Shown in pieces: positions 1-49,606 of a stretch of DNA of 49,606 nt; positions within the stretch are counted from its first letter, which is position 1; every line of letters starts with the position of its first letter. Under the pieces are notes generated by a model. The model was given only the letters and a program-made list of their open reading frames with translations. It was not told where the DNA came from and did no database searches. The position numbers and the translations under genes were made by a program. Origin of the DNA: Methylotenera oryzisoli (GTDB lineage: Bacteria > Pseudomonadota > Gammaproteobacteria > Burkholderiales > Methylophilaceae); NCBI GenBank assembly GCA_945878695.1, contig CAMDXI010000008.1, positions 1 to 49,606 of the forward strand, written 5' to 3'.

Positions 1-73
1 AGAACGGCGTGTATTATGCCACTGATACAAATTTAAACCTAGCCTAGGCGCCAGATAAGGGGCTAAGCTAAGT

Positions 74-850
74 CTAGTGTGCCGCATGGGCATGTTTAAA
101 TAAAGTAAAGAAATTATCCGTGGTCGCATTGGCAATATTAGCTAAGCTATCACCACGAAGGTCAGCCAACGCTGTCGCAACAAACCGTACAAAACTTGGC
201 TGATTGGTTTTACCACGATGCGGCATCGGTGCAAGATAAGGGGAATCCGTTTCAATTAATAGCCTATTCAATGGGATAGCCCTGGCAACTTCCTTAATAG
301 ACGTGGCATTTTTAAAGGTCACTATGCCTGAAAAGGAAATATAGAATCCCATCTCCATGGCTTGCTCCGCCACTGCCAGGCTTTCCGTGAAGCAGTGCAT
401 CACCCCACCCACCTTGTCAGCGCCCTCTTCTTGCATGATACGTATGGTGTCTTCTGCGGCGTTGCGAGTGTGGATAACCAAAGGCCTATCCGATGCGATA
501 GCGGCTTTTATATGACGACGAAACCGCTGACGTTGCCACTCTAGATCGCCAGTTAAGCGAAAATAATCCAAACCCGTTTCGCCTAATGCAATCACTTTGG
601 GGTGATCGGCTAAACGAACCAGCTCTTCCACGCTGGGCTCGATGATGTTCTCATAGTCAGGGTGTACGCCTACGGAAGCAAAAAAATTAGCATTCGTCTC
701 GGCCAAAGCCAGCACTTGTGGAAAGTCGTCTAATGTAACGGAAATGCACAAAGCGTGACCCACTTGATGATCATGCATAGCCTGCTTAATGGCTGGCAAA
801 TCCTTGAGTAATTCAGGAAAGTTTAAATGGCAGTGAGAATCAACAAGCAT
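74..850 (-). CDS. tatD: TatD-family metal-dependent DNase/hydrolase
   Basis: A 258-residue TIM-barrel amidohydrolase-like nuclease of the TatD/YcfH family, which removes nucleotides from DNA ends with two divalent metals in the cytosol. The metal ligands are visible: H6 and H8 in the N-terminal DSHCHL, E91 in ALGETGLDY, H127 in VIHTRN, H152 in MHCFT, and the ETDSPYLAP signature (E200, D202). Length is normal for the family. It is the last gene of the holB-pilZ-tatD run on the minus strand, 50 bases after pilZ, the same order as in Pseudomonas. The family name is secure; the physiological substrate is not shown by sequence. Confidence 0.95.
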   Translation of the reverse strand: MLVDSHCHLNFPELLKDLPAIKQAMHDHQVGHALCISVTLDDFPQVLALAETNANFFASVGVHPDYENIIEPSVEELVRLADHPKVIALGETGLDYFRLTGDLEWQRQRFRRHIKAAIASDRPLVIHTRNAAEDTIRIMQEEGADKVGGVMHCFTESLAVAEQAMEMGFYISFSGIVTFKNATSIKEVARAIPLNRLLIETDSPYLAPMPHRGKTNQPSFVRFVATALADLRGDSLANIANATTDNFFTLFKHAHAAH

Positions 851-900
851 GGTGGTTGGATTTTAACTTTGAATTGTTTAAAAAGTGCGTTAGGCATTTA

Positions 901-1251
901 CTACATGGTATGCGTGTGGCGTGATGAATTTAATGCCGCACCAAGCAACTGCTCGATCTTTTCACGAGCGGCATGACCGCCCTCGTCTTCACTGAACTGC
1001 ACGCCTATTCCTTGCGGCTTCTCACCTTGATTAGCCGGAGATACCCAGGCAACATGGCCAAGCACCTTTAGTTTAACTGGTTCATCAATCAGACTTAACA
1101 GCATGCTTAGTGGTTCCCCCATGCCATGCGCTTTGTCAGTTGGTATAAACAACCCACCGCCTCGTAAAAACGGCATGTATGCCGCATGCAAGGCCGCTTT
1201 CTCCTTGAAAATTAAGGATAACATGCTGGCGTATTCTGATGAATCTGACAT
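901..1251 (-). CDS. pilZ: PilZ-domain protein, non-canonical type IV pilus PilZ
   Basis: A 116-residue single PilZ-domain protein. The conserved core YMPFLRGGGLFIPT (about residues 25-38) and the HVAWVSPAN and GIGVQF strands match PilZ proper, which is needed for type IV pilus assembly and twitching in Pseudomonas and Xanthomonas, where it contacts the PilB ATPase system. The RxxxR and (D/N)xSxxG residues that bind cyclic-di-GMP in other PilZ domains are not present, as is known for this subgroup, so direct c-di-GMP binding is not expected. It lies 52 bases downstream of holB and 50 upstream of tatD, a conserved position. No pilus genes are in the window. Confidence 0.88.
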   Translation of the reverse strand: MSDSSEYASMLSLIFKEKAALHAAYMPFLRGGGLFIPTDKAHGMGEPLSMLLSLIDEPVKLKVLGHVAWVSPANQGEKPQGIGVQFSEDEGGHAAREKIEQLLGAALNSSRHTHTM

Positions 1252-1303
1252 ATTGGGCTTATCCGTGTTTACTTTTATACCTTATCTATGCGGACGAACG
1301 GGC

Positions 1304-2320
1304 CTAGGCCCTTGAAAAAATCCGCGTGTAATCGACCAGCAAGGCTTCCATTTGCAATTCATGATTTAAAGGATGCAAGGCCAGCTTACGCAATGCATTT
1401 AGATTTTTTTGTAATTGCAACAATTTGGCTAAATTTACTTTGACTGCCAACGCCTCTAGAGGCTTTGCATAGGCTGTATGGTAACGCAACTGCTTAGTTT
1501 GTTTCATTAAAACAAGGTCAAATAGCCATTTTTGTAAGGCCACGATGCCGGTTTCGGCAGAATAAGCTAGTAAGGCTGGCGCGGCAACGTGCGGGCTTAA
1601 TTTTTCACCATGAGACAGCATCTGCAAGAATTCCTTAGCCTGTGCATACTGCGAGCCGTCGGCCATGGCTTTCAAGGGTGAGCCGGCGAAGTACTGCAGT
1701 TGCTGCTCCGCATTGCTTAAGCCTTGTTCAGCCAACCAAGCTAAGGATTGGGTTGCATTGGGTGCAGGCATATTGATTTTTTGACAGCGACTCACTATCG
1801 TCGGCAGCAAGCGTTGTATTTGCTGGGTGACCAATAAAAAAACCACGCCTTCGGCTGGCTCTTCGAGCATTTTCAGCAAAGCATTAGCAGAGGCGTTATT
1901 TAGCGCCTCTGCCGGATAAATGATAATAATGCGAACGCCGCCACTGCGATGGCTGGATAAGCCAATAAAATCTGCCAGATCGCGTATTTGCGCTATGGAT
2001 ATTTGTGTTTTTTTCTTGGTTTTTTTTGTGCTGCTTGATTCGCCTTCCACCTCGTCTTCTTGCTCGGGGCTAATTAGCTTGAAGTCTGGATGGCCGTCTT
2101 CATTAAACCAGTTGCAACTGGCGCATAGTCCGCAGGCGCCAACTGCATTTTGCTCAGTGCACAATAAGCTTTTGCTTAAAAACCGGGCGAAATCAAACTT
2201 GCCTATGCCGACCGGACCATGCAACAAAAATGCGTGGTGCCTTTGTTGCTTGTTTGCATGCAGTTTACCCCACAGCTGATTTTGCCAAGGGTAAGGTTTT
2301 AAATTATGATTATTTATCAT
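1304..2320 (-). CDS. holB: DNA polymerase III delta-prime subunit
   Basis: A 338-residue clamp-loader subunit of the replicative polymerase. It has the P-loop-like GPVGIGK (35-41), the zinc-binding cysteines around CGLCASC (63-69), and an SRC motif in TIVSRCQKI. In E. coli delta-prime does not itself hydrolyse ATP but completes the clamp-loader ring. Residues 83-105 form an acidic, then serine- and lysine-rich insertion ([13 protein letters not shown]) inside the AAA+ domain, encoded by T-runs on the plus strand. The start overlaps the tmk stop by four bases, implying translational coupling. No Shine-Dalgarno is apparent. The C-terminal domain is more divergent, as usual. Confidence 0.95.
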
Positions 2321-2922
2321 AAGGTTGTTATGATTATTTCAACCATTTTAGCAACTTCATCCAAAGGCTTATTGGCATCGATGACTCGGAATCTGTTTGG
2401 ATTTGCCGAAGCCCTTTGCAAATACGCTAGGCGTATACGCGTGAAAAATGCCGCATTTTCCCGTTCAAATTTATCCGGACTGCGCGCAGCGCGCAGTCTT
2501 TCTAGGCTTACATCAACCGGCACATCAAATAGCAAAGTGAGGTCAGGTTGAAATTCACCTTGTACCCATTGCTCCAATGCCTCAATTTTATTTGCAGGCA
2601 GGCCTTTAGCACCACTCTGGTAGGCGTAGGTAGCGTCAGTGAAGCGGTCAGATAATACGTACGCGCCTCTGGCTAGCGCGGGCTTAATAACGCATTCAAT
2701 GTGCTCTTTTCGGGCCGCAAACATGAGTAGGGTTTCTGTTTCGACATGCATGGTCTCGTGCAATACCAATTCCCGCAAACGTTCACCCAAGTCCGTGCCA
2801 CCAGGTTCTCTGGTTGAAACCACTTCGTGCCCTTGTGCTTGCAAAAGCGCAATGATACCGGGGATATGGGTGCTCTTACCCGCGCCATCCATGCCTTCTA
2901 ATGTAATGAATTTTCCTGTCAT
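2317..2922 (-). CDS. tmk: Thymidylate kinase
   Basis: A 201-residue cytosolic kinase converting dTMP to dTDP with ATP. The Walker A motif GMDGAGKST is at 10-18, the DRF motif at 92-94 follows VLS, and the lid region [14 protein letters not shown] is near 143-156. Family length is 200-215. It lies between mltG (27 bases upstream) and holB (four-base overlap), pairing dTTP supply with a replication subunit as in many proteobacteria. The start ATG has no clear Shine-Dalgarno, so translation may depend on coupling or on an A/T-rich leader. Confidence 0.97.
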
Positions 2923-2949
2923 AGTGTGTTCAATTCAAATAATTTAGCA

Positions 2950-3951
2950 TTATTTCTTGTTTTTTAATTGGTAGTGAGCCACTGCGGCATTGTGCTCCGC
3001 TAATGTATTGGAGAACGCGTGACTGCCATCGCCCTTGCCAACAAAATACAAGGCTTTTGTTTTAGCTGGATGCAATGCGGCCTCTATTGCTGCCATGCCA
3101 GGCATGGCGATAGGCGTTGGCGGCAAGCCTGAACGGGTATAAGTGTTGTAGGGTGTGTCGCTCAATAAATCTTGCTTACGTATGTTGCCATCATAACGCC
3201 GGCCCATGCCATAGATTACCGTAGGATCGGTTTGCAGGCGCATGCCGATAGCCAAGCGATTAATGAACACGCCCGCTATCATGGGTCGCTCACCGGCCTT
3301 GCCCGTTTCTTTTTCAACTATGGAAGCCATAATTAGCGCTTGATAGCTATTTTTATAGGGCAAGTTGGCGTCGCGTTTAGCCCACGCATTAGCTAATTTG
3401 TTTTGCATGGATAAATAGCTGCGTTGCAAGATAGCCGCGTCGCTGGTATTCCGATTAAAGTAAAACGTGTCCGGGAAAAACAAGCCCTCTGCAACAGTGT
3501 ATGGCGAGCCCAATGATTTCATTATTTCCGCTTCTGGCACATTGACCAGTGTTTGCTCGAGCGCATCGTTCTTTTTGATTTTCGTTTGCAGTTGGTAAAA
3601 GGTATGGCCTTCAATAAAAGTAATGCTGGCCTGCGTGGTTTTACCGTGATTGAGGGAAAGCAATAATTGGTAAGGCGATACATTCTTATTCAATGTGTAT
3701 TCACCCGCTTGTAAATAGGCTTCCTTATTCAGCAGCTTAGCAATAAAAATAAAACGCCACGGCTCACTTAGTACGCCCTGTCTTACCAGTTGCTTCGCAA
3801 TGCTTTTAAGACCGCTGTTGGCTTGTATACTGATTTCTTGGCTATTCGGCTGCAGTTTGAGTGGCGAAATGGCATAGTAGACTAGGCCAGCTAGCAAGGC
3901 GCCTGTAAGAAACAACGATAGCCATAGCCATTTTTTGATACGCTTAATCAT
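2950..3951 (-). CDS. mltG: Endolytic murein transglycosylase MltG
   Basis: A 333-residue inner-membrane YceG/MltG protein that cleaves nascent peptidoglycan and is thought to set glycan strand length. A short basic N-terminus (MIKRIKK) is followed by one transmembrane segment (about 8-28), a LysM-like region and the catalytic YceG domain. The catalytic glutamate lies in MASIVEKETG (208-217), and the conserved RLQTDPTVIYG follows at 238-248. It overlaps the end of pabC by eight bases and precedes tmk by 27. Length and topology match the family. Confidence 0.95.
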   Translation of the reverse strand: MIKRIKKWLWLSLFLTGALLAGLVYYAISPLKLQPNSQEISIQANSGLKSIAKQLVRQGVLSEPWRFIFIAKLLNKEAYLQAGEYTLNKNVSPYQLLLSLNHGKTTQASITFIEGHTFYQLQTKIKKNDALEQTLVNVPEAEIMKSLGSPYTVAEGLFFPDTFYFNRNTSDAAILQRSYLSMQNKLANAWAKRDANLPYKNSYQALIMASIVEKETGKAGERPMIAGVFINRLAIGMRLQTDPTVIYGMGRRYDGNIRKQDLLSDTPYNTYTRSGLPPTPIAMPGMAAIEAALHPAKTKALYFVGKGDGSHAFSNTLAEHNAAVAHYQLKNKK

Positions 3952-4786
3952 GCGTTAGTAGCGTCCTAAAGTTTTTAGCAAGGGCTTGCTGTGGCCAGGA
4001 GGTATTTTGAATAGACCTCACTTGAAAGACCCCAAATAGGCTGTTGCATATCAGCACTTCATCGGCTTGCATTAAGCGCGCTAAAGGCATTTGAGTGATT
4101 TGCACGGTTAAATTTAACACGCTGGCTAAGCTTAAAATCCGTTCTCGCGTGATGCCGGAGACGCCGCATTGCATCAAATCCGGGGTTAGCAATTGATTGC
4201 CGTAGCGAGCGAACAGATTGGCCATGGTGCATTCAATGGCATTATCCTGCTGATCTAATAACAGTCCATCAAATGCCGCGTCATCGCGCCATTCCATTCG
4301 CGCCATAATGTTTTCCAGGCGATTTAAGTGTTTAATGCCGGCTAATTTGGGTTGCGGAGCTAGCCGTAATTCACACAAATGCAAATCTACCCCAGTCGTG
4401 TAAGTGTCTGGCGCGTAGCCTGGCATGGTGGATTGAATTAATATCCGGCTAGGGCAGGTCACTGCAGGCGTCTTATAGCCGCGCTCCCCCTCCCCTCTGG
4501 TAATGATGATTTTTGCAACGCCCAGCTTATTGCTTTCTAGGTCAGGCTCAACAAGCAGTTGCACAAAGTCGTGCATAAGCAAATCGGCACTCGGGCAAAC
4601 AATGCCTATGGCGGCGCAGTCAGCCACCAGTTTCTGGTAATGCAGCGGCCAACAAACAGGCATGCCCCCTTTGGTTTGCATGGTGCGAAAGACGCCGTCC
4701 CCGTAAGCCAAACCACGATCTAACGGTTTTATGGTTTGGCTTAAATCGCCGTTAATTATATAAGAGGGTCTAGCTTGCATAGCCAT
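3944..4786 (-). CDS. pabC: Aminodeoxychorismate lyase
   Basis: A PLP fold-type IV enzyme that converts 4-amino-4-deoxychorismate to p-aminobenzoate and pyruvate for folate. The conserved DRGLAYGDGVFRT lies near the N-terminus, the PLP lysine is in IKHLNRLENIMAR, and the NAIECTMANLF segment follows, as in PabC rather than in long IlvE proteins. I chose the ATG at 4786 (280 residues, MAMQARPSY) because homologues begin just before the INGDL strand. An in-frame GTG at 4813 would add nine residues. Neither start has a good Shine-Dalgarno. It is the first gene after the fabF terminator and feeds into mltG with an eight-base overlap. The aminotransferase relatives DAAT and BCAT are less likely given this position. 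Confidence 0.88.
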   Translation of the reverse strand: MAMQARPSYIINGDLSQTIKPLDRGLAYGDGVFRTMQTKGGMPVCWPLHYQKLVADCAAIGIVCPSADLLMHDFVQLLVEPDLESNKLGVAKIIITRGEGERGYKTPAVTCPSRILIQSTMPGYAPDTYTTGVDLHLCELRLAPQPKLAGIKHLNRLENIMARMEWRDDAAFDGLLLDQQDNAIECTMANLFARYGNQLLTPDLMQCGVSGITRERILSLASVLNLTVQITQMPLARLMQADEVLICNSLFGVFQVRSIQNTSWPQQALAKNFRTLLTHD

Positions 4787-4836
4787 AATTAAACCATAGA
4801 ACCATGCATACACTCGCTATCCATGGCTGAAATTAA

Positions 4837-4869
4837 CAAAAAAGCCTGTGATCGGAAGAATCACAGGCT
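4837..4869 (-). terminator. Rho-independent terminator after fabF
   Basis: A perfect 10-bp stem (4843-4852 with 4860-4869) with a seven-base loop is followed on the minus strand by TTTTTTG. It lies 28 bases after the fabF stop and separates the fab genes from pabC. Confidence 0.9.
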
Positions 4870-4896
4870 AGATGCAAGCTCAATAAGGTGGCTAAT

Positions 4897-6141
4897 TTAT
4901 ATTTTTTTAAAAACCAAACTACCGTTTGTGCCGCCAAAACCAAAATTATTTTTCAATGCATAGTTAATTTTAATATCGCGGGCGGTATTGGCGCAGAAAT
5001 CCAAATCGCATTCTGGATCTTGGTTAAAGATATTAATGGTTGGCGGTGAAACTTGATTGTAGATAGACAAGACCGTGAATACGGACTCTAGACCACCCGC
5101 CCCACCTAGTAAATGCCCGGTCATGGATTTGGTTGAGTTGACCAATAACTTGTAGGCGTGCGCACCAAATGCGGCCTTAATGGCATTGGTTTCATTGGCA
5201 TCACCGAGTGGTGTAGAAGTGCCGTGCGCATTGATAAATTGAATCTCACTGGGGTCTATGCCTGCATTATTCATCGCATTGACCATGGATCGGCGTGGCC
5301 CATCCATATTTGGCGCTGTCATGTGATAGGCATCCGCGCTCATGCCGTAGCCACTCAGCTCTGCGTAAATTTTTGCGCCACGTTTTTTGGCGTGCTCGTA
5401 TTCCTCTAGCACCATTACTCCGGCGCCTTCGCCAATAACAAAGCCGTCTCGGTCTTTGTCCCAAGGCCTACTTGCTGTTGCTGGGTCATCGTTGCGTGTG
5501 GACAATGCCCTGGATGCGGCAAAGCCACCTACGGTCAATTGCGTGATGGCTGATTCTGCGCCACCGGCAATCATGACATCGGCGTCGCCGTACTCTATCA
5601 TGCGCGATGCGTCACCGATGGAATGCGTGCCTGTGGTGCAGGCTGTAACAATAGCGACATTGGGGCCTTTTAGACCGAAAATAATACTCAAATTACCTGA
5701 AATCATGTTGATGATGGTGCCAGGTATAAAGAAAGGGGATATTTTGCGTGGACCGGCTTCTTTATAAAGCACATCGGTGTCTTCAATAAGCTGTATGCCA
5801 CCTATACCAGAACCTATGGAAACCCCTATACGCTCAGCATTTTCTTCCGTCACTTCTATGCCTGAGTCTTTAAAAGCTTCTATGCCTGCCGCCAAGCCAT
5901 ACTGGATGAATGTATCCATGCGCCTGGCATCCTTGGCTGAAATGAAATCTTCCGCATTAAAATCTTTAACTTCACCCGCTATGGTTGAAGCAAAAGCCGT
6001 CGTGTCAAATTTAGTGATCTTTGAGATACCCGATTTCCCGGCGACCAGATTGGTCCAAGCTGTGTTTACACCGATACCGACTGGTGACACGACCCCAAGG
6101 CCGGTAACAACAACACGACGTTTATTTGCAGGTTTAGACAT
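4897..6141 (-). CDS. fabF: Beta-ketoacyl-ACP synthase II
   Basis: A 414-residue condensing enzyme that elongates acyl-ACP with malonyl-ACP. The Cys-His-His triad is visible: C168 in [11 protein letters not shown]306 in [11 protein letters not shown] and H343 in [12 protein letters not shown], with K338 nearby. Length fits FabF. It is separated from acpP by 142 bases that contain a long hairpin, so it is likely made at a lower level than the carrier protein. A strong terminator follows. FabB is less likely because of the acpP-fabF linkage. Confidence 0.97.
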
Positions 6142-6160
6142 AAGAATAGGCTCTTAGAAA

Positions 6161-6209
6161 AAGTTAACCCAGAAATCTTAGACAAAAATTGTTAAATGAT
6201 TTCTGGGTT
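6161..6209 (-). terminator. Hairpin / attenuator between acpP and fabF
   Basis: A perfect 12-bp stem (6166-6177 with 6198-6209) with a 20-base A/T-rich loop is followed on the minus strand by AACTTTTTC. It resembles a partial intrinsic terminator that would let acpP be expressed above fabF. It could also protect the acpP 3' end as an RNA-stability stem. Confidence 0.7.
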
Positions 6210-6283
6210 TTAATGCGACACTGCTACTGATGTGTCCTTCCTTGCGCATGAGCAAGCTCTCAGTAACATGCTTACATTTGAAT

Positions 6284-6520
6284 TTATTTTAGGTTGGTAT
6301 TGATGTAATCAATCGCTAATTGAACCGTAGTGATTTTTTCCGCTTCTTCGTCTGGGATTTCGCAGTCAAATTCTTCTTCTAGCGCCATTACCAGTTCAAC
6401 AGTATCAAGCGAATCGGCACCTAAATCATCTACAAATGATGATGCGTTTTTAACATCAGCCTCATTTGCACCAAGTTGTTCAGTCACAATTTTTTTAACG
6501 CGTTGTTCGATGTCAGACAT
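6284..6520 (-). CDS. acpP: Acyl carrier protein
   Basis: A 78-residue acidic helical carrier that holds acyl chains on a 4'-phosphopantetheine arm for fatty-acid, phospholipid and lipid A synthesis. The attachment serine is S37 in the [10 protein letters not shown] motif. It sits between fabG and fabF, with its own candidate promoter upstream, a strong AAGGGG ribosome site before the ATG and a hairpin after the stop. All of this fits high expression. Confidence 0.98.
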
Positions 6521-6580
6521 CTAATTACCCCTTTTAATAAAAAATAGCCGTGTTTATGTAACATAATCAGCTAAGTTGAT

Positions 6581-6589
6581 ATTCTACCA
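6581..6589 (-). promoter_or_regulatory. Candidate extended -10 promoter for acpP
   Basis: On the minus strand TGG-TAGAAT lies about 60 bases before the acpP ATG, in the A/T-rich gap after fabG. There is no good -35. The TGn extension matches other promoters in this window. Confidence 0.45.
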
Positions 6590-6616
6590 AAACTCGGCAA
6601 AAATATATAAAAACTT

Positions 6617-7357
6617 TTAAACCATCAGCATGCCGCCGTTAACGTGTATGGTTTCACCGGTGATATAAGCGGCAGCTGGCGAAGCTAAAAATGCCACTGT
6701 GGCTGCAATTTCTTTCACTTGGCCTAGGCGTCCCACGGGAATGCGCGCCAGCATCTTATTGGCAATGTCTTCAGGTAGGTCTGCGGTCATGTCGGTTTCT
6801 ATAAAACCCGGTGCAACGCAGTTAACCGTTATACCGCGGCTACCGACTTCCGCGGCCAGTGATTTAGTAAAACCCGTCATGCCGGCTTTTGCGGCGGCGT
6901 AATTGGTTTGCCCTGCATTGCCCATGTGACCTACTACCGAGGATATGCTGATAATGCGTCCTACCCTGGCTTTCATCATAGGCCTTAGAACGGCCTGGCT
7001 CATGCGAAACACTGAACTTAGGTTGGTGCTGATCACGTCATTCCAGTCGTCATCCTTCATGCGCATTAGCAAGGTGTCGCGGGTAATGCCGGCGTTATTG
7101 ACTAATATACTAACGTCACCGTATTTTTCTGCGATACTCTTTAATGTCGCTTCAACCTGCTCAGCATGGTTAACATCCAGCGCCATACCCTCACCTTTGA
7201 TGCCATTTGCCATGAATTGGCTGCTGATGGAGGCGGCACCTGCTGCCGATGTTGCCGTACCTATAACCGTGGCACCAAGTTCACCCAGCGCCAATGCAAT
7301 CCCTGCACCTATGCCGCGGCTGGCTCCTGTAATTAATGCAATTTGTCCGGTTAGCAT
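6617..7357 (-). CDS. fabG: 3-oxoacyl-ACP reductase
   Basis: A 246-residue short-chain dehydrogenase/reductase that reduces beta-ketoacyl-ACP with NADPH. It has the Rossmann motif GASRGIGAG (11-19), NNAG (87-90), and the catalytic S140, Y153 and K157 in SSVVG and TNYAAAK. The C-terminal YITGETIHVNGGM is the FabG signature. Its position between fabD and acpP fixes the identity among many SDR proteins. The 43-base gap from fabD suggests co-transcription. Confidence 0.97.
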   Translation of the reverse strand: MLTGQIALITGASRGIGAGIALALGELGATVIGTATSAAGAASISSQFMANGIKGEGMALDVNHAEQVEATLKSIAEKYGDVSILVNNAGITRDTLLMRMKDDDWNDVISTNLSSVFRMSQAVLRPMMKARVGRIISISSVVGHMGNAGQTNYAAAKAGMTGFTKSLAAEVGSRGITVNCVAPGFIETDMTADLPEDIANKMLARIPVGRLGQVKEIAATVAFLASPAAAYITGETIHVNGGMLMV

Positions 7358-7400
7358 ATCAAGTCCTTGTTTAAATTAATTATTATATTAAATAAAATGC

Positions 7401-8327
7401 TTACAAAAGCGCCTTGAATTCTTGCATACTTTCATTACTGGTTAATGCCGTGCATGAAAAATCCGCTGCTATGCGCTTTGTTAGGCCTGCTAACACCTTG
7501 CCTGGGCCACACTCGGCACCATGCAGTATGCCTTGATCGTATATGGCTCGCACTGTTTCTACCCAGCGCACTGGGCTATATAATTGCTGCACTAATGCGG
7601 CTTTTATTTCCGCCCCAGTTTGATGAGCCGATACGTCTGCATTATGCAAAACAGGGATTTGTGGAGCAGTAATCGTGACGCTGCTCAAGTAGTCGGCTAA
7701 CATATCTGCCGCAGGTTGCATTAGCGCGCAATGCGATGGAACACTAACTGGTAGCGCTACGGCACGTTTTGCCCCTCTCGCTTTGGCCAATGCCATGCCG
7801 CGCTCAACGGCCTCTTTATTCCCAGCAATGACCACTTGCCCTGGCGAGTTAAAGTTGACGGCTTGTAAAACCTGATTTTCTGCGGCGTCGCTACAAACTG
7901 CAGTCACAGCCAGATCGTCCAATCCCAATAAGGCTGCCATTGCGCCTACACCAGCAGGCACGGCATTTTGCATGACCGATGCCCGGTATTGCACTAGCGG
8001 CAAACTGTCAGCAAAACTTATGGCTTGGGCTGCAACCAATGCGGTGTATTCACCCAAGCTATGACCAGCTAATACACTAGGCTGGGCTGATGTTTGCGCC
8101 TGCCATGCGCGCCATGTCGCAATGCCCGCCACCAACATGATGGGCTGAGTGTGCGTTGTTTCATTAATGCTTTCGTTTTCTTCCGTGGCCATCTTCCAGT
8201 AATCGACGCCCAATATATCCGAGGCTTCAACAAAGGTGTCGCGTACGATTTTTGTGTCGGCCAATCCGCTCATCATGCCTACCGACTGCGAGCCTTGACC
8301 GGGGAAGAAAAAAGTAAATTTATTCAT
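7401..8327 (-). CDS. fabD: Malonyl-CoA-ACP transacylase
   Basis: A 308-residue enzyme that transfers malonyl from CoA to ACP. It has the oxyanion-side FPGQGSQ (8-14), the nucleophile S90 in GHSLGEY, R115 in QYRAS that binds the malonyl carboxylate, and the catalytic H199 in VSVPSHCALM. Length is typical of FabD. It lies 40 bases after fabH and 43 before fabG on the same strand, the standard fab order. Confidence 0.97.
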   Translation of the reverse strand: MNKFTFFFPGQGSQSVGMMSGLADTKIVRDTFVEASDILGVDYWKMATEENESINETTHTQPIMLVAGIATWRAWQAQTSAQPSVLAGHSLGEYTALVAAQAISFADSLPLVQYRASVMQNAVPAGVGAMAALLGLDDLAVTAVCSDAAENQVLQAVNFNSPGQVVIAGNKEAVERGMALAKARGAKRAVALPVSVPSHCALMQPAADMLADYLSSVTITAPQIPVLHNADVSAHQTGAEIKAALVQQLYSPVRWVETVRAIYDQGILHGAECGPGKVLAGLTKRIAADFSCTALTSNESMQEFKALL

Positions 8328-8367
8328 GATGTAATGCCGTCTGAGGTCTGAAAATTTGCTTAGCTAA

Positions 8368-9312
8368 TTAATATTTGATTAAAGCCGAGCCCCAAGTAAA
8401 GCCGCCACCAAACGCCTCCATTAACACGGTGTCGCCACGTTTAATGCGACCGTCGCGTACGGCAACGTCTAGTGCCAAGGGGATGGATGCCGCCGACGTG
8501 TTACCGTGCTTGTCGACAGTTACCACTACCTTATCCATGCTCATTTCTAATTTTTTTGCGGTGGCTTGCAAAATGCGTATATTGGCTTGGTGTGGTACCA
8601 GCCAGTCTATATCGGATTTTTGCAAATTGTTGGCGAGCAAGGTTTCGTCTACGATAGCATCCAGCGTATTAACCGCCACTTTAAACACGGCGTTGCCTTC
8701 CATGACCACGGTATCGGCGCCATGCATGTTACGAGGGACGTGCAGCATTTTTTCATAGTTGCCATCCGCATGCAAGTGCGTCGAAATGATGCCCTGCTCC
8801 TGACTGGCTTGCAGTACCACGGCTCCGGCGCCATCACCCCATAGTATGCAATTACCCCGATCCGTCCAGTCCACGATGCGTGAAAATGCCTCTGCCCCCA
8901 CAACCAAAGCGCACTTAGCGGCGCCCGATTTAATAAAATTGTCTGCGGTAGAGAGCGCGTAAACAAACCCGCTGCAAACAGCTTGCATGTCGAACGCTGG
9001 GCAACCGGCTATGCCTAGTTTATTTTGCAGCATCACGGCGGTGCTTGGAAAAATCTTATCTGGGGTAGTGGTGGCCACGATAATAAGGTCTATGCTGTGC
9101 ACGTCTATATTGGCTGAGGCTATGGCCTGGCGCGCTGCATGCAAGGCCAGATCACTGGTAAATTCATCGTCTGCCACAATGTGGCGCTCGCGTATGCCGG
9201 TGCGAGAAAAAATCCACTCGTCCGTGGTGTCTACCATTTTTTCTAATTCAGCATTACTTAGAATTTTTTTGGGCAGGTAACTGCCGGTGCCTGCTATGCG
9301 TGAGTAAATCAT
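8368..9312 (-). CDS. fabH: Beta-ketoacyl-ACP synthase III
   Basis: A 314-residue enzyme that starts fatty-acid synthesis by condensing acetyl-CoA with malonyl-ACP. The triad is C113 in [11 protein letters not shown]241 in VPHQANIRI and N271 in [10 protein letters not shown], exactly as in FabH. The ATG overlaps the plsX stop by four bases (ATGA type), so the two are likely coupled. Substrate preference (acetyl or branched) cannot be read from these motifs. Confidence 0.97.
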
Positions 9313-10370
9313 TCGTTTTCCGAGCCGACCGCATCTGCATGCAATGCCAGCGCTTGTTTTAACAGTAAATGTTCGATTTCCATTTGCTGTGTGATTCTAT
9401 CCAGCACGCCACTGCGAGATTCTTCAAGCGCGGTGTGGATGGCATTTAAGAAAGCTTTGGTGTCAGCCCCACCATGGCTTTTTACCACTATACCGCGCAA
9501 GCCTAATAGGCTGGCGCCATTGTAATTGCGTGGGTCCATACGTTTCTTGAAGGCTTTTAATACTGGGGCGGCGGCCAAGCCCGCTATCTTGGTTAGCCAG
9601 TTGCGTTTAAATTCTTGGCTTAGGAAGCGCCCTATCATTTGAATCAAGCCTTCAGCAGCCTTAAGTGTGACGTTGCCAACAAAGCCGTCGCAAACCACGA
9701 TATCGGTTGTGCCCTTGAAAATATCGTTGCCTTCTATGTTGCCATAAAAATTCAAATGACTGGCTTTCAACAACTCACCGGTTTTTTTAACCACTTCATT
9801 GCCTTTGATGTCTTCGGTACCAATATTGAGCAGGCCCACGGTAGGATGTTCACGGTTTTCAACGCAACTTACTAACATGCTGCCCATAACGGCAAATTGC
9901 AGTAACTGCTCAGCAGTGCAATCGGCATTGGCGCCTAAATCGAGTATGTAAATTTTGCCTTTTTGGCATGGAAATACGCCGGCAATGGCCGGCCTATCTA
10001 TGCCTGGTAGGGTTTTTAGCACGAAGCGCGCGGTGGCCATGAGTGCGCCTGTATTGCCAGCGCTAACGCAAGCGGAAGCCACGCCGTCTTTGACCAAATC
10101 AATGGCCACACGCATGGAAGAATCTTTTTTATTTTTAAGGGCGCTTTGAGGTTGCTCGTCCATGCCAACTAGCTCACTGGCATGATGGATGCTAAGCCTA
10201 GCAACATTGGTTTGCTGCAAATTATTGAGTTCGGCTTCAATGGCGCTGCTTAAGCCCACCAGAATAATATGCAATTCTTGGTTGAGTTCGAGTGCTTTTA
10301 GTGCCGCAGGAATGATCACCTTAGGCCCATGGTCACCACCCATTGCATCAATTGCTACAGTAATTTGCAT
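9309..10370 (-). CDS. plsX: Phosphate acyltransferase PlsX
   Basis: A 353-residue peripheral membrane enzyme that makes acyl-phosphate from acyl-ACP, the acyl donor for PlsY in phospholipid synthesis. The N-terminal [12 protein letters not shown]-type motif (here [14 protein letters not shown], 5-18) and VCDGFVGNV are family hallmarks. It lies between rpmF and fabH. A hairpin in the rpmF-plsX gap probably lowers read-through from the abundant ribosomal message. Confidence 0.97.
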
Positions 10371-10445
10371 AATTTACTCAGTTTATACTTAAGCTAAAGG
10401 CTGCTTACTATACTAAAACGACCCGGTCGCCTTTATAGGCGCCGT

Positions 10446-10479
10446 AAAAACCAACGCCGCACCAAATATGGAGCGGCGT
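10446..10479 (-). terminator. Hairpin with T-run between rpmF and plsX
   Basis: A 7-bp G/C-rich stem (10454-10460 with 10473-10479) extends inward through one T-T mismatch. It is followed on the minus strand by TTGGTTTTTAC. It is likely an attenuator, since plsX and the fab genes lie downstream. Confidence 0.55.
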
Positions 10480-10569
10480 GTGTTGATTTAATCTATTTTT
10501 TTGCAAATTTTCAAAGGTGAATCCATTAAAACGCGTTGGCACATTAACAGATCCAAACTTAAAGAAAAA

Positions 10570-10749
10570 TTATTCGCCTTTGGTCGACAATACTTTGCGG
10601 CCACGGTAGTAGCCGTTTGGGCTAATGTGATGACGAAGGTGTGCTTCACCTGTGGTTGGCTCAACCGCTAATGCTGGGTTAACCAAAAAGTCGTGTGATC
10701 TATGCATACCGCGCTTTGACGGTGATTTTTTGTTTTGCTGAACTGCCAT
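10570..10749 (-). CDS. rpmF: 50S ribosomal protein L32
   Basis: A 59-residue ribosomal protein read directly from the sequence: it starts [20 protein letters not shown] and ends [14 protein letters not shown]. The N-terminal [11 protein letters not shown] is diagnostic of L32. No zinc-type CxxC pairs are present, so this is the zinc-independent form. A GGAG ribosome site lies nine bases before the ATG. It sits between yceD and plsX, the universal yceD-rpmF-plsX order, and has its own near-consensus promoter. Confidence 0.97.
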
Positions 10750-10859
10750 AATTTACTCCAATAAAATGATTAAAACATCATCTCAATTACATACAAATAG
10801 ATGCCTAAAATACCGCTTTGCATCGCTCATTTAAGACTGCGTTAAACTACTAGGGCGCC

Positions 10860-10888
10860 ACTATAATATAAAAGCCGACTTTTGTCAG
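10860..10888 (-). promoter_or_regulatory. Sigma-70 promoter for rpmF
   Basis: On the minus strand CTGACA, a 17-base spacer and TATAGT, each one base from consensus, lie between yceD and rpmF about 110 bases before the L32 start. This gives L32 and the fab genes a promoter independent of yceD. Confidence 0.75.
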
Positions 10889-10902
10889 CCAAAATTGCAG
10901 CG

Positions 10903-11436
10903 TTACGACTTAATTAAAGTCTTTAACACTGCGAATGGATTGGGTTTTTCACCACTTTGATTGGATAGGCTTGCGCAGGCCTGATCGTGAATAGGGGCGA
11001 TGGGCATGGCCATAATCAGCTCATCCTCTATCAAGGCCACTACGTCCATGTGTTGGCTTATAGATTGCAAGTCAATGTCATCTGGCTCATCAAGTTCCGC
11101 TAGCATTAAATCCTCTTCCGCTATGTCGCTTATCTGGTAGTCAAAAGATAAATCCAATTTAAGCGGCATTTCATTTAAGCAGCGCTGACACAAGCAGCTT
11201 AGGTTTGCCTGCAATGACAGGGACAAAAATGCCTGGCCATGACTGCCCGACTTGCCGGATAAATTAAATGCGATTGACGCGCTAGGCATATAGCTGCTTA
11301 AGGCCTTATTTGAATCTGCGGCGAGCAATGTCGAGAGTCTGCCGCAGTCGCTCAGATTCAACTCGCCGCTTATACGCTCATTTCTTTTGGCAAACGCCAG
11401 ATTATCAATAATTATCGTTTGTTTAGTCATTTTCAT
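10903..11436 (-). CDS. yceD: YceD/DUF177 family protein (23S rRNA accumulation protein)
   Basis: A 177-residue DUF177 protein, a family linked to 23S rRNA accumulation and nearly always encoded before rpmF. The CLCQRC cysteine cluster (C81, C83, C86) is the conserved CxxC-type region and may bind zinc. The middle is acidic (IAEEDLMLAELDEPDDID). A second ATG two codons in (11430) is better spaced from an AGGG ribosome site and may be the true start. It is divergent from pycA across 87 bases. The biochemical role is not certain. Confidence 0.9.
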   Translation of the reverse strand: MKMTKQTIIIDNLAFAKRNERISGELNLSDCGRLSTLLAADSNKALSSYMPSASIAFNLSGKSGSHGQAFLSLSLQANLSCLCQRCLNEMPLKLDLSFDYQISDIAEEDLMLAELDEPDDIDLQSISQHMDVVALIEDELIMAMPIAPIHDQACASLSNQSGEKPNPFAVLKTLIKS

Positions 11437-11480
11437 GCCCTAAAATTAGGCTCAAAGGGATTTAGCAATAGGGTTTCACA

Positions 11481-11489
11481 TGGTACAAT
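11481..11489 (+). promoter_or_regulatory. Candidate extended -10 promoter for pycAB
   Basis: TGG-TACAAT lies about 35 bases before the pycA GTG, in the divergent yceD-pycA gap. The -35 is weak. The TGn extension would compensate. Confidence 0.5.
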
Positions 11490-11523
11490 CACTTGGTTTG
11501 AGTGAAAAATTAAGGCATTTAAC

Positions 11524-12942
11524 GTGTTCAAAAAAATTCTTGTAGCCAATCGCGGTGAAATTGCAGTGCGTATTGTACGCGCATGCTCAGAAATGGGCAT
11601 CAAATCCGTTGCAATTTATGCCGATGCAGACCGTCAAGCCTTGCATGTAAAAAAAGCCGATGAAGCCTACAATATTGGCGCAGATCCTGTTGCCGGTTAT
11701 TTGAATGCGCACAACATTGTTAACTTGGCCGTGGCTTCGGGTTGCGACGCTTTGCATCCAGGCTATGGGTTTCTGTCGGAAAACCCAGAGCTAGCGGAAA
11801 TCTGTGAACGCCGCGGCGTTAAATTTATCGGTCCCAGTGCAGATGTAATCAGGCAAATGGGCGATAAAATTCAGGCGCGCAATGCCATGACAGGCGCCGG
11901 TATTCCTTGCACGCCAGGCAGTGATGGCAACTTGGAAAACCTAGAAGAAGCCGTTGCCTTGGCGGCAAAAATTGGTTACCCGGTCATGCTAAAAGCCACA
12001 AACGGCGGCGGCGGTCGCGGCATAAGGCGTTGCGACAGTGAGAAGGAATTGTTAAGCAATTACGATCGCGTCATTTCCGAAGCCAGCAAGGCGTTTGGCA
12101 AGCCCGAAGTATTTTTAGAAAAATGCGTGGTAACGCCGCGGCACATTGAAGTGCAAATTCTTGCCGATTCAGAGGGCAATGTGATCCATCTGTTTGAACG
12201 TGATTGCTCTATCCAACGTCGCAATCAGAAACTCATCGAGATAGCCCCATCGCCTCAACTAAGCCAGGCACAGCGTGATTACATAGGCGGCCTGGCAGTC
12301 AAGGCGGCTAAAGCCGTTGGTTATGAAAACGCCGGTACCGTGGAATTTTTACTGGATTCAGACAACACCTTCTACTTCATGGAAATGAACACCCGCTTGC
12401 AAGTCGAGCACACGGTGACAGAGACCATCACTGGCATCGATATCGTCCAAGAGCAAATTCGTGTGGCCTTTGGTTTACCCTTGCAATACGCGCAAAAAGA
12501 AGTGCAGTTTAGGGGGTACGCCATGGAATTTCGCATTAATGCCGAAGACCCTAAAAACGACTTTTTGCCCAGTTTTGGTAAAATCACCCGCTACTACGCA
12601 CCGGGGGGGCCAGGCGTACGCATGGATGCGGCCATATACAGCGGTTATGTTATTCCACCGTATTACGATTCCATGTGCGCCAAATTAACCGTTTGGGCGT
12701 TGGATTGGGATAGTGTTATAGAACGCGGTCGCCGCGCCTTGGATGACATGTTGATCTATGGGGTTAAAACCACCATACCTTATTATCAAGAAATCTTGAA
12801 ACACGATGATTTCAAGAACGCGACATTTAATACCAGCTTTGTTGAGTCGCATCCGGAACTAACCCATTATGCCAATAAGATCCCTCCGGAAATGATCGCG
12901 GTAGCCATATCTGCAGCCATCGCGGCGCACGAAGGCATCTAA
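11524..12942 (+). CDS. pycA: Pyruvate carboxylase subunit A (biotin carboxylase)
   Basis: A 472-residue ATP-grasp biotin carboxylase that carboxylates the biotin on PycB using bicarbonate and ATP. Visible are KILVANRGEIAVRI (4-17), the glycine loop GGGGRGIR (161-168), the RNQKLIEIAPS segment and the catalytic EMNTRLQVEHTVTE (287-300). The start is GTG, preceded by AAGG at suitable spacing. pycB follows after 47 bases. The gene could be mistaken for accC, but accB is absent and the partner is a carboxyltransferase-biotin protein. As in the two-subunit enzyme of Pseudomonas, the product should refill oxaloacetate. Confidence 0.92.
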   Translation: MFKKILVANRGEIAVRIVRACSEMGIKSVAIYADADRQALHVKKADEAYNIGADPVAGYLNAHNIVNLAVASGCDALHPGYGFLSENPELAEICERRGVKFIGPSADVIRQMGDKIQARNAMTGAGIPCTPGSDGNLENLEEAVALAAKIGYPVMLKATNGGGGRGIRRCDSEKELLSNYDRVISEASKAFGKPEVFLEKCVVTPRHIEVQILADSEGNVIHLFERDCSIQRRNQKLIEIAPSPQLSQAQRDYIGGLAVKAAKAVGYENAGTVEFLLDSDNTFYFMEMNTRLQVEHTVTETITGIDIVQEQIRVAFGLPLQYAQKEVQFRGYAMEFRINAEDPKNDFLPSFGKITRYYAPGGPGVRMDAAIYSGYVIPPYYDSMCAKLTVWALDWDSVIERGRRALDDMLIYGVKTTIPYYQEILKHDDFKNATFNTSFVESHPELTHYANKIPPEMIAVAISAAIAAHEGI

Positions 12943-12989
12943 CAGTTAATACGCATTAGAATACAAATTAAATAATAAAGAGTTAAATT

Positions 12990-14849
12990 ATGGTTAAAAC
13001 AACGCAAACATCGAAAGTACACGTTACCGAATTGGTTCTTCGTGATGGGCATCAGTGCCATATTGCAACGCGTATGCGTACCGAAGACATGTTGCCTATT
13101 TGTAGCAAACTTGATGCCATAGGCTTTTGGTCGCTAGAGGCTTGGGGCGGCGCTACCTTTGATGCTTGCGTACGCTATTTAAAAGAAGACCCGTGGGAGC
13201 GCTTGAAATCATTGCGTAAGGCTCTACCCAACTCCCGCATACAAATGCTATTACGCGGTCAAAATTTACTTGGCTACCGCCATTACTCAGACGATGTGGT
13301 GCAAGCTTTTGTAAAAAAATCCGCCGACAACGGCGTGGATGTATTCCGTATTTTTGATGCCATGAACGACACACGCAATCTAAGAGTGTCGATTGATGCA
13401 GTGAAAAAAGCCGGTAAACATGCAGAAGGCACCATTAGTTACACCACTAGCCCTGTTCACGACGTGGCGCACTTTGTCGGCATAGCCAAAGAACTTGAAG
13501 CCATGGGCTCAAACACCATCGCTATCAAAGACATGGCCGGTTTACTCACACCACAAGCCACCGTGGATTTAGTTAAAGCCATGCGCTCAGCGGTCAGCCT
13601 TCCTATTCATATACACAGCCATGCCACCAGTGGCCTAGCCAGCATGAATCTGTTGCGCGCATTAGAAAATGGTGCCGTCATGATAGACACCTGCAGCGCC
13701 GCTTTTTCTGAAGGTGCCAGCCACCCAACCACAGAAAGCATGATAGCGGCATTGCAAGGAACCGAATTTGATACCGGCTTAAACATTGCTGCAGTGCAGG
13801 AAGTCAGTGCCTATTTCCGCGAAGTGCGCAAAAAATATTGGCAATTTGAAAGCGAATTCTCTGGCGTGGATACCAGGGTGTTAATTAATCAGGTGCCAGG
13901 TGGGATGATTTCCAATCTAAGTAACCAGCTAAAGGAACAAGGCGCGCTTGATCGCATGGACGAAGTCCTGGCTGAAATTCCTTTGGTACGCAAAGACTTA
14001 GGTTACATTCCCTTGGTGACCCCTACTTCACAAATTGTTGGCACCCAAGCCGTGCTCAACGTTATGACCGGTAAACGCTACAAATCAATCACCAACGAGG
14101 TGAAGAACTATTTCCTAGGCCAATACGGTAAAGCACCCAGCCCTGTTAATGAAGCGGTTAAAAAATTAGCCATCGGTGATGGCGTTGCTATCACTTGTCG
14201 TCCGGCTGATTTACTGTCGCCAGAAATGCCTAAATTAAGCAGTGAAGCGGAGCGTTTCGCCCAATCCGAAGAAGACGTGTTGACCTACGCCATGTTCCCG
14301 GATATTGGCAAAACCTACTTGCAAGAACGCAATGCCGACTCTCTAACGCCTGAAGTCTTGCTGGACAAGGCGGCAGTTAACGCCAGTGCCTCACGCTTCG
14401 CTCCAAGCGAATTTAAAGTGACCTTACACGGTGAAACCTTCCACATCAATTTAACTGGCAGCGGTCATGCCGGGCAAGAAAAACGCCCATTCTATGTGTC
14501 CATCGATGGCATAGCCGAAGAAGTAGTGGTTGAAACCTTAAGTGAGATAGAAGTATCCAGCGGCAGCAGCAATGGCAAAAAGAAAGCCGTTACTAGCAAA
14601 GGCGCCAGTGGTCGCCCTCGCCCATCGCATGCAGGCCATGTCACCACATCCATGCCGGGCACCATCGTTGCCGTCAAAATCAAGGTCGGTGACAAAGTCA
14701 GCGCCGGTGACGGCGTATTGGTTATTGAAGCCATGAAAATGGAAAATGAAATTCAAGCAGCTAGCTCAGGCATTGTCGTGGCAGTGCACGTGGTTAAGGG
14801 TGATGCGGTCACCCCTGACGAGTCCTTACTTGAAATTCAACCGGAATAA
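12990..14849 (+). CDS. pycB: Pyruvate carboxylase subunit B (carboxyltransferase and biotin carrier)
   Basis: A 619-residue subunit that moves CO2 from biotin to pyruvate. The N-terminal DRE-TIM barrel shows ELVLRDGHQC (14-23), IKDMAGLLTP with the carbamylated-lysine type motif, and the metal-binding HIHSHATSG. A charged Ser/Gly/Lys linker near 530-555 leads to a biotinyl domain with VIEAMKMENE, where K583 carries biotin. Oxaloacetate decarboxylase alpha has the same architecture, but the membrane beta and gamma subunits are missing here and the partner is a biotin carboxylase, so carboxylase is favoured. A strong terminator follows. Confidence 0.92.
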   Translation: MVKTTQTSKVHVTELVLRDGHQCHIATRMRTEDMLPICSKLDAIGFWSLEAWGGATFDACVRYLKEDPWERLKSLRKALPNSRIQMLLRGQNLLGYRHYSDDVVQAFVKKSADNGVDVFRIFDAMNDTRNLRVSIDAVKKAGKHAEGTISYTTSPVHDVAHFVGIAKELEAMGSNTIAIKDMAGLLTPQATVDLVKAMRSAVSLPIHIHSHATSGLASMNLLRALENGAVMIDTCSAAFSEGASHPTTESMIAALQGTEFDTGLNIAAVQEVSAYFREVRKKYWQFESEFSGVDTRVLINQVPGGMISNLSNQLKEQGALDRMDEVLAEIPLVRKDLGYIPLVTPTSQIVGTQAVLNVMTGKRYKSITNEVKNYFLGQYGKAPSPVNEAVKKLAIGDGVAITCRPADLLSPEMPKLSSEAERFAQSEEDVLTYAMFPDIGKTYLQERNADSLTPEVLLDKAAVNASASRFAPSEFKVTLHGETFHINLTGSGHAGQEKRPFYVSIDGIAEEVVVETLSEIEVSSGSSNGKKKAVTSKGASGRPRPSHAGHVTTSMPGTIVAVKIKVGDKVSAGDGVLVIEAMKMENEIQAASSGIVVAVHVVKGDAVTPDESLLEIQPE

Positions 14850-14861
14850 GGCAGTGTAAAG

Positions 14862-14897
14862 AACAGGTCGGTCACAACTTGGCTGGCCTGTTTTTTT
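14862..14897 (+). terminator. Rho-independent terminator after pycB
   Basis: An 11-bp stem including three G-T pairs (left arm from 14864, right arm ending at 14890) with a short loop is followed by seven T. It lies 14 bases after pycB and only nine bases before the maf ATG. Confidence 0.85.
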
Positions 14898-14906
14898 AAA
14901 TCGCTT

Positions 14907-15488
14907 ATGAGCGCACCACTGATATTAGCTTCCTCCTCCATCTACAGACGCGAACTCCTCACGCGCTTGCAATTGCCGTTTGTGTGCTTGTCACCGGAAA
15001 TAGATGAAAGCCCTTTAGATCAAGAGCGTCCAGAGGCCACCGCCTTACGTTTAGCGCAACTAAAAGCCAAGAAAGTCGCCTTGCAAGAACCGAACGCCTT
15101 AATCATAGGTTGCGATCAAGTGGCCATGCTAGATGGGGTGCAAATGGGCAAGCCCATGACCCATGCTAACGCAAGCAAACAATTGCGAACAATGCGTGGT
15201 AGAGAAGTGATTTTCCATAGTGCGCTGTGTTTGTACAATGCAAAAACACAAGCCATGCAAGCCACCGTGGTGCCTTACACCGTGCAATTTAGAAATTTAA
15301 GTGACACGCAAATTGAAAGCTACCTTAATAAAGAACAGCCCTACCATTGCGCTGGCAGCGCCAAGTCTGAGGGCTTGGGCATCGCCATCATAGAAAAAAT
15401 GCAGGGGGACGATCCGAATGCATTAATTGGCCTTCCTCTGATAGCGTTGGTTAACATGCTGGCTAACGAAAACGTATCGGTGCTTTAG
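14907..15488 (+). CDS. Maf-family nucleoside triphosphate pyrophosphatase
   Basis: A 193-residue Maf/HAM1-like house-cleaning pyrophosphatase of the YceF type (7-methyl-GTP in E. coli). The [19 protein letters not shown] motif (7-25) and the catalytic-base region IIGCDQVA are clear, along with [12 protein letters not shown] and [11 protein letters not shown]. In related genomes maf sits directly across from yceD; here pycAB lies between. The ATG has no Shine-Dalgarno and is only nine bases beyond the pycB terminator. The RsmI-like gene follows after 14 bases. Exact nucleotide preference is inferred from the YceF-like N-terminus. Confidence 0.92.
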
Positions 15489-15502
15489 TTAGCGCGCTAT
15501 CG

Positions 15503-16219
15503 ATGAAACCTGCATTGGGCACCCTCTATTTAATTCCAGTCACGCTTGGTGATGGCATGGTGCAGCATGTTATACCTGAATACGTATTGAATGTGGCCCG
15601 CAACCTAGAGACCTTTGTGGTGGAAAGTGAAAAATCCGCCAGGCATTTCTTAAGCAACATTAAAACCTTAAAGCCAGTGCGAGAGCTAAATTTACATTTA
15701 CTCAACGAGCACACGGACATGAAAGTCTTGCCGGATTTGTTAGCACCCCTGCTGGCGGGTCAAAATGTTGGTTTAATGAGTGATGCGGGTTGCCCGGCGG
15801 TGGCCGATCCAGGCGCCCAATTGGTGCAATTAGCGCATAAAAAAGGCATCAAGGTTGTGCCCATGGTGGGACCCAGTTCCATATTATTGAGTTTGATGGC
15901 GTCAGGTTTGAACGGGCAGCAGTTTGCTTTCCTAGGCTATTTGCCGGTGGAAAAATTACAACGCAATCAAAAATTAAAAGAAATTGAAAAGCGCTCTGCA
16001 AGCCATAAGGAAACGCAGCTCTTTATAGAAACCCCGTATCGAAATCAGGCCATGTTGGATGCCATATTGCAAACATGCCATGCGCAAACCCAATTGTGCA
16101 TCGCCTGCGATGTCAGTCTGGCCAGTGAAATGATAGCCACAAAAAGCATAGCCAGTTGGAAAACCTCGCCCCCTATCGATATACACAAACGCCCGTGCTT
16201 ATTTCTAATGCTAGCTTGA
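15503..16219 (+). CDS. RsmI-like SAM-dependent methyltransferase
   Basis: A 238-residue tetrapyrrole-methylase-fold protein related to RsmI (16S rRNA C1402 2'-O-methyltransferase) but of the shorter paralogue type common in betaproteobacteria. Conserved segments are [12 protein letters not shown] near the N-terminus, the SAM-loop [12 protein letters not shown] (about 93-104), [19 protein letters not shown], and [12 protein letters not shown]. It follows maf by 14 bases on the plus strand and converges with rnhB, overlapping its end by nine bases. The substrate is unknown; a true RsmI would normally be longer, with an extra C-terminal domain. Confidence 0.85.
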
Positions 16220-16801
16220 AGCGCTAAGCTTTCTGACCGGGGCGTAACTCAATCTGTGTAGCGGCGAAACACCATGCAATGCCAGCCTTTCTAGGTGTAA
16301 AGCAGTCGGGTAGCCTTTGTGTTTGGCGAAACCGTATTGCGGGTACTGCTTATCCAATTCGTATAACTCTGCATCCCGCGCCACTTTGGCTAGGATGGAG
16401 GCGGCCGATATGGCTTGCACTTTGTTATCGCCTTGCACAATAGCAACGCATGGCAAAGTGATCCTTGGGCAGTGCGTGCCGTCCACTTGCACCAAATCCG
16501 GACGAACCGAAAACCTGGTTGACATCATTTCTATGGCGCGTTTCATGGCCAGCAAGCTGGCCTGCAGTATATTAATTTGATCGATTTCTGCCGCACTGCA
16601 ACTTGCAATGGCCCAAGCCAATGCATGCTGTTTTATCTCTAAGCTTAAGGCATCGCGTTTCTTTTCTGAAATCTTCTTGGAATCAACCAATCCCGCTATC
16701 GGTCGGTTTGGGTCCAATATAACCGCCGCCGCATACACGGAACCAGCTAAAGGCCCTCGCCCCGCTTCATCCACACCACAAATCAATTGGCTGACTAGCA
16801 T
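16211..16801 (-). CDS. rnhB: Ribonuclease HII
   Basis: A 196-residue cytosolic nuclease that cuts the RNA strand of RNA-DNA hybrids and initiates ribonucleotide excision repair. The signature [14 protein letters not shown] (9-22, catalytic D11 and E12) is complete, and [11 protein letters not shown] and ILAKVARD carry the rest of the active site. It is the last gene of the rpsB-to-lpxB block, six bases after lpxB. In E. coli dnaE follows at this point, but here the convergent methyltransferase ends instead. Confidence 0.96.
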
Positions 16802-16807
16802 GCTTAG

Positions 16808-17941
16808 CTAGGAAAAATCAGCCAGGATCATGCTGCTGGCTTTTTCCGCATTATTCTGTTTTAGACTTAAGTGTATTTTGCTGAACTCGGCTTTCATCTC
16901 TTCTATCGCGTGGGTGTCGCTCAACAGTTTGATAGCCGCTTGGGCTAACTTTTCTGGGGTGGCATCGTGTTGCAGCAATTCCGGCACAATAAATTTTCCG
17001 GCCAATACATTGGGTAAACCGACATATGGCTGCAAGAGCATGCGTTTTAATATCCACCAACTTAAGGTAGGCATGCGGTAGGTAATCACCATGGGTTTTT
17101 TTAGCAATGCAGCTTCCAAGGTGGCCGTGCCTGAAGCGACAATCACAACATCGGAGGCTTGCATGGCGTCGTGTGCGTGACCAAATAAGATCTGTATAGG
17201 CAGCGGCTCGTGCTCATGAAATAAAGCTAACTCGAAAACTTGTTTGCTTTCTCGGGTAACAAAAGGCACTAAAAATACGGCATGCGGGTAATCTGCATGC
17301 AGTATTTTTGCCGTTTGAATAAACAAGTGCGCATGTTGCTGTACTTCACTTTGTCGACTGCCTGGTAACATGGCTACCACCAAGTCAGCAGGCTTGAGTC
17401 GCAAGGTGGCGCGTGCTGCAGCCGTGTCAGGCCGCATAGGCATGGCGTCAGCTAAAGGATGACCTACGTAGCTAACCGGCACCCCTGCCTCTTGGTAAAG
17501 TGCGGATTCGAAAGGAAATAAAGTCAATAGGTGCGATACAGCACGTTTGATTTTATTTAATCGGTTTTTGCGCCAGGCCCATATAGATGGGCTGACATAA
17601 TGGATGGTTTTAATGCCCTGTTTTTTTAATTTTTTTTCTATGTGGAAATTAAAGTCTGGCGCATCGATGCCTATAAATAGGTCCACACGGTGATTTAAAA
17701 AATGCTTAATCAATTGCCGCCTGATGCGCATCAAGCCGAAGGCATGCTTAATCACTTCCAGATAGCCACGAACCGACAAGCGCTCCATAGGATATAGCGA
17801 TTGCGCGCCCTCTCGCATCATCTTAGGACCCGCAATGCCAACAAACTCAATGTCACTGCGTTTGTTTTTTAAGGCTTGCATGAGGAGGCCGCCCAGCATG
17901 TCTCCAGAAGCTTCCCCAGCCACTATGCCTATTCTCAGCAT
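16808..17941 (-). CDS. lpxB: Lipid-A-disaccharide synthase
   Basis: A 377-residue GT19 glycosyltransferase that joins UDP-diacylglucosamine to lipid X, forming the tetraacyl disaccharide of lipid A at the inner face of the inner membrane. It shows IVAGEASGDMLGG at the N-terminus, DLFIGIDAPDFNF, IWAWRKNR, and the C-terminal nucleotide-binding run LPGSRQSEVQ and ASGTATLEAALL. It follows lpxA by four bases, so the two are probably coupled, and precedes rnhB by six. Confidence 0.97.
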   Translation of the reverse strand: MLRIGIVAGEASGDMLGGLLMQALKNKRSDIEFVGIAGPKMMREGAQSLYPMERLSVRGYLEVIKHAFGLMRIRRQLIKHFLNHRVDLFIGIDAPDFNFHIEKKLKKQGIKTIHYVSPSIWAWRKNRLNKIKRAVSHLLTLFPFESALYQEAGVPVSYVGHPLADAMPMRPDTAAARATLRLKPADLVVAMLPGSRQSEVQQHAHLFIQTAKILHADYPHAVFLVPFVTRESKQVFELALFHEHEPLPIQILFGHAHDAMQASDVVIVASGTATLEAALLKKPMVITYRMPTLSWWILKRMLLQPYVGLPNVLAGKFIVPELLQHDATPEKLAQAAIKLLSDTHAIEEMKAEFSKIHLSLKQNNAEKASSMILADFS

Positions 17942-17945
17942 AAGC

Positions 17946-18722
17946 CTACCTGATGATGCCGCGCGTGGAGGCGTTTAGGAAGGCCGTGAGCAAACGAACG
18001 TCATCCCTAGTCACGCTACTGAGTTGCAGTTTTGCCTCCGCTAAACTCAAGCCTTTGCGGTATAAGGTTTTATAGGCACGTTTGATCTGCAGCAGGCTAT
18101 CTGCCGAGTAGCCCCTGCGCTTAAGGCCTTCGGTGTTAATGCCATGCGGCTTAGCATCGTAACCGGCCGCTGCCACGTAGGGAGGAATGTCTTTAAAAAC
18201 CACTGACCCCACAGCCGTAATGACGTGGGCGCCGATGTTGCAAAACTGATGCACCAAGGTAAAGCCGCCAAGAACGGCATAATCATGCACTTGCACGTGA
18301 CCGGCCAAGGAAGCGTTATTGGCTAACACCGTGTGATTGCCAACTTGGCAGTCGTGAGCGATGTGCACGTAGGCCATGATCCAGTTGTCGTTTGCAATTT
18401 CGGTGACGCCTCGGTCTTGTGCCGTTCCACGATTAATCGTACAAAATTCACGTATGGTATTGTGATCGCCAATGACTAAGCGTGTTGGCTCACCTTGGTA
18501 TTTTTTATCTTGCGGCGCCTCACCCAATGAGGCGTATTGGTAAATACGGTTGCCTATACCTATGCTGGTATCGCCATTGATAGTGACATGGCTAGCAATA
18601 ACACTGCCAGCGGCGATGCGGACCTTGGGTCCTATGATGGAGTAAGGCCCAACCTCCACACTGGAATCGAGCTCTGCAGTTGGATGGATGATGGCCGTGG
18701 CATGAATTTTTGCCGCTAGCAT
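17946..18722 (-). CDS. lpxA: UDP-N-acetylglucosamine acyltransferase
   Basis: A 258-residue left-handed beta-helix enzyme for the first step of lipid A synthesis, adding an R-3-hydroxyacyl chain from ACP. Hexapeptide repeats fill the first two thirds. The catalytic histidine is H123 in HIAHDCQVGN, and the helical C-terminal domain begins near HGINTEGLKRRGYS. It lies five bases after fabZ and four before lpxB. Acyl-chain length preference cannot be fixed by eye. Confidence 0.97.
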   Translation of the reverse strand: MLAAKIHATAIIHPTAELDSSVEVGPYSIIGPKVRIAAGSVIASHVTINGDTSIGIGNRIYQYASLGEAPQDKKYQGEPTRLVIGDHNTIREFCTINRGTAQDRGVTEIANDNWIMAYVHIAHDCQVGNHTVLANNASLAGHVQVHDYAVLGGFTLVHQFCNIGAHVITAVGSVVFKDIPPYVAAAGYDAKPHGINTEGLKRRGYSADSLLQIKRAYKTLYRKGLSLAEAKLQLSSVTRDDVRLLTAFLNASTRGIIR

Positions 18723-18727
18723 CCGGC

Positions 18728-19201
18728 TTACTCTTTTTTATCTATCGCTTTAAGTATGCACATCATCTGGGCTTCAGCCACGACGTGGCCATCCACGCTG
18801 GCTACGCCAGAGTACTTCCATATGCCTTTTAAAATTCTATCAATCTTCACGTTAAAGACGATTTGGTCGCCAGGTGACACCGGGCGTTTAAATCGTGCGC
18901 TGTCTATGCCTGCAAAGTAATACACCGAGTCATCACTGGGTTTTACGCCCATGGTTTTGAAGGACAAGATGGCAGCGGCTTGCGCCATGGCCTCTACAAT
19001 CAAGACGCCAGGCATAACCGGATGATAGGGAAAATGCCCAGGGAAAAATGGCTCGTTAATCGTGACGTTTTTTAAAGCCACGATTTCATTGCCTAATTCC
19101 ATAGAAATGACGCGGTCTATTAGGATGAATGGGTAGCGATGCGGCAGGTGATCCAATATTTCATGGATGTCCATGCTGGTAGAGGTCGTGGTGTTGGTCA
19201 T
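18728..19201 (-). CDS. fabZ: 3-hydroxyacyl-ACP dehydratase FabZ
   Basis: A 157-residue hot-dog-fold dehydratase that makes trans-2-enoyl-ACP. [13 protein letters not shown] (19-31) and [20 protein letters not shown] (52-71), with H56 and E70 as the catalytic pair, identify it. The N-terminus is slightly extended by a Thr/Ser-rich stretch; a start at the MDIHEIL methionine (residue 10) is also plausible. It sits between lpxD and lpxA, where hydroxyacyl-ACP is shared between lipid A and membrane fatty acids. Confidence 0.97.
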
Positions 19202-19264
19202 TTTTATCTCGGCTTACTATAAATGATGGGCGCTAATTAAATTACGATGCAATCTCGTTTTTTG

Positions 19265-20299
19265 TTACCTCGATTTTAACAGAGCCAACTGTTTTTCGAG
19301 ATTTTTAATTTTCCTTGCCAGCTTGTCTAAATGCCGTATTTGCGCTGCGTTATTTAGCCAGTCTTGGTGCGATTGAAACGGCATGATAGCCGTGTATGTG
19401 TCTTGTTGTAGCAAGGATCGGGTAATCATGCTGCCGGCACTAACGGTCACGCCATCAACAATTTCTAGGTGCCCTAAGACCATCGCCGCCCCGCCTATCT
19501 TACAATGCTTGCCAATGTTAGTGCTGCCGGCGATGGCCACGCAAGCAGCTATAGCCGTGTGCTCACCTATCCGGCAATTGTGACCAATTTGAATTAAGTT
19601 ATCCAATTTAACGCCATCTTCAATTACGGTATCGTCCAAAGCACCGCGGTCTATGGTGGTATTGGCCCCAACATCGACATGGTTGCCTAGCCGAACACGG
19701 CCTAACTGTGGAATCTTGAGCCAGGTTTGTGATTCATGGGCATAACCAAAGCCATCGGAACCCAAGACTGCACCTGCAAAAATATGGCAATGCTGGCCTA
19801 TGCTGCAGTGGTGGCCTATGGTGACATTGGATTCCAATTGGCTGTGTGCCCCTAGCCTAACATCATGCTCAATGACGCAACCGCTGCCAATATGCACGTA
19901 TTCACCCAACACCACATCCGCGCCTATTACGCTTAGCGGGCCTATACTGCATGAGGATGGTACGCTGGCGCTGGCATGGATCACGGCGCTAGCGGCGATA
20001 CCAGCTGTTTTAATTGGTGGGGGACTTAACATGGCGGCTAATTTGGCGTAGTAGGCATAGGGCTGCGGCACTACCAGACGTGGTAAATCGGTTAAATGCA
20101 CATCGTCCGAGCGTAAGACGATGGCGCTGGCTTGGCATGTGGCTAATTGGCTTTGGTATCTGGCCTCATTGAGAAAGCCAATATCGCCACACGTAGCATG
20201 GCTTAATGAGGCCACTTTGCTTACCTTTACTTCGGCATCGCCTATTACAGTGCCGCCTAAGGTCTTTGCTATCTCAGCCAGTGAGTAGAATTTAGCCAT
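19265..20299 (-). CDS. lpxD: UDP-3-O-acylglucosamine N-acyltransferase
   Basis: A 344-residue beta-helix enzyme that N-acylates UDP-3-O-acyl-glucosamine, the third step of lipid A synthesis. It has the N-terminal uridine-binding domain, many hexapeptide repeats, and the catalytic region LIQIGHNCRIGEHTAIAA. The C-terminal helix (KLARKIKNLEKQLALLK) is the trimer-forming tail. It lies between skp and fabZ with gaps of 48 and 63 bases. Confidence 0.97.
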   Translation of the reverse strand: MAKFYSLAEIAKTLGGTVIGDAEVKVSKVASLSHATCGDIGFLNEARYQSQLATCQASAIVLRSDDVHLTDLPRLVVPQPYAYYAKLAAMLSPPPIKTAGIAASAVIHASASVPSSCSIGPLSVIGADVVLGEYVHIGSGCVIEHDVRLGAHSQLESNVTIGHHCSIGQHCHIFAGAVLGSDGFGYAHESQTWLKIPQLGRVRLGNHVDVGANTTIDRGALDDTVIEDGVKLDNLIQIGHNCRIGEHTAIAACVAIAGSTNIGKHCKIGGAAMVLGHLEIVDGVTVSAGSMITRSLLQQDTYTAIMPFQSHQDWLNNAAQIRHLDKLARKIKNLEKQLALLKSR

Positions 20300-20347
20300 G
20301 CTGGCACGCCTAAGTGTTAAGCTCGCCCAATGGCGCTTAGGATTGAG

Positions 20348-20851
20348 TTATTTTTTCCCTAGTGCTTTTAACACTTTATCAGTGATATCGATTTTATCAG
20401 CCGCATACGCTACGCCGCTGTACATAACCAAATCGTAATTTTCAGCTTTAGCCACGCCTTGCACGGCTTTGTTGATGCGATCTTGTAGGCTGCCTAGTTC
20501 TTCATTTTTACGCAAATTAATGTCTTCACGTAATTCACGTTGTTTGCGTTGGAATTCAACTTTGATGTTTTGCACATCGCGTTCTTTATTCCGACGTTCA
20601 GCTTCGGTGATGGTTAAGCCGTCTTTATCCAGCGCCGTTTCCAGCTCTTTAATTTGCTTGGCCATTTTATCCAGCTCTTGAGAACGAGGGCTGAATTCGC
20701 GCTCTAATTTTTTCCCGCTTTCGGCCGTTTGCGGCGCTTCTTGAAGAATTTTATCGACTTGTACGTAACCAACCTTCAATTCGGCTGCTTGTGCAGTAAG
20801 GGCTAAAGCCATAAAGCTGGCAACAAGGAATTTTTGCAATGGGTAGTTCAA
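20348..20851 (-). CDS. skp: OmpH/Skp-family periplasmic chaperone
   Basis: A 167-residue periplasmic chaperone that holds unfolded outer-membrane proteins for BamA. It has a signal peptide (MNYPLQKFLVASFMALALTA, cleavage near residues 22-24), then ELKVGYVQVDKILQEAP, a long charged coiled coil rich in K and E (about 45-125), and a short C-terminal strand. Its position directly after bamA and before lpxD is the standard one. Confidence 0.93.
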   Translation of the reverse strand: MNYPLQKFLVASFMALALTAQAAELKVGYVQVDKILQEAPQTAESGKKLEREFSPRSQELDKMAKQIKELETALDKDGLTITEAERRNKERDVQNIKVEFQRKQRELREDINLRKNEELGSLQDRINKAVQGVAKAENYDLVMYSGVAYAADKIDITDKVLKALGKK

Positions 20852-20938
20852 TTAAATCTCCTAAGGCAGACTGTTTATGTGTTTATTATGCCACAAGCAG
20901 ATTGGATATTTATGACAAAAATGCTGTGCTGACAATTT

Positions 20939-23278
20939 TTAGAATTGTTGGCCAAGCTGAAATTGTATGGTTTCGGTAATGTCTGTGGCACTGGCATTAA
21001 TTGGTTTGGCATAGATCAATTTTAGCGGGCCAAACGGTGAGAACCAGCTCACACCAACACCGGCCGAGTATCGCAAATCGTTTGGATCCGGTGTTTGATT
21101 GGAGCCCCAGACATAGCCAGAATCAACAAAAGCACTCAACCTAAACTGCTTGGAATCTTTGATGCCTGGAATGGGAAAGAATAACTCCGCACTGGCCAGC
21201 GCACTTTGGTTACCGCCCACGTAATAAGTGTTAGTGCCATCTTTTGGGCCCAAGGTGCCGATGGCATAGCCACGTACCGAGTTAACGCCACCCATAAAGA
21301 AGTTTTTAAAGAATGGGTATTTGGCATCACCGTAGGAATGGGCGTAACCTAACTCACCGTTTAGCATCAAGGTCAAGTCTTTGGCCATTTCCTTATACCA
21401 GGAGTGCTTGTAATTGATTTTATAATATTGCAAATCCAGCACCGGCATGGTGACTTCAGCACTCAAACGTTGATATACACCGTTATTGGTGTACATAATG
21501 CTATCGCGACTGTCGTGCGACCAACCGGCACTCAATGCTAATGAGTTACTGGTGCAACCCGTGGTATTGCCGCAGTATTCTTGGTATTGGATTGGGCTTT
21601 CTGCGTAAAGATTGATGTCGGTTAAATCCGCGGACAAGCCAAAGCTCACGCCATCCCGCTCGTTTAATGGAATGCCGAAGCGCACGCCACCGCCGTAAGA
21701 GGAGGTCTTATAGGTACCAACGTTGTCCGTAGAGCCGGTGTTGACGTCGCGCCTATAGACATCAAAGCCACGACTGACGCCGTCAGGCGTGAAGTAAGGG
21801 TCGGTATAGGACAAGGCATAGGTGGTGTTCACCTTACCGGTGTTGAGCTGTGCGCTTACGCGGTTACCGGTACCTAGGAAGTTATTCTGGTTAACCGTGA
21901 CACCAAACACCACACCCTCATTACTGGACAAGCCAGCACCAAATTGCACGCTGCCCGTCGATTGCTCAACCACGCTGATATTGAGATCCACTTGATCAGC
22001 CGTACCTGGGACGGCCGGCGTTTCCACGTTCACGTCTGAGAAATATTGGGTACGCACCAAACGCTCCTTAGAGCGATTGATTTTAGTTGAGGCATACCAA
22101 GCCGATTCCAATTGACGAACTTCACGACGCACCACATCATCCCGTGTGCGAGTGTTGCCGACGATGTTGATGCGTCTAACATAAACGCGTTTTCCTGGAT
22201 CAATATAAAAAGTAAAAGCGGCGGTATGCAACTCCTTGTTAACCTCAGGCACAGGATTCACGTTCGCAAAAGCATACCCCTCATTACTCAAGCGATCACT
22301 GATGGCCTTACTGGACTGCGTGATGTTGCTGCGGCTAAAGGTATCGCCTTTTTTAACGGCGATTAACGCCTGCAATTCGCTGTCCGGCACGATGCTTTCG
22401 CCAGCCAACCTCACCTCTGATATGGTGTATTTTTCACCTTCCGTGATATTGACGGTAATGTAGATGTCTTTTTTATCGGGGGTGATGGAGACTTGCGTGG
22501 AATCAATATTAAATTCGAGGTAGCCTTGATTCATGTAAAAAGAACGCAGTGTTTCAAGGTCAGCGTTTAATTTTTGCTTGGAATACTGATCGTCTTTATT
22601 CCACCAACTCATCCAATTAGGCGTGGTCAACAAAAACTCCGCGCGTAAATCGTCCATTGAGAAGGCTTGGTTGCCAACGATATTGATGCTACGTATCTTG
22701 GAAACGGCACCCTCTTCTATATCAAAGCGGACGGCGACACGATTGCGCTCCAGTGGCGAGACCACGGCTTTTACACTGGCACCGTATTTGCCTTGCGATA
22801 GATATTGACGTTTGATTTCTTGTTCGGCGCGATCTAACTGCGACTTATCAAAAATCTGACCGTCTGCAATACCAATTTGCTTTAGGCCTTCCTTCATCTT
22901 GTCGGTAGGAAAGGATTTGTTACCGCTGAAATCGATCTGCGCAATTGACGACCGCTCTTGAACGGTCACCACCAGTACATCGCCCTCTGCTTCTATGCGT
23001 ACGTCTTTAAAAAAGCCGGTGCCGTATAAGGCTTTAATCGCTTGGGAGGCCAGGTCATCGGACATGCTATCGCCGACTTTGACCGGTAAATTAGTAAACA
23101 CCGTACCGGCTTCGGTACGCTGTATGCCTTCCACGCGGATGTCTTTAATGACAAATGGCGCCATGGCCATGGTTGAATTGGCATACAAGCCAGTGAGCAA
23201 CAAAACGATGGATTTGATCTGCAAGCAGTGGCGTCCTATTTGATTTTTTTTAATGGTGCTTACTTTTTTTAATGCCAT
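20939..23278 (-). CDS. bamA: Outer membrane protein assembly factor BamA
   Basis: A 779-residue outer-membrane insertase. A basic N-region and hydrophobic segment are followed by a likely cleavage near STMAMA (residues 35-40), then five POTRA domains starting at [10 protein letters not shown] and a 16-strand barrel. The barrel carries the VRGY motif (in [13 protein letters not shown]) of loop 6, and the protein ends in the aromatic F of FQLGQQF, as expected of a beta-barrel protein. It is three bases from rseP upstream and 87 from skp downstream, so quality control and assembly are co-transcribed. Confidence 0.97.
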
Positions 23279-23281
23279 GCA

Positions 23282-24649
23282 TTAGCCTGTTATTAATCTA
23301 GTTATGTCGTTGTAAAAAGCAATGATCATCATCAAACCCAATAAGGTCAGACCAATTTTTTGCCCTACGGCCATCACGGACTCAGGTACGGGTTTGCCAG
23401 TTAAAATTTCAACCATATAGTACATCAAATGACCGCCATCTAAAACTGGTATGGGCAATAGATTTAATACGCCTATGCTGATGCTGATTAAAGCTAAGAA
23501 GCCTATAAAAACCTTGACGCCCATGCTCGCAGTTTGGCCTGCGTAACTGGCGATGGTGACAGGCCCACTTACGCCTTGCCACGACGCCTGGCCTACGAGC
23601 ATTTTAATAAGCATTTGCAGGCTAAATATAGCCGTATCCCAAGTCTTCTCGACGGCCTTCATCATTGCCTCGGGCAAGCTGTATTGCTGGATGACCAAGC
23701 CGCTGGATTGCATCTTCACCGCCGCCCCTATGTGCCCTACGGCCAAGCCCTGCTCCATTTTAACCGCAGGTTTAATGCGGATAGTTAATGCCGATTCGCC
23801 ACGTAAAATTTGCACTGCCAATACCTGCCCAGCATGCAGCCTGACGTAGCCAACAAAATCCTGCCACGTTGCTATCGATTGCTTATCCACAGCCACTATT
23901 AAATCGTCAATTTGCAGACCTGCATTGTTAGCCGGGCTGCCACTTACCACCTCGCCTATTCTGGCCGGCATCATCACTTGCTGAGGCGTGAAGCCCAGGC
24001 TAGCGAAAGCATCGTTATTGGCCTGCGCCTGGCGCAAGGCGCTTAGATTCAAGTGATGGCTTTTTTGAACTTGCTGCTTGCTTAGTCCGCGGACTTCGAC
24101 ACTTTCATTATTCAGTGATGATTTAAGCAGTAGCCAATGAAAATCCTGCCAGCTTGCAACGGACCTGCCGTTAACCGATTGCACGGTTTCGCCAATTTCA
24201 AAGCCGGCCAACGCGGCAGGGCTCTGCGGGGCAACGTCAGCTAAAATGGGCTTTAAGCCTACCACACCCATCATGAATAGCGTGCTGTATAGCAGGATGG
24301 CTAGCAGCAGATTAGCTAAAGGCCCTGCCAAAACGATGGCCATACGTTTGAGTACAGGCTGACGATTAAAAGCCCGATTTAACTCAGCGTCAGAATAGCT
24401 TACTCGCGCAGCTGCCTCTTGATTGATCTCGCGCTCATCCAGCATTTTGACATAGCCGCCTAAGGGGATGGCCGCTACGATAAACTCGGTTTGATCCTTA
24501 CCGAACTTCTTAACCCACAGGGGCTTACCAAAGCCTATGGAGAATTTTAGCACCCGCACACCACACCATCGCGCCACCTGAAAATGGCCGTATTCGTGCA
24601 CCGTCACCAATATGGCTATTGCTAAAATAAAAGCTAAGGGGGCTAGCAT
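23282..24649 (-). CDS. rseP: Intramembrane zinc metalloprotease RseP
   Basis: A 455-residue site-2 protease of the inner membrane. The zinc motif HEYGH (18-22) lies in the first transmembrane helix and the third ligand in [10 protein letters not shown] near the C-terminus. Two PDZ domains lie between (roughly 115-295). In other proteobacteria it cleaves anti-sigma-E factor and leftover signal peptides; no rseA is in the window. It overlaps the end of dxr by seven bases and precedes bamA by three. Confidence 0.96.
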
Positions 24650-25821
24650 AGCGCCTGAATAATTTTAGCGGTGGTAAGCCTAGCTTGGGCATCAACCGAC
24701 ACCAATTGCTCTATGGATTCAACGGCGGAAAAATGCGACAAGGACAAAACCTGTTCTATGGTGTTAGGAATGGCCATGAAGCTGATTTTTTCAGCCAAAA
24801 ACGCCTCCACGGCAATTTCGTTGGCGGCATTTAATATGGCAGGTGCCGTTCCTCCAGCCCTGAGCACATCGTATGCATATTGCAAGCAGGGAAAACGGAC
24901 TTTGTCCGGCGCGCAAAAATCCAAACGGGCCGTGGCCAATATATCCAAGCTTGCTACACCACTACTCAACCTCTCGGGGTAGGCTAAACCGTATGCAATG
25001 GGGGTGCGCATGTCAGGATTGCCTAATTGCGCCAGTATGCTGCCATCGATGTACTCCACCATGGAGTGTATGACGCTCTGCGGGTGCACCACCACTTCAA
25101 TTTGCTCTGCGCTGGCATTAAACAGCCAGTGCGCTTCTATCACCTCTAAGCCTTTGTTCATTAAGGTAGCGGAGTCGATAGTAATTTTAGGCCCCATCAC
25201 CCAGTTAGGATGGTTGAGAGCCTCTGCACGGCTTACCGCCTGCAGTTTCTCCAAGCTGGTATTTCTAAAAGGGCCGCCCGATGCGGTTAGGAGTATTTTT
25301 TTAACCCCCATGCGCGCTAAATCGCTGACCTTATGCGGCGGCATCGCCTGAAAAATAGCATTGTGCTCGCTGTCTATGGGCAACAAGGTTGCGCCGCCAT
25401 CTTGCACGGCTTGCATGAACAGCTTACCTGCCATGACCAATGTTTCTTTGTTGGCTAAAAGAATGCGCTTGCCAGCTTTTGCCGCAGCCATGGCCGGATG
25501 CAGGCCTGCCGCACCGACAATGGCCGCCATGACGATGTCTACGTCGTCGTGCGCCGCCACCTCGCTAAGGGCTTGCTCGCCATGCAATACCGTTGTTTTA
25601 GAGCCGATAACTTTAAGTTCTTGGCTTAAGTGTGCAGCTGCCTCGGCTTGCAACATCACGGCAAATTGCGGCTGGTATCGCACACACAAGGCCAACATGC
25701 CAGACACGTTGTTATTGGCGCTCAAGGCAAACACACCAAAACGCTCGGGATGCTGCGCGATAACGTCTAAAGTTTGCATGCCTATGGTGCCGGTCGCACC
25801 CAGTATGGTCACCTGCTGCAT
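24643..25821 (-). CDS. dxr: 1-deoxy-D-xylulose 5-phosphate reductoisomerase
   Basis: The enzyme forms 2-C-methylerythritol 4-phosphate with NADPH, the committed step of the MEP isoprenoid route. The NADPH motif [14 protein letters not shown], the metal site [12 protein letters not shown] and [11 protein letters not shown] are visible. I chose the ATG at 25821 (392 residues) because homologues begin right at the first beta strand ([10 protein letters not shown]). In-frame ATGs at 25830, 25848 and 25884 would add up to 21 residues and overlap cdsA, and none has a good ribosome site. It feeds uppS and hpnCDE. Confidence 0.95.
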
Positions 25822-25837
25822 GGCTTGCATGGGTAGC

Positions 25838-26665
25838 TTATCGGACATGAAGTTGCAAATCAGCAAACAATGGGAAGTATACATAAAACAAGGCCACTGG
25901 CAGGGTGGGCATCAATCCATCTATCCTATCCAGTACACCGCCGTGGCCAGGTAATAATTGGCTGCTGTCTTTAACATTAGCATGGCGTTTTAGTAAGGAT
26001 TCAAACAGATCCCCCATCACGCTTAATACCACCAAGAACCATAATGCGACGATCAGCCAACGACTAATGTGCCAATAATAACAAAGTGCCAAGCCATACA
26101 AGGTGACGGCCAACAGCGCGCCTGCAACGCCCTCCCATGTTTTACCTGGACTAATTTCTACCGCTAATTTATGCCGGCCAAATTGCTTACCAGAAAAATA
26201 GGCCGCGCTATCCGCAAGCCATACTGTGGCCATGACGGCCAATAGCAACCATGGACTGATTTTTTGCAAGCCAATTAAAGCCAGCCAAACGGATAAGAGT
26301 AAGCAAAAACCAAGTATGGCCAGCAGCAAGCGGTTATGAATCTCTTTCCTAGTTAACAGCCAAACGGGTGCAATAAACAACCAAAAAAACGTGGCCAAGC
26401 AAAGCGCTAAAACAGCCAAGACATCGATGTAATAGGCTGCCGGCAGCAGCGCCGAGAATAGTATCATGGCAGCCACGCTGGCAGTGCAGGCTAAATTTAG
26501 CCAGGTCTGCCGCTTGTTTAGCTGGATTAAATTGGACCACTCCCAAACTGCGATCAGAGTAGCCAATAGCGTAAGTAAAGCCCAGATTAAATCGGAAGCC
26601 TTAAACAAGGCGGTGGAAAAAAATAATCCGAGAACAAGAGCAGTAGTAATGCGGGTTTTAAGCAT
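25838..26665 (-). CDS. cdsA: Phosphatidate cytidylyltransferase
   Basis: A 275-residue integral membrane enzyme that makes CDP-diacylglycerol from phosphatidate and CTP. It has about seven to eight hydrophobic segments and, near the C-terminus, the family signature beginning [20 protein letters not shown] and ending GVLDRIDGL. It lies nine bases after uppS and before dxr. Confidence 0.96.
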
Positions 26666-26674
26666 GAATAAGCC

Positions 26675-27439
26675 TTAGTTGTTGCTAGCCACATCGCTTA
26701 CCTGCTCGCTCGTTCGGCCGAAGCGTCGTTCACGGTTTTGGTAGGATGCCAGGGCTAAATTAAAAGCAGACTCATCAAAATCTGGCCATAAGGTATCGGT
26801 AAAGTAGAGTTCGGTGTAGGCCAACTGCCAGAGCATAAAATTACTGATGCGTTTTTCACCGCCGGTTCGTATGAACAAATCGGGCTCGGGAGCGTAATGC
26901 ATGGCGAGATGCGCGGCCAGGTGCTCCTCGTCGAAGTCTCCAGCGTGTGATGGCATGGCTCTATGCATCTTATTCACAGCCTGCAAGATATCCCAGCGCC
27001 CACCGTAATTTGCCGCAATGCTTAAGGTTAAACCGGTGTTATTGGCGGTTAAACGTTCGGATAATTCAATTTGGTCTATCAGTTCAGCATTAAAACGCGT
27101 GCGATCACCAATTAAAACCAATTTAATGTTGTTTTCGTGTAGTTTCGCCACTTCTCGCTTGAGCCCTTGTATGAACAAGCTCATCAAGAACGAAACTTCA
27201 TCGGCTGGTCTGCGCCAATTCTCACTGCTAAACGCAAACAGGGTGAGGTAAGCAATATTATGGTCTACGCAGGCTTTAACCAATTCAAGCACCGCGTCCA
27301 TGCCACGCTTATGCCCCGCCACCCTTGGTAAAAAGCGTTTGCGTGCCCAACGCCCATTGCCATCCATGATGACGGCAATGTGTTGCGGCATGTCTGTGCC
27401 TATGGGGATGCTTTTGGTCGCGCTAGAGAAGAAAGCCAC
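26675..27439 (-). CDS. uppS: Undecaprenyl diphosphate synthase
   Basis: A 254-residue cis-prenyltransferase that adds eight isopentenyl units to farnesyl diphosphate, giving the lipid carrier of peptidoglycan and O-antigen. IAVIMDGNGRWA (21-32, catalytic D26), FSSENWRRP, and the C-terminal DLFIRTGGEKRISNFMLWQL are the family motifs. It lies between frr and cdsA, the standard order. Confidence 0.97.
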   Translation of the reverse strand: MAFFSSATKSIPIGTDMPQHIAVIMDGNGRWARKRFLPRVAGHKRGMDAVLELVKACVDHNIAYLTLFAFSSENWRRPADEVSFLMSLFIQGLKREVAKLHENNIKLVLIGDRTRFNAELIDQIELSERLTANNTGLTLSIAANYGGRWDILQAVNKMHRAMPSHAGDFDEEHLAAHLAMHYAPEPDLFIRTGGEKRISNFMLWQLAYTELYFTDTLWPDFDESAFNLALASYQNRERRFGRTSEQVSDVASNN

Positions 27440-27493
27440 GAAAACTCCAATCGTTGTGTGGTTTGTATAGCTTGCAAGTTTGGATCGGAATGA

Positions 27494-28051
27494 TCAAACA
27501 GCCATCAATTCGGCTTCTTTGACCTGCAGCATTTTATCCACCTCGGCCACGGCTTTATCGGTGGCTTTTTGAATGTCGTCTTGGGCACGACGCTCATCGT
27601 CTTCTGGGATTTCTTTGTCTTTGAGCATTTTTTTCAACGCATCATTGGCATCACGCCTAACGTTGCGGATTGAGACTTTGGCGCCCTCCGCTTCACTACG
27701 GACTATCTTGGTCATGTCGCGTCTACGTTCTTCGGTTAACATAGGCATGGGCACCCTAATCAAATCACCGTTGGTAGCGGGATTTAAACCTAGATCACTG
27801 TCACGGATAGCTTTCTCCACCTTACCTATCATGGTTTTTTCAAACGGTTGCACATTGATGGTTCTGGCGTCACCCAAGTTAACGTTGGCCACTTGATTGA
27901 CCGCCACCATGGAACCGTAATACTCAACCATGACGTGATCCAACAAACCAACGTGGGCACGACCAGTGCGCACTTTAGCTAAATCATTTTTTAACACCTC
28001 CAATGATTTTTGCATTTTCTGCGCCGCATTATTTTTCACTTCGTCTAACAT
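27494..28051 (-). CDS. frr: Ribosome recycling factor
   Basis: A 185-residue factor that, with EF-G, splits the post-termination ribosome. The KVRTGRAH motif lies near 26-33 and [20 protein letters not shown] follows. I chose the ATG at 28051 (MLDEVKNNA) because it gives the exact family length and has GGAG about seven bases upstream. An ATG four codons further upstream falls inside that ribosome site region. It follows pyrH and precedes uppS. Confidence 0.97.
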
Positions 28052-28136
28052 GCAGTTCTCCAACTAAGTAGCTTAGGTATGGCCTGTGCTTTAACAGGCT
28101 TGATTTTGATAATTTAATTTTAAGGGATAGCCAGCG

Positions 28137-28853
28137 TTACGGCGTTACCATGGTGCCTTCATCTTGACCCAACAACACCCTTTTTAGCGCGCCTTGTTTA
28201 AATATACTAAATACTACTATAGGCAATTTTTGATCTCGGCATAGGGTTAACGCCGTGGCGTCCATGACCTTTAGGTTTTTGATGATGGCTTCATCAAAGC
28301 TAATGGTTTTATAACGCATGGCTTCTGGATTGGTTTTAGGGTCGTCGGTGTAGATGCCATCAACTTTAGTGGCTTTTATCACCACATCGGCATTCATTTC
28401 CATGCCGCGTAATGCCGCAGCGGTGTCCGTGGTGAAAAACGGGTTGCCGGTACCTGCACCAAAGATGACGACGCGACCTTCTTCTAAGTAACGTATGGCT
28501 TTACCGCGTATATAAGGCTCGGCGACCTGCTCTATGTTTAATGCACTTTGCACCCGGGCATTCAAGCCTATGTTTTTCATCGCGTCCTGCAATGCCATGG
28601 CATTCATCACGGTGGCTAGCATGCCCATGTAATCGGCCGTGGCTCTATCCATACCTTCTGCTGCTGGCGCGACACCGCGAAAAATATTGCCCCCGCCTAT
28701 CACAACGGCAACCTGCACACCCAAATCCACCACTTCCTTGACTTCAGCAACGATGCGATTAATGGTGGCACGATTGATGCCGTATGCATCGTCGCCCATT
28801 AAAGCCTCACCAGAAAGTTTGAGTAGGATCCGTTTGTAGGCGGGTGCTGCCAT
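28137..28853 (-). CDS. pyrH: Uridylate kinase
   Basis: A 238-residue bacterial UMP kinase of the amino-acid-kinase fold, unrelated to eukaryotic UMP/CMP kinase. [10 protein letters not shown] (13-22), [11 protein letters not shown] and [13 protein letters not shown] are conserved. It makes UDP and is usually controlled by GTP and UTP. It follows tsf after a strong terminator and a duplicated A/T-rich segment, so it probably has its own promoter. Confidence 0.97.
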
Positions 28854-28894
28854 AATATTTCTCTTTGTAAAAAGTTTGCTTATTTAAGCATAAA

Positions 28895-28967
28895 AACGGC
28901 TTTTTAGGCATAAAAAAATGGGCGCTTATGCAAAATTTAACGGGCTTTTTAGGCAAAAAAATAGGGC
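28895..28967 (-). repeat. Imperfect tandem duplication in tsf-pyrH gap
   Basis: Two copies of an about 29-base segment, 28895-28923 and 28939-28967, share AACGG(G)CTTTTTAGGC, an A7 run and a GGGC end, with single-base and two-base indels. The second copy contains one arm of the tsf terminator. It looks like a local duplication. Confidence 0.6.
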
Positions 28968-28988
28968 CCAATTACAGGCCCCATTTTC
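28955..28988 (-). terminator. Rho-independent terminator after tsf
   Basis: On the minus strand an 11-bp stem with one G-T pair (core GGGCC/GGCCC) closes a loop of about eight bases and is followed by TATTTTTTTG. It ends the rpsB-tsf message. Confidence 0.85.
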
Positions 28989-29032
28989 TTGTTTCATAAG
29001 CGCTAGCCGCAATGGCTATGTTTTTTACATGA

Positions 29033-29911
29033 TTAAATCATGGCGGCCGCGGCGGCCACTTCTGCTGCGTAATCCACTACCGCTTTTTCAATGCCCTCGC
29101 CTACCGTAAACATGGTAAACGATGCCACGCTAGCCCCTTTCGATTTAAGCAATTGCTCTATGGTTAACTTGTCGTCTTTAACGAAAACTTGGCTCAACAA
29201 GGTCACGTCTTTAAGGAATTTTTGCACCGTACCATCGGCAATTTTCTCCAACATGGCTTCGGGCTTGCCTGCTTCCTTGGCTTTTTCTATAGCCACACGG
29301 CGCTCCGCTTCAATCAAGCTGGCATCAATACCGCTTACGTCCAATGCTTTTGGTTTAGCCGCGGCAATGTGCATAGCAATGTCTTTAGCCAAGGTGTCAT
29401 CGCCACCGACCAAGTCCACCAACACGCCGATTTTGCTACCGTGTATGTAGCTGGCTAATTTACCTTTAACGCTTGGGCAAACAAAGCGGCGCGGCGTAAT
29501 GTTTTCACCAATTTTACCTACCAATTGAGCGCGCGTACCCTCAACGGTTGAATCGCGCATAGCCAAGTCGCTAACTGCATTGATGTCAGCTGGATTTTTA
29601 GCCGCTACGATGACGGCTAATTCGTTGACAAATTTAAGGAAATCTTCATTTTTGGCGCAGAAGTCAGTTTCAGAGTTCACCTCTATCATGGCGCCTGATT
29701 TGCCGTCTGCCGCAATAAATACGCCTACCGTGCCTTCAGCTGCAACACGGCCTGCTGCCTTGCTGGCTTTGTTACCAAAACGAACGCGCAATATCTCTTC
29801 CGCACGAGTCATGTCGCCATCGGCTTCAGTCAACGCTTTTTTACAATCCATCATAGGCGCATCGGTGCGCTCACGTAATTCCTTTACCATGCTTGCGGTA
29901 ATTTCAGCCAT
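29033..29911 (-). CDS. tsf: Elongation factor Ts
   Basis: A 292-residue nucleotide-exchange factor for EF-Tu. The N-terminal UBA-like region shows [16 protein letters not shown] and the exchange motif is [13 protein letters not shown] (usually TDFVAKN). A strong AGGAG ribosome site precedes the ATG. It follows rpsB across a 116-base gap with an attenuator hairpin, the usual S2-Ts arrangement. Confidence 0.98.
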
Positions 29912-29984
29912 TTTTAGCTCCTAAATTATTAAAAGCTGCATTATATATACAGCTTAATTGCTTGATTTTATGTGTGTATTTTTA

Positions 29985-30015
29985 AAACTAAAAAAGGGGC
30001 CCTAAGCCCCTTTTG
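29985..30015 (-). terminator. Attenuator/terminator between rpsB and tsf
   Basis: On the minus strand a G/C-rich stem (29992-30000 with 30006-30014) with a five-base loop is followed by a T run. The position between rpsB and tsf suggests partial termination, adjusting the S2 to EF-Ts ratio. Confidence 0.8.
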
Positions 30016-30027
30016 TGCCCAAGTTAC

Positions 30028-30774
30028 TTAGGCGGCAAGGTCTGCCACTTCCACTGTTTCTTCTTCAGCCGCTGATTTAACCAACTCAGAAATCACTGAG
30101 CTACGACCTTCAAGCACGGCATCAGCCACACCACGTGCGTATAAACGAATAGCGCGACTAGAGTCATCGTTACCAGGAATAACGAAAGCAACGCCGTCAG
30201 GTGAGTTGTTGGTATCAACCACGCCGATTACTGGAATACCCAATTTAGCTGCTTCGGTAATGGCACCACTTTCATGACCCACATCAATGATGAAGATCGC
30301 ATCTGGCAAGCCACCCATTTCTTTAATGCCGCCTATAGAACGCTCTAATTTTTCGATCTCACGTTTGTAGCCTAGCGCTTCTTTTTTACCAAATTTCTCT
30401 AAGCTGCCATCCAATACCATGGCTTCAAAATCTTGTAAGCGTTTGATGGATTGTTTAACTGTTTTAAAGTTAGTTAACATGCCGCCTAACCAGCGGTGAT
30501 TAACGTAAGCGCAACCTGCACGGCTGGCTTCTTCTTTAACGATATCACGGGCTTGACGTTTTGTACCGACGAATAAAATGCGGCCTTTGTTAGCCGCTAG
30601 CGTGCGCACATGCTTCAGCGCTTCTTCAAACAATGGCAGCGTTTTTTCTAGGTTGACGATATGAATCTTGTTGCGGTCGCCAAAAATGAACGGTGCCATT
30701 TTTGGATTCCAGTAGCGGGTTTGATGGCCGAAGTGAACACCGGCTTCTAACATGTCACGCATGGTGATGGACAT
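30028..30774 (-). CDS. rpsB: 30S ribosomal protein S2
   Basis: A 248-residue small-subunit protein. [18 protein letters not shown] (10-27), the [12 protein letters not shown] segment and [15 protein letters not shown] are S2 signatures. The leader upstream is long and can fold into a hairpin, as in genomes where S2 represses its own message. tsf follows. It starts the 14-kb minus-strand block ending at rnhB and is divergent from map. Confidence 0.98.
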
Positions 30775-30883
30775 AATTTCTCTCTTTTCAAAAGGGTTAT
30801 CAATTCACACAAGACCAGTAACACCTTTATTTATCTGTCTTTATTCAAAGACTTACTATAAAAGCACCCTTGATAGGCTTGTG

Positions 30884-30932
30884 TGCAAAATTTACAACTT
30901 CAAGTGAAGCTGCATGCCTGCATAAATTTGCA
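30884..30932 (-). promoter_or_regulatory. Hairpin in the rpsB 5' leader
   Basis: TGCAAATTTA and TAAATTTTGCA form an inverted repeat with one bulged base, enclosing a smaller CTTC-ACTT-GAAG hairpin. It begins a few bases after the predicted transcription start. It is a candidate S2 autoregulation site, inferred from position only. Confidence 0.45.
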
Positions 30933-30940
30933 GAGGCCGC

Positions 30941-30949
30941 ATATTACCA
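30941..30949 (-). promoter_or_regulatory. Candidate extended -10 promoter for rpsB
   Basis: On the minus strand TGG-TAATAT lies about 165 bases before the rpsB ATG. No convincing -35 at 16-18 bases. Confidence 0.4.
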
Positions 30950-31078
30950 TTAAGCATCTGAGTTTGCTAGCAATTTACGGCTATTTTTATACGCTTAATG
31001 ACGCTTGCATTTATAAAACAGCAGGCCTTCAGGCAGCAAACTAAGGGGCACTGCTATCCCAATAGACAGGGTGGTTTA

Positions 31079-31087
31079 TGCTAAAAT
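31079..31087 (+). promoter_or_regulatory. Candidate extended -10 promoter for map-glnD
   Basis: TGC-TAAAAT lies 29 bases before the map ATG. The -35 region is poor. The position gives a short leader of about 20 bases. Confidence 0.5.
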
Positions 31088-31116
31088 GGCGTCATTATTA
31101 TTTAAGCTAAACGTTC

Positions 31117-31923
31117 ATGGCCATCACTATTAAAAACCAACACGATGTTGAAAAAATGCGCATAGCAGGTAAATTAGCCTCCGAAGTGCTGGATTTTATT
31201 ACTCCGCACGTTGTGCACGGCGTCACCACCGACCAGTTAGACAAGCTCTGCCATGATTATATTGTTGACGTGCAGCAGGCTATCCCAGCGCCGCTTAACT
31301 ATGCGCCAGATGGTCATAAGCCCTACCCTAAATCGATATGCACCTCCATCAATCAGCAAATCTGTCACGGTGTGCCCAGTGATAAAGCACTTAAAAATGG
31401 GGATATCCTCAACATCGATATCACGGTCATCAAGGACGGTTACCACGGCGACACCAGTCGCATGTTTTACGTCGGCGAGGTGACCAATCAAGCCAAGCGC
31501 CTATGCGAAATTACATACCAGGCGATGTGGCTGGGCATAAGCAAAGTAAAGGCCGGCGCCACATTAGGCGACATCGGTTATGCCATTCAAACTTTTGCTG
31601 AAAAAAGCGGCTACAGCGTGGTACGCGAATTTTGTGGGCATGGCATAGGCAAAGTGTTTCACGAAGAACCGCAAGTTTTGCATTACGGCAAACCTGGCAC
31701 AGGCTTAACACTAAAAGCCGGCATGATGTTCACCATAGAGCCCATGATTAATGCTGGCAAACGCGACATCAAACAAATGCCAGACGGTTGGACCATCGTC
31801 ACTAAAGATCGTAGCCTTTCCGCCCAGTGGGAACACACCATACTGGTAACCGAACATGGCTTTGAGGTCATGACCTTGTCCGACGGCGCACCCGCCGCCC
31901 CTGGCTTTATCGGTCCTCTCTAA
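31117..31923 (+). CDS. map: Methionine aminopeptidase, type I
   Basis: A 268-residue cytosolic metalloprotease that removes the initiator methionine. The metal ligands lie in LNIDITVIKDGYHGDTSRMF (two Asp), FCGHGIGKVFHEEP (His), FTIEPMI (Glu) and QWEHTIL (Glu). ICHGVPSD carries the conserved substrate His. It is divergent from rpsB, as in many proteobacteria, and followed by glnD after 14 bases. Confidence 0.97.
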   Translation: MAITIKNQHDVEKMRIAGKLASEVLDFITPHVVHGVTTDQLDKLCHDYIVDVQQAIPAPLNYAPDGHKPYPKSICTSINQQICHGVPSDKALKNGDILNIDITVIKDGYHGDTSRMFYVGEVTNQAKRLCEITYQAMWLGISKVKAGATLGDIGYAIQTFAEKSGYSVVREFCGHGIGKVFHEEPQVLHYGKPGTGLTLKAGMMFTIEPMINAGKRDIKQMPDGWTIVTKDRSLSAQWEHTILVTEHGFEVMTLSDGAPAAPGFIGPL

Positions 31924-31937
31924 GTCCACGCTCGCTT

Positions 31938-34571
31938 ATGCCCGTTGGCACAACCAGCAAAGTAAGCAAGCCAGAAATCACGCATGTAAATGCTTGGCGC
32001 CAGCAGCTTAAAAGCGGCTACCAAGCATTGGAGGCCGATTTTCTAAGTCACGCTCAGCAACACCGCTTATTTAAGCGGCATTGCCAGCTCATAGATGGCT
32101 TACTCAAAGAAATATGGCGGCAAACAGTCACAAGCGACTCATGCAGCCTAATCGCCGTTGGCGGCTACGGTCGTGCTGAACTCTACCCGCATTCTGATAT
32201 CGACTTGCTCATCTTGGTCCCGGAGTCGGCGATTAACGATAAGCACATTAACAGCCAACTCGAAACATTAATTGGCTGGCTATGGGACATAGGCCTAAGC
32301 GTTGGCCACAGCGTGCGCAGCTTAAACGAGTGCATGGCTGAGGCAAAAAAAGACATCACGGTGCAAACCAATTTGATGGAATACCGCTATTTAGACGGCA
32401 GCCTTAGCCTATACCATGACTTTGTAGCGGAAACCGAAAAGGCCTTTGATAAAGCGGATGCCGTGGCAGGATTTTTTCATGCCAAGTTGCAAGAACAACA
32501 ACAGCGGCACGCTAAATTTAATGACACGGCTTACAACTTAGAGCCCAACATTAAAGAAAGTCCGGGCGGACTGCGCGACTTACACATGATACTGTGGCTA
32601 ATGCGCAGCCTAAATCGACAAGGTGGCAAAGCCTTAACGGCGAGCAATATTTGGTCATTGTTAGCCAGTCAACACATCCTCTCGGCAACGGAAGCTCGGC
32701 AAATACAGAAACACCAAAAACACTTGCAGCTACTGCGCATACGTTTGCATTTTCTCAGCAAACGCCGCGAGGACAGGTTGTTATTTGATTTCCAGAACGA
32801 ACTGGCTGACAACTTAGGCTACCGTAACACCGCTAGCAAACGCGCCAGCGAGCAGCTCATGCAGGCGTATTACCGCAGCGTTAAGTTCATACGGGTAATG
32901 AATGAAATATTGTTGAAAACGCTGCAGCAAAGCCTGTCGCCAGACCCGGTAGCCATCACCCCTATCAACGCTCGATTTGAAACGCATGGAGGCTTGTTGG
33001 TGGCAAAAAATGCCGGCCTCTTGCAGCAGCAACCAAGCGCCATACTAGAGGCCTTCTTGTTGCTGCAACAGCATCAAACTTTAAGCGGCATGAGCGCCAA
33101 TCTGCTGCGTAACTTGATGCGCATCAAAAAATTAGTCAATCGCGATTTTAGGCAGTCAGCGCAAAATAAGCAGTTGTTCATGCAAATCTTATCGCAAGAT
33201 CACGGTGTCAATCATGCGCTGCGCGCCATGAACCAATACGGCATATTGGGCTGCTACATACCAGCCTTTGGCAAGATAGTCGGGCAGATGCAGCACGATT
33301 TATTCCACGTTTACACGGTCGATGAACACATTCTTAACGTGCTGGCTAATTTAAGACGCTTCGCTAAAGCCGAACTGAAACACGAATTTCCGCTTTGCAG
33401 CCAACTTTTCAGCCAATTTGATGGCCCGCATTTATTGTATTTAGCCGCTTTGTTCCATGACATCGCCAAAGGACGCGGGGGCGACCACTCCAGCCTAGGC
33501 ACAGTCGACGCAAGGCGCTTTTGCAAACTGCACGGCTTGAGTAAAGATGACGCGGAATTTGTGGCGTGGCTGGTATCGGCTCACCTCAACATGTCCTCAA
33601 CTGCACAAAAAACCGATCTATCCGATCCCTTGGTGATCGAATCGTTTGCGCAATTTGTACAAAACGAGCGACGCTTGACGGCGCTGTATTTGCTAACGGT
33701 AGCAGACATTCGCGGCACCAGCCCCATGGTCTGGAACGCATGGAAAGCCAGGCTCTTGGAAAACTTATTTCAAGCCACCAAGCACGCGCTCAGCAACCAA
33801 TTGCGCTACAGCCAAGATGCCATAGCATCACGCAAGCAAGAAGCCTCATTAAAATTGCATAAATTTGGTTTAAGCAGCCATTCCTATGAGCATTTGTGGC
33901 AAGCATTTGGCCCCAATTATCTAATACGCTACGACAGCGATGAAATAGCTTGGCATAGCCGACTCTTAACGCCGCATTTAAACAGCACGCAACCCATCGT
34001 TCGAGCGCGCTTAAGCCCCAGCGGCGATGGCATACAAGTGATGATATACAGCAAAGATCAAAACGATTTGTTTGCAAGGATATGTAACTTTTTTGACAGC
34101 ATGGCCTACAGCATAGTGGAAGCAAAAATTTACACTACCGACCATGCTTACGCACTGGATAGCTTTATTGTGCTCGATCAATCGGGCAAATCGGTCAGCT
34201 ATAGCGGACTTTTAAAATTCATTGAATTGGAATTAAGTAAAAAGCTAGATGCCACGCTTTTATTGAGCCCACCATTAAAAGGCCGCATCAGCCGTCAAGT
34301 CAAATACATGCCCATAGCAACGCAAGTCACGATTAGCGAACAAGCCGACACCCACCATCACAAATTGGAAATTGTAGCCAACGATAGACCCGGTTTGCTA
34401 GCCAGTTTGGCGCATCAACTGCTGGCCGAAGAAATTGAACTGCACAATGCCAAAATCAACACCCTGGGTAACCGCGCTGAAGACATCTTTTTAATTTCCG
34501 CCAGAAAAGGCAAAAAGTTAAATCCGGGTAAGCTTGAAGCCTTACGTAGCGCTTTAATCAACGAGATCTAA
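31938..34571 (+). CDS. glnD: PII uridylyltransferase / uridylyl-removing enzyme
   Basis: An 877-residue bifunctional nitrogen sensor that adds UMP to PII proteins when glutamine is low and removes it when glutamine is high. The nucleotidyltransferase motif GGYGRAELYPHSDID lies at 75-89. The HD hydrolase motif is in LFHDIAKGRGGDHS, and two C-terminal ACT domains follow (ICNFFDSMAYSIVEAKIYT and VANDRPGLLASLAHQL). Length is normal. It is downstream of map and ends at a bidirectional terminator. No glnB or glnK is in the window. Confidence 0.97.
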   Translation: MPVGTTSKVSKPEITHVNAWRQQLKSGYQALEADFLSHAQQHRLFKRHCQLIDGLLKEIWRQTVTSDSCSLIAVGGYGRAELYPHSDIDLLILVPESAINDKHINSQLETLIGWLWDIGLSVGHSVRSLNECMAEAKKDITVQTNLMEYRYLDGSLSLYHDFVAETEKAFDKADAVAGFFHAKLQEQQQRHAKFNDTAYNLEPNIKESPGGLRDLHMILWLMRSLNRQGGKALTASNIWSLLASQHILSATEARQIQKHQKHLQLLRIRLHFLSKRREDRLLFDFQNELADNLGYRNTASKRASEQLMQAYYRSVKFIRVMNEILLKTLQQSLSPDPVAITPINARFETHGGLLVAKNAGLLQQQPSAILEAFLLLQQHQTLSGMSANLLRNLMRIKKLVNRDFRQSAQNKQLFMQILSQDHGVNHALRAMNQYGILGCYIPAFGKIVGQMQHDLFHVYTVDEHILNVLANLRRFAKAELKHEFPLCSQLFSQFDGPHLLYLAALFHDIAKGRGGDHSSLGTVDARRFCKLHGLSKDDAEFVAWLVSAHLNMSSTAQKTDLSDPLVIESFAQFVQNERRLTALYLLTVADIRGTSPMVWNAWKARLLENLFQATKHALSNQLRYSQDAIASRKQEASLKLHKFGLSSHSYEHLWQAFGPNYLIRYDSDEIAWHSRLLTPHLNSTQPIVRARLSPSGDGIQVMIYSKDQNDLFARICNFFDSMAYSIVEAKIYTTDHAYALDSFIVLDQSGKSVSYSGLLKFIELELSKKLDATLLLSPPLKGRISRQVKYMPIATQVTISEQADTHHHKLEIVANDRPGLLASLAHQLLAEEIELHNAKINTLGNRAEDIFLISARKGKKLNPGKLEALRSALINEI

Positions 34572-34594
34572 ACTGGATGGGCCCTAGCAATAGG

Positions 34595-34630
34595 CAATAA
34601 AAAAGCCTTGAAACATCAAGGCTTTTTTAT
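34595..34630. terminator. Bidirectional terminator between glnD and the cupin gene
   Basis: A perfect stem AAAAAAGCCTTG (34599-34610) with CAAGGCTTTTTT (34617-34628) has a six-base loop. The A-run and T-run make it work for both converging genes. Confidence 0.92.
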
Positions 34631-34643
34631 TTACTCAGTTTGA

Positions 34644-34919
34644 TTAACTGTGTTTGTAATGTTTTTTCAATTGTTTCACTACTTCCCAGTTGGATTTTAA
34701 GCCCTTTGGAAACACAACGAAATCACCTGCTTTGATCACGACTTTTTCGCCACCTTGAGGTGTCACGTGAATTTCGCCTTCAAGCACGTAAGCACTTTCT
34801 GTCATACCAAAATCCAATGGAAATTTTGATGGGGCACAATCCCAGATAGACCAGCTTGAAACGCCTAGCGCCTTTAATTTCTCTTCTGATGGGTTATGTT
34901 CTACGGTAATTTGACTCAT
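34644..34919 (-). CDS. Small cupin-domain protein of unknown function
   Basis: A 91-residue single-domain cupin of the DUF861/EutQ-like type. Diagnostic segments are SSWSIWDCAPSKFPLDF (21-37), ESAYVLEGEIHVTP and AGDFVVFPKGLKSNWEV. The usual HxH metal ligands of cupin motif 1 are absent from the aligned stretch YVLEGEIHV, so a metal enzyme is doubtful. It may be a small-molecule or sugar-binding protein. It is a single gene between a terminator and a candidate extended -10 promoter (TGA-TATGAT, about 80 bases upstream). Neighbours give no clue to the function. Confidence 0.8.
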   Translation of the reverse strand: MSQITVEHNPSEEKLKALGVSSWSIWDCAPSKFPLDFGMTESAYVLEGEIHVTPQGGEKVVIKAGDFVVFPKGLKSNWEVVKQLKKHYKHS

Positions 34920-35000
34920 GATTTTTTCCTAGCACAATGTGTATTAAGTAAACAAAGCCGCCAGTAAAAGCGACTAAAACAATAATTTAAAACGGCGCAC

Positions 35001-35009
35001 ATCATATCA
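35001..35009 (-). promoter_or_regulatory. Candidate extended -10 promoter for the cupin gene
   Basis: On the minus strand TGA-TATGAT lies about 80 bases before the cupin ATG. No clear -35. Confidence 0.35.
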
Positions 35010-35156
35010 CCAAAAGAAAATTAATGGGGAAATCTTGCTCCGAATGGCCAGCTTATGCACTAAGCAAAATGGCATCATGGCTGGTTAAGCTTAGCTAGCG
35101 CAGTATTTTATTTAAGGTTATGATTCAACTAATAGCAACCTCTCTGGAGCATTAAA

Positions 35157-35609
35157 ATTAATTCCTTACGATTGTTTCTTATTTTCATCCTTGCCTTATT
35201 CCTAAGCGCGTGCGCGGCCAATGGCGGCATGATCAGCAGTAAATCGGAAAACGTCAGCAAGCTCAATGCCAGCATGCTAGGTGACATGCCCCTGCCCAAA
35301 GATGCACGCATAGTGAATGAAAATTCCTTGGTGTTAGGCGAAGGCGAGTCATGGGTGGGCCGTTTGGAAATCCTTTGCCCGTACTCCACCAGCGATGCCG
35401 TGGCGTTCTTTATCGATCAATACCCCCAGGCGGGCTGGACCTTACTCTCGGCGTCCAAATCTAAAAACAGCATACTGGTCTTCACCAATGCGAAAAAATC
35501 GGCCACGCTAGAAATTACTGAGGGCTCGGCGCTCAGCATGGCCTCCAAAATCACCATTACCGTTTCCCCAATCAACACGGCGCCATCGGTGCAAAAGAAA
35601 AAGCTTTAA
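35157..35609 (+). CDS. Lipoprotein of unknown function, probable ATT start
   Basis: I do not recognise the family. The reading frame gives a lipoprotein signal ending in the lipobox LSAC, then about 130 soluble residues with alternating polar strands and a basic tail (SVQKKKL). There is no aspartate after the lipid cysteine (CAANGG), so outer-membrane sorting is expected. No ATG is in frame. The ATT at 35157 gives MNSLRLFLIFILALFLSAC, with a positive n-region, and is seven bases after a GGAG. The TTG at 35172 lacks a ribosome site and the basic residue. An 11-codon upstream ORF (35120-35155) ends one base before the ATT. The mature part has a pattern of Pro/Gly-bounded strands (PLPKDARIV, YPQAGWTLL). 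Confidence 0.7.
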   Translation: MNSLRLFLIFILALFLSACAANGGMISSKSENVSKLNASMLGDMPLPKDARIVNENSLVLGEGESWVGRLEILCPYSTSDAVAFFIDQYPQAGWTLLSASKSKNSILVFTNAKKSATLEITEGSALSMASKITITVSPINTAPSVQKKKL

Positions 35610-35676
35610 AAATTGAGCCTAGCGATTGGACCTGGATAATTGCATTGCAACTGTAGTCTAGAAAGGAATTAGCAGA

Positions 35677-35707
35677 ATAAAAAAGCCGCTTATTAGCGGC
35701 TTTTTTA
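35677..35707. terminator. Bidirectional terminator between lipoprotein gene and tRNA-Ser
   Basis: A perfect stem AAAAAAGCCGCT (35679-35690) with AGCGGCTTTTTT (35695-35706), four-base loop. It serves the lipoprotein gene and, on the minus strand, tRNA-Ser. Confidence 0.92.
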
Positions 35708-35716
35708 TTGTTCGGG

Positions 35717-35806
35717 TGGCGGAAGAGGTGAGATTCGAACTCACGGTGGGCTCGCACCCACGACAGTTTTCAAGACTGTAGCATTAAACCGCTCTGCCAC
35801 TCTTCC
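35717..35806 (-). tRNA. tRNA-Ser (anticodon UGA)
   Basis: A 90-base tRNA with encoded CCA. The acceptor stem pairs GGAAGAG with CTCTTCC, discriminator G. The anticodon stem ACAGT/ACTGT encloses CTTGAAA (anticodon TGA). A long variable arm with a TGGG/CCCA stem and the T arm GTGAG-TTCGAAT-CTCAC mark a class II serine tRNA. It reads UCA. Confidence 0.98.
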
Positions 35807-35846
35807 TCACAATCGCATTAAGAACTGGCGATTTTTAAGAAACAGG

Positions 35847-35855
35847 ATTATAGCA
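35847..35855 (-). promoter_or_regulatory. Extended -10 promoter for tRNA-Ser
   Basis: On the minus strand TGC-TATAAT, a perfect extended -10, lies 40 bases before the tRNA, just after the def stop. The -35 is weak. Confidence 0.65.
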
Positions 35856-35860
35856 AAGAT

Positions 35861-36421
35861 TTAGTCGTCTTGAACATCCTGATTTGGGAAAAAAACGTTG
35901 GTGTAGCCGAAATCTTTTAAATTGATGATGCGCATGGGGTACAACACGCCGTCTAAATGATCGCATTCGTGTTGCACCACGCGCGCATGGAAACCGCTGA
36001 CCTGCCTATCAATAGGCTGGCCGTATTGATCAAAGCCGGTGTAATGCAAGTGCGTATAGCGCGGCACGATACCCCGCATGCCAGGTACCGACAAGCACCC
36101 TTCCCACCCGTTTTCAAGCGCATCACCGATAGGCGTCAGCGTGGGATTAATTAGCACGGTATAAGGCACGGCATCGGCATCCGGGTAACGGGGGTTGCTA
36201 GGACTGGTGCCGTCAAGGGCCGTTAGTTTTTGCCCAAAGATAACCACGCGTAAACTCACACCAATTTGCGGTGCCGCAATGCCGGCACCGTTCATGTCTA
36301 GCATGGTGTCTTCTAAATCAGCAATCAGCGCATGCAATTCTGGGCTGTTAAACTGCTGCACGGGCGTGGCCACTTGCAGCAGTAAAGGGTGGCCCATGCG
36401 TATGACTTCTTTAATGGCCAT
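35861..36421 (-). CDS. def: Peptide deformylase
   Basis: A 186-residue iron/zinc hydrolase that removes the N-formyl group from new proteins. The three motifs are intact: GAGIAAPQIG (45-54), EGCLSVPG (107-114, metal ligand C109) and QHECDHLDG (150-158, ligands H151 and H155, catalytic E152). It has the longer loop between motifs 1 and 2. It follows mtnP by three bases, so it is in that message rather than with fmt, the usual partner. The tRNA-Ser gene lies after it. Confidence 0.96.
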   Translation of the reverse strand: MAIKEVIRMGHPLLLQVATPVQQFNSPELHALIADLEDTMLDMNGAGIAAPQIGVSLRVVIFGQKLTALDGTSPSNPRYPDADAVPYTVLINPTLTPIGDALENGWEGCLSVPGMRGIVPRYTHLHYTGFDQYGQPIDRQVSGFHARVVQHECDHLDGVLYPMRIINLKDFGYTNVFFPNQDVQDD

Positions 36422-36424
36422 GTA

Positions 36425-37165
36425 TTAGGCCTGCTTAACCAATTGCACAATCAGATTGCGTACGCGCTGCATGGTCAGATTTAGATTATCCACCACTTCT
36501 TCGTATTGTATGCTGTGCAAGCTGCTACCTCGACCGGCAGCATGGTTAGCGATCGGGCATATCACGGCGTAGCTTATGCCCAACTCCCTAGCCAACGCGG
36601 CTTCTGGCATACCTGTCATGCCGACCATGGTCGCACCATCACGCTCCAAACGATCAATCTCAGCAGCCGTCTCCAATCGCGGCCCTTGTGTAGTGGCATA
36701 CACGCCATGATCAATTAAAGGCTCGCCAATTGCGATAGCGGCTTGCTGCCACTTTTTGCGTAATTTTGGGCAATACGGTTCGGTGAAGTCTATGTGTTTG
36801 ACCGGCAAATCCACGCCGTCAAAAAAGGTGGCATTTCTGCCGTGTGTGTAATCAATAATCTGGTGCGGCATGGCTATGCTGCCAGGCGTCAATTCCGCAT
36901 GGATGCCGCCGACAGTAGCGACTGCCGCTATTTCCGTGACGCCTTGCAGATGCAGGGCCGAGATATTCGCACGATAATTCACTTTATGCGGGGCAATGGT
37001 GTGCCCACTGCCATGTCGTGCCAAAAACACCACATCGCGTCCGGCAATCTTGCCAAATACCAATGGTTGCGACGGTTCGCCGTAGGGCGTGCGCACAATT
37101 AAACGCCTGGTGATTTCCAAGTTGTCCAGCTGGGTTAAGCCGGTTCCGCCGATGATAGCTAACAT
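36425..37165 (-). CDS. mtnP: S-methyl-5'-thioinosine phosphorylase (MTAP/PNP family)
   Basis: A 246-residue nucleoside phosphorylase of the MTAP/PNP fold. GGTGLTQLDNLE near the N-terminus, the phosphate-binding FLARHGSGHTIAPHKVNYRAN and GVYATTQGPRLETAAEI are clear. MTGMPEAALARELGI, close to the Pseudomonas enzyme that acts on 5'-methylthioinosine rather than methylthioadenosine, suggests the inosine form. The substrate is inferred from resemblance only; MTA phosphorylase is the alternative. A GGAAG lies before the ATG. It is divergent from hpnC and followed by def. Confidence 0.85.
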   Translation of the reverse strand: MLAIIGGTGLTQLDNLEITRRLIVRTPYGEPSQPLVFGKIAGRDVVFLARHGSGHTIAPHKVNYRANISALHLQGVTEIAAVATVGGIHAELTPGSIAMPHQIIDYTHGRNATFFDGVDLPVKHIDFTEPYCPKLRKKWQQAAIAIGEPLIDHGVYATTQGPRLETAAEIDRLERDGATMVGMTGMPEAALARELGISYAVICPIANHAAGRGSSLHSIQYEEVVDNLNLTMQRVRNLIVQLVKQA

Positions 37166-37252
37166 AAGGTTGCTTCCAGTATTAATGTAGACCCCGAATT
37201 AAACCAGGTTTTACACAGTGATGATGTATTGATTCTAACAAAGCTTAGGCCA

Positions 37253-37273
37253 TTTATTGCATAGTTTATTGCA
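37253..37273. repeat. Spaced direct repeat in the mtnP-hpnC gap
   Basis: TTTATTGCA occurs at 37253-37261 and again at 37265-37273, 12 bases apart. Close to one helical turn, so it might be a paired protein-binding site. Confidence 0.5.
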
Positions 37274-37293
37274 CGAAATGCCGGCTTTTTACT

Positions 37294-37323
37294 GCCTTCT
37301 TTGCTAAATTTAGCAAAGAAGGC
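37294..37323. promoter_or_regulatory. Perfect 30-bp palindrome upstream of hpnC
   Basis: Positions 37294-37308 (GCCTTCTTTGCTAAA) are the exact reverse complement of 37309-37323. No T-run follows on either strand, so it is not an ordinary terminator. The right arm contains AAGAAGG, nine bases before an in-frame TTG. It could be a DNA operator, or an RNA stem hiding the ribosome site. Confidence 0.8.
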
Positions 37324-37349
37324 TAGCCAAATTGTGGCATACTCACGCC

Positions 37350-38249
37350 ATGATGACGCCGCCACATACCCCTCTAGACGCTCATGCCATTGCGGCTGAT
37401 AGCCTACGTTTAGCCCAGCAGCATTACGAAAATTTTCCGGTTGCTTCCATAGTTCTCCCTGCCCGCTTGCGCGAACCGATCGCCTTAATCTACCGCTACG
37501 CCAGGCAAGCTGACGATTTCGCAGACGAAGGTGAGTTTAGTGTAAGCCAGCGCATCGCATTACTGGATGATTATCGGCATGAACTGGATTTGTTGGCGGC
37601 CTACATCAAGCCTAATAGCGATTTTTTTCTAAGCTTAGGCGCCATGATAAAAGCCCGCCATCTACCCTACCAACCGTTTTACGATTTACTCGATGCATTC
37701 AAGCAAGACGTGAGTAAAACCCGTTATGCTAATTACGCTGAAATTAGCCATTATTGTGAGCGTTCAGCTAATCCTATAGGCCGTTTGCTGCTATCGCTAT
37801 ACGGCGCAGCAAATCCGGAAAACAGCGCTTATGCCGACAAGATCTGCACGGCGCTGCAATTAATCAACTTTCTGCAAGACATAGCCATAGACCTGCAAAA
37901 AAATGCCGGTAAACAACGTATTTATTTATGCCAAGATGAAATGCTGGCCTATGGCATTAGCGAACAGACACTGCAGGAGTTTGCCTCTGGTGTAAAATCC
38001 ACCGACGCCAATTGGCAAGCTTTTATGCATTTCAATTTAAACCGAGTGGAGTGTTTGCTGGCCGCTGGCAAACCGCTGGGGCGAATCTTAAGTGGTCGCA
38101 TAGGCTTAGAAATGCGCATGATTATTGCCGGCGGAGAACGCATAGCGGCTAAGATTAGGCAGCATCAAGGCGATGTGTTTAATCATAGGCCTAGGCTGCA
38201 AGCTTTAGATTGGCTGCGCATCGTATTTGTCGCCCTGTTTAAGCAATAG
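37350..38249 (+). CDS. hpnC: Hydroxysqualene synthase HpnC
   Basis: An all-alpha trans-isoprenyl diphosphate synthase. In the HpnCDE route (established in hopanoid and squalene producers) HpnD couples two farnesyl diphosphates to presqualene diphosphate, HpnC makes hydroxysqualene, and HpnE reduces it. Here HYENFPVASIVLP, the first aspartate motif in YARQADDFADEGE and the second in INFLQDIAIDLQKN are clear. I use the ATG at 37350 (299 residues, MMTPPHTP). A TTG at 37332 is better placed relative to AAGAAGG and would add six residues. hpnD follows eight bases later. Confidence 0.92.
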   Translation: MMTPPHTPLDAHAIAADSLRLAQQHYENFPVASIVLPARLREPIALIYRYARQADDFADEGEFSVSQRIALLDDYRHELDLLAAYIKPNSDFFLSLGAMIKARHLPYQPFYDLLDAFKQDVSKTRYANYAEISHYCERSANPIGRLLLSLYGAANPENSAYADKICTALQLINFLQDIAIDLQKNAGKQRIYLCQDEMLAYGISEQTLQEFASGVKSTDANWQAFMHFNLNRVECLLAAGKPLGRILSGRIGLEMRMIIAGGERIAAKIRQHQGDVFNHRPRLQALDWLRIVFVALFKQ

Positions 38250-38256
38250 GAAAACC

Positions 38257-39096
38257 ATGACGCCAGAACAATATTGCCAAGAAAAAACCGCCAAAAGTGG
38301 CTCCAGCTTTTATTACAGTTTTCGATTTTTACCCCAATCAAGGCGGCTCGCCATCACTGCTTTGTATGCCTTTTGCCGCGAGGTAGATGACATTGCGGAT
38401 GAGTGCACGGACTTATCGGTAGCCAAAACCAAACTCAATTGGTGGCGTAGCGAAATCGACCGCCTCTATCAAAACCAGCCACAGCATCCGGTAGCCAAGG
38501 CCTTGCTTCCCGCCATCCAAACCTATCAATTAGACGCCGAGCATTTCATGGAAATCATAGATGGCATGGAGATGGATTTAAACTTCAACCGCTACCAAGA
38601 TTTTAAGCAATTGCAGCTCTATTGTTACCGCGTGGCCAGCGTGGTTGGTTTGTTGGCCGCACAGATATTTGGTTTTAATAATCGAAAAACCCTCAAATTT
38701 GCGCACGACCTAGGCATGGCGTTTCAATTAACCAACATCATAAGGGACGTCGGCGAGGATGCCAGACGCAATCGCATCTACCTACCCTTAGACGAATTAG
38801 CTAAATTTGGCGTCAGCGAGGACGATCTTTTAGCAAGCAGGGAATCCATTGCCGTAAAGCGTTTATTGGATTTTCAAATTGAGCGCGCGGAAAGCTATTA
38901 CGACAAAGCCCTTAGCGCATTGCCGGCTGAAGACCATAAAAACCAGCGCGTGAGCTTGATGATGGCCTCGATTTACCGCACCTTGCTCCGCGAGATTAAC
39001 GCCAGTGGAGCCGAAAAAGTATTAAACGCACGTATCTCCTTAGGCGCCCTAAGAAAAATGTTGCTGGCGCTTAAGGTTTGGCTTAAGTACCGATAA
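38257..39096 (+). CDS. hpnD: Presqualene diphosphate synthase HpnD
   Basis: A 279-residue isoprenoid synthase that condenses two farnesyl diphosphates. It has SFYYSFRFLP, the first motif FCREVDDIADE and the second in TNIIRDVGEDARRNRIYLP. An AGGA across the hpnC stop supports the ATG at 38257 (MTPEQYCQEK) over the longer in-frame start, which overlaps hpnC. It lies between hpnC and hpnE, the standard order. Confidence 0.95.
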   Translation: MTPEQYCQEKTAKSGSSFYYSFRFLPQSRRLAITALYAFCREVDDIADECTDLSVAKTKLNWWRSEIDRLYQNQPQHPVAKALLPAIQTYQLDAEHFMEIIDGMEMDLNFNRYQDFKQLQLYCYRVASVVGLLAAQIFGFNNRKTLKFAHDLGMAFQLTNIIRDVGEDARRNRIYLPLDELAKFGVSEDDLLASRESIAVKRLLDFQIERAESYYDKALSALPAEDHKNQRVSLMMASIYRTLLREINASGAEKVLNARISLGALRKMLLALKVWLKYR

Positions 39097-39107
39097 AGTC
39101 TAGCCCT

Positions 39108-40454
39108 ATGCATAAAGCGAGAATTGCGATCATAGGCGGCGGTTGTGCCGGCTTAAGTGCAGCGATAGCACTGGCTAAGCAAGGATGGTCGGTTAGTCTG
39201 TTTGAAGCCAGCAGTGAGCTGGGCGGGCGGGCCCGCAGCATAGCCTTTACAAATGCGGCTGGCAGCACTTACCTAGACAACGGCCAACACATCTTGATCG
39301 GCGCCTACAAGTCGACGCTGCAGCTATTAAACACATTAGGCCTTAGCGAAAAACAAGCTTTTTTAAGGTTGCCGTTTTCCTTGCGCATGCAAGGTCCAGG
39401 CCATTGCCTGCTTAGGCTAAATACCGCGTCTTATTTACCCACCCCGCTGGCCATGCTGCTAGGATTGCTCGCATGCCGAGGCTTGAGTTTCAGTGAACGC
39501 ATAGCCGGCATAGGCATGATGACGCGCATGGCTTTAAAGGGCTACCAACTAGACCACGACCTGCCCTTAGCGTCTTTTTTGCAAGAACAAAACCAGAGTG
39601 CCAATGCGATCCAACAACTGTGGGAACCGATTAGCCTAGCCGCACTGAATACACCCATTCAGGCAGCCAGCACACAGGTATTTTTAAATGTGCTCAAAGA
39701 CACCATGGCTAGCTCCGCTTGGTCTAGCCTGAGAAAAAACAGCGATTTCTTATTGGCGAAACAAGACTTATCCAAGCTGATAGGTAGGCCGGCCAGCGCA
39801 TACTTGAGGCAACATGGCGTGCGCATTAAGCTAAAACAGCGCATCACTGGCATTAGCAAAAATGATTTAGGCTACCGACTGAACGGCGTAGAAGAGGCGG
39901 CTGTATATAGCCACGTGGTGTTGGCCACGGCACCGCATAACGCAAGCCAATTGATGGTTGGACTGAGTGAATTGCATGCAGAACACATGGCCTTAGCCTC
40001 TTTTGACTATCAACCTATAGTCACGGTATACCTGCAATACCCGACTCACACAAAATTAAGGCTGCCCATGATAGGCTTGAGCAATGGCTTAGGGCAATGG
40101 GTGTTCGATCGGGGTCAGATCTGCCAGCAACATGGCTTGCTCGCCGTGGTGATCAGCGGAACGGGGTCACACCAAACCTTGCCGCAAGCGCAATTGGCCG
40201 AGGCGGTAATGGCTCAGCTTAAGCTAGCCTTCCCCAAGCTGAGCAGCCCACTATGGCATAAAGTGATCGCAGAAAAACGCGCCACTTATGCCTGCACGCC
40301 CGATTTAACCAGACCGCCGCCACAAACGGCGCTGCCTAACTTTTACCTGGCTGGCGATTACTGTTATGCGGACTACCCGGCTACCATAGAGGGTGCGGTG
40401 CGCAGCGGTTTAATTTGTGCTGAACTGATACAGGCTAGCCACAAAGTCGGCTAG
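39108..40454 (+). CDS. hpnE: Hydroxysqualene dehydroxylase HpnE
   Basis: A 448-residue FAD flavoprotein of the amine-oxidase/desaturase type that converts hydroxysqualene to squalene. The N-terminal dinucleotide fold is IAIIGGGCAGLSAAIALAKQ, followed by GGRARS and LDNGQHILIGAYK; the C-terminal FAD contact is NFYLAGDYCYADYPATIEGA. It follows hpnD by 11 bases and lacks a clear ribosome site. It converges with radA, six bases away. No squalene-hopene cyclase is present in the window. Confidence 0.93.
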   Translation: MHKARIAIIGGGCAGLSAAIALAKQGWSVSLFEASSELGGRARSIAFTNAAGSTYLDNGQHILIGAYKSTLQLLNTLGLSEKQAFLRLPFSLRMQGPGHCLLRLNTASYLPTPLAMLLGLLACRGLSFSERIAGIGMMTRMALKGYQLDHDLPLASFLQEQNQSANAIQQLWEPISLAALNTPIQAASTQVFLNVLKDTMASSAWSSLRKNSDFLLAKQDLSKLIGRPASAYLRQHGVRIKLKQRITGISKNDLGYRLNGVEEAAVYSHVVLATAPHNASQLMVGLSELHAEHMALASFDYQPIVTVYLQYPTHTKLRLPMIGLSNGLGQWVFDRGQICQQHGLLAVVISGTGSHQTLPQAQLAEAVMAQLKLAFPKLSSPLWHKVIAEKRATYACTPDLTRPPPQTALPNFYLAGDYCYADYPATIEGAVRSGLICAELIQASHKVG

Positions 40455-40460
40455 CGATCA

Positions 40461-41828
40461 TTACTGGCGCAATTGCTGTAAAGCCTGATCTAGGCGTTCG
40501 ACAGCGATCACTTCTAAACCAGCGATTTTGGCCTTAGGCGCGTTGGATTTTGGCACAATAGCCTTACTAAAACCCAGTTTAGCCGCTTCTTTTAAGCGCA
40601 TTTGCCCGCCTTGAACGGGACGCACTTCACCCGCCAATCCAACCTCACCAAAAACTATAAGTTTATTGTCTAATGGCTTGTTTTTTAATGAAGAAACGAT
40701 GGATAAAATCACCGCCAAATCGACTGCAGGTTCTGCAATTTTCACGCCTCCCACTGCATTAATGAACACATCTTGATCAAAACACGGGATGCCGGCGTGC
40801 CTATGCAGCACAGCCAGCAACATGGCCAAACGATTTTGCTCTAAACCCACGCACAAGCGCTTAGGATTAGGCGCGTGACTTTCATCCACCAGGGCTTGAA
40901 TTTCAATCAACAAAGGCCGCGTGCCTTCCATGGTAACGGTAATGCAACTGCCCGCCACTTGGCTGTCATGATGAGATAAGAATAAAGCCGAGGGATTGGC
41001 TACTTCACGCAAGCCTTTTTCCGTCATGGCAAACACGCCCAACTCGTTCACCGCACCAAAGCGATTTTTGAATGCACGTATGAGTCGAAAGCTGGAGTTT
41101 TGATCGCCTTCAAAATACAAGACGGTATCAACAATGTGTTCTAATACACGCGGCCCAGCCAAGGTGCCGTCTTTGGTGACATGACCGACCAATATCACGG
41201 TAATACCTAGTTGCTTAGCCAATCGCGTGAGCTGGGCTGAACACTCGCGCACCTGCGCGACTGACCCGGGCGCTGAACTCAAGGCCTCGGAATAAACGGT
41301 TTGTATGGAATCTATGACGGCAATATTCGGCTTATGGGTTTGCAGCGTGGCTAAAATTTTCTCTAGATTGATTTCAGCCAACAACTCCACCTCGCTGGCA
41401 TCCAGCCCAAGGCGCCTGGCGCGCATGGCGATTTGTTGAGGGGATTCTTCACCACTGACATAGATAGCTTGGGCGGATCGGCCTAAGTGGCATAACACCT
41501 GCAACAGCAAGGTGGATTTACCTATACCCGGGTCGCCGCCGATTAACACCACCCCGCCTTCGACCAAGCCGCCACCTAGCACACGATCAAACTCGCTGAT
41601 GCCGGTAGCTTGCCGTGCAATATCGGCCGCTTGAATGCTGCTTATTTTTTGCAGGCTAGCACTTTGCGTTAAGCCGTCGAATTTATTGGCGTAGCGATTG
41701 GTGCTGACCGTTTCTTCTAAAGTCTCGACCAAAGTGTTCCAAGCTAGGCAGCCCGGGCATTGGCCTTGCCATTTTGGTTCGCTAGCGCCGCATTCGGTGC
41801 AGGTGTACAGGGTTTTTGCTTTTGCCAT
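40461..41828 (-). CDS. radA: DNA repair protein RadA
   Basis: A RecA-like motor that helps branch migration in recombinational repair. The ATG at 41828 (455 residues, MAKAKTLYTC) is chosen because the zinc finger (C10, C13, C24, C27) then sits at the very N-terminus as in the family; the longer frame overlaps dnaB. It has the Walker A GGDPGIGKST, the KNRFG motif and a C-terminal Lon-like domain. It follows dnaB by 19 bases. No SD is apparent. Confidence 0.95.
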   Translation of the reverse strand: MAKAKTLYTCTECGASEPKWQGQCPGCLAWNTLVETLEETVSTNRYANKFDGLTQSASLQKISSIQAADIARQATGISEFDRVLGGGLVEGGVVLIGGDPGIGKSTLLLQVLCHLGRSAQAIYVSGEESPQQIAMRARRLGLDASEVELLAEINLEKILATLQTHKPNIAVIDSIQTVYSEALSSAPGSVAQVRECSAQLTRLAKQLGITVILVGHVTKDGTLAGPRVLEHIVDTVLYFEGDQNSSFRLIRAFKNRFGAVNELGVFAMTEKGLREVANPSALFLSHHDSQVAGSCITVTMEGTRPLLIEIQALVDESHAPNPKRLCVGLEQNRLAMLLAVLHRHAGIPCFDQDVFINAVGGVKIAEPAVDLAVILSIVSSLKNKPLDNKLIVFGEVGLAGEVRPVQGGQMRLKEAAKLGFSKAIVPKSNAPKAKIAGLEVIAVERLDQALQQLRQ

Positions 41829-41847
41829 GGCCAGCTTAGGGTATGGA

Positions 41848-43230
41848 CTAGTAGCTGTCGGCCATGTGGCCGCTGCCCGCGTAATTTTCAAAACGGGTGT
41901 GCTGACCTATGAAAGTAAGACGAACGCGGCCTATCGGGCCATTACGCTGCTTAGCAATGATGATTTCCGCCGTGCCCTTGTCCACGCTATCCGGGTTATA
42001 CACCTCATCACGGTAGATAAACAATATCACGTCGGCATCCTGCTCGATCGCCCCGGACTCGCGCAAATCGCTCATTACTGGGCGCTTGTCTGGGCGCTGC
42101 TCTACACTGCGATTGAGCTGCGACAACGCCACTACCGGGCAATCCAGCTCTTTAGCCAAGGCCTTGAGTGAACGGGATATTTCCGAAATTTCCGTGGCGC
42201 GATTTTCACCCTGACGCCCTGCTGGGGCCGCCATCAACTGCAAGTAATCGACCACGATTAAACCGAGTTTTCCGGTTTGCCGGTGCAAGCGTCTGGCCCT
42301 TGCGCGCACATCAAAACTGCTTAAACCTGCCCCCTCATCAATAAAGATAGGCGCCTCATTGAGTCGACCCAGGGCCGTGGTGAGTTTTTCCCAATCTTCG
42401 TCTTCTAACTTACCCGTGCGCATACGGTGTTGATCCAAACGACCCACCGACCCTATCATACGCATGGCCAATTGCGTGGACGCCATTTCCATGGAGAACA
42501 CGGCAACCGGCAAACCGGTGTCCAAGGCGACATTCTCAGCCATATTAAGGGAAAAAGCCGTTTTACCCATGGAGGGACGCCCCGCAACGATAATTAAATC
42601 GCCACCCTGCATGCCCGATGTCATGGAATCCAAGTCGGTAAAGCCAGTAGGCACACCGGTGACATCCGATGGGTTATCCCGTGAAAAGAGTTGATCGATG
42701 CGATCCGCTACTTGCGGTAACAATACCTTGATATCAACAAAGCCTTGTGTACTCTTTTTGCCGCCTTCGGCAATTTGAAAAATCTTGGCTTCGGCTTCGT
42801 CTAGCAACTGCTGTGCATCGCGCCCATTAGGCGCGTAAGCGCTCTCGGCGATACCGGAACCCACCACCACCAACTGGCGCATCACGGCTCGCTCGTGGAC
42901 AATTTCGGCGTAACGTCGGATATTGGCTGCAGTTGGCGTGCTTTGCGCTAAGGCGCCCAAGTAGGCAATGCCGCCTACCCCGGATAATTCTGCCGTGCTT
43001 TCTAATGATTCCGCTACCGTGACTATATCGGCCGGTCGGTTGTGCTCGATGAGTTTGGCTATGTGTTGGAAAATGGCTTTGTGATCGTGCCGATAAAAAT
43101 CTTGCGCACTTAATATGTCGGCCACTTTATCCAGCGCTTCGTTTTCCAAGAGCAGGCCGCCAAGCACCGACTGCTCAGCATCCACTGAATGGGGAGGGAT
43201 TTTTAATGCGTCTAATTGTTCATCGGCCAT
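41848..43230 (-). CDS. dnaB: Replicative DNA helicase DnaB
   Basis: A 460-residue hexameric helicase. The N-terminal domain begins with IPPHSVDAEQSVLGGLLLEN. The RecA-type C-terminal domain shows Walker A AGRPSMGKTAF, VDYLQLM, and the SDLRESGAIEQDADVI segment. No intein interrupts it. It lies 104 bases after rplI, with a terminator between, and a TATAAT seven bases before the ATG. priB, encoded nearby, belongs to the PriA-type loading of DnaB. Confidence 0.97.
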   Translation of the reverse strand: MADEQLDALKIPPHSVDAEQSVLGGLLLENEALDKVADILSAQDFYRHDHKAIFQHIAKLIEHNRPADIVTVAESLESTAELSGVGGIAYLGALAQSTPTAANIRRYAEIVHERAVMRQLVVVGSGIAESAYAPNGRDAQQLLDEAEAKIFQIAEGGKKSTQGFVDIKVLLPQVADRIDQLFSRDNPSDVTGVPTGFTDLDSMTSGMQGGDLIIVAGRPSMGKTAFSLNMAENVALDTGLPVAVFSMEMASTQLAMRMIGSVGRLDQHRMRTGKLEDEDWEKLTTALGRLNEAPIFIDEGAGLSSFDVRARARRLHRQTGKLGLIVVDYLQLMAAPAGRQGENRATEISEISRSLKALAKELDCPVVALSQLNRSVEQRPDKRPVMSDLRESGAIEQDADVILFIYRDEVYNPDSVDKGTAEIIIAKQRNGPIGRVRLTFIGQHTRFENYAGSGHMADSY

Positions 43231-43237
43231 GGTGCCA

Positions 43238-43243
43238 ATTATA
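43238..43243 (-). promoter_or_regulatory. Candidate dnaB promoter (-10 box)
   Basis: On the minus strand a perfect TATAAT ends seven bases before the dnaB ATG. A poor -35 (TTGGGT, 19-base spacing) lies before it. The rplI terminator is just upstream, leaving only this space for a dnaB promoter. Confidence 0.5.
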
Positions 43244-43267
43244 CTGAATAACCTCTAAGATTACCCA

Positions 43268-43298
43268 ACAAAAAAGGCTACCGAAGTAGCCTTTTTTG
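43268..43298 (-). terminator. Terminator after rplI with UUCG loop
   Basis: On the minus strand CAAAAAAGGCTAC-TTCG-GTAGCCTTTTTTG is a perfect stem closed by a C(UUCG)G tetraloop and followed by T6. It ends the rpsF-priB-rpsR-rplI message. Confidence 0.95.
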
Positions 43299-43334
43299 AT
43301 TTGCAGCGCTAGCTTAAACCCAAGGTTTTTGGAC

Positions 43335-43784
43335 TTAGGCTTCGGCCACCACAGTGACAGTAATGGCCACGACAACATCGTGATGCAGGGCCACAGTAAC
43401 GGCATGGTCACCTATGGTTTTTAACGGACCATCAGGCATGCGTACCAAGGCTTTAGTCACTTCAAAACCTTGCGCTACTAATGATTCAGCAATGTCACCG
43501 TTAGTAACTGAACCGAATAGACGGCCATCCACACCGGCTTTTTGCGCAATGCTTACTACGAAATTAGCCAATTTTTCACCGCGTGCTTGCGCCGCAGCCA
43601 AAATGGCAGCTTGTTGTTTTTCCAATTCCACACGGCGCGCGGCAATTTCAGCTTTATTGGCTTCGGTTGCACGTTTAGCTTTACCTTGAGGAATTAAAAA
43701 GTTACGGCCGTAGCCATCTTTAACTTTAACGATGTCACCTAAATTACCTAGGTTACCCACTTTTTCTAATAAAATAACTTGCAT
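43335..43784 (-). CDS. rplI: 50S ribosomal protein L9
   Basis: A 149-residue protein of the large subunit with two domains joined by a long helix. [32 protein letters not shown] (in two pieces 1-20 and 21-32) is the L9 signature, and the helix runs through [22 protein letters not shown] ribosome site precedes the ATG. It follows rpsR by 12 bases and ends before a terminator. Confidence 0.98.
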
Positions 43785-43796
43785 GGTAGCCTCCGA

Positions 43797-44027
43797 TTAT
43801 TGGTGTTTGTCTGTGTATGGAAGCAAAGCTAAGAAACGTGCAAGTTTAACTGCAGTCGTTAATTGGCGTTGATAACGGGCTTTAGTGCCTGTCATACGAG
43901 CTGGAATGATCTTTGCATTTTCTGAAATAAAATCTTTAAGCAAATCCACGTCTTTGTAATCCACTTGCTTGATGCCTTCTGCTGAAAAACGGCAGTAACG
44001 GCGGCGTTTATACATTTCTCTTGCCAT
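43797..44027 (-). CDS. rpsR: 30S ribosomal protein S18
   Basis: A 76-residue ribosomal protein that binds S6 in the 30S platform. The sequence shows [30 protein letters not shown] and [20 protein letters not shown], the S18 hallmarks. An AGGAG ribosome site precedes it. It lies nine bases after priB and 12 before rplI. Confidence 0.98.
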
Positions 44028-44036
44028 CTTGAACTC

Positions 44037-44321
44037 CTAAATATTTTCTATATGGTTAATGTGCATCACCAATTGCGTGCTTTTAAGGCTGCGTCTGGTT
44101 AAAAAACCAGTGGCGCGTATGCGTGAGCCTATGGTTAGGCCTTGCAATGCCAAGTCACCTAAAGTAACCGCATTGACTTCGCACTCCACCTTACGCTTCA
44201 TGCCCGCCTCTATTTGCTCGGATGCATGTCGCAATACCACACTTAACAACGGTATGCCTGCTGGCGTGTAGCGAAGCGGCTCTGTATGCACAACTTCAGC
44301 TTGCAACACCAGTTTATTCAA
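44037..44321 (-). CDS. priB: Primosomal replication protein N (PriB)
   Basis: A 94-residue OB-fold single-strand DNA-binding dimer that bridges PriA and DnaT in replication restart. MNKLVLQAEVV, TPAGIPLLSVVLRH and VTLGDLALQGLTIGSRIRA match PriB, not the longer SSB. It sits between rpsF (three bases) and rpsR (nine bases), where betaproteobacteria and enterics both place priB. Confidence 0.92.
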   Translation of the reverse strand: MNKLVLQAEVVHTEPLRYTPAGIPLLSVVLRHASEQIEAGMKRKVECEVNAVTLGDLALQGLTIGSRIRATGFLTRRSLKSTQLVMHINHIENI

Positions 44322-44324
44322 AGC

Positions 44325-44711
44325 TTATGCTGCCACCTCTGCAGCCTCAGCGGCTACTGGTGCACCATCACGGCTCAACACGGATTTTGATTTTTCTTCT
44401 TTCATCATCGGTGAAGGGGCAGTCACGGCTGTTTTCGTTGACATCATTAAATGACGTAACACAGCATCGTTAAATTTGAAGCCATGCTCTAGTTCAGCTA
44501 GCACTTCAAGATTGCACTCGATGTTCATTAACACATAGTGTGCTTTGTGGATTTTTTGGATAGGGTAAGCAAGTTGACGGCGACCCCAGTCTTCTAGACG
44601 ATGCACTGCACCGCCGCTAGCAGTGATTAGCGTACGGTAACGCTCTATCATCGCTGGTACTTGTTCGCTTTGGTCCGGATGGACGATAAACACTAGTTCA
44701 TAATGTCTCAT
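44325..44711 (-). CDS. rpsF: 30S ribosomal protein S6
   Basis: A 128-residue ribosomal protein starting [17 protein letters not shown]. The ATG at 44711 has a strong AAGGAG; the longer in-frame start reads through the leader. [20 protein letters not shown] and [14 protein letters not shown] confirm S6. The C-terminus is an Ala/Glu/Lys-rich tail beyond the fold. It heads the rpsF-priB-rpsR-rplI message with its own consensus promoter. Confidence 0.98.
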
Positions 44712-44831
44712 TAGTACTCCTTTTGGATATAAGCCACCTGCAAAGCGCTTCATCATGGATGAAAGGCAAACCATTCGTGCAGTGTGACAAGGTTAATTTA
44801 CTGCTTGCCTGAATAAGATTACCAGGCAAGC
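44712..44831 (-). promoter_or_regulatory. Structured 5' leader of rpsF
   Basis: The about 120-base leader starts with a perfect 9-bp hairpin (44803-44811 with 44823-44831). Further on CAC(A)CTGCA pairs with TGCAGGTG with one bulged A, enclosing a hairpin TTTCATC-CAT-GATGAAG. It resembles a regulatory fold for S6:S18 by position. The CCG trinucleotide expected of the known S6:S18 motif is not seen. Confidence 0.5.
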
Positions 44832-44836
44832 GCGCG

Positions 44837-44865
44837 ATTATAGACAAAAGCTACGCACTAATCAA
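44837..44865 (-). promoter_or_regulatory. Sigma-70 promoter for rpsF operon
   Basis: On the minus strand TTGATT, a 17-base spacer and TATAAT lie just after uvrB. The predicted start is at about 44830, giving a leader of about 120 bases to the S6 ATG. Confidence 0.82.
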
Positions 44866-44901
44866 ACACTATTCATGCCTGTTAGGCAGTTAAGGGGATA
44901 T

Positions 44902-46935
44902 TTAGACCAAGTCCGGCATTTCTGCGCCAAAGAATTTTGTGCGCAGCGTTTTAAGCTGATCGCGGTAATCGGCAGCTTTTTCAAACTCCAAGTTTTTGGC
45001 ACTATCGTGCATGGCTTTTTCCAAACGCTTCAGCTCTTTAGCCATTTGTTTCTCAGTCAGGGATTCATAATTGGCTTGTTCCTGCAGCACTTTGCGCTCA
45101 CGCAAGGCTTCGTCTTTGTCGTAGACGCCGTCTATGATGTCTTTGATGCGCTTGCTTATGCCTTTAGGCACGATGCCATTGGCCGCATTAAAGGCCAATT
45201 GCACCCCTCGCCTGCGCTCCATTTCATCCATGGCCGCCTTCATGCTGCGGGTGATGTGGTTAGCGTAAAAAATGACCAAGCCATTCAAATTACGCGCGGC
45301 GCGGCCGGATGTTTGTATCAGCGAACGCTCCGAGCGTAAGAAGCCTTCTTTATCGGCATCCAGCACGGCCACCAAGGACACTTCGGGTATATCCAAGCCT
45401 TCACGCAACAAATTAATGCCGACTAAGACATCAAATTCGCCCAAGCGTAAATCGCGTATGATTTCGACGCGCTCCACGGTGTCAATGTCGCTATGCAAAT
45501 AACGCACCTTAATGCCGTGTTCACTCAAGTAATCGGTTAAATCTTCCGCCATGCGTTTAGTCAACGTGGTAGCCAAGACGCGCTCACCGACCGCCACGCG
45601 CAATTTAATCTCACCTAGCAAATCGTCCACTTGAGTATCGGCCGGCTTAACGATGACCGGCGGGTCTACTAAGCCCGTGGGTCTGGCTATCATTTCCACC
45701 ACTTGTTGTTGGTGCTGGGCCTCGTATTCCGATGGGGTGGCAGAAACAAACACGCATTGCCGCATGATCTGCTCGAACTCTTCAAACTTCAAGGGCCGAT
45801 TATCCAAAGCCGAAGGCAAGCGCCAACCGTAATCGACTAAATTTTCCTTACGTGACTTATCGCCTTTATACATTGCGCCTACTTGCGGCACCGTAACGTG
45901 GCTTTCATCGATAATCATCAAGGCATTCGCCGGCAAATAGTCTATCAAGGTAGGCGGCGGATCGCCTGGATTGCGACCGGACAAATGCCGCGAGTAGTTT
46001 TCTATGCCTTTACAAAAGCCAATCTCGTTGAGCATTTCCAGATCAAATCGCGTGCGCTGCTCGATGCGCGCAGCCTCAACCAATTTACCGGTTTTAATGT
46101 AGAAATCCACCCTATCTTTAAGCTCGTGCTTAATTTTTTCCATGGCCCTTACCGTGGTCTCACGTGGCGTCACGTAGTGGCTGGATGGGTAAACCGTGTA
46201 GCGGGGAATTTTATTAAACACTTGACCGGTCAAAGGGTCGAATAAAGTAATGGACTCAACCTCGTCATCAAACAAGGAAATGCGTACCGCGGTTTCATTA
46301 TTCTCCGCAGGAAACACATCGATCACATCACCGCGCACACGAAACGTGCCTCGGCCAAAATCAAATTCATTCCTATCGTATTGCATGCCCACCAGACGTG
46401 AAATCATGTCGCGCTGCGCGATCTTTTCACCTTGCTGCACGTGCAAGACCATGCCATGGTAATCAACCGGGTCGCCTATACCGTATATGGCCGAAACGGT
46501 GGCCACAATAATGCTGTCTTCCCTCTCCAACAAGGCCTTGGTAGCAGAAAGACGCATCTGTTCTATGTGCTCATTAATGCTGGAATCTTTTTCTATGAAC
46601 AAATCACGGGAAGGCACGTAAGCTTCAGGCTGGTAATAATCGTAATAAGAAACGAAATACTCCACCGAATTATTAGGAAAAAACTCCCTAAATTCACTGT
46701 ACAACTGCGCTGCCAAGGTTTTATTGGGGGCCATGACGATGGCTGGCCGACCTGTTCGGGCGATCACATTGGCCATGGTGTAAGTTTTACCTGAACCGGT
46801 CACGCCCAACAAGGTTTGAAACTTCAAGCCATCGTTCACTCCTTGCGTTAACTTTTCTATGGCTTGCGGTTGATCGCCGGCCGGCTCAAACGGCTGATAC
46901 AATTGATACAAACTGTTGGGAAAGGTATGAAACAC
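44902..46935 (-). CDS. uvrB: Excinuclease ABC subunit B
   Basis: The damage-verifying helicase-like subunit of nucleotide excision repair. The Walker [29 protein letters not shown] beta-hairpin region, [14 protein letters not shown], and the C-terminal UVR domain ([19 protein letters not shown]) are complete. No in-frame ATG is at the start. The GTG at 46935 (VFHTFPNS) gives 677 residues, the family length, with GAAG upstream; the TTG at 46998 would add 21 residues not seen in the family. No SOS box is visible upstream. Confidence 0.95.
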
Positions 46936-47078
46936 AGCGTTCTTCAAGGATTTTAATGAGGCGATTTTAACAGCAAAATTAACATTGATCGTTAACAATT
47001 AATTTTAGAACTTTGCCATAGTACGGCAGTCTGTCAGCGTGTTGTTTTTATAAATCTTAAATTTGCATTGGAAGCCCC

Positions 47079-48089
47079 ATGCGTCAATACGCTCTAATTT
47101 TATCGCTGTTATTTGCCATTCAACCGGCTCATGCCATTGATCAAGAAAAAATACTCGCTGCCACCCAAGCCGTGGTCATGGTCCGTGGCTACAACGATAA
47201 CGGCGGGCTGGCTTATGGCTCGGGCGTGGTCGTGGCCACCAACAAAGTGTTGACCAATTGCCATATTTTTCGCAGCACCAAACAACCGTGGATAGCCAGA
47301 GGCGAAGACACCTATTCCATCACCTCAGTGCAAGCGGACCGCTGGCATGACTTGTGCCTAATCACCGCTAGCAACTTGCCGTTTAAGCCAGCGATCATCC
47401 TCAAGAATCAAAACCTAAATCGTGGTAAAGAAGTTTTATCCATAGGCCACTCCAACGGCGTACCCAACCCGCTAACCTCCATGGGCGTGATTAAGTCCAC
47501 CTACAATTTTGAGGGTTCTCACGTGATCCGCAGTACTGCTCAGTTTCGCATGGGCGCAAGCGGCAGCGGTATTTTTGACATGGACGGTAATTTACTGGGT
47601 ATCAACACCTTTAAAACGCCAGGTCGGCAAGCCTACTTTTACTCCCTACCCATAGAATGGTTGGCAAATTTAGAAAAATTACCGGTAGAAACGGTATTCC
47701 CAGTCGTAGGCAAAGCCTTCTGGGAGGAGGAAGACAAGAACAAGCCTTACTTCATGCAAATCGCCATACCTGAAATTAATCAGGACTGGCCTCGCCTAGA
47801 ACAAATCTCGCAAAAATGGATAGACGCCGATTCCAAAAACTCCGACGCATGGTACGAGTTAGGCAATGCGCAGGAAAACCTTAATAAAATGGATGAGGCA
47901 GAAAAATCTTACAAACAATCCGCCTTATTAGACAGTGGCAACACGGCATCTTTATTTAGGTTAGGTGTGATTGCTAAAGCCAAGGGCGACACCCAAGCCA
48001 TGCACAACATCAATTTAGCCATTGCAAAAATTGACCCTAGCCTAGCAGATGAATACAGCGCTAGCTTGGGTTGCAATAAGGAATGTTAA
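47079..48089 (+). CDS. Exported trypsin-like serine protease with TPR repeats
   Basis: A 336-residue exported protein. The signal peptide is MRQYALILSLLFAIQPAHA (1-19). A chymotrypsin-fold protease domain has a complete triad: H62 in LTNCHIF, D91 in RWHDLCLI and S161 in GASGSGIFD. Instead of PDZ domains, as in DegP/HtrA, there are about two TPR repeats in 235-330 (DAWYELGNAQENLNKMDEAE, TASLFRLGVIAKAKGD). Four cysteines (61, 93 and two near the end) may form disulfides. Periplasmic. Substrate unknown. A GGAAG site precedes the ATG. It is alone between uvrB and a terminator. Confidence 0.82.
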   Translation: MRQYALILSLLFAIQPAHAIDQEKILAATQAVVMVRGYNDNGGLAYGSGVVVATNKVLTNCHIFRSTKQPWIARGEDTYSITSVQADRWHDLCLITASNLPFKPAIILKNQNLNRGKEVLSIGHSNGVPNPLTSMGVIKSTYNFEGSHVIRSTAQFRMGASGSGIFDMDGNLLGINTFKTPGRQAYFYSLPIEWLANLEKLPVETVFPVVGKAFWEEEDKNKPYFMQIAIPEINQDWPRLEQISQKWIDADSKNSDAWYELGNAQENLNKMDEAEKSYKQSALLDSGNTASLFRLGVIAKAKGDTQAMHNINLAIAKIDPSLADEYSASLGCNKEC

Positions 48090-48108
48090 ACTTAGATAGT
48101 TAGGGGAC

Positions 48109-48136
48109 TAGGGCTGCAAACATGCAGCCCTTTTTT
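48109..48136 (+). terminator. Rho-independent terminator after the protease gene
   Basis: GGGCTGCA (48111-48118) pairs perfectly with TGCAGCCC (48123-48130), four-base loop, then T6. It lies 21 bases after the protease stop. Confidence 0.92.
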
Positions 48137-48232
48137 CCGCCTACTGTTTCGACCTTATTCCTAATCATGCCTTTTATGGTTAAAATAACGCCTATTCAAT
48201 CCACAGCACAAACTGTTTTAAGGACGCCCATT

Positions 48233-49453
48233 TTGTCATCATCCGCAGCGAATCCAGCCTCGATCTTATCCAAACGCGTTCTATCCATCAAAGAATCCCC
48301 CACGCTTGCCATCACAGCAAAAGCTGGCAAATACAAGGCCGAAGGCAGGCCTATCATCGGCCTGGCCGCCGGCGAACCGGATTTTGATACCCCACAGCAC
48401 ATCAAGGATGCCGCTAAGTTAGCCATAGACAATGGCTTCACAAAATACACCCCAGTAGCCGGCATTCCTGGCTTGAAAAAAGCCATCGTTAATAAATTCA
48501 AAAATGAAAACGGTTTTGATTACGCATTAAACGAAGTGATCGTTGGCGTGGGTGGCAAACAGACCATATTTAATTTGTGCCTAGCCGTGCTTAACAAGGG
48601 CGACGAAGTCATCATACCGGCCCCGTATTGGGTGTCTTACGCAGACATTGCACTGGTAGCGGAGGCCACGCCTATCATTATCGAATGCGGCATCGAACAA
48701 GGCTTCAAACTTTTGCCCACGCAACTGGAAGCGGCGATTACGGCCAAAACCAAAATCTTCATGATTAACTCGCCATCCAACCCAACCGGCGCTGTTTATA
48801 GCTTGGATGAGTTAAAAGCTTTGGGCGATGTCTTATTAAAACACCCACAGGTATTGGTGGCCACCGACGACATGTACGAACACGTCAATTTAACCGGCAA
48901 TACTTTCTACAACATACTTAATGCCACACCAGCACTTAAGGATCGCTGCATAGTGCTAAATGGCGTATCCAAGGCGTATTCCATGACTGGTTGGCGCATA
49001 GGTTACGCCGCCGGCCCCGCTTACATCATTAAGGCTATGGAGATCTTGCAATCGCAATCTACCAGCAACGCCACCTCTATATCGCAAGTGGCCGCCCAAG
49101 CGGCGCTAGAAGGCCCACAATCATGCATTACGCCTATGGTCACGGCATTCAAAGAACGTCACCAATACGTGGTAAACCGCTTTAACCAAATGCCAGGATT
49201 AAGCTGCCTAATGGCAGGCGGCGCCTTTTACGCCTTCCCGGATGCGCGCGGCGCCATCAATATGCTGTTCAAGCAAGGTAAAATCAGCGCGCCTAGCGAC
49301 ATGGCCTTAGCAGAATACTTGCTAGAAAAATTTGATGTGGCAGTCGTCCCTGGTTCAGCATTCGGTGCAGAAGGTTATTTTAGAATCTCCTTTGCCACCT
49401 CCATGGAAAATCTGCAAAACGCGCTAGACCGCATAGAAAAAGCCTTAGCATAA
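48233..49453 (+). CDS. Aspartate/aromatic aminotransferase, PLP class I
   Basis: A class I PLP aminotransferase, probably AspC/AatA-type in aspartate, or prephenate, transamination. It shows RVLSIKESPTLAITAKA, GLAAGEPDFDTP, NSPSNPTGAVY, the PLP lysine in GVSKAYSMTGWRIGY and RISFATS. I chose the TTG at 48233 (406 residues): AAGGA lies eight bases before it and the length matches the family (about 400). The in-frame ATG at 48122 is inside the preceding terminator, and that at 48176 lacks a ribosome site. Substrate specificity is unknown. Confidence 0.88.
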   Translation: MSSSAANPASILSKRVLSIKESPTLAITAKAGKYKAEGRPIIGLAAGEPDFDTPQHIKDAAKLAIDNGFTKYTPVAGIPGLKKAIVNKFKNENGFDYALNEVIVGVGGKQTIFNLCLAVLNKGDEVIIPAPYWVSYADIALVAEATPIIIECGIEQGFKLLPTQLEAAITAKTKIFMINSPSNPTGAVYSLDELKALGDVLLKHPQVLVATDDMYEHVNLTGNTFYNILNATPALKDRCIVLNGVSKAYSMTGWRIGYAAGPAYIIKAMEILQSQSTSNATSISQVAAQAALEGPQSCITPMVTAFKERHQYVVNRFNQMPGLSCLMAGGAFYAFPDARGAINMLFKQGKISAPSDMALAEYLLEKFDVAVVPGSAFGAEGYFRISFATSMENLQNALDRIEKALA

Positions 49454-49484
49454 AATTAATTTTTCAATTTAAGCGTTTTAGTTA

Positions 49485-49513
49485 TTGACCAAAAGATGCT
49501 TAAACCTTAATAT
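49485..49513 (+). promoter_or_regulatory. Sigma-70 promoter for tRNA-Asn
   Basis: TTGACC, a 17-base spacer and TAATAT lie 15 bases before the tRNA, followed by a C/G-rich discriminator (CACGCC), as is common for stringently controlled stable-RNA genes. Confidence 0.8.
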
Positions 49514-49528
49514 CACGCCTTCACCGAT

Positions 49529-49604
49529 TCCTCGATAGCTCAGTCGGTAGAGCAACGGACTGTTAATCCGTGTGTCCCTGGTTCGAGCCCAGGTCGAGGA
49601 GCCA
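49529..49604 (+). tRNA. tRNA-Asn (anticodon GUU)
   Basis: A 76-base tRNA with encoded CCA. The acceptor pairs TCCTCGA with TCGAGGA, discriminator G. The anticodon stem ACGGA/TCCGT encloses CTGTTAA (GTT). The T arm is CCTGG-TTCGAGC-CCAGG. It reads AAC and AAU. Confidence 0.98.
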
Positions 49605-49606
49605 GA

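Follow-up and report, generated by a model that had tools for sequence, protein, structure and literature searches.

A conserved extended -10-like motif and an adjoining palindrome upstream of hpnC in Methylotenera oryzisoli and its relatives

The motif TGGCATACT, kept almost unchanged before the squalene synthase gene hpnC in the relatives read, is more notable than the perfect 30-bp palindrome that adjoins it, and the parts of this arrangement are of known kinds. We assign a probability of about 0.6 to the reading that hpnC would be transcribed from TGGCATACT, acting as an extended -10 element, as a leaderless mRNA, and that the palindrome would be upstream promoter DNA with a history of template switching. 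From comparison of sequences we infer promoter function, start site, leaderless translation and the mutational route alike. Four features of the window (the whole 49.6-kb stretch of DNA that was analysed) define the locus:

36425..37165, minus strand: mtnP-type S-methyl-5'-thioinosine phosphorylase gene (NCBIfam NF006599), the divergent neighbour
37294..37323, no strand: perfect 30-bp palindrome at -56 to -27, with its centre at -41.5 (A of the hpnC ATG = +1)
37335..37343, plus strand: TGGCATACT, 6 nt upstream of the hpnC ATG, an extended -10 sequence (TGn plus CATACT at 37338-37343) singled out by its conservation as the putative hpnC promoter
37350..38249, plus strand: hpnC, encoding squalene synthase HpnC (stop included), putatively leaderless and starting with the ATG at 37350

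A motif kept before hpnC

HpnC scores above the NCBIfam TIGR03464 cut-off, with hpnD and then hpnE following downstream of hpnC, and the first-pass annotation had named the divergent mtnP/hpnC pair correctly, as judged by NCBIfam profiles. The comparison drew on a family set of 187 genomes, in 174 of which the hpnC of the window had a match, including 48 of the 52 genomes of the genus. All 48 were read, and 46 carry TGGCATACT in exact form upstream of hpnC, with an in-frame ATG standing exactly 6 nt past it in 45 of these 46 (8 nt in G175). Outside the genus, the motif was exact in 17 of 17 family genomes picked by genus before its spread was known, as well as in 25 of 28 genomes of an enlarged and partly biased set, 11 of which were picked after a pattern count and include five prior matches (G101, G119, G135, G072 and G062); the 28 were drawn from 126 non-genus family genomes with an hpnC match. 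Overall, 71 of the 76 family genomes whose upstream DNA was read (48 of the genus and the partly biased 28 others) have the exact motif, off-consensus bases included. None of 18 genomes of other families has it within 140 nt of the aligned hpnC start, even at up to one substitution; these represent 18 of the 19 such genomes with an hpnC match (G038, a weak match, was omitted), while five others had no match.

Three of the five exceptions, G177 (TGTCATACT), G083 (TGTCATAAT) and G098 (TGCTATACT), still fit a relaxed pattern, TGnYATAMT, their changes being TGT, TATACT and CATAAT, respectively. The remaining two, G176 and G143, have neither the motif nor the relaxed pattern before hpnC in the stretch read, which counts against a conserved promoter, as does the position of the G098 box, 44 nt from the aligned hpnC start. 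G176 (L079), the sole genus genome lacking TGnYATAMT there, still keeps CACGCCATG at the start.

The distance to the start codon is also largely preserved. Among the 25 non-genus genomes with TGGCATACT, the first in-frame start is an ATG 6–11 nt past the motif in 23; in G109 a GTG 1 nt past it precedes a later ATG, and G101 has no in-frame ATG until 52 nt past it, a distance that counts against the promoter reading. Across the family, the stretch from box to ATG differs in length and composition (it is more uniform within the genus, where ACGCC is common), and this variability speaks against a hairpin or coding constraint. In the source assembly the pattern TGNYATAMTN6ATG occurs once, at hpnC. 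Somewhere in 99 of the 187 family genomes the strict pattern with 6 nt to an ATG can be found, hpnC not always being the place, and several of these matches fall outside hpnC.

TGG CATACT has the composition of an extended -10 element, that is, TGn followed by a hexamer whose second base is A and whose sixth is T. In the window CATACT begins 12 bp before the hpnC ATG, where a -10-like box of a leaderless gene would be placed. A hexamer ending 6–11 nt upstream of the ATG would place the first base of the RNA on the start codon or slightly ahead of it. None of the 71 starts preceded by TGGCATACT has a Shine-Dalgarno 4-mer, vs. 12 of 35 ATG open reading frames of the window (at least 200 codons, mechanically called starts). 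What counts against the promoter assignment is the hexamer itself, which matches TATAAT at 4 of 6 positions only and whose off-consensus bases show no drift. CATACT is similar to an RpoS -10 sequence. An RpoS promoter was considered and rejected, RpoS scoring above the TIGR02394 cut-off in 0 of 187 family genomes (and in 1 of 14 control genomes); with no family genome over this cut-off, the housekeeping sigma factor is the likely reader of TGGCATACT.

In the arrangement proposed here, TGGCATACT would be the only strongly conserved part of the promoter and the RNA 5' end would coincide with the ATG or lie a few bases from it. The palindrome, directly upstream and covering the -35/UP region, would then be DNA of the promoter and not leader RNA, and its effect on expression, if any, would be exerted via contact of polymerase or a protein with this upstream DNA. 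Two further elements of the 184-bp gap between the divergent genes belong to this description:

37317..37320, plus strand: genus-wide A-rich element, at -18 to -15 from the T of TGGCATACT; here AGAA, inside the right arm of the palindrome
37232..37246, minus strand: AAGCTTTGTTAGAAT, likely -10 region of the mtnP-type gene, an invariant block in four close species with a putative promoter role

The four columns of the A-rich element contain 93, 80, 87 and 76% A in 46 genus genomes. Two observations count against its importance: the window has a G at the second position, and the element is missing from the other 25 family genomes with TGGCATACT. On the mtnP side, AAGCTTTGTTAGAAT recurs at up to two changes in 30 of 48 genus genomes and in 0 of 28 other family genomes (190-nt stretch read). 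Between both promoters, at 37253-37273 of the window, there is also a direct repeat, two copies of TTTATTGCA 12 bp apart, which is less perfect in G006 and G002.

The palindrome, chance and RNA structure

The arms GCCTTCTTTGCTAAA and TTTAGCAAAGAAGGC at 37294-37323 form a perfect inverted repeat without spacer, confirming the description of two halves that are exact reverse complements. This is the longest perfect even palindrome of the window (the runner-up has 14 bp), with 4.7e-5 palindromes of 30 bp expected per window from the window base composition and 8.9e-5 from that of the gap, so that the earlier statement that it is far beyond chance stands under a composition model. Most of the analysis below concerns its inner part:

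37300..37317, no strand: 18-bp core TTTGCTAAATTTAGCAAA, shared without change by G006 and G171 and at one mismatch by G002; none of the 42 other genus genomes compared has it here

The 30-bp palindrome occurs once in its own assembly (1.39 Mb, 86% complete), and with no further copy there a repeat family was rejected. An intrinsic terminator was rejected as well. As first described, the stem is without a T-run, which is missing on both strands; the terminator scan is silent at the palindrome, and the transcripts of the divergent genes do not meet there. Hairpins with A-run and T-run ends at 34596-34631, 35676-35709 and 43269-43298 are ordinary terminators by shape. A scan of genome contigs with a 19-mer of the core matched 8 records, two of which are CAJBBQ010000101.1 (uncultured proteobacterium) and CALQUO020000002.1 (Methylotenera oryzisoli); the six matches in unrelated taxa are ascribed to chance (we estimate about 2 for an even base composition and more for AT-rich DNA). 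Elsewhere in the window, at 26489-26502, a 14-bp palindrome, GGCTAAATTTAGCC, has the same GCTAAATTTAGC centre as the 30-bp palindrome, and a third copy of GCTAAATTTAGC lies at G000:C6:11289-11300 (G000 being the source genome).

The alignment of the gap among close relatives, as the first-pass annotation had suggested, gave a divided answer: four close species have a near-palindrome there, and 42 other genus genomes have none with this centre. The core is exact in G000, G006 and G171 and has one change in G002, and of the 15 arm positions 15 pair in G000, 13 in G006, 10 in G171 and 13 in G002. At the palindrome centre the four species average 8.75 symmetric pairs out of 9 and the 42 others 2.64, the latter value being within the range of other centres, i.e., background. 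If the centre is shifted by 2 bp, G012 and G175 reach 7 of 9 pairs. A chance palindrome devoid of any particular history or role would fit its restriction at this place to four species and a conservation of the core that is not significant after permutation (see below), but the number expected per window and the recurrence of the same near-palindrome in four species make this very improbable.

The first-pass annotation had proposed a translational switch on squalene synthesis, in which the palindrome is transcribed as a 15-bp stem hiding a ribosome site, AAGAAGG, before a TTG start of hpnC. Both sequence elements exist, the TTG at 37332 being in frame, but AAGAAGG is missing from the three nearest relatives (AAGTAGC in G006 and G002, AAAAGAG in G171) and it is the ATG at 37350 that is conserved as a start. 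The plus strand folds strongly (z -3.9, 0 of 200 shuffles as good), which is notable, as with any long perfect palindrome. One of the 15 arm pairs is altered on both sides between species (A-U to U-A), yet this covariation was matched by 455 of 500 shuffles, in an alignment of four sequences with little power. The true register pairs 86.7% of cells vs. 30–62% for slid registers, as expected when the structure comes from one aligned sequence. A single Rfam match (E 0.45, 18 bits vs. a gathering score of 62) was dismissed.

Promoter evidence also bears on this proposal. A scan for two-hexamer sigma-70 sites, a class that does not cover extended -10 sites, found none on either strand within 37000-37500 (0.6 expected), and the conserved promoter-like motif TGGCATACT is located downstream of the palindrome. 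With an hpnC RNA start at about 37350, the palindrome (-56 to -27) would be outside the hpnC mRNA. A transcript starting after 37323, which the first-pass annotation had itself named as evidence against its proposal, is thus what the conservation of the motif suggests. With its ribosome site unkept and its arms covarying no more than shuffles of the four sequences, we give the switch next to no credence, and the palindrome is most likely promoter DNA of a few close relatives, not an RNA switch.

A possible operator or trace of template switching

A possible, if unlikely, alternative is that the 18–20 bp core serves as an operator for a dimeric factor at -41.5, either a class II activator replacing the -35 hexamer or a repressor, maybe affecting the mtnP-type gene too. 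Given an RNA start at the ATG, its centre would be at exactly -41.5, a position that we take to suit a class II activator or a repressor, and to this extent the repressor operator of the first-pass annotation is plausible. To our knowledge, the palindrome matches no known activator consensus. Among the four species, columns vary at 1 of 18 core positions (only G002 departs, by one base) vs. 6 of 10 in the outer arms; however, with 36 of 137 background columns varying, palindrome included, a window as quiet as the core arose in 53% of permutations, and core conservation is therefore not used as proof of selection.

The search for similar palindromes, also proposed at the outset, gave no second place for the 20-bp core at up to three mismatches in the own 86%-complete assembly, and hence no sign of a multi-promoter regulon. 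There is likewise no regulator among the five named neighbouring genes, and of the 46 genus genomes with TGGCATACT, 42 lack the symmetry at this position, i.e., the candidate operator is limited to four close species. Matches to the 18-mer at up to two mismatches occur in 20 of 52 genus genomes vs. 16 of 52 for a reversed control pattern, and outside the four species no 18-mer match among the places listed is at hpnC.

Returning to the reading of the palindrome as promoter DNA shaped by template switching, the comparison is with the next relative, G027 (HpnC 77% identical). In an ungapped alignment the left arm keeps 6–7 of 15 bases and the right arm 10–13 of 15, while the flanks keep 13–17 of 25 and 8 of 11. 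The newer part thus seems to be the left arm, a near mirror copy of the right arm; a gain of the left arm is the parsimonious course, with G027 the sole usable outgroup and the direction of change not fixed by one outgroup. In G000, two right-arm bases are unlike both G006 and G002, and both restore pairs. When 6–12 changes were placed at random, both mismatches were repaired in 2–4 of 10,000 trials, a post hoc figure for two substitutions, whose direction rests on G006 and G002 only.

On this evidence, the right arm would hold the genus-wide A-rich upstream element, with a left arm that is its near mirror copy only in the four close species, and two adjacent right-arm changes would have perfected the repeat in G000, most simply via quasipalindrome template switching. 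The symmetry in the sister species could alternatively reflect selection on a binding site. A more far-reaching scenario, which we consider distinctly unlikely, would combine both: template switching may have built a symmetric protein-binding site from half of the A-rich -35/UP element, by which the hpnC promoter became regulated in a small-genome clade, the four relatives representing successive stages.

Relation to known promoters and mutations

Overall, the comparison indicates an hpnC start other than the one buried in the proposed stem, and it illustrates that an RNA switch does not follow from a palindrome, however striking. In this methylotroph family, the near-invariant TGGCATACT upstream of hpnC provides a clean, testable case of a conserved leaderless promoter in hopanoid-precursor synthesis, and the palindrome provides a small natural series on the origin and perfecting of inverted repeats. 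Among the titles and abstract openings matched in an open-access library for hopanoid genes, Methylotenera and Methylophilaceae, no account of the hpnC promoter was found.

In extended -10 sigma-70 promoters, TGn abuts the -10 hexamer and the -35 hexamer is weak or absent. The TGn arrangement is common to these promoters and to hpnC, whereas the hexamer of the latter, CATACT, departs from the consensus but never varies among the exact matches. With class II activator sites at -41.5 the palindrome has position and dyad symmetry in common, differing in that it is a single candidate site with no regulator among the five named neighbouring genes.

Template switching at quasipalindromes is reported to cause mutations in E. 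coli (PMC7202029), and according to PMC8794818 it can both create stems and repair them. The palindrome would share with these mutations an imperfect repeat perfected by clustered changes in one arm; as compared with the described cases, the switch is here deduced from four species and one outgroup. Finally, TA-led leaderless genes are reported in PMC3160421, a table of which has leaderless genes in 9 of 71 beta-proteobacterial genomes. These genes and hpnC have in common a -10-like box some 12 bp upstream of the start codon and no Shine-Dalgarno sequence, while the box of hpnC differs in being an extended one, TGG-CATACT, nearly invariant across the sampled family and belonging to one gene.
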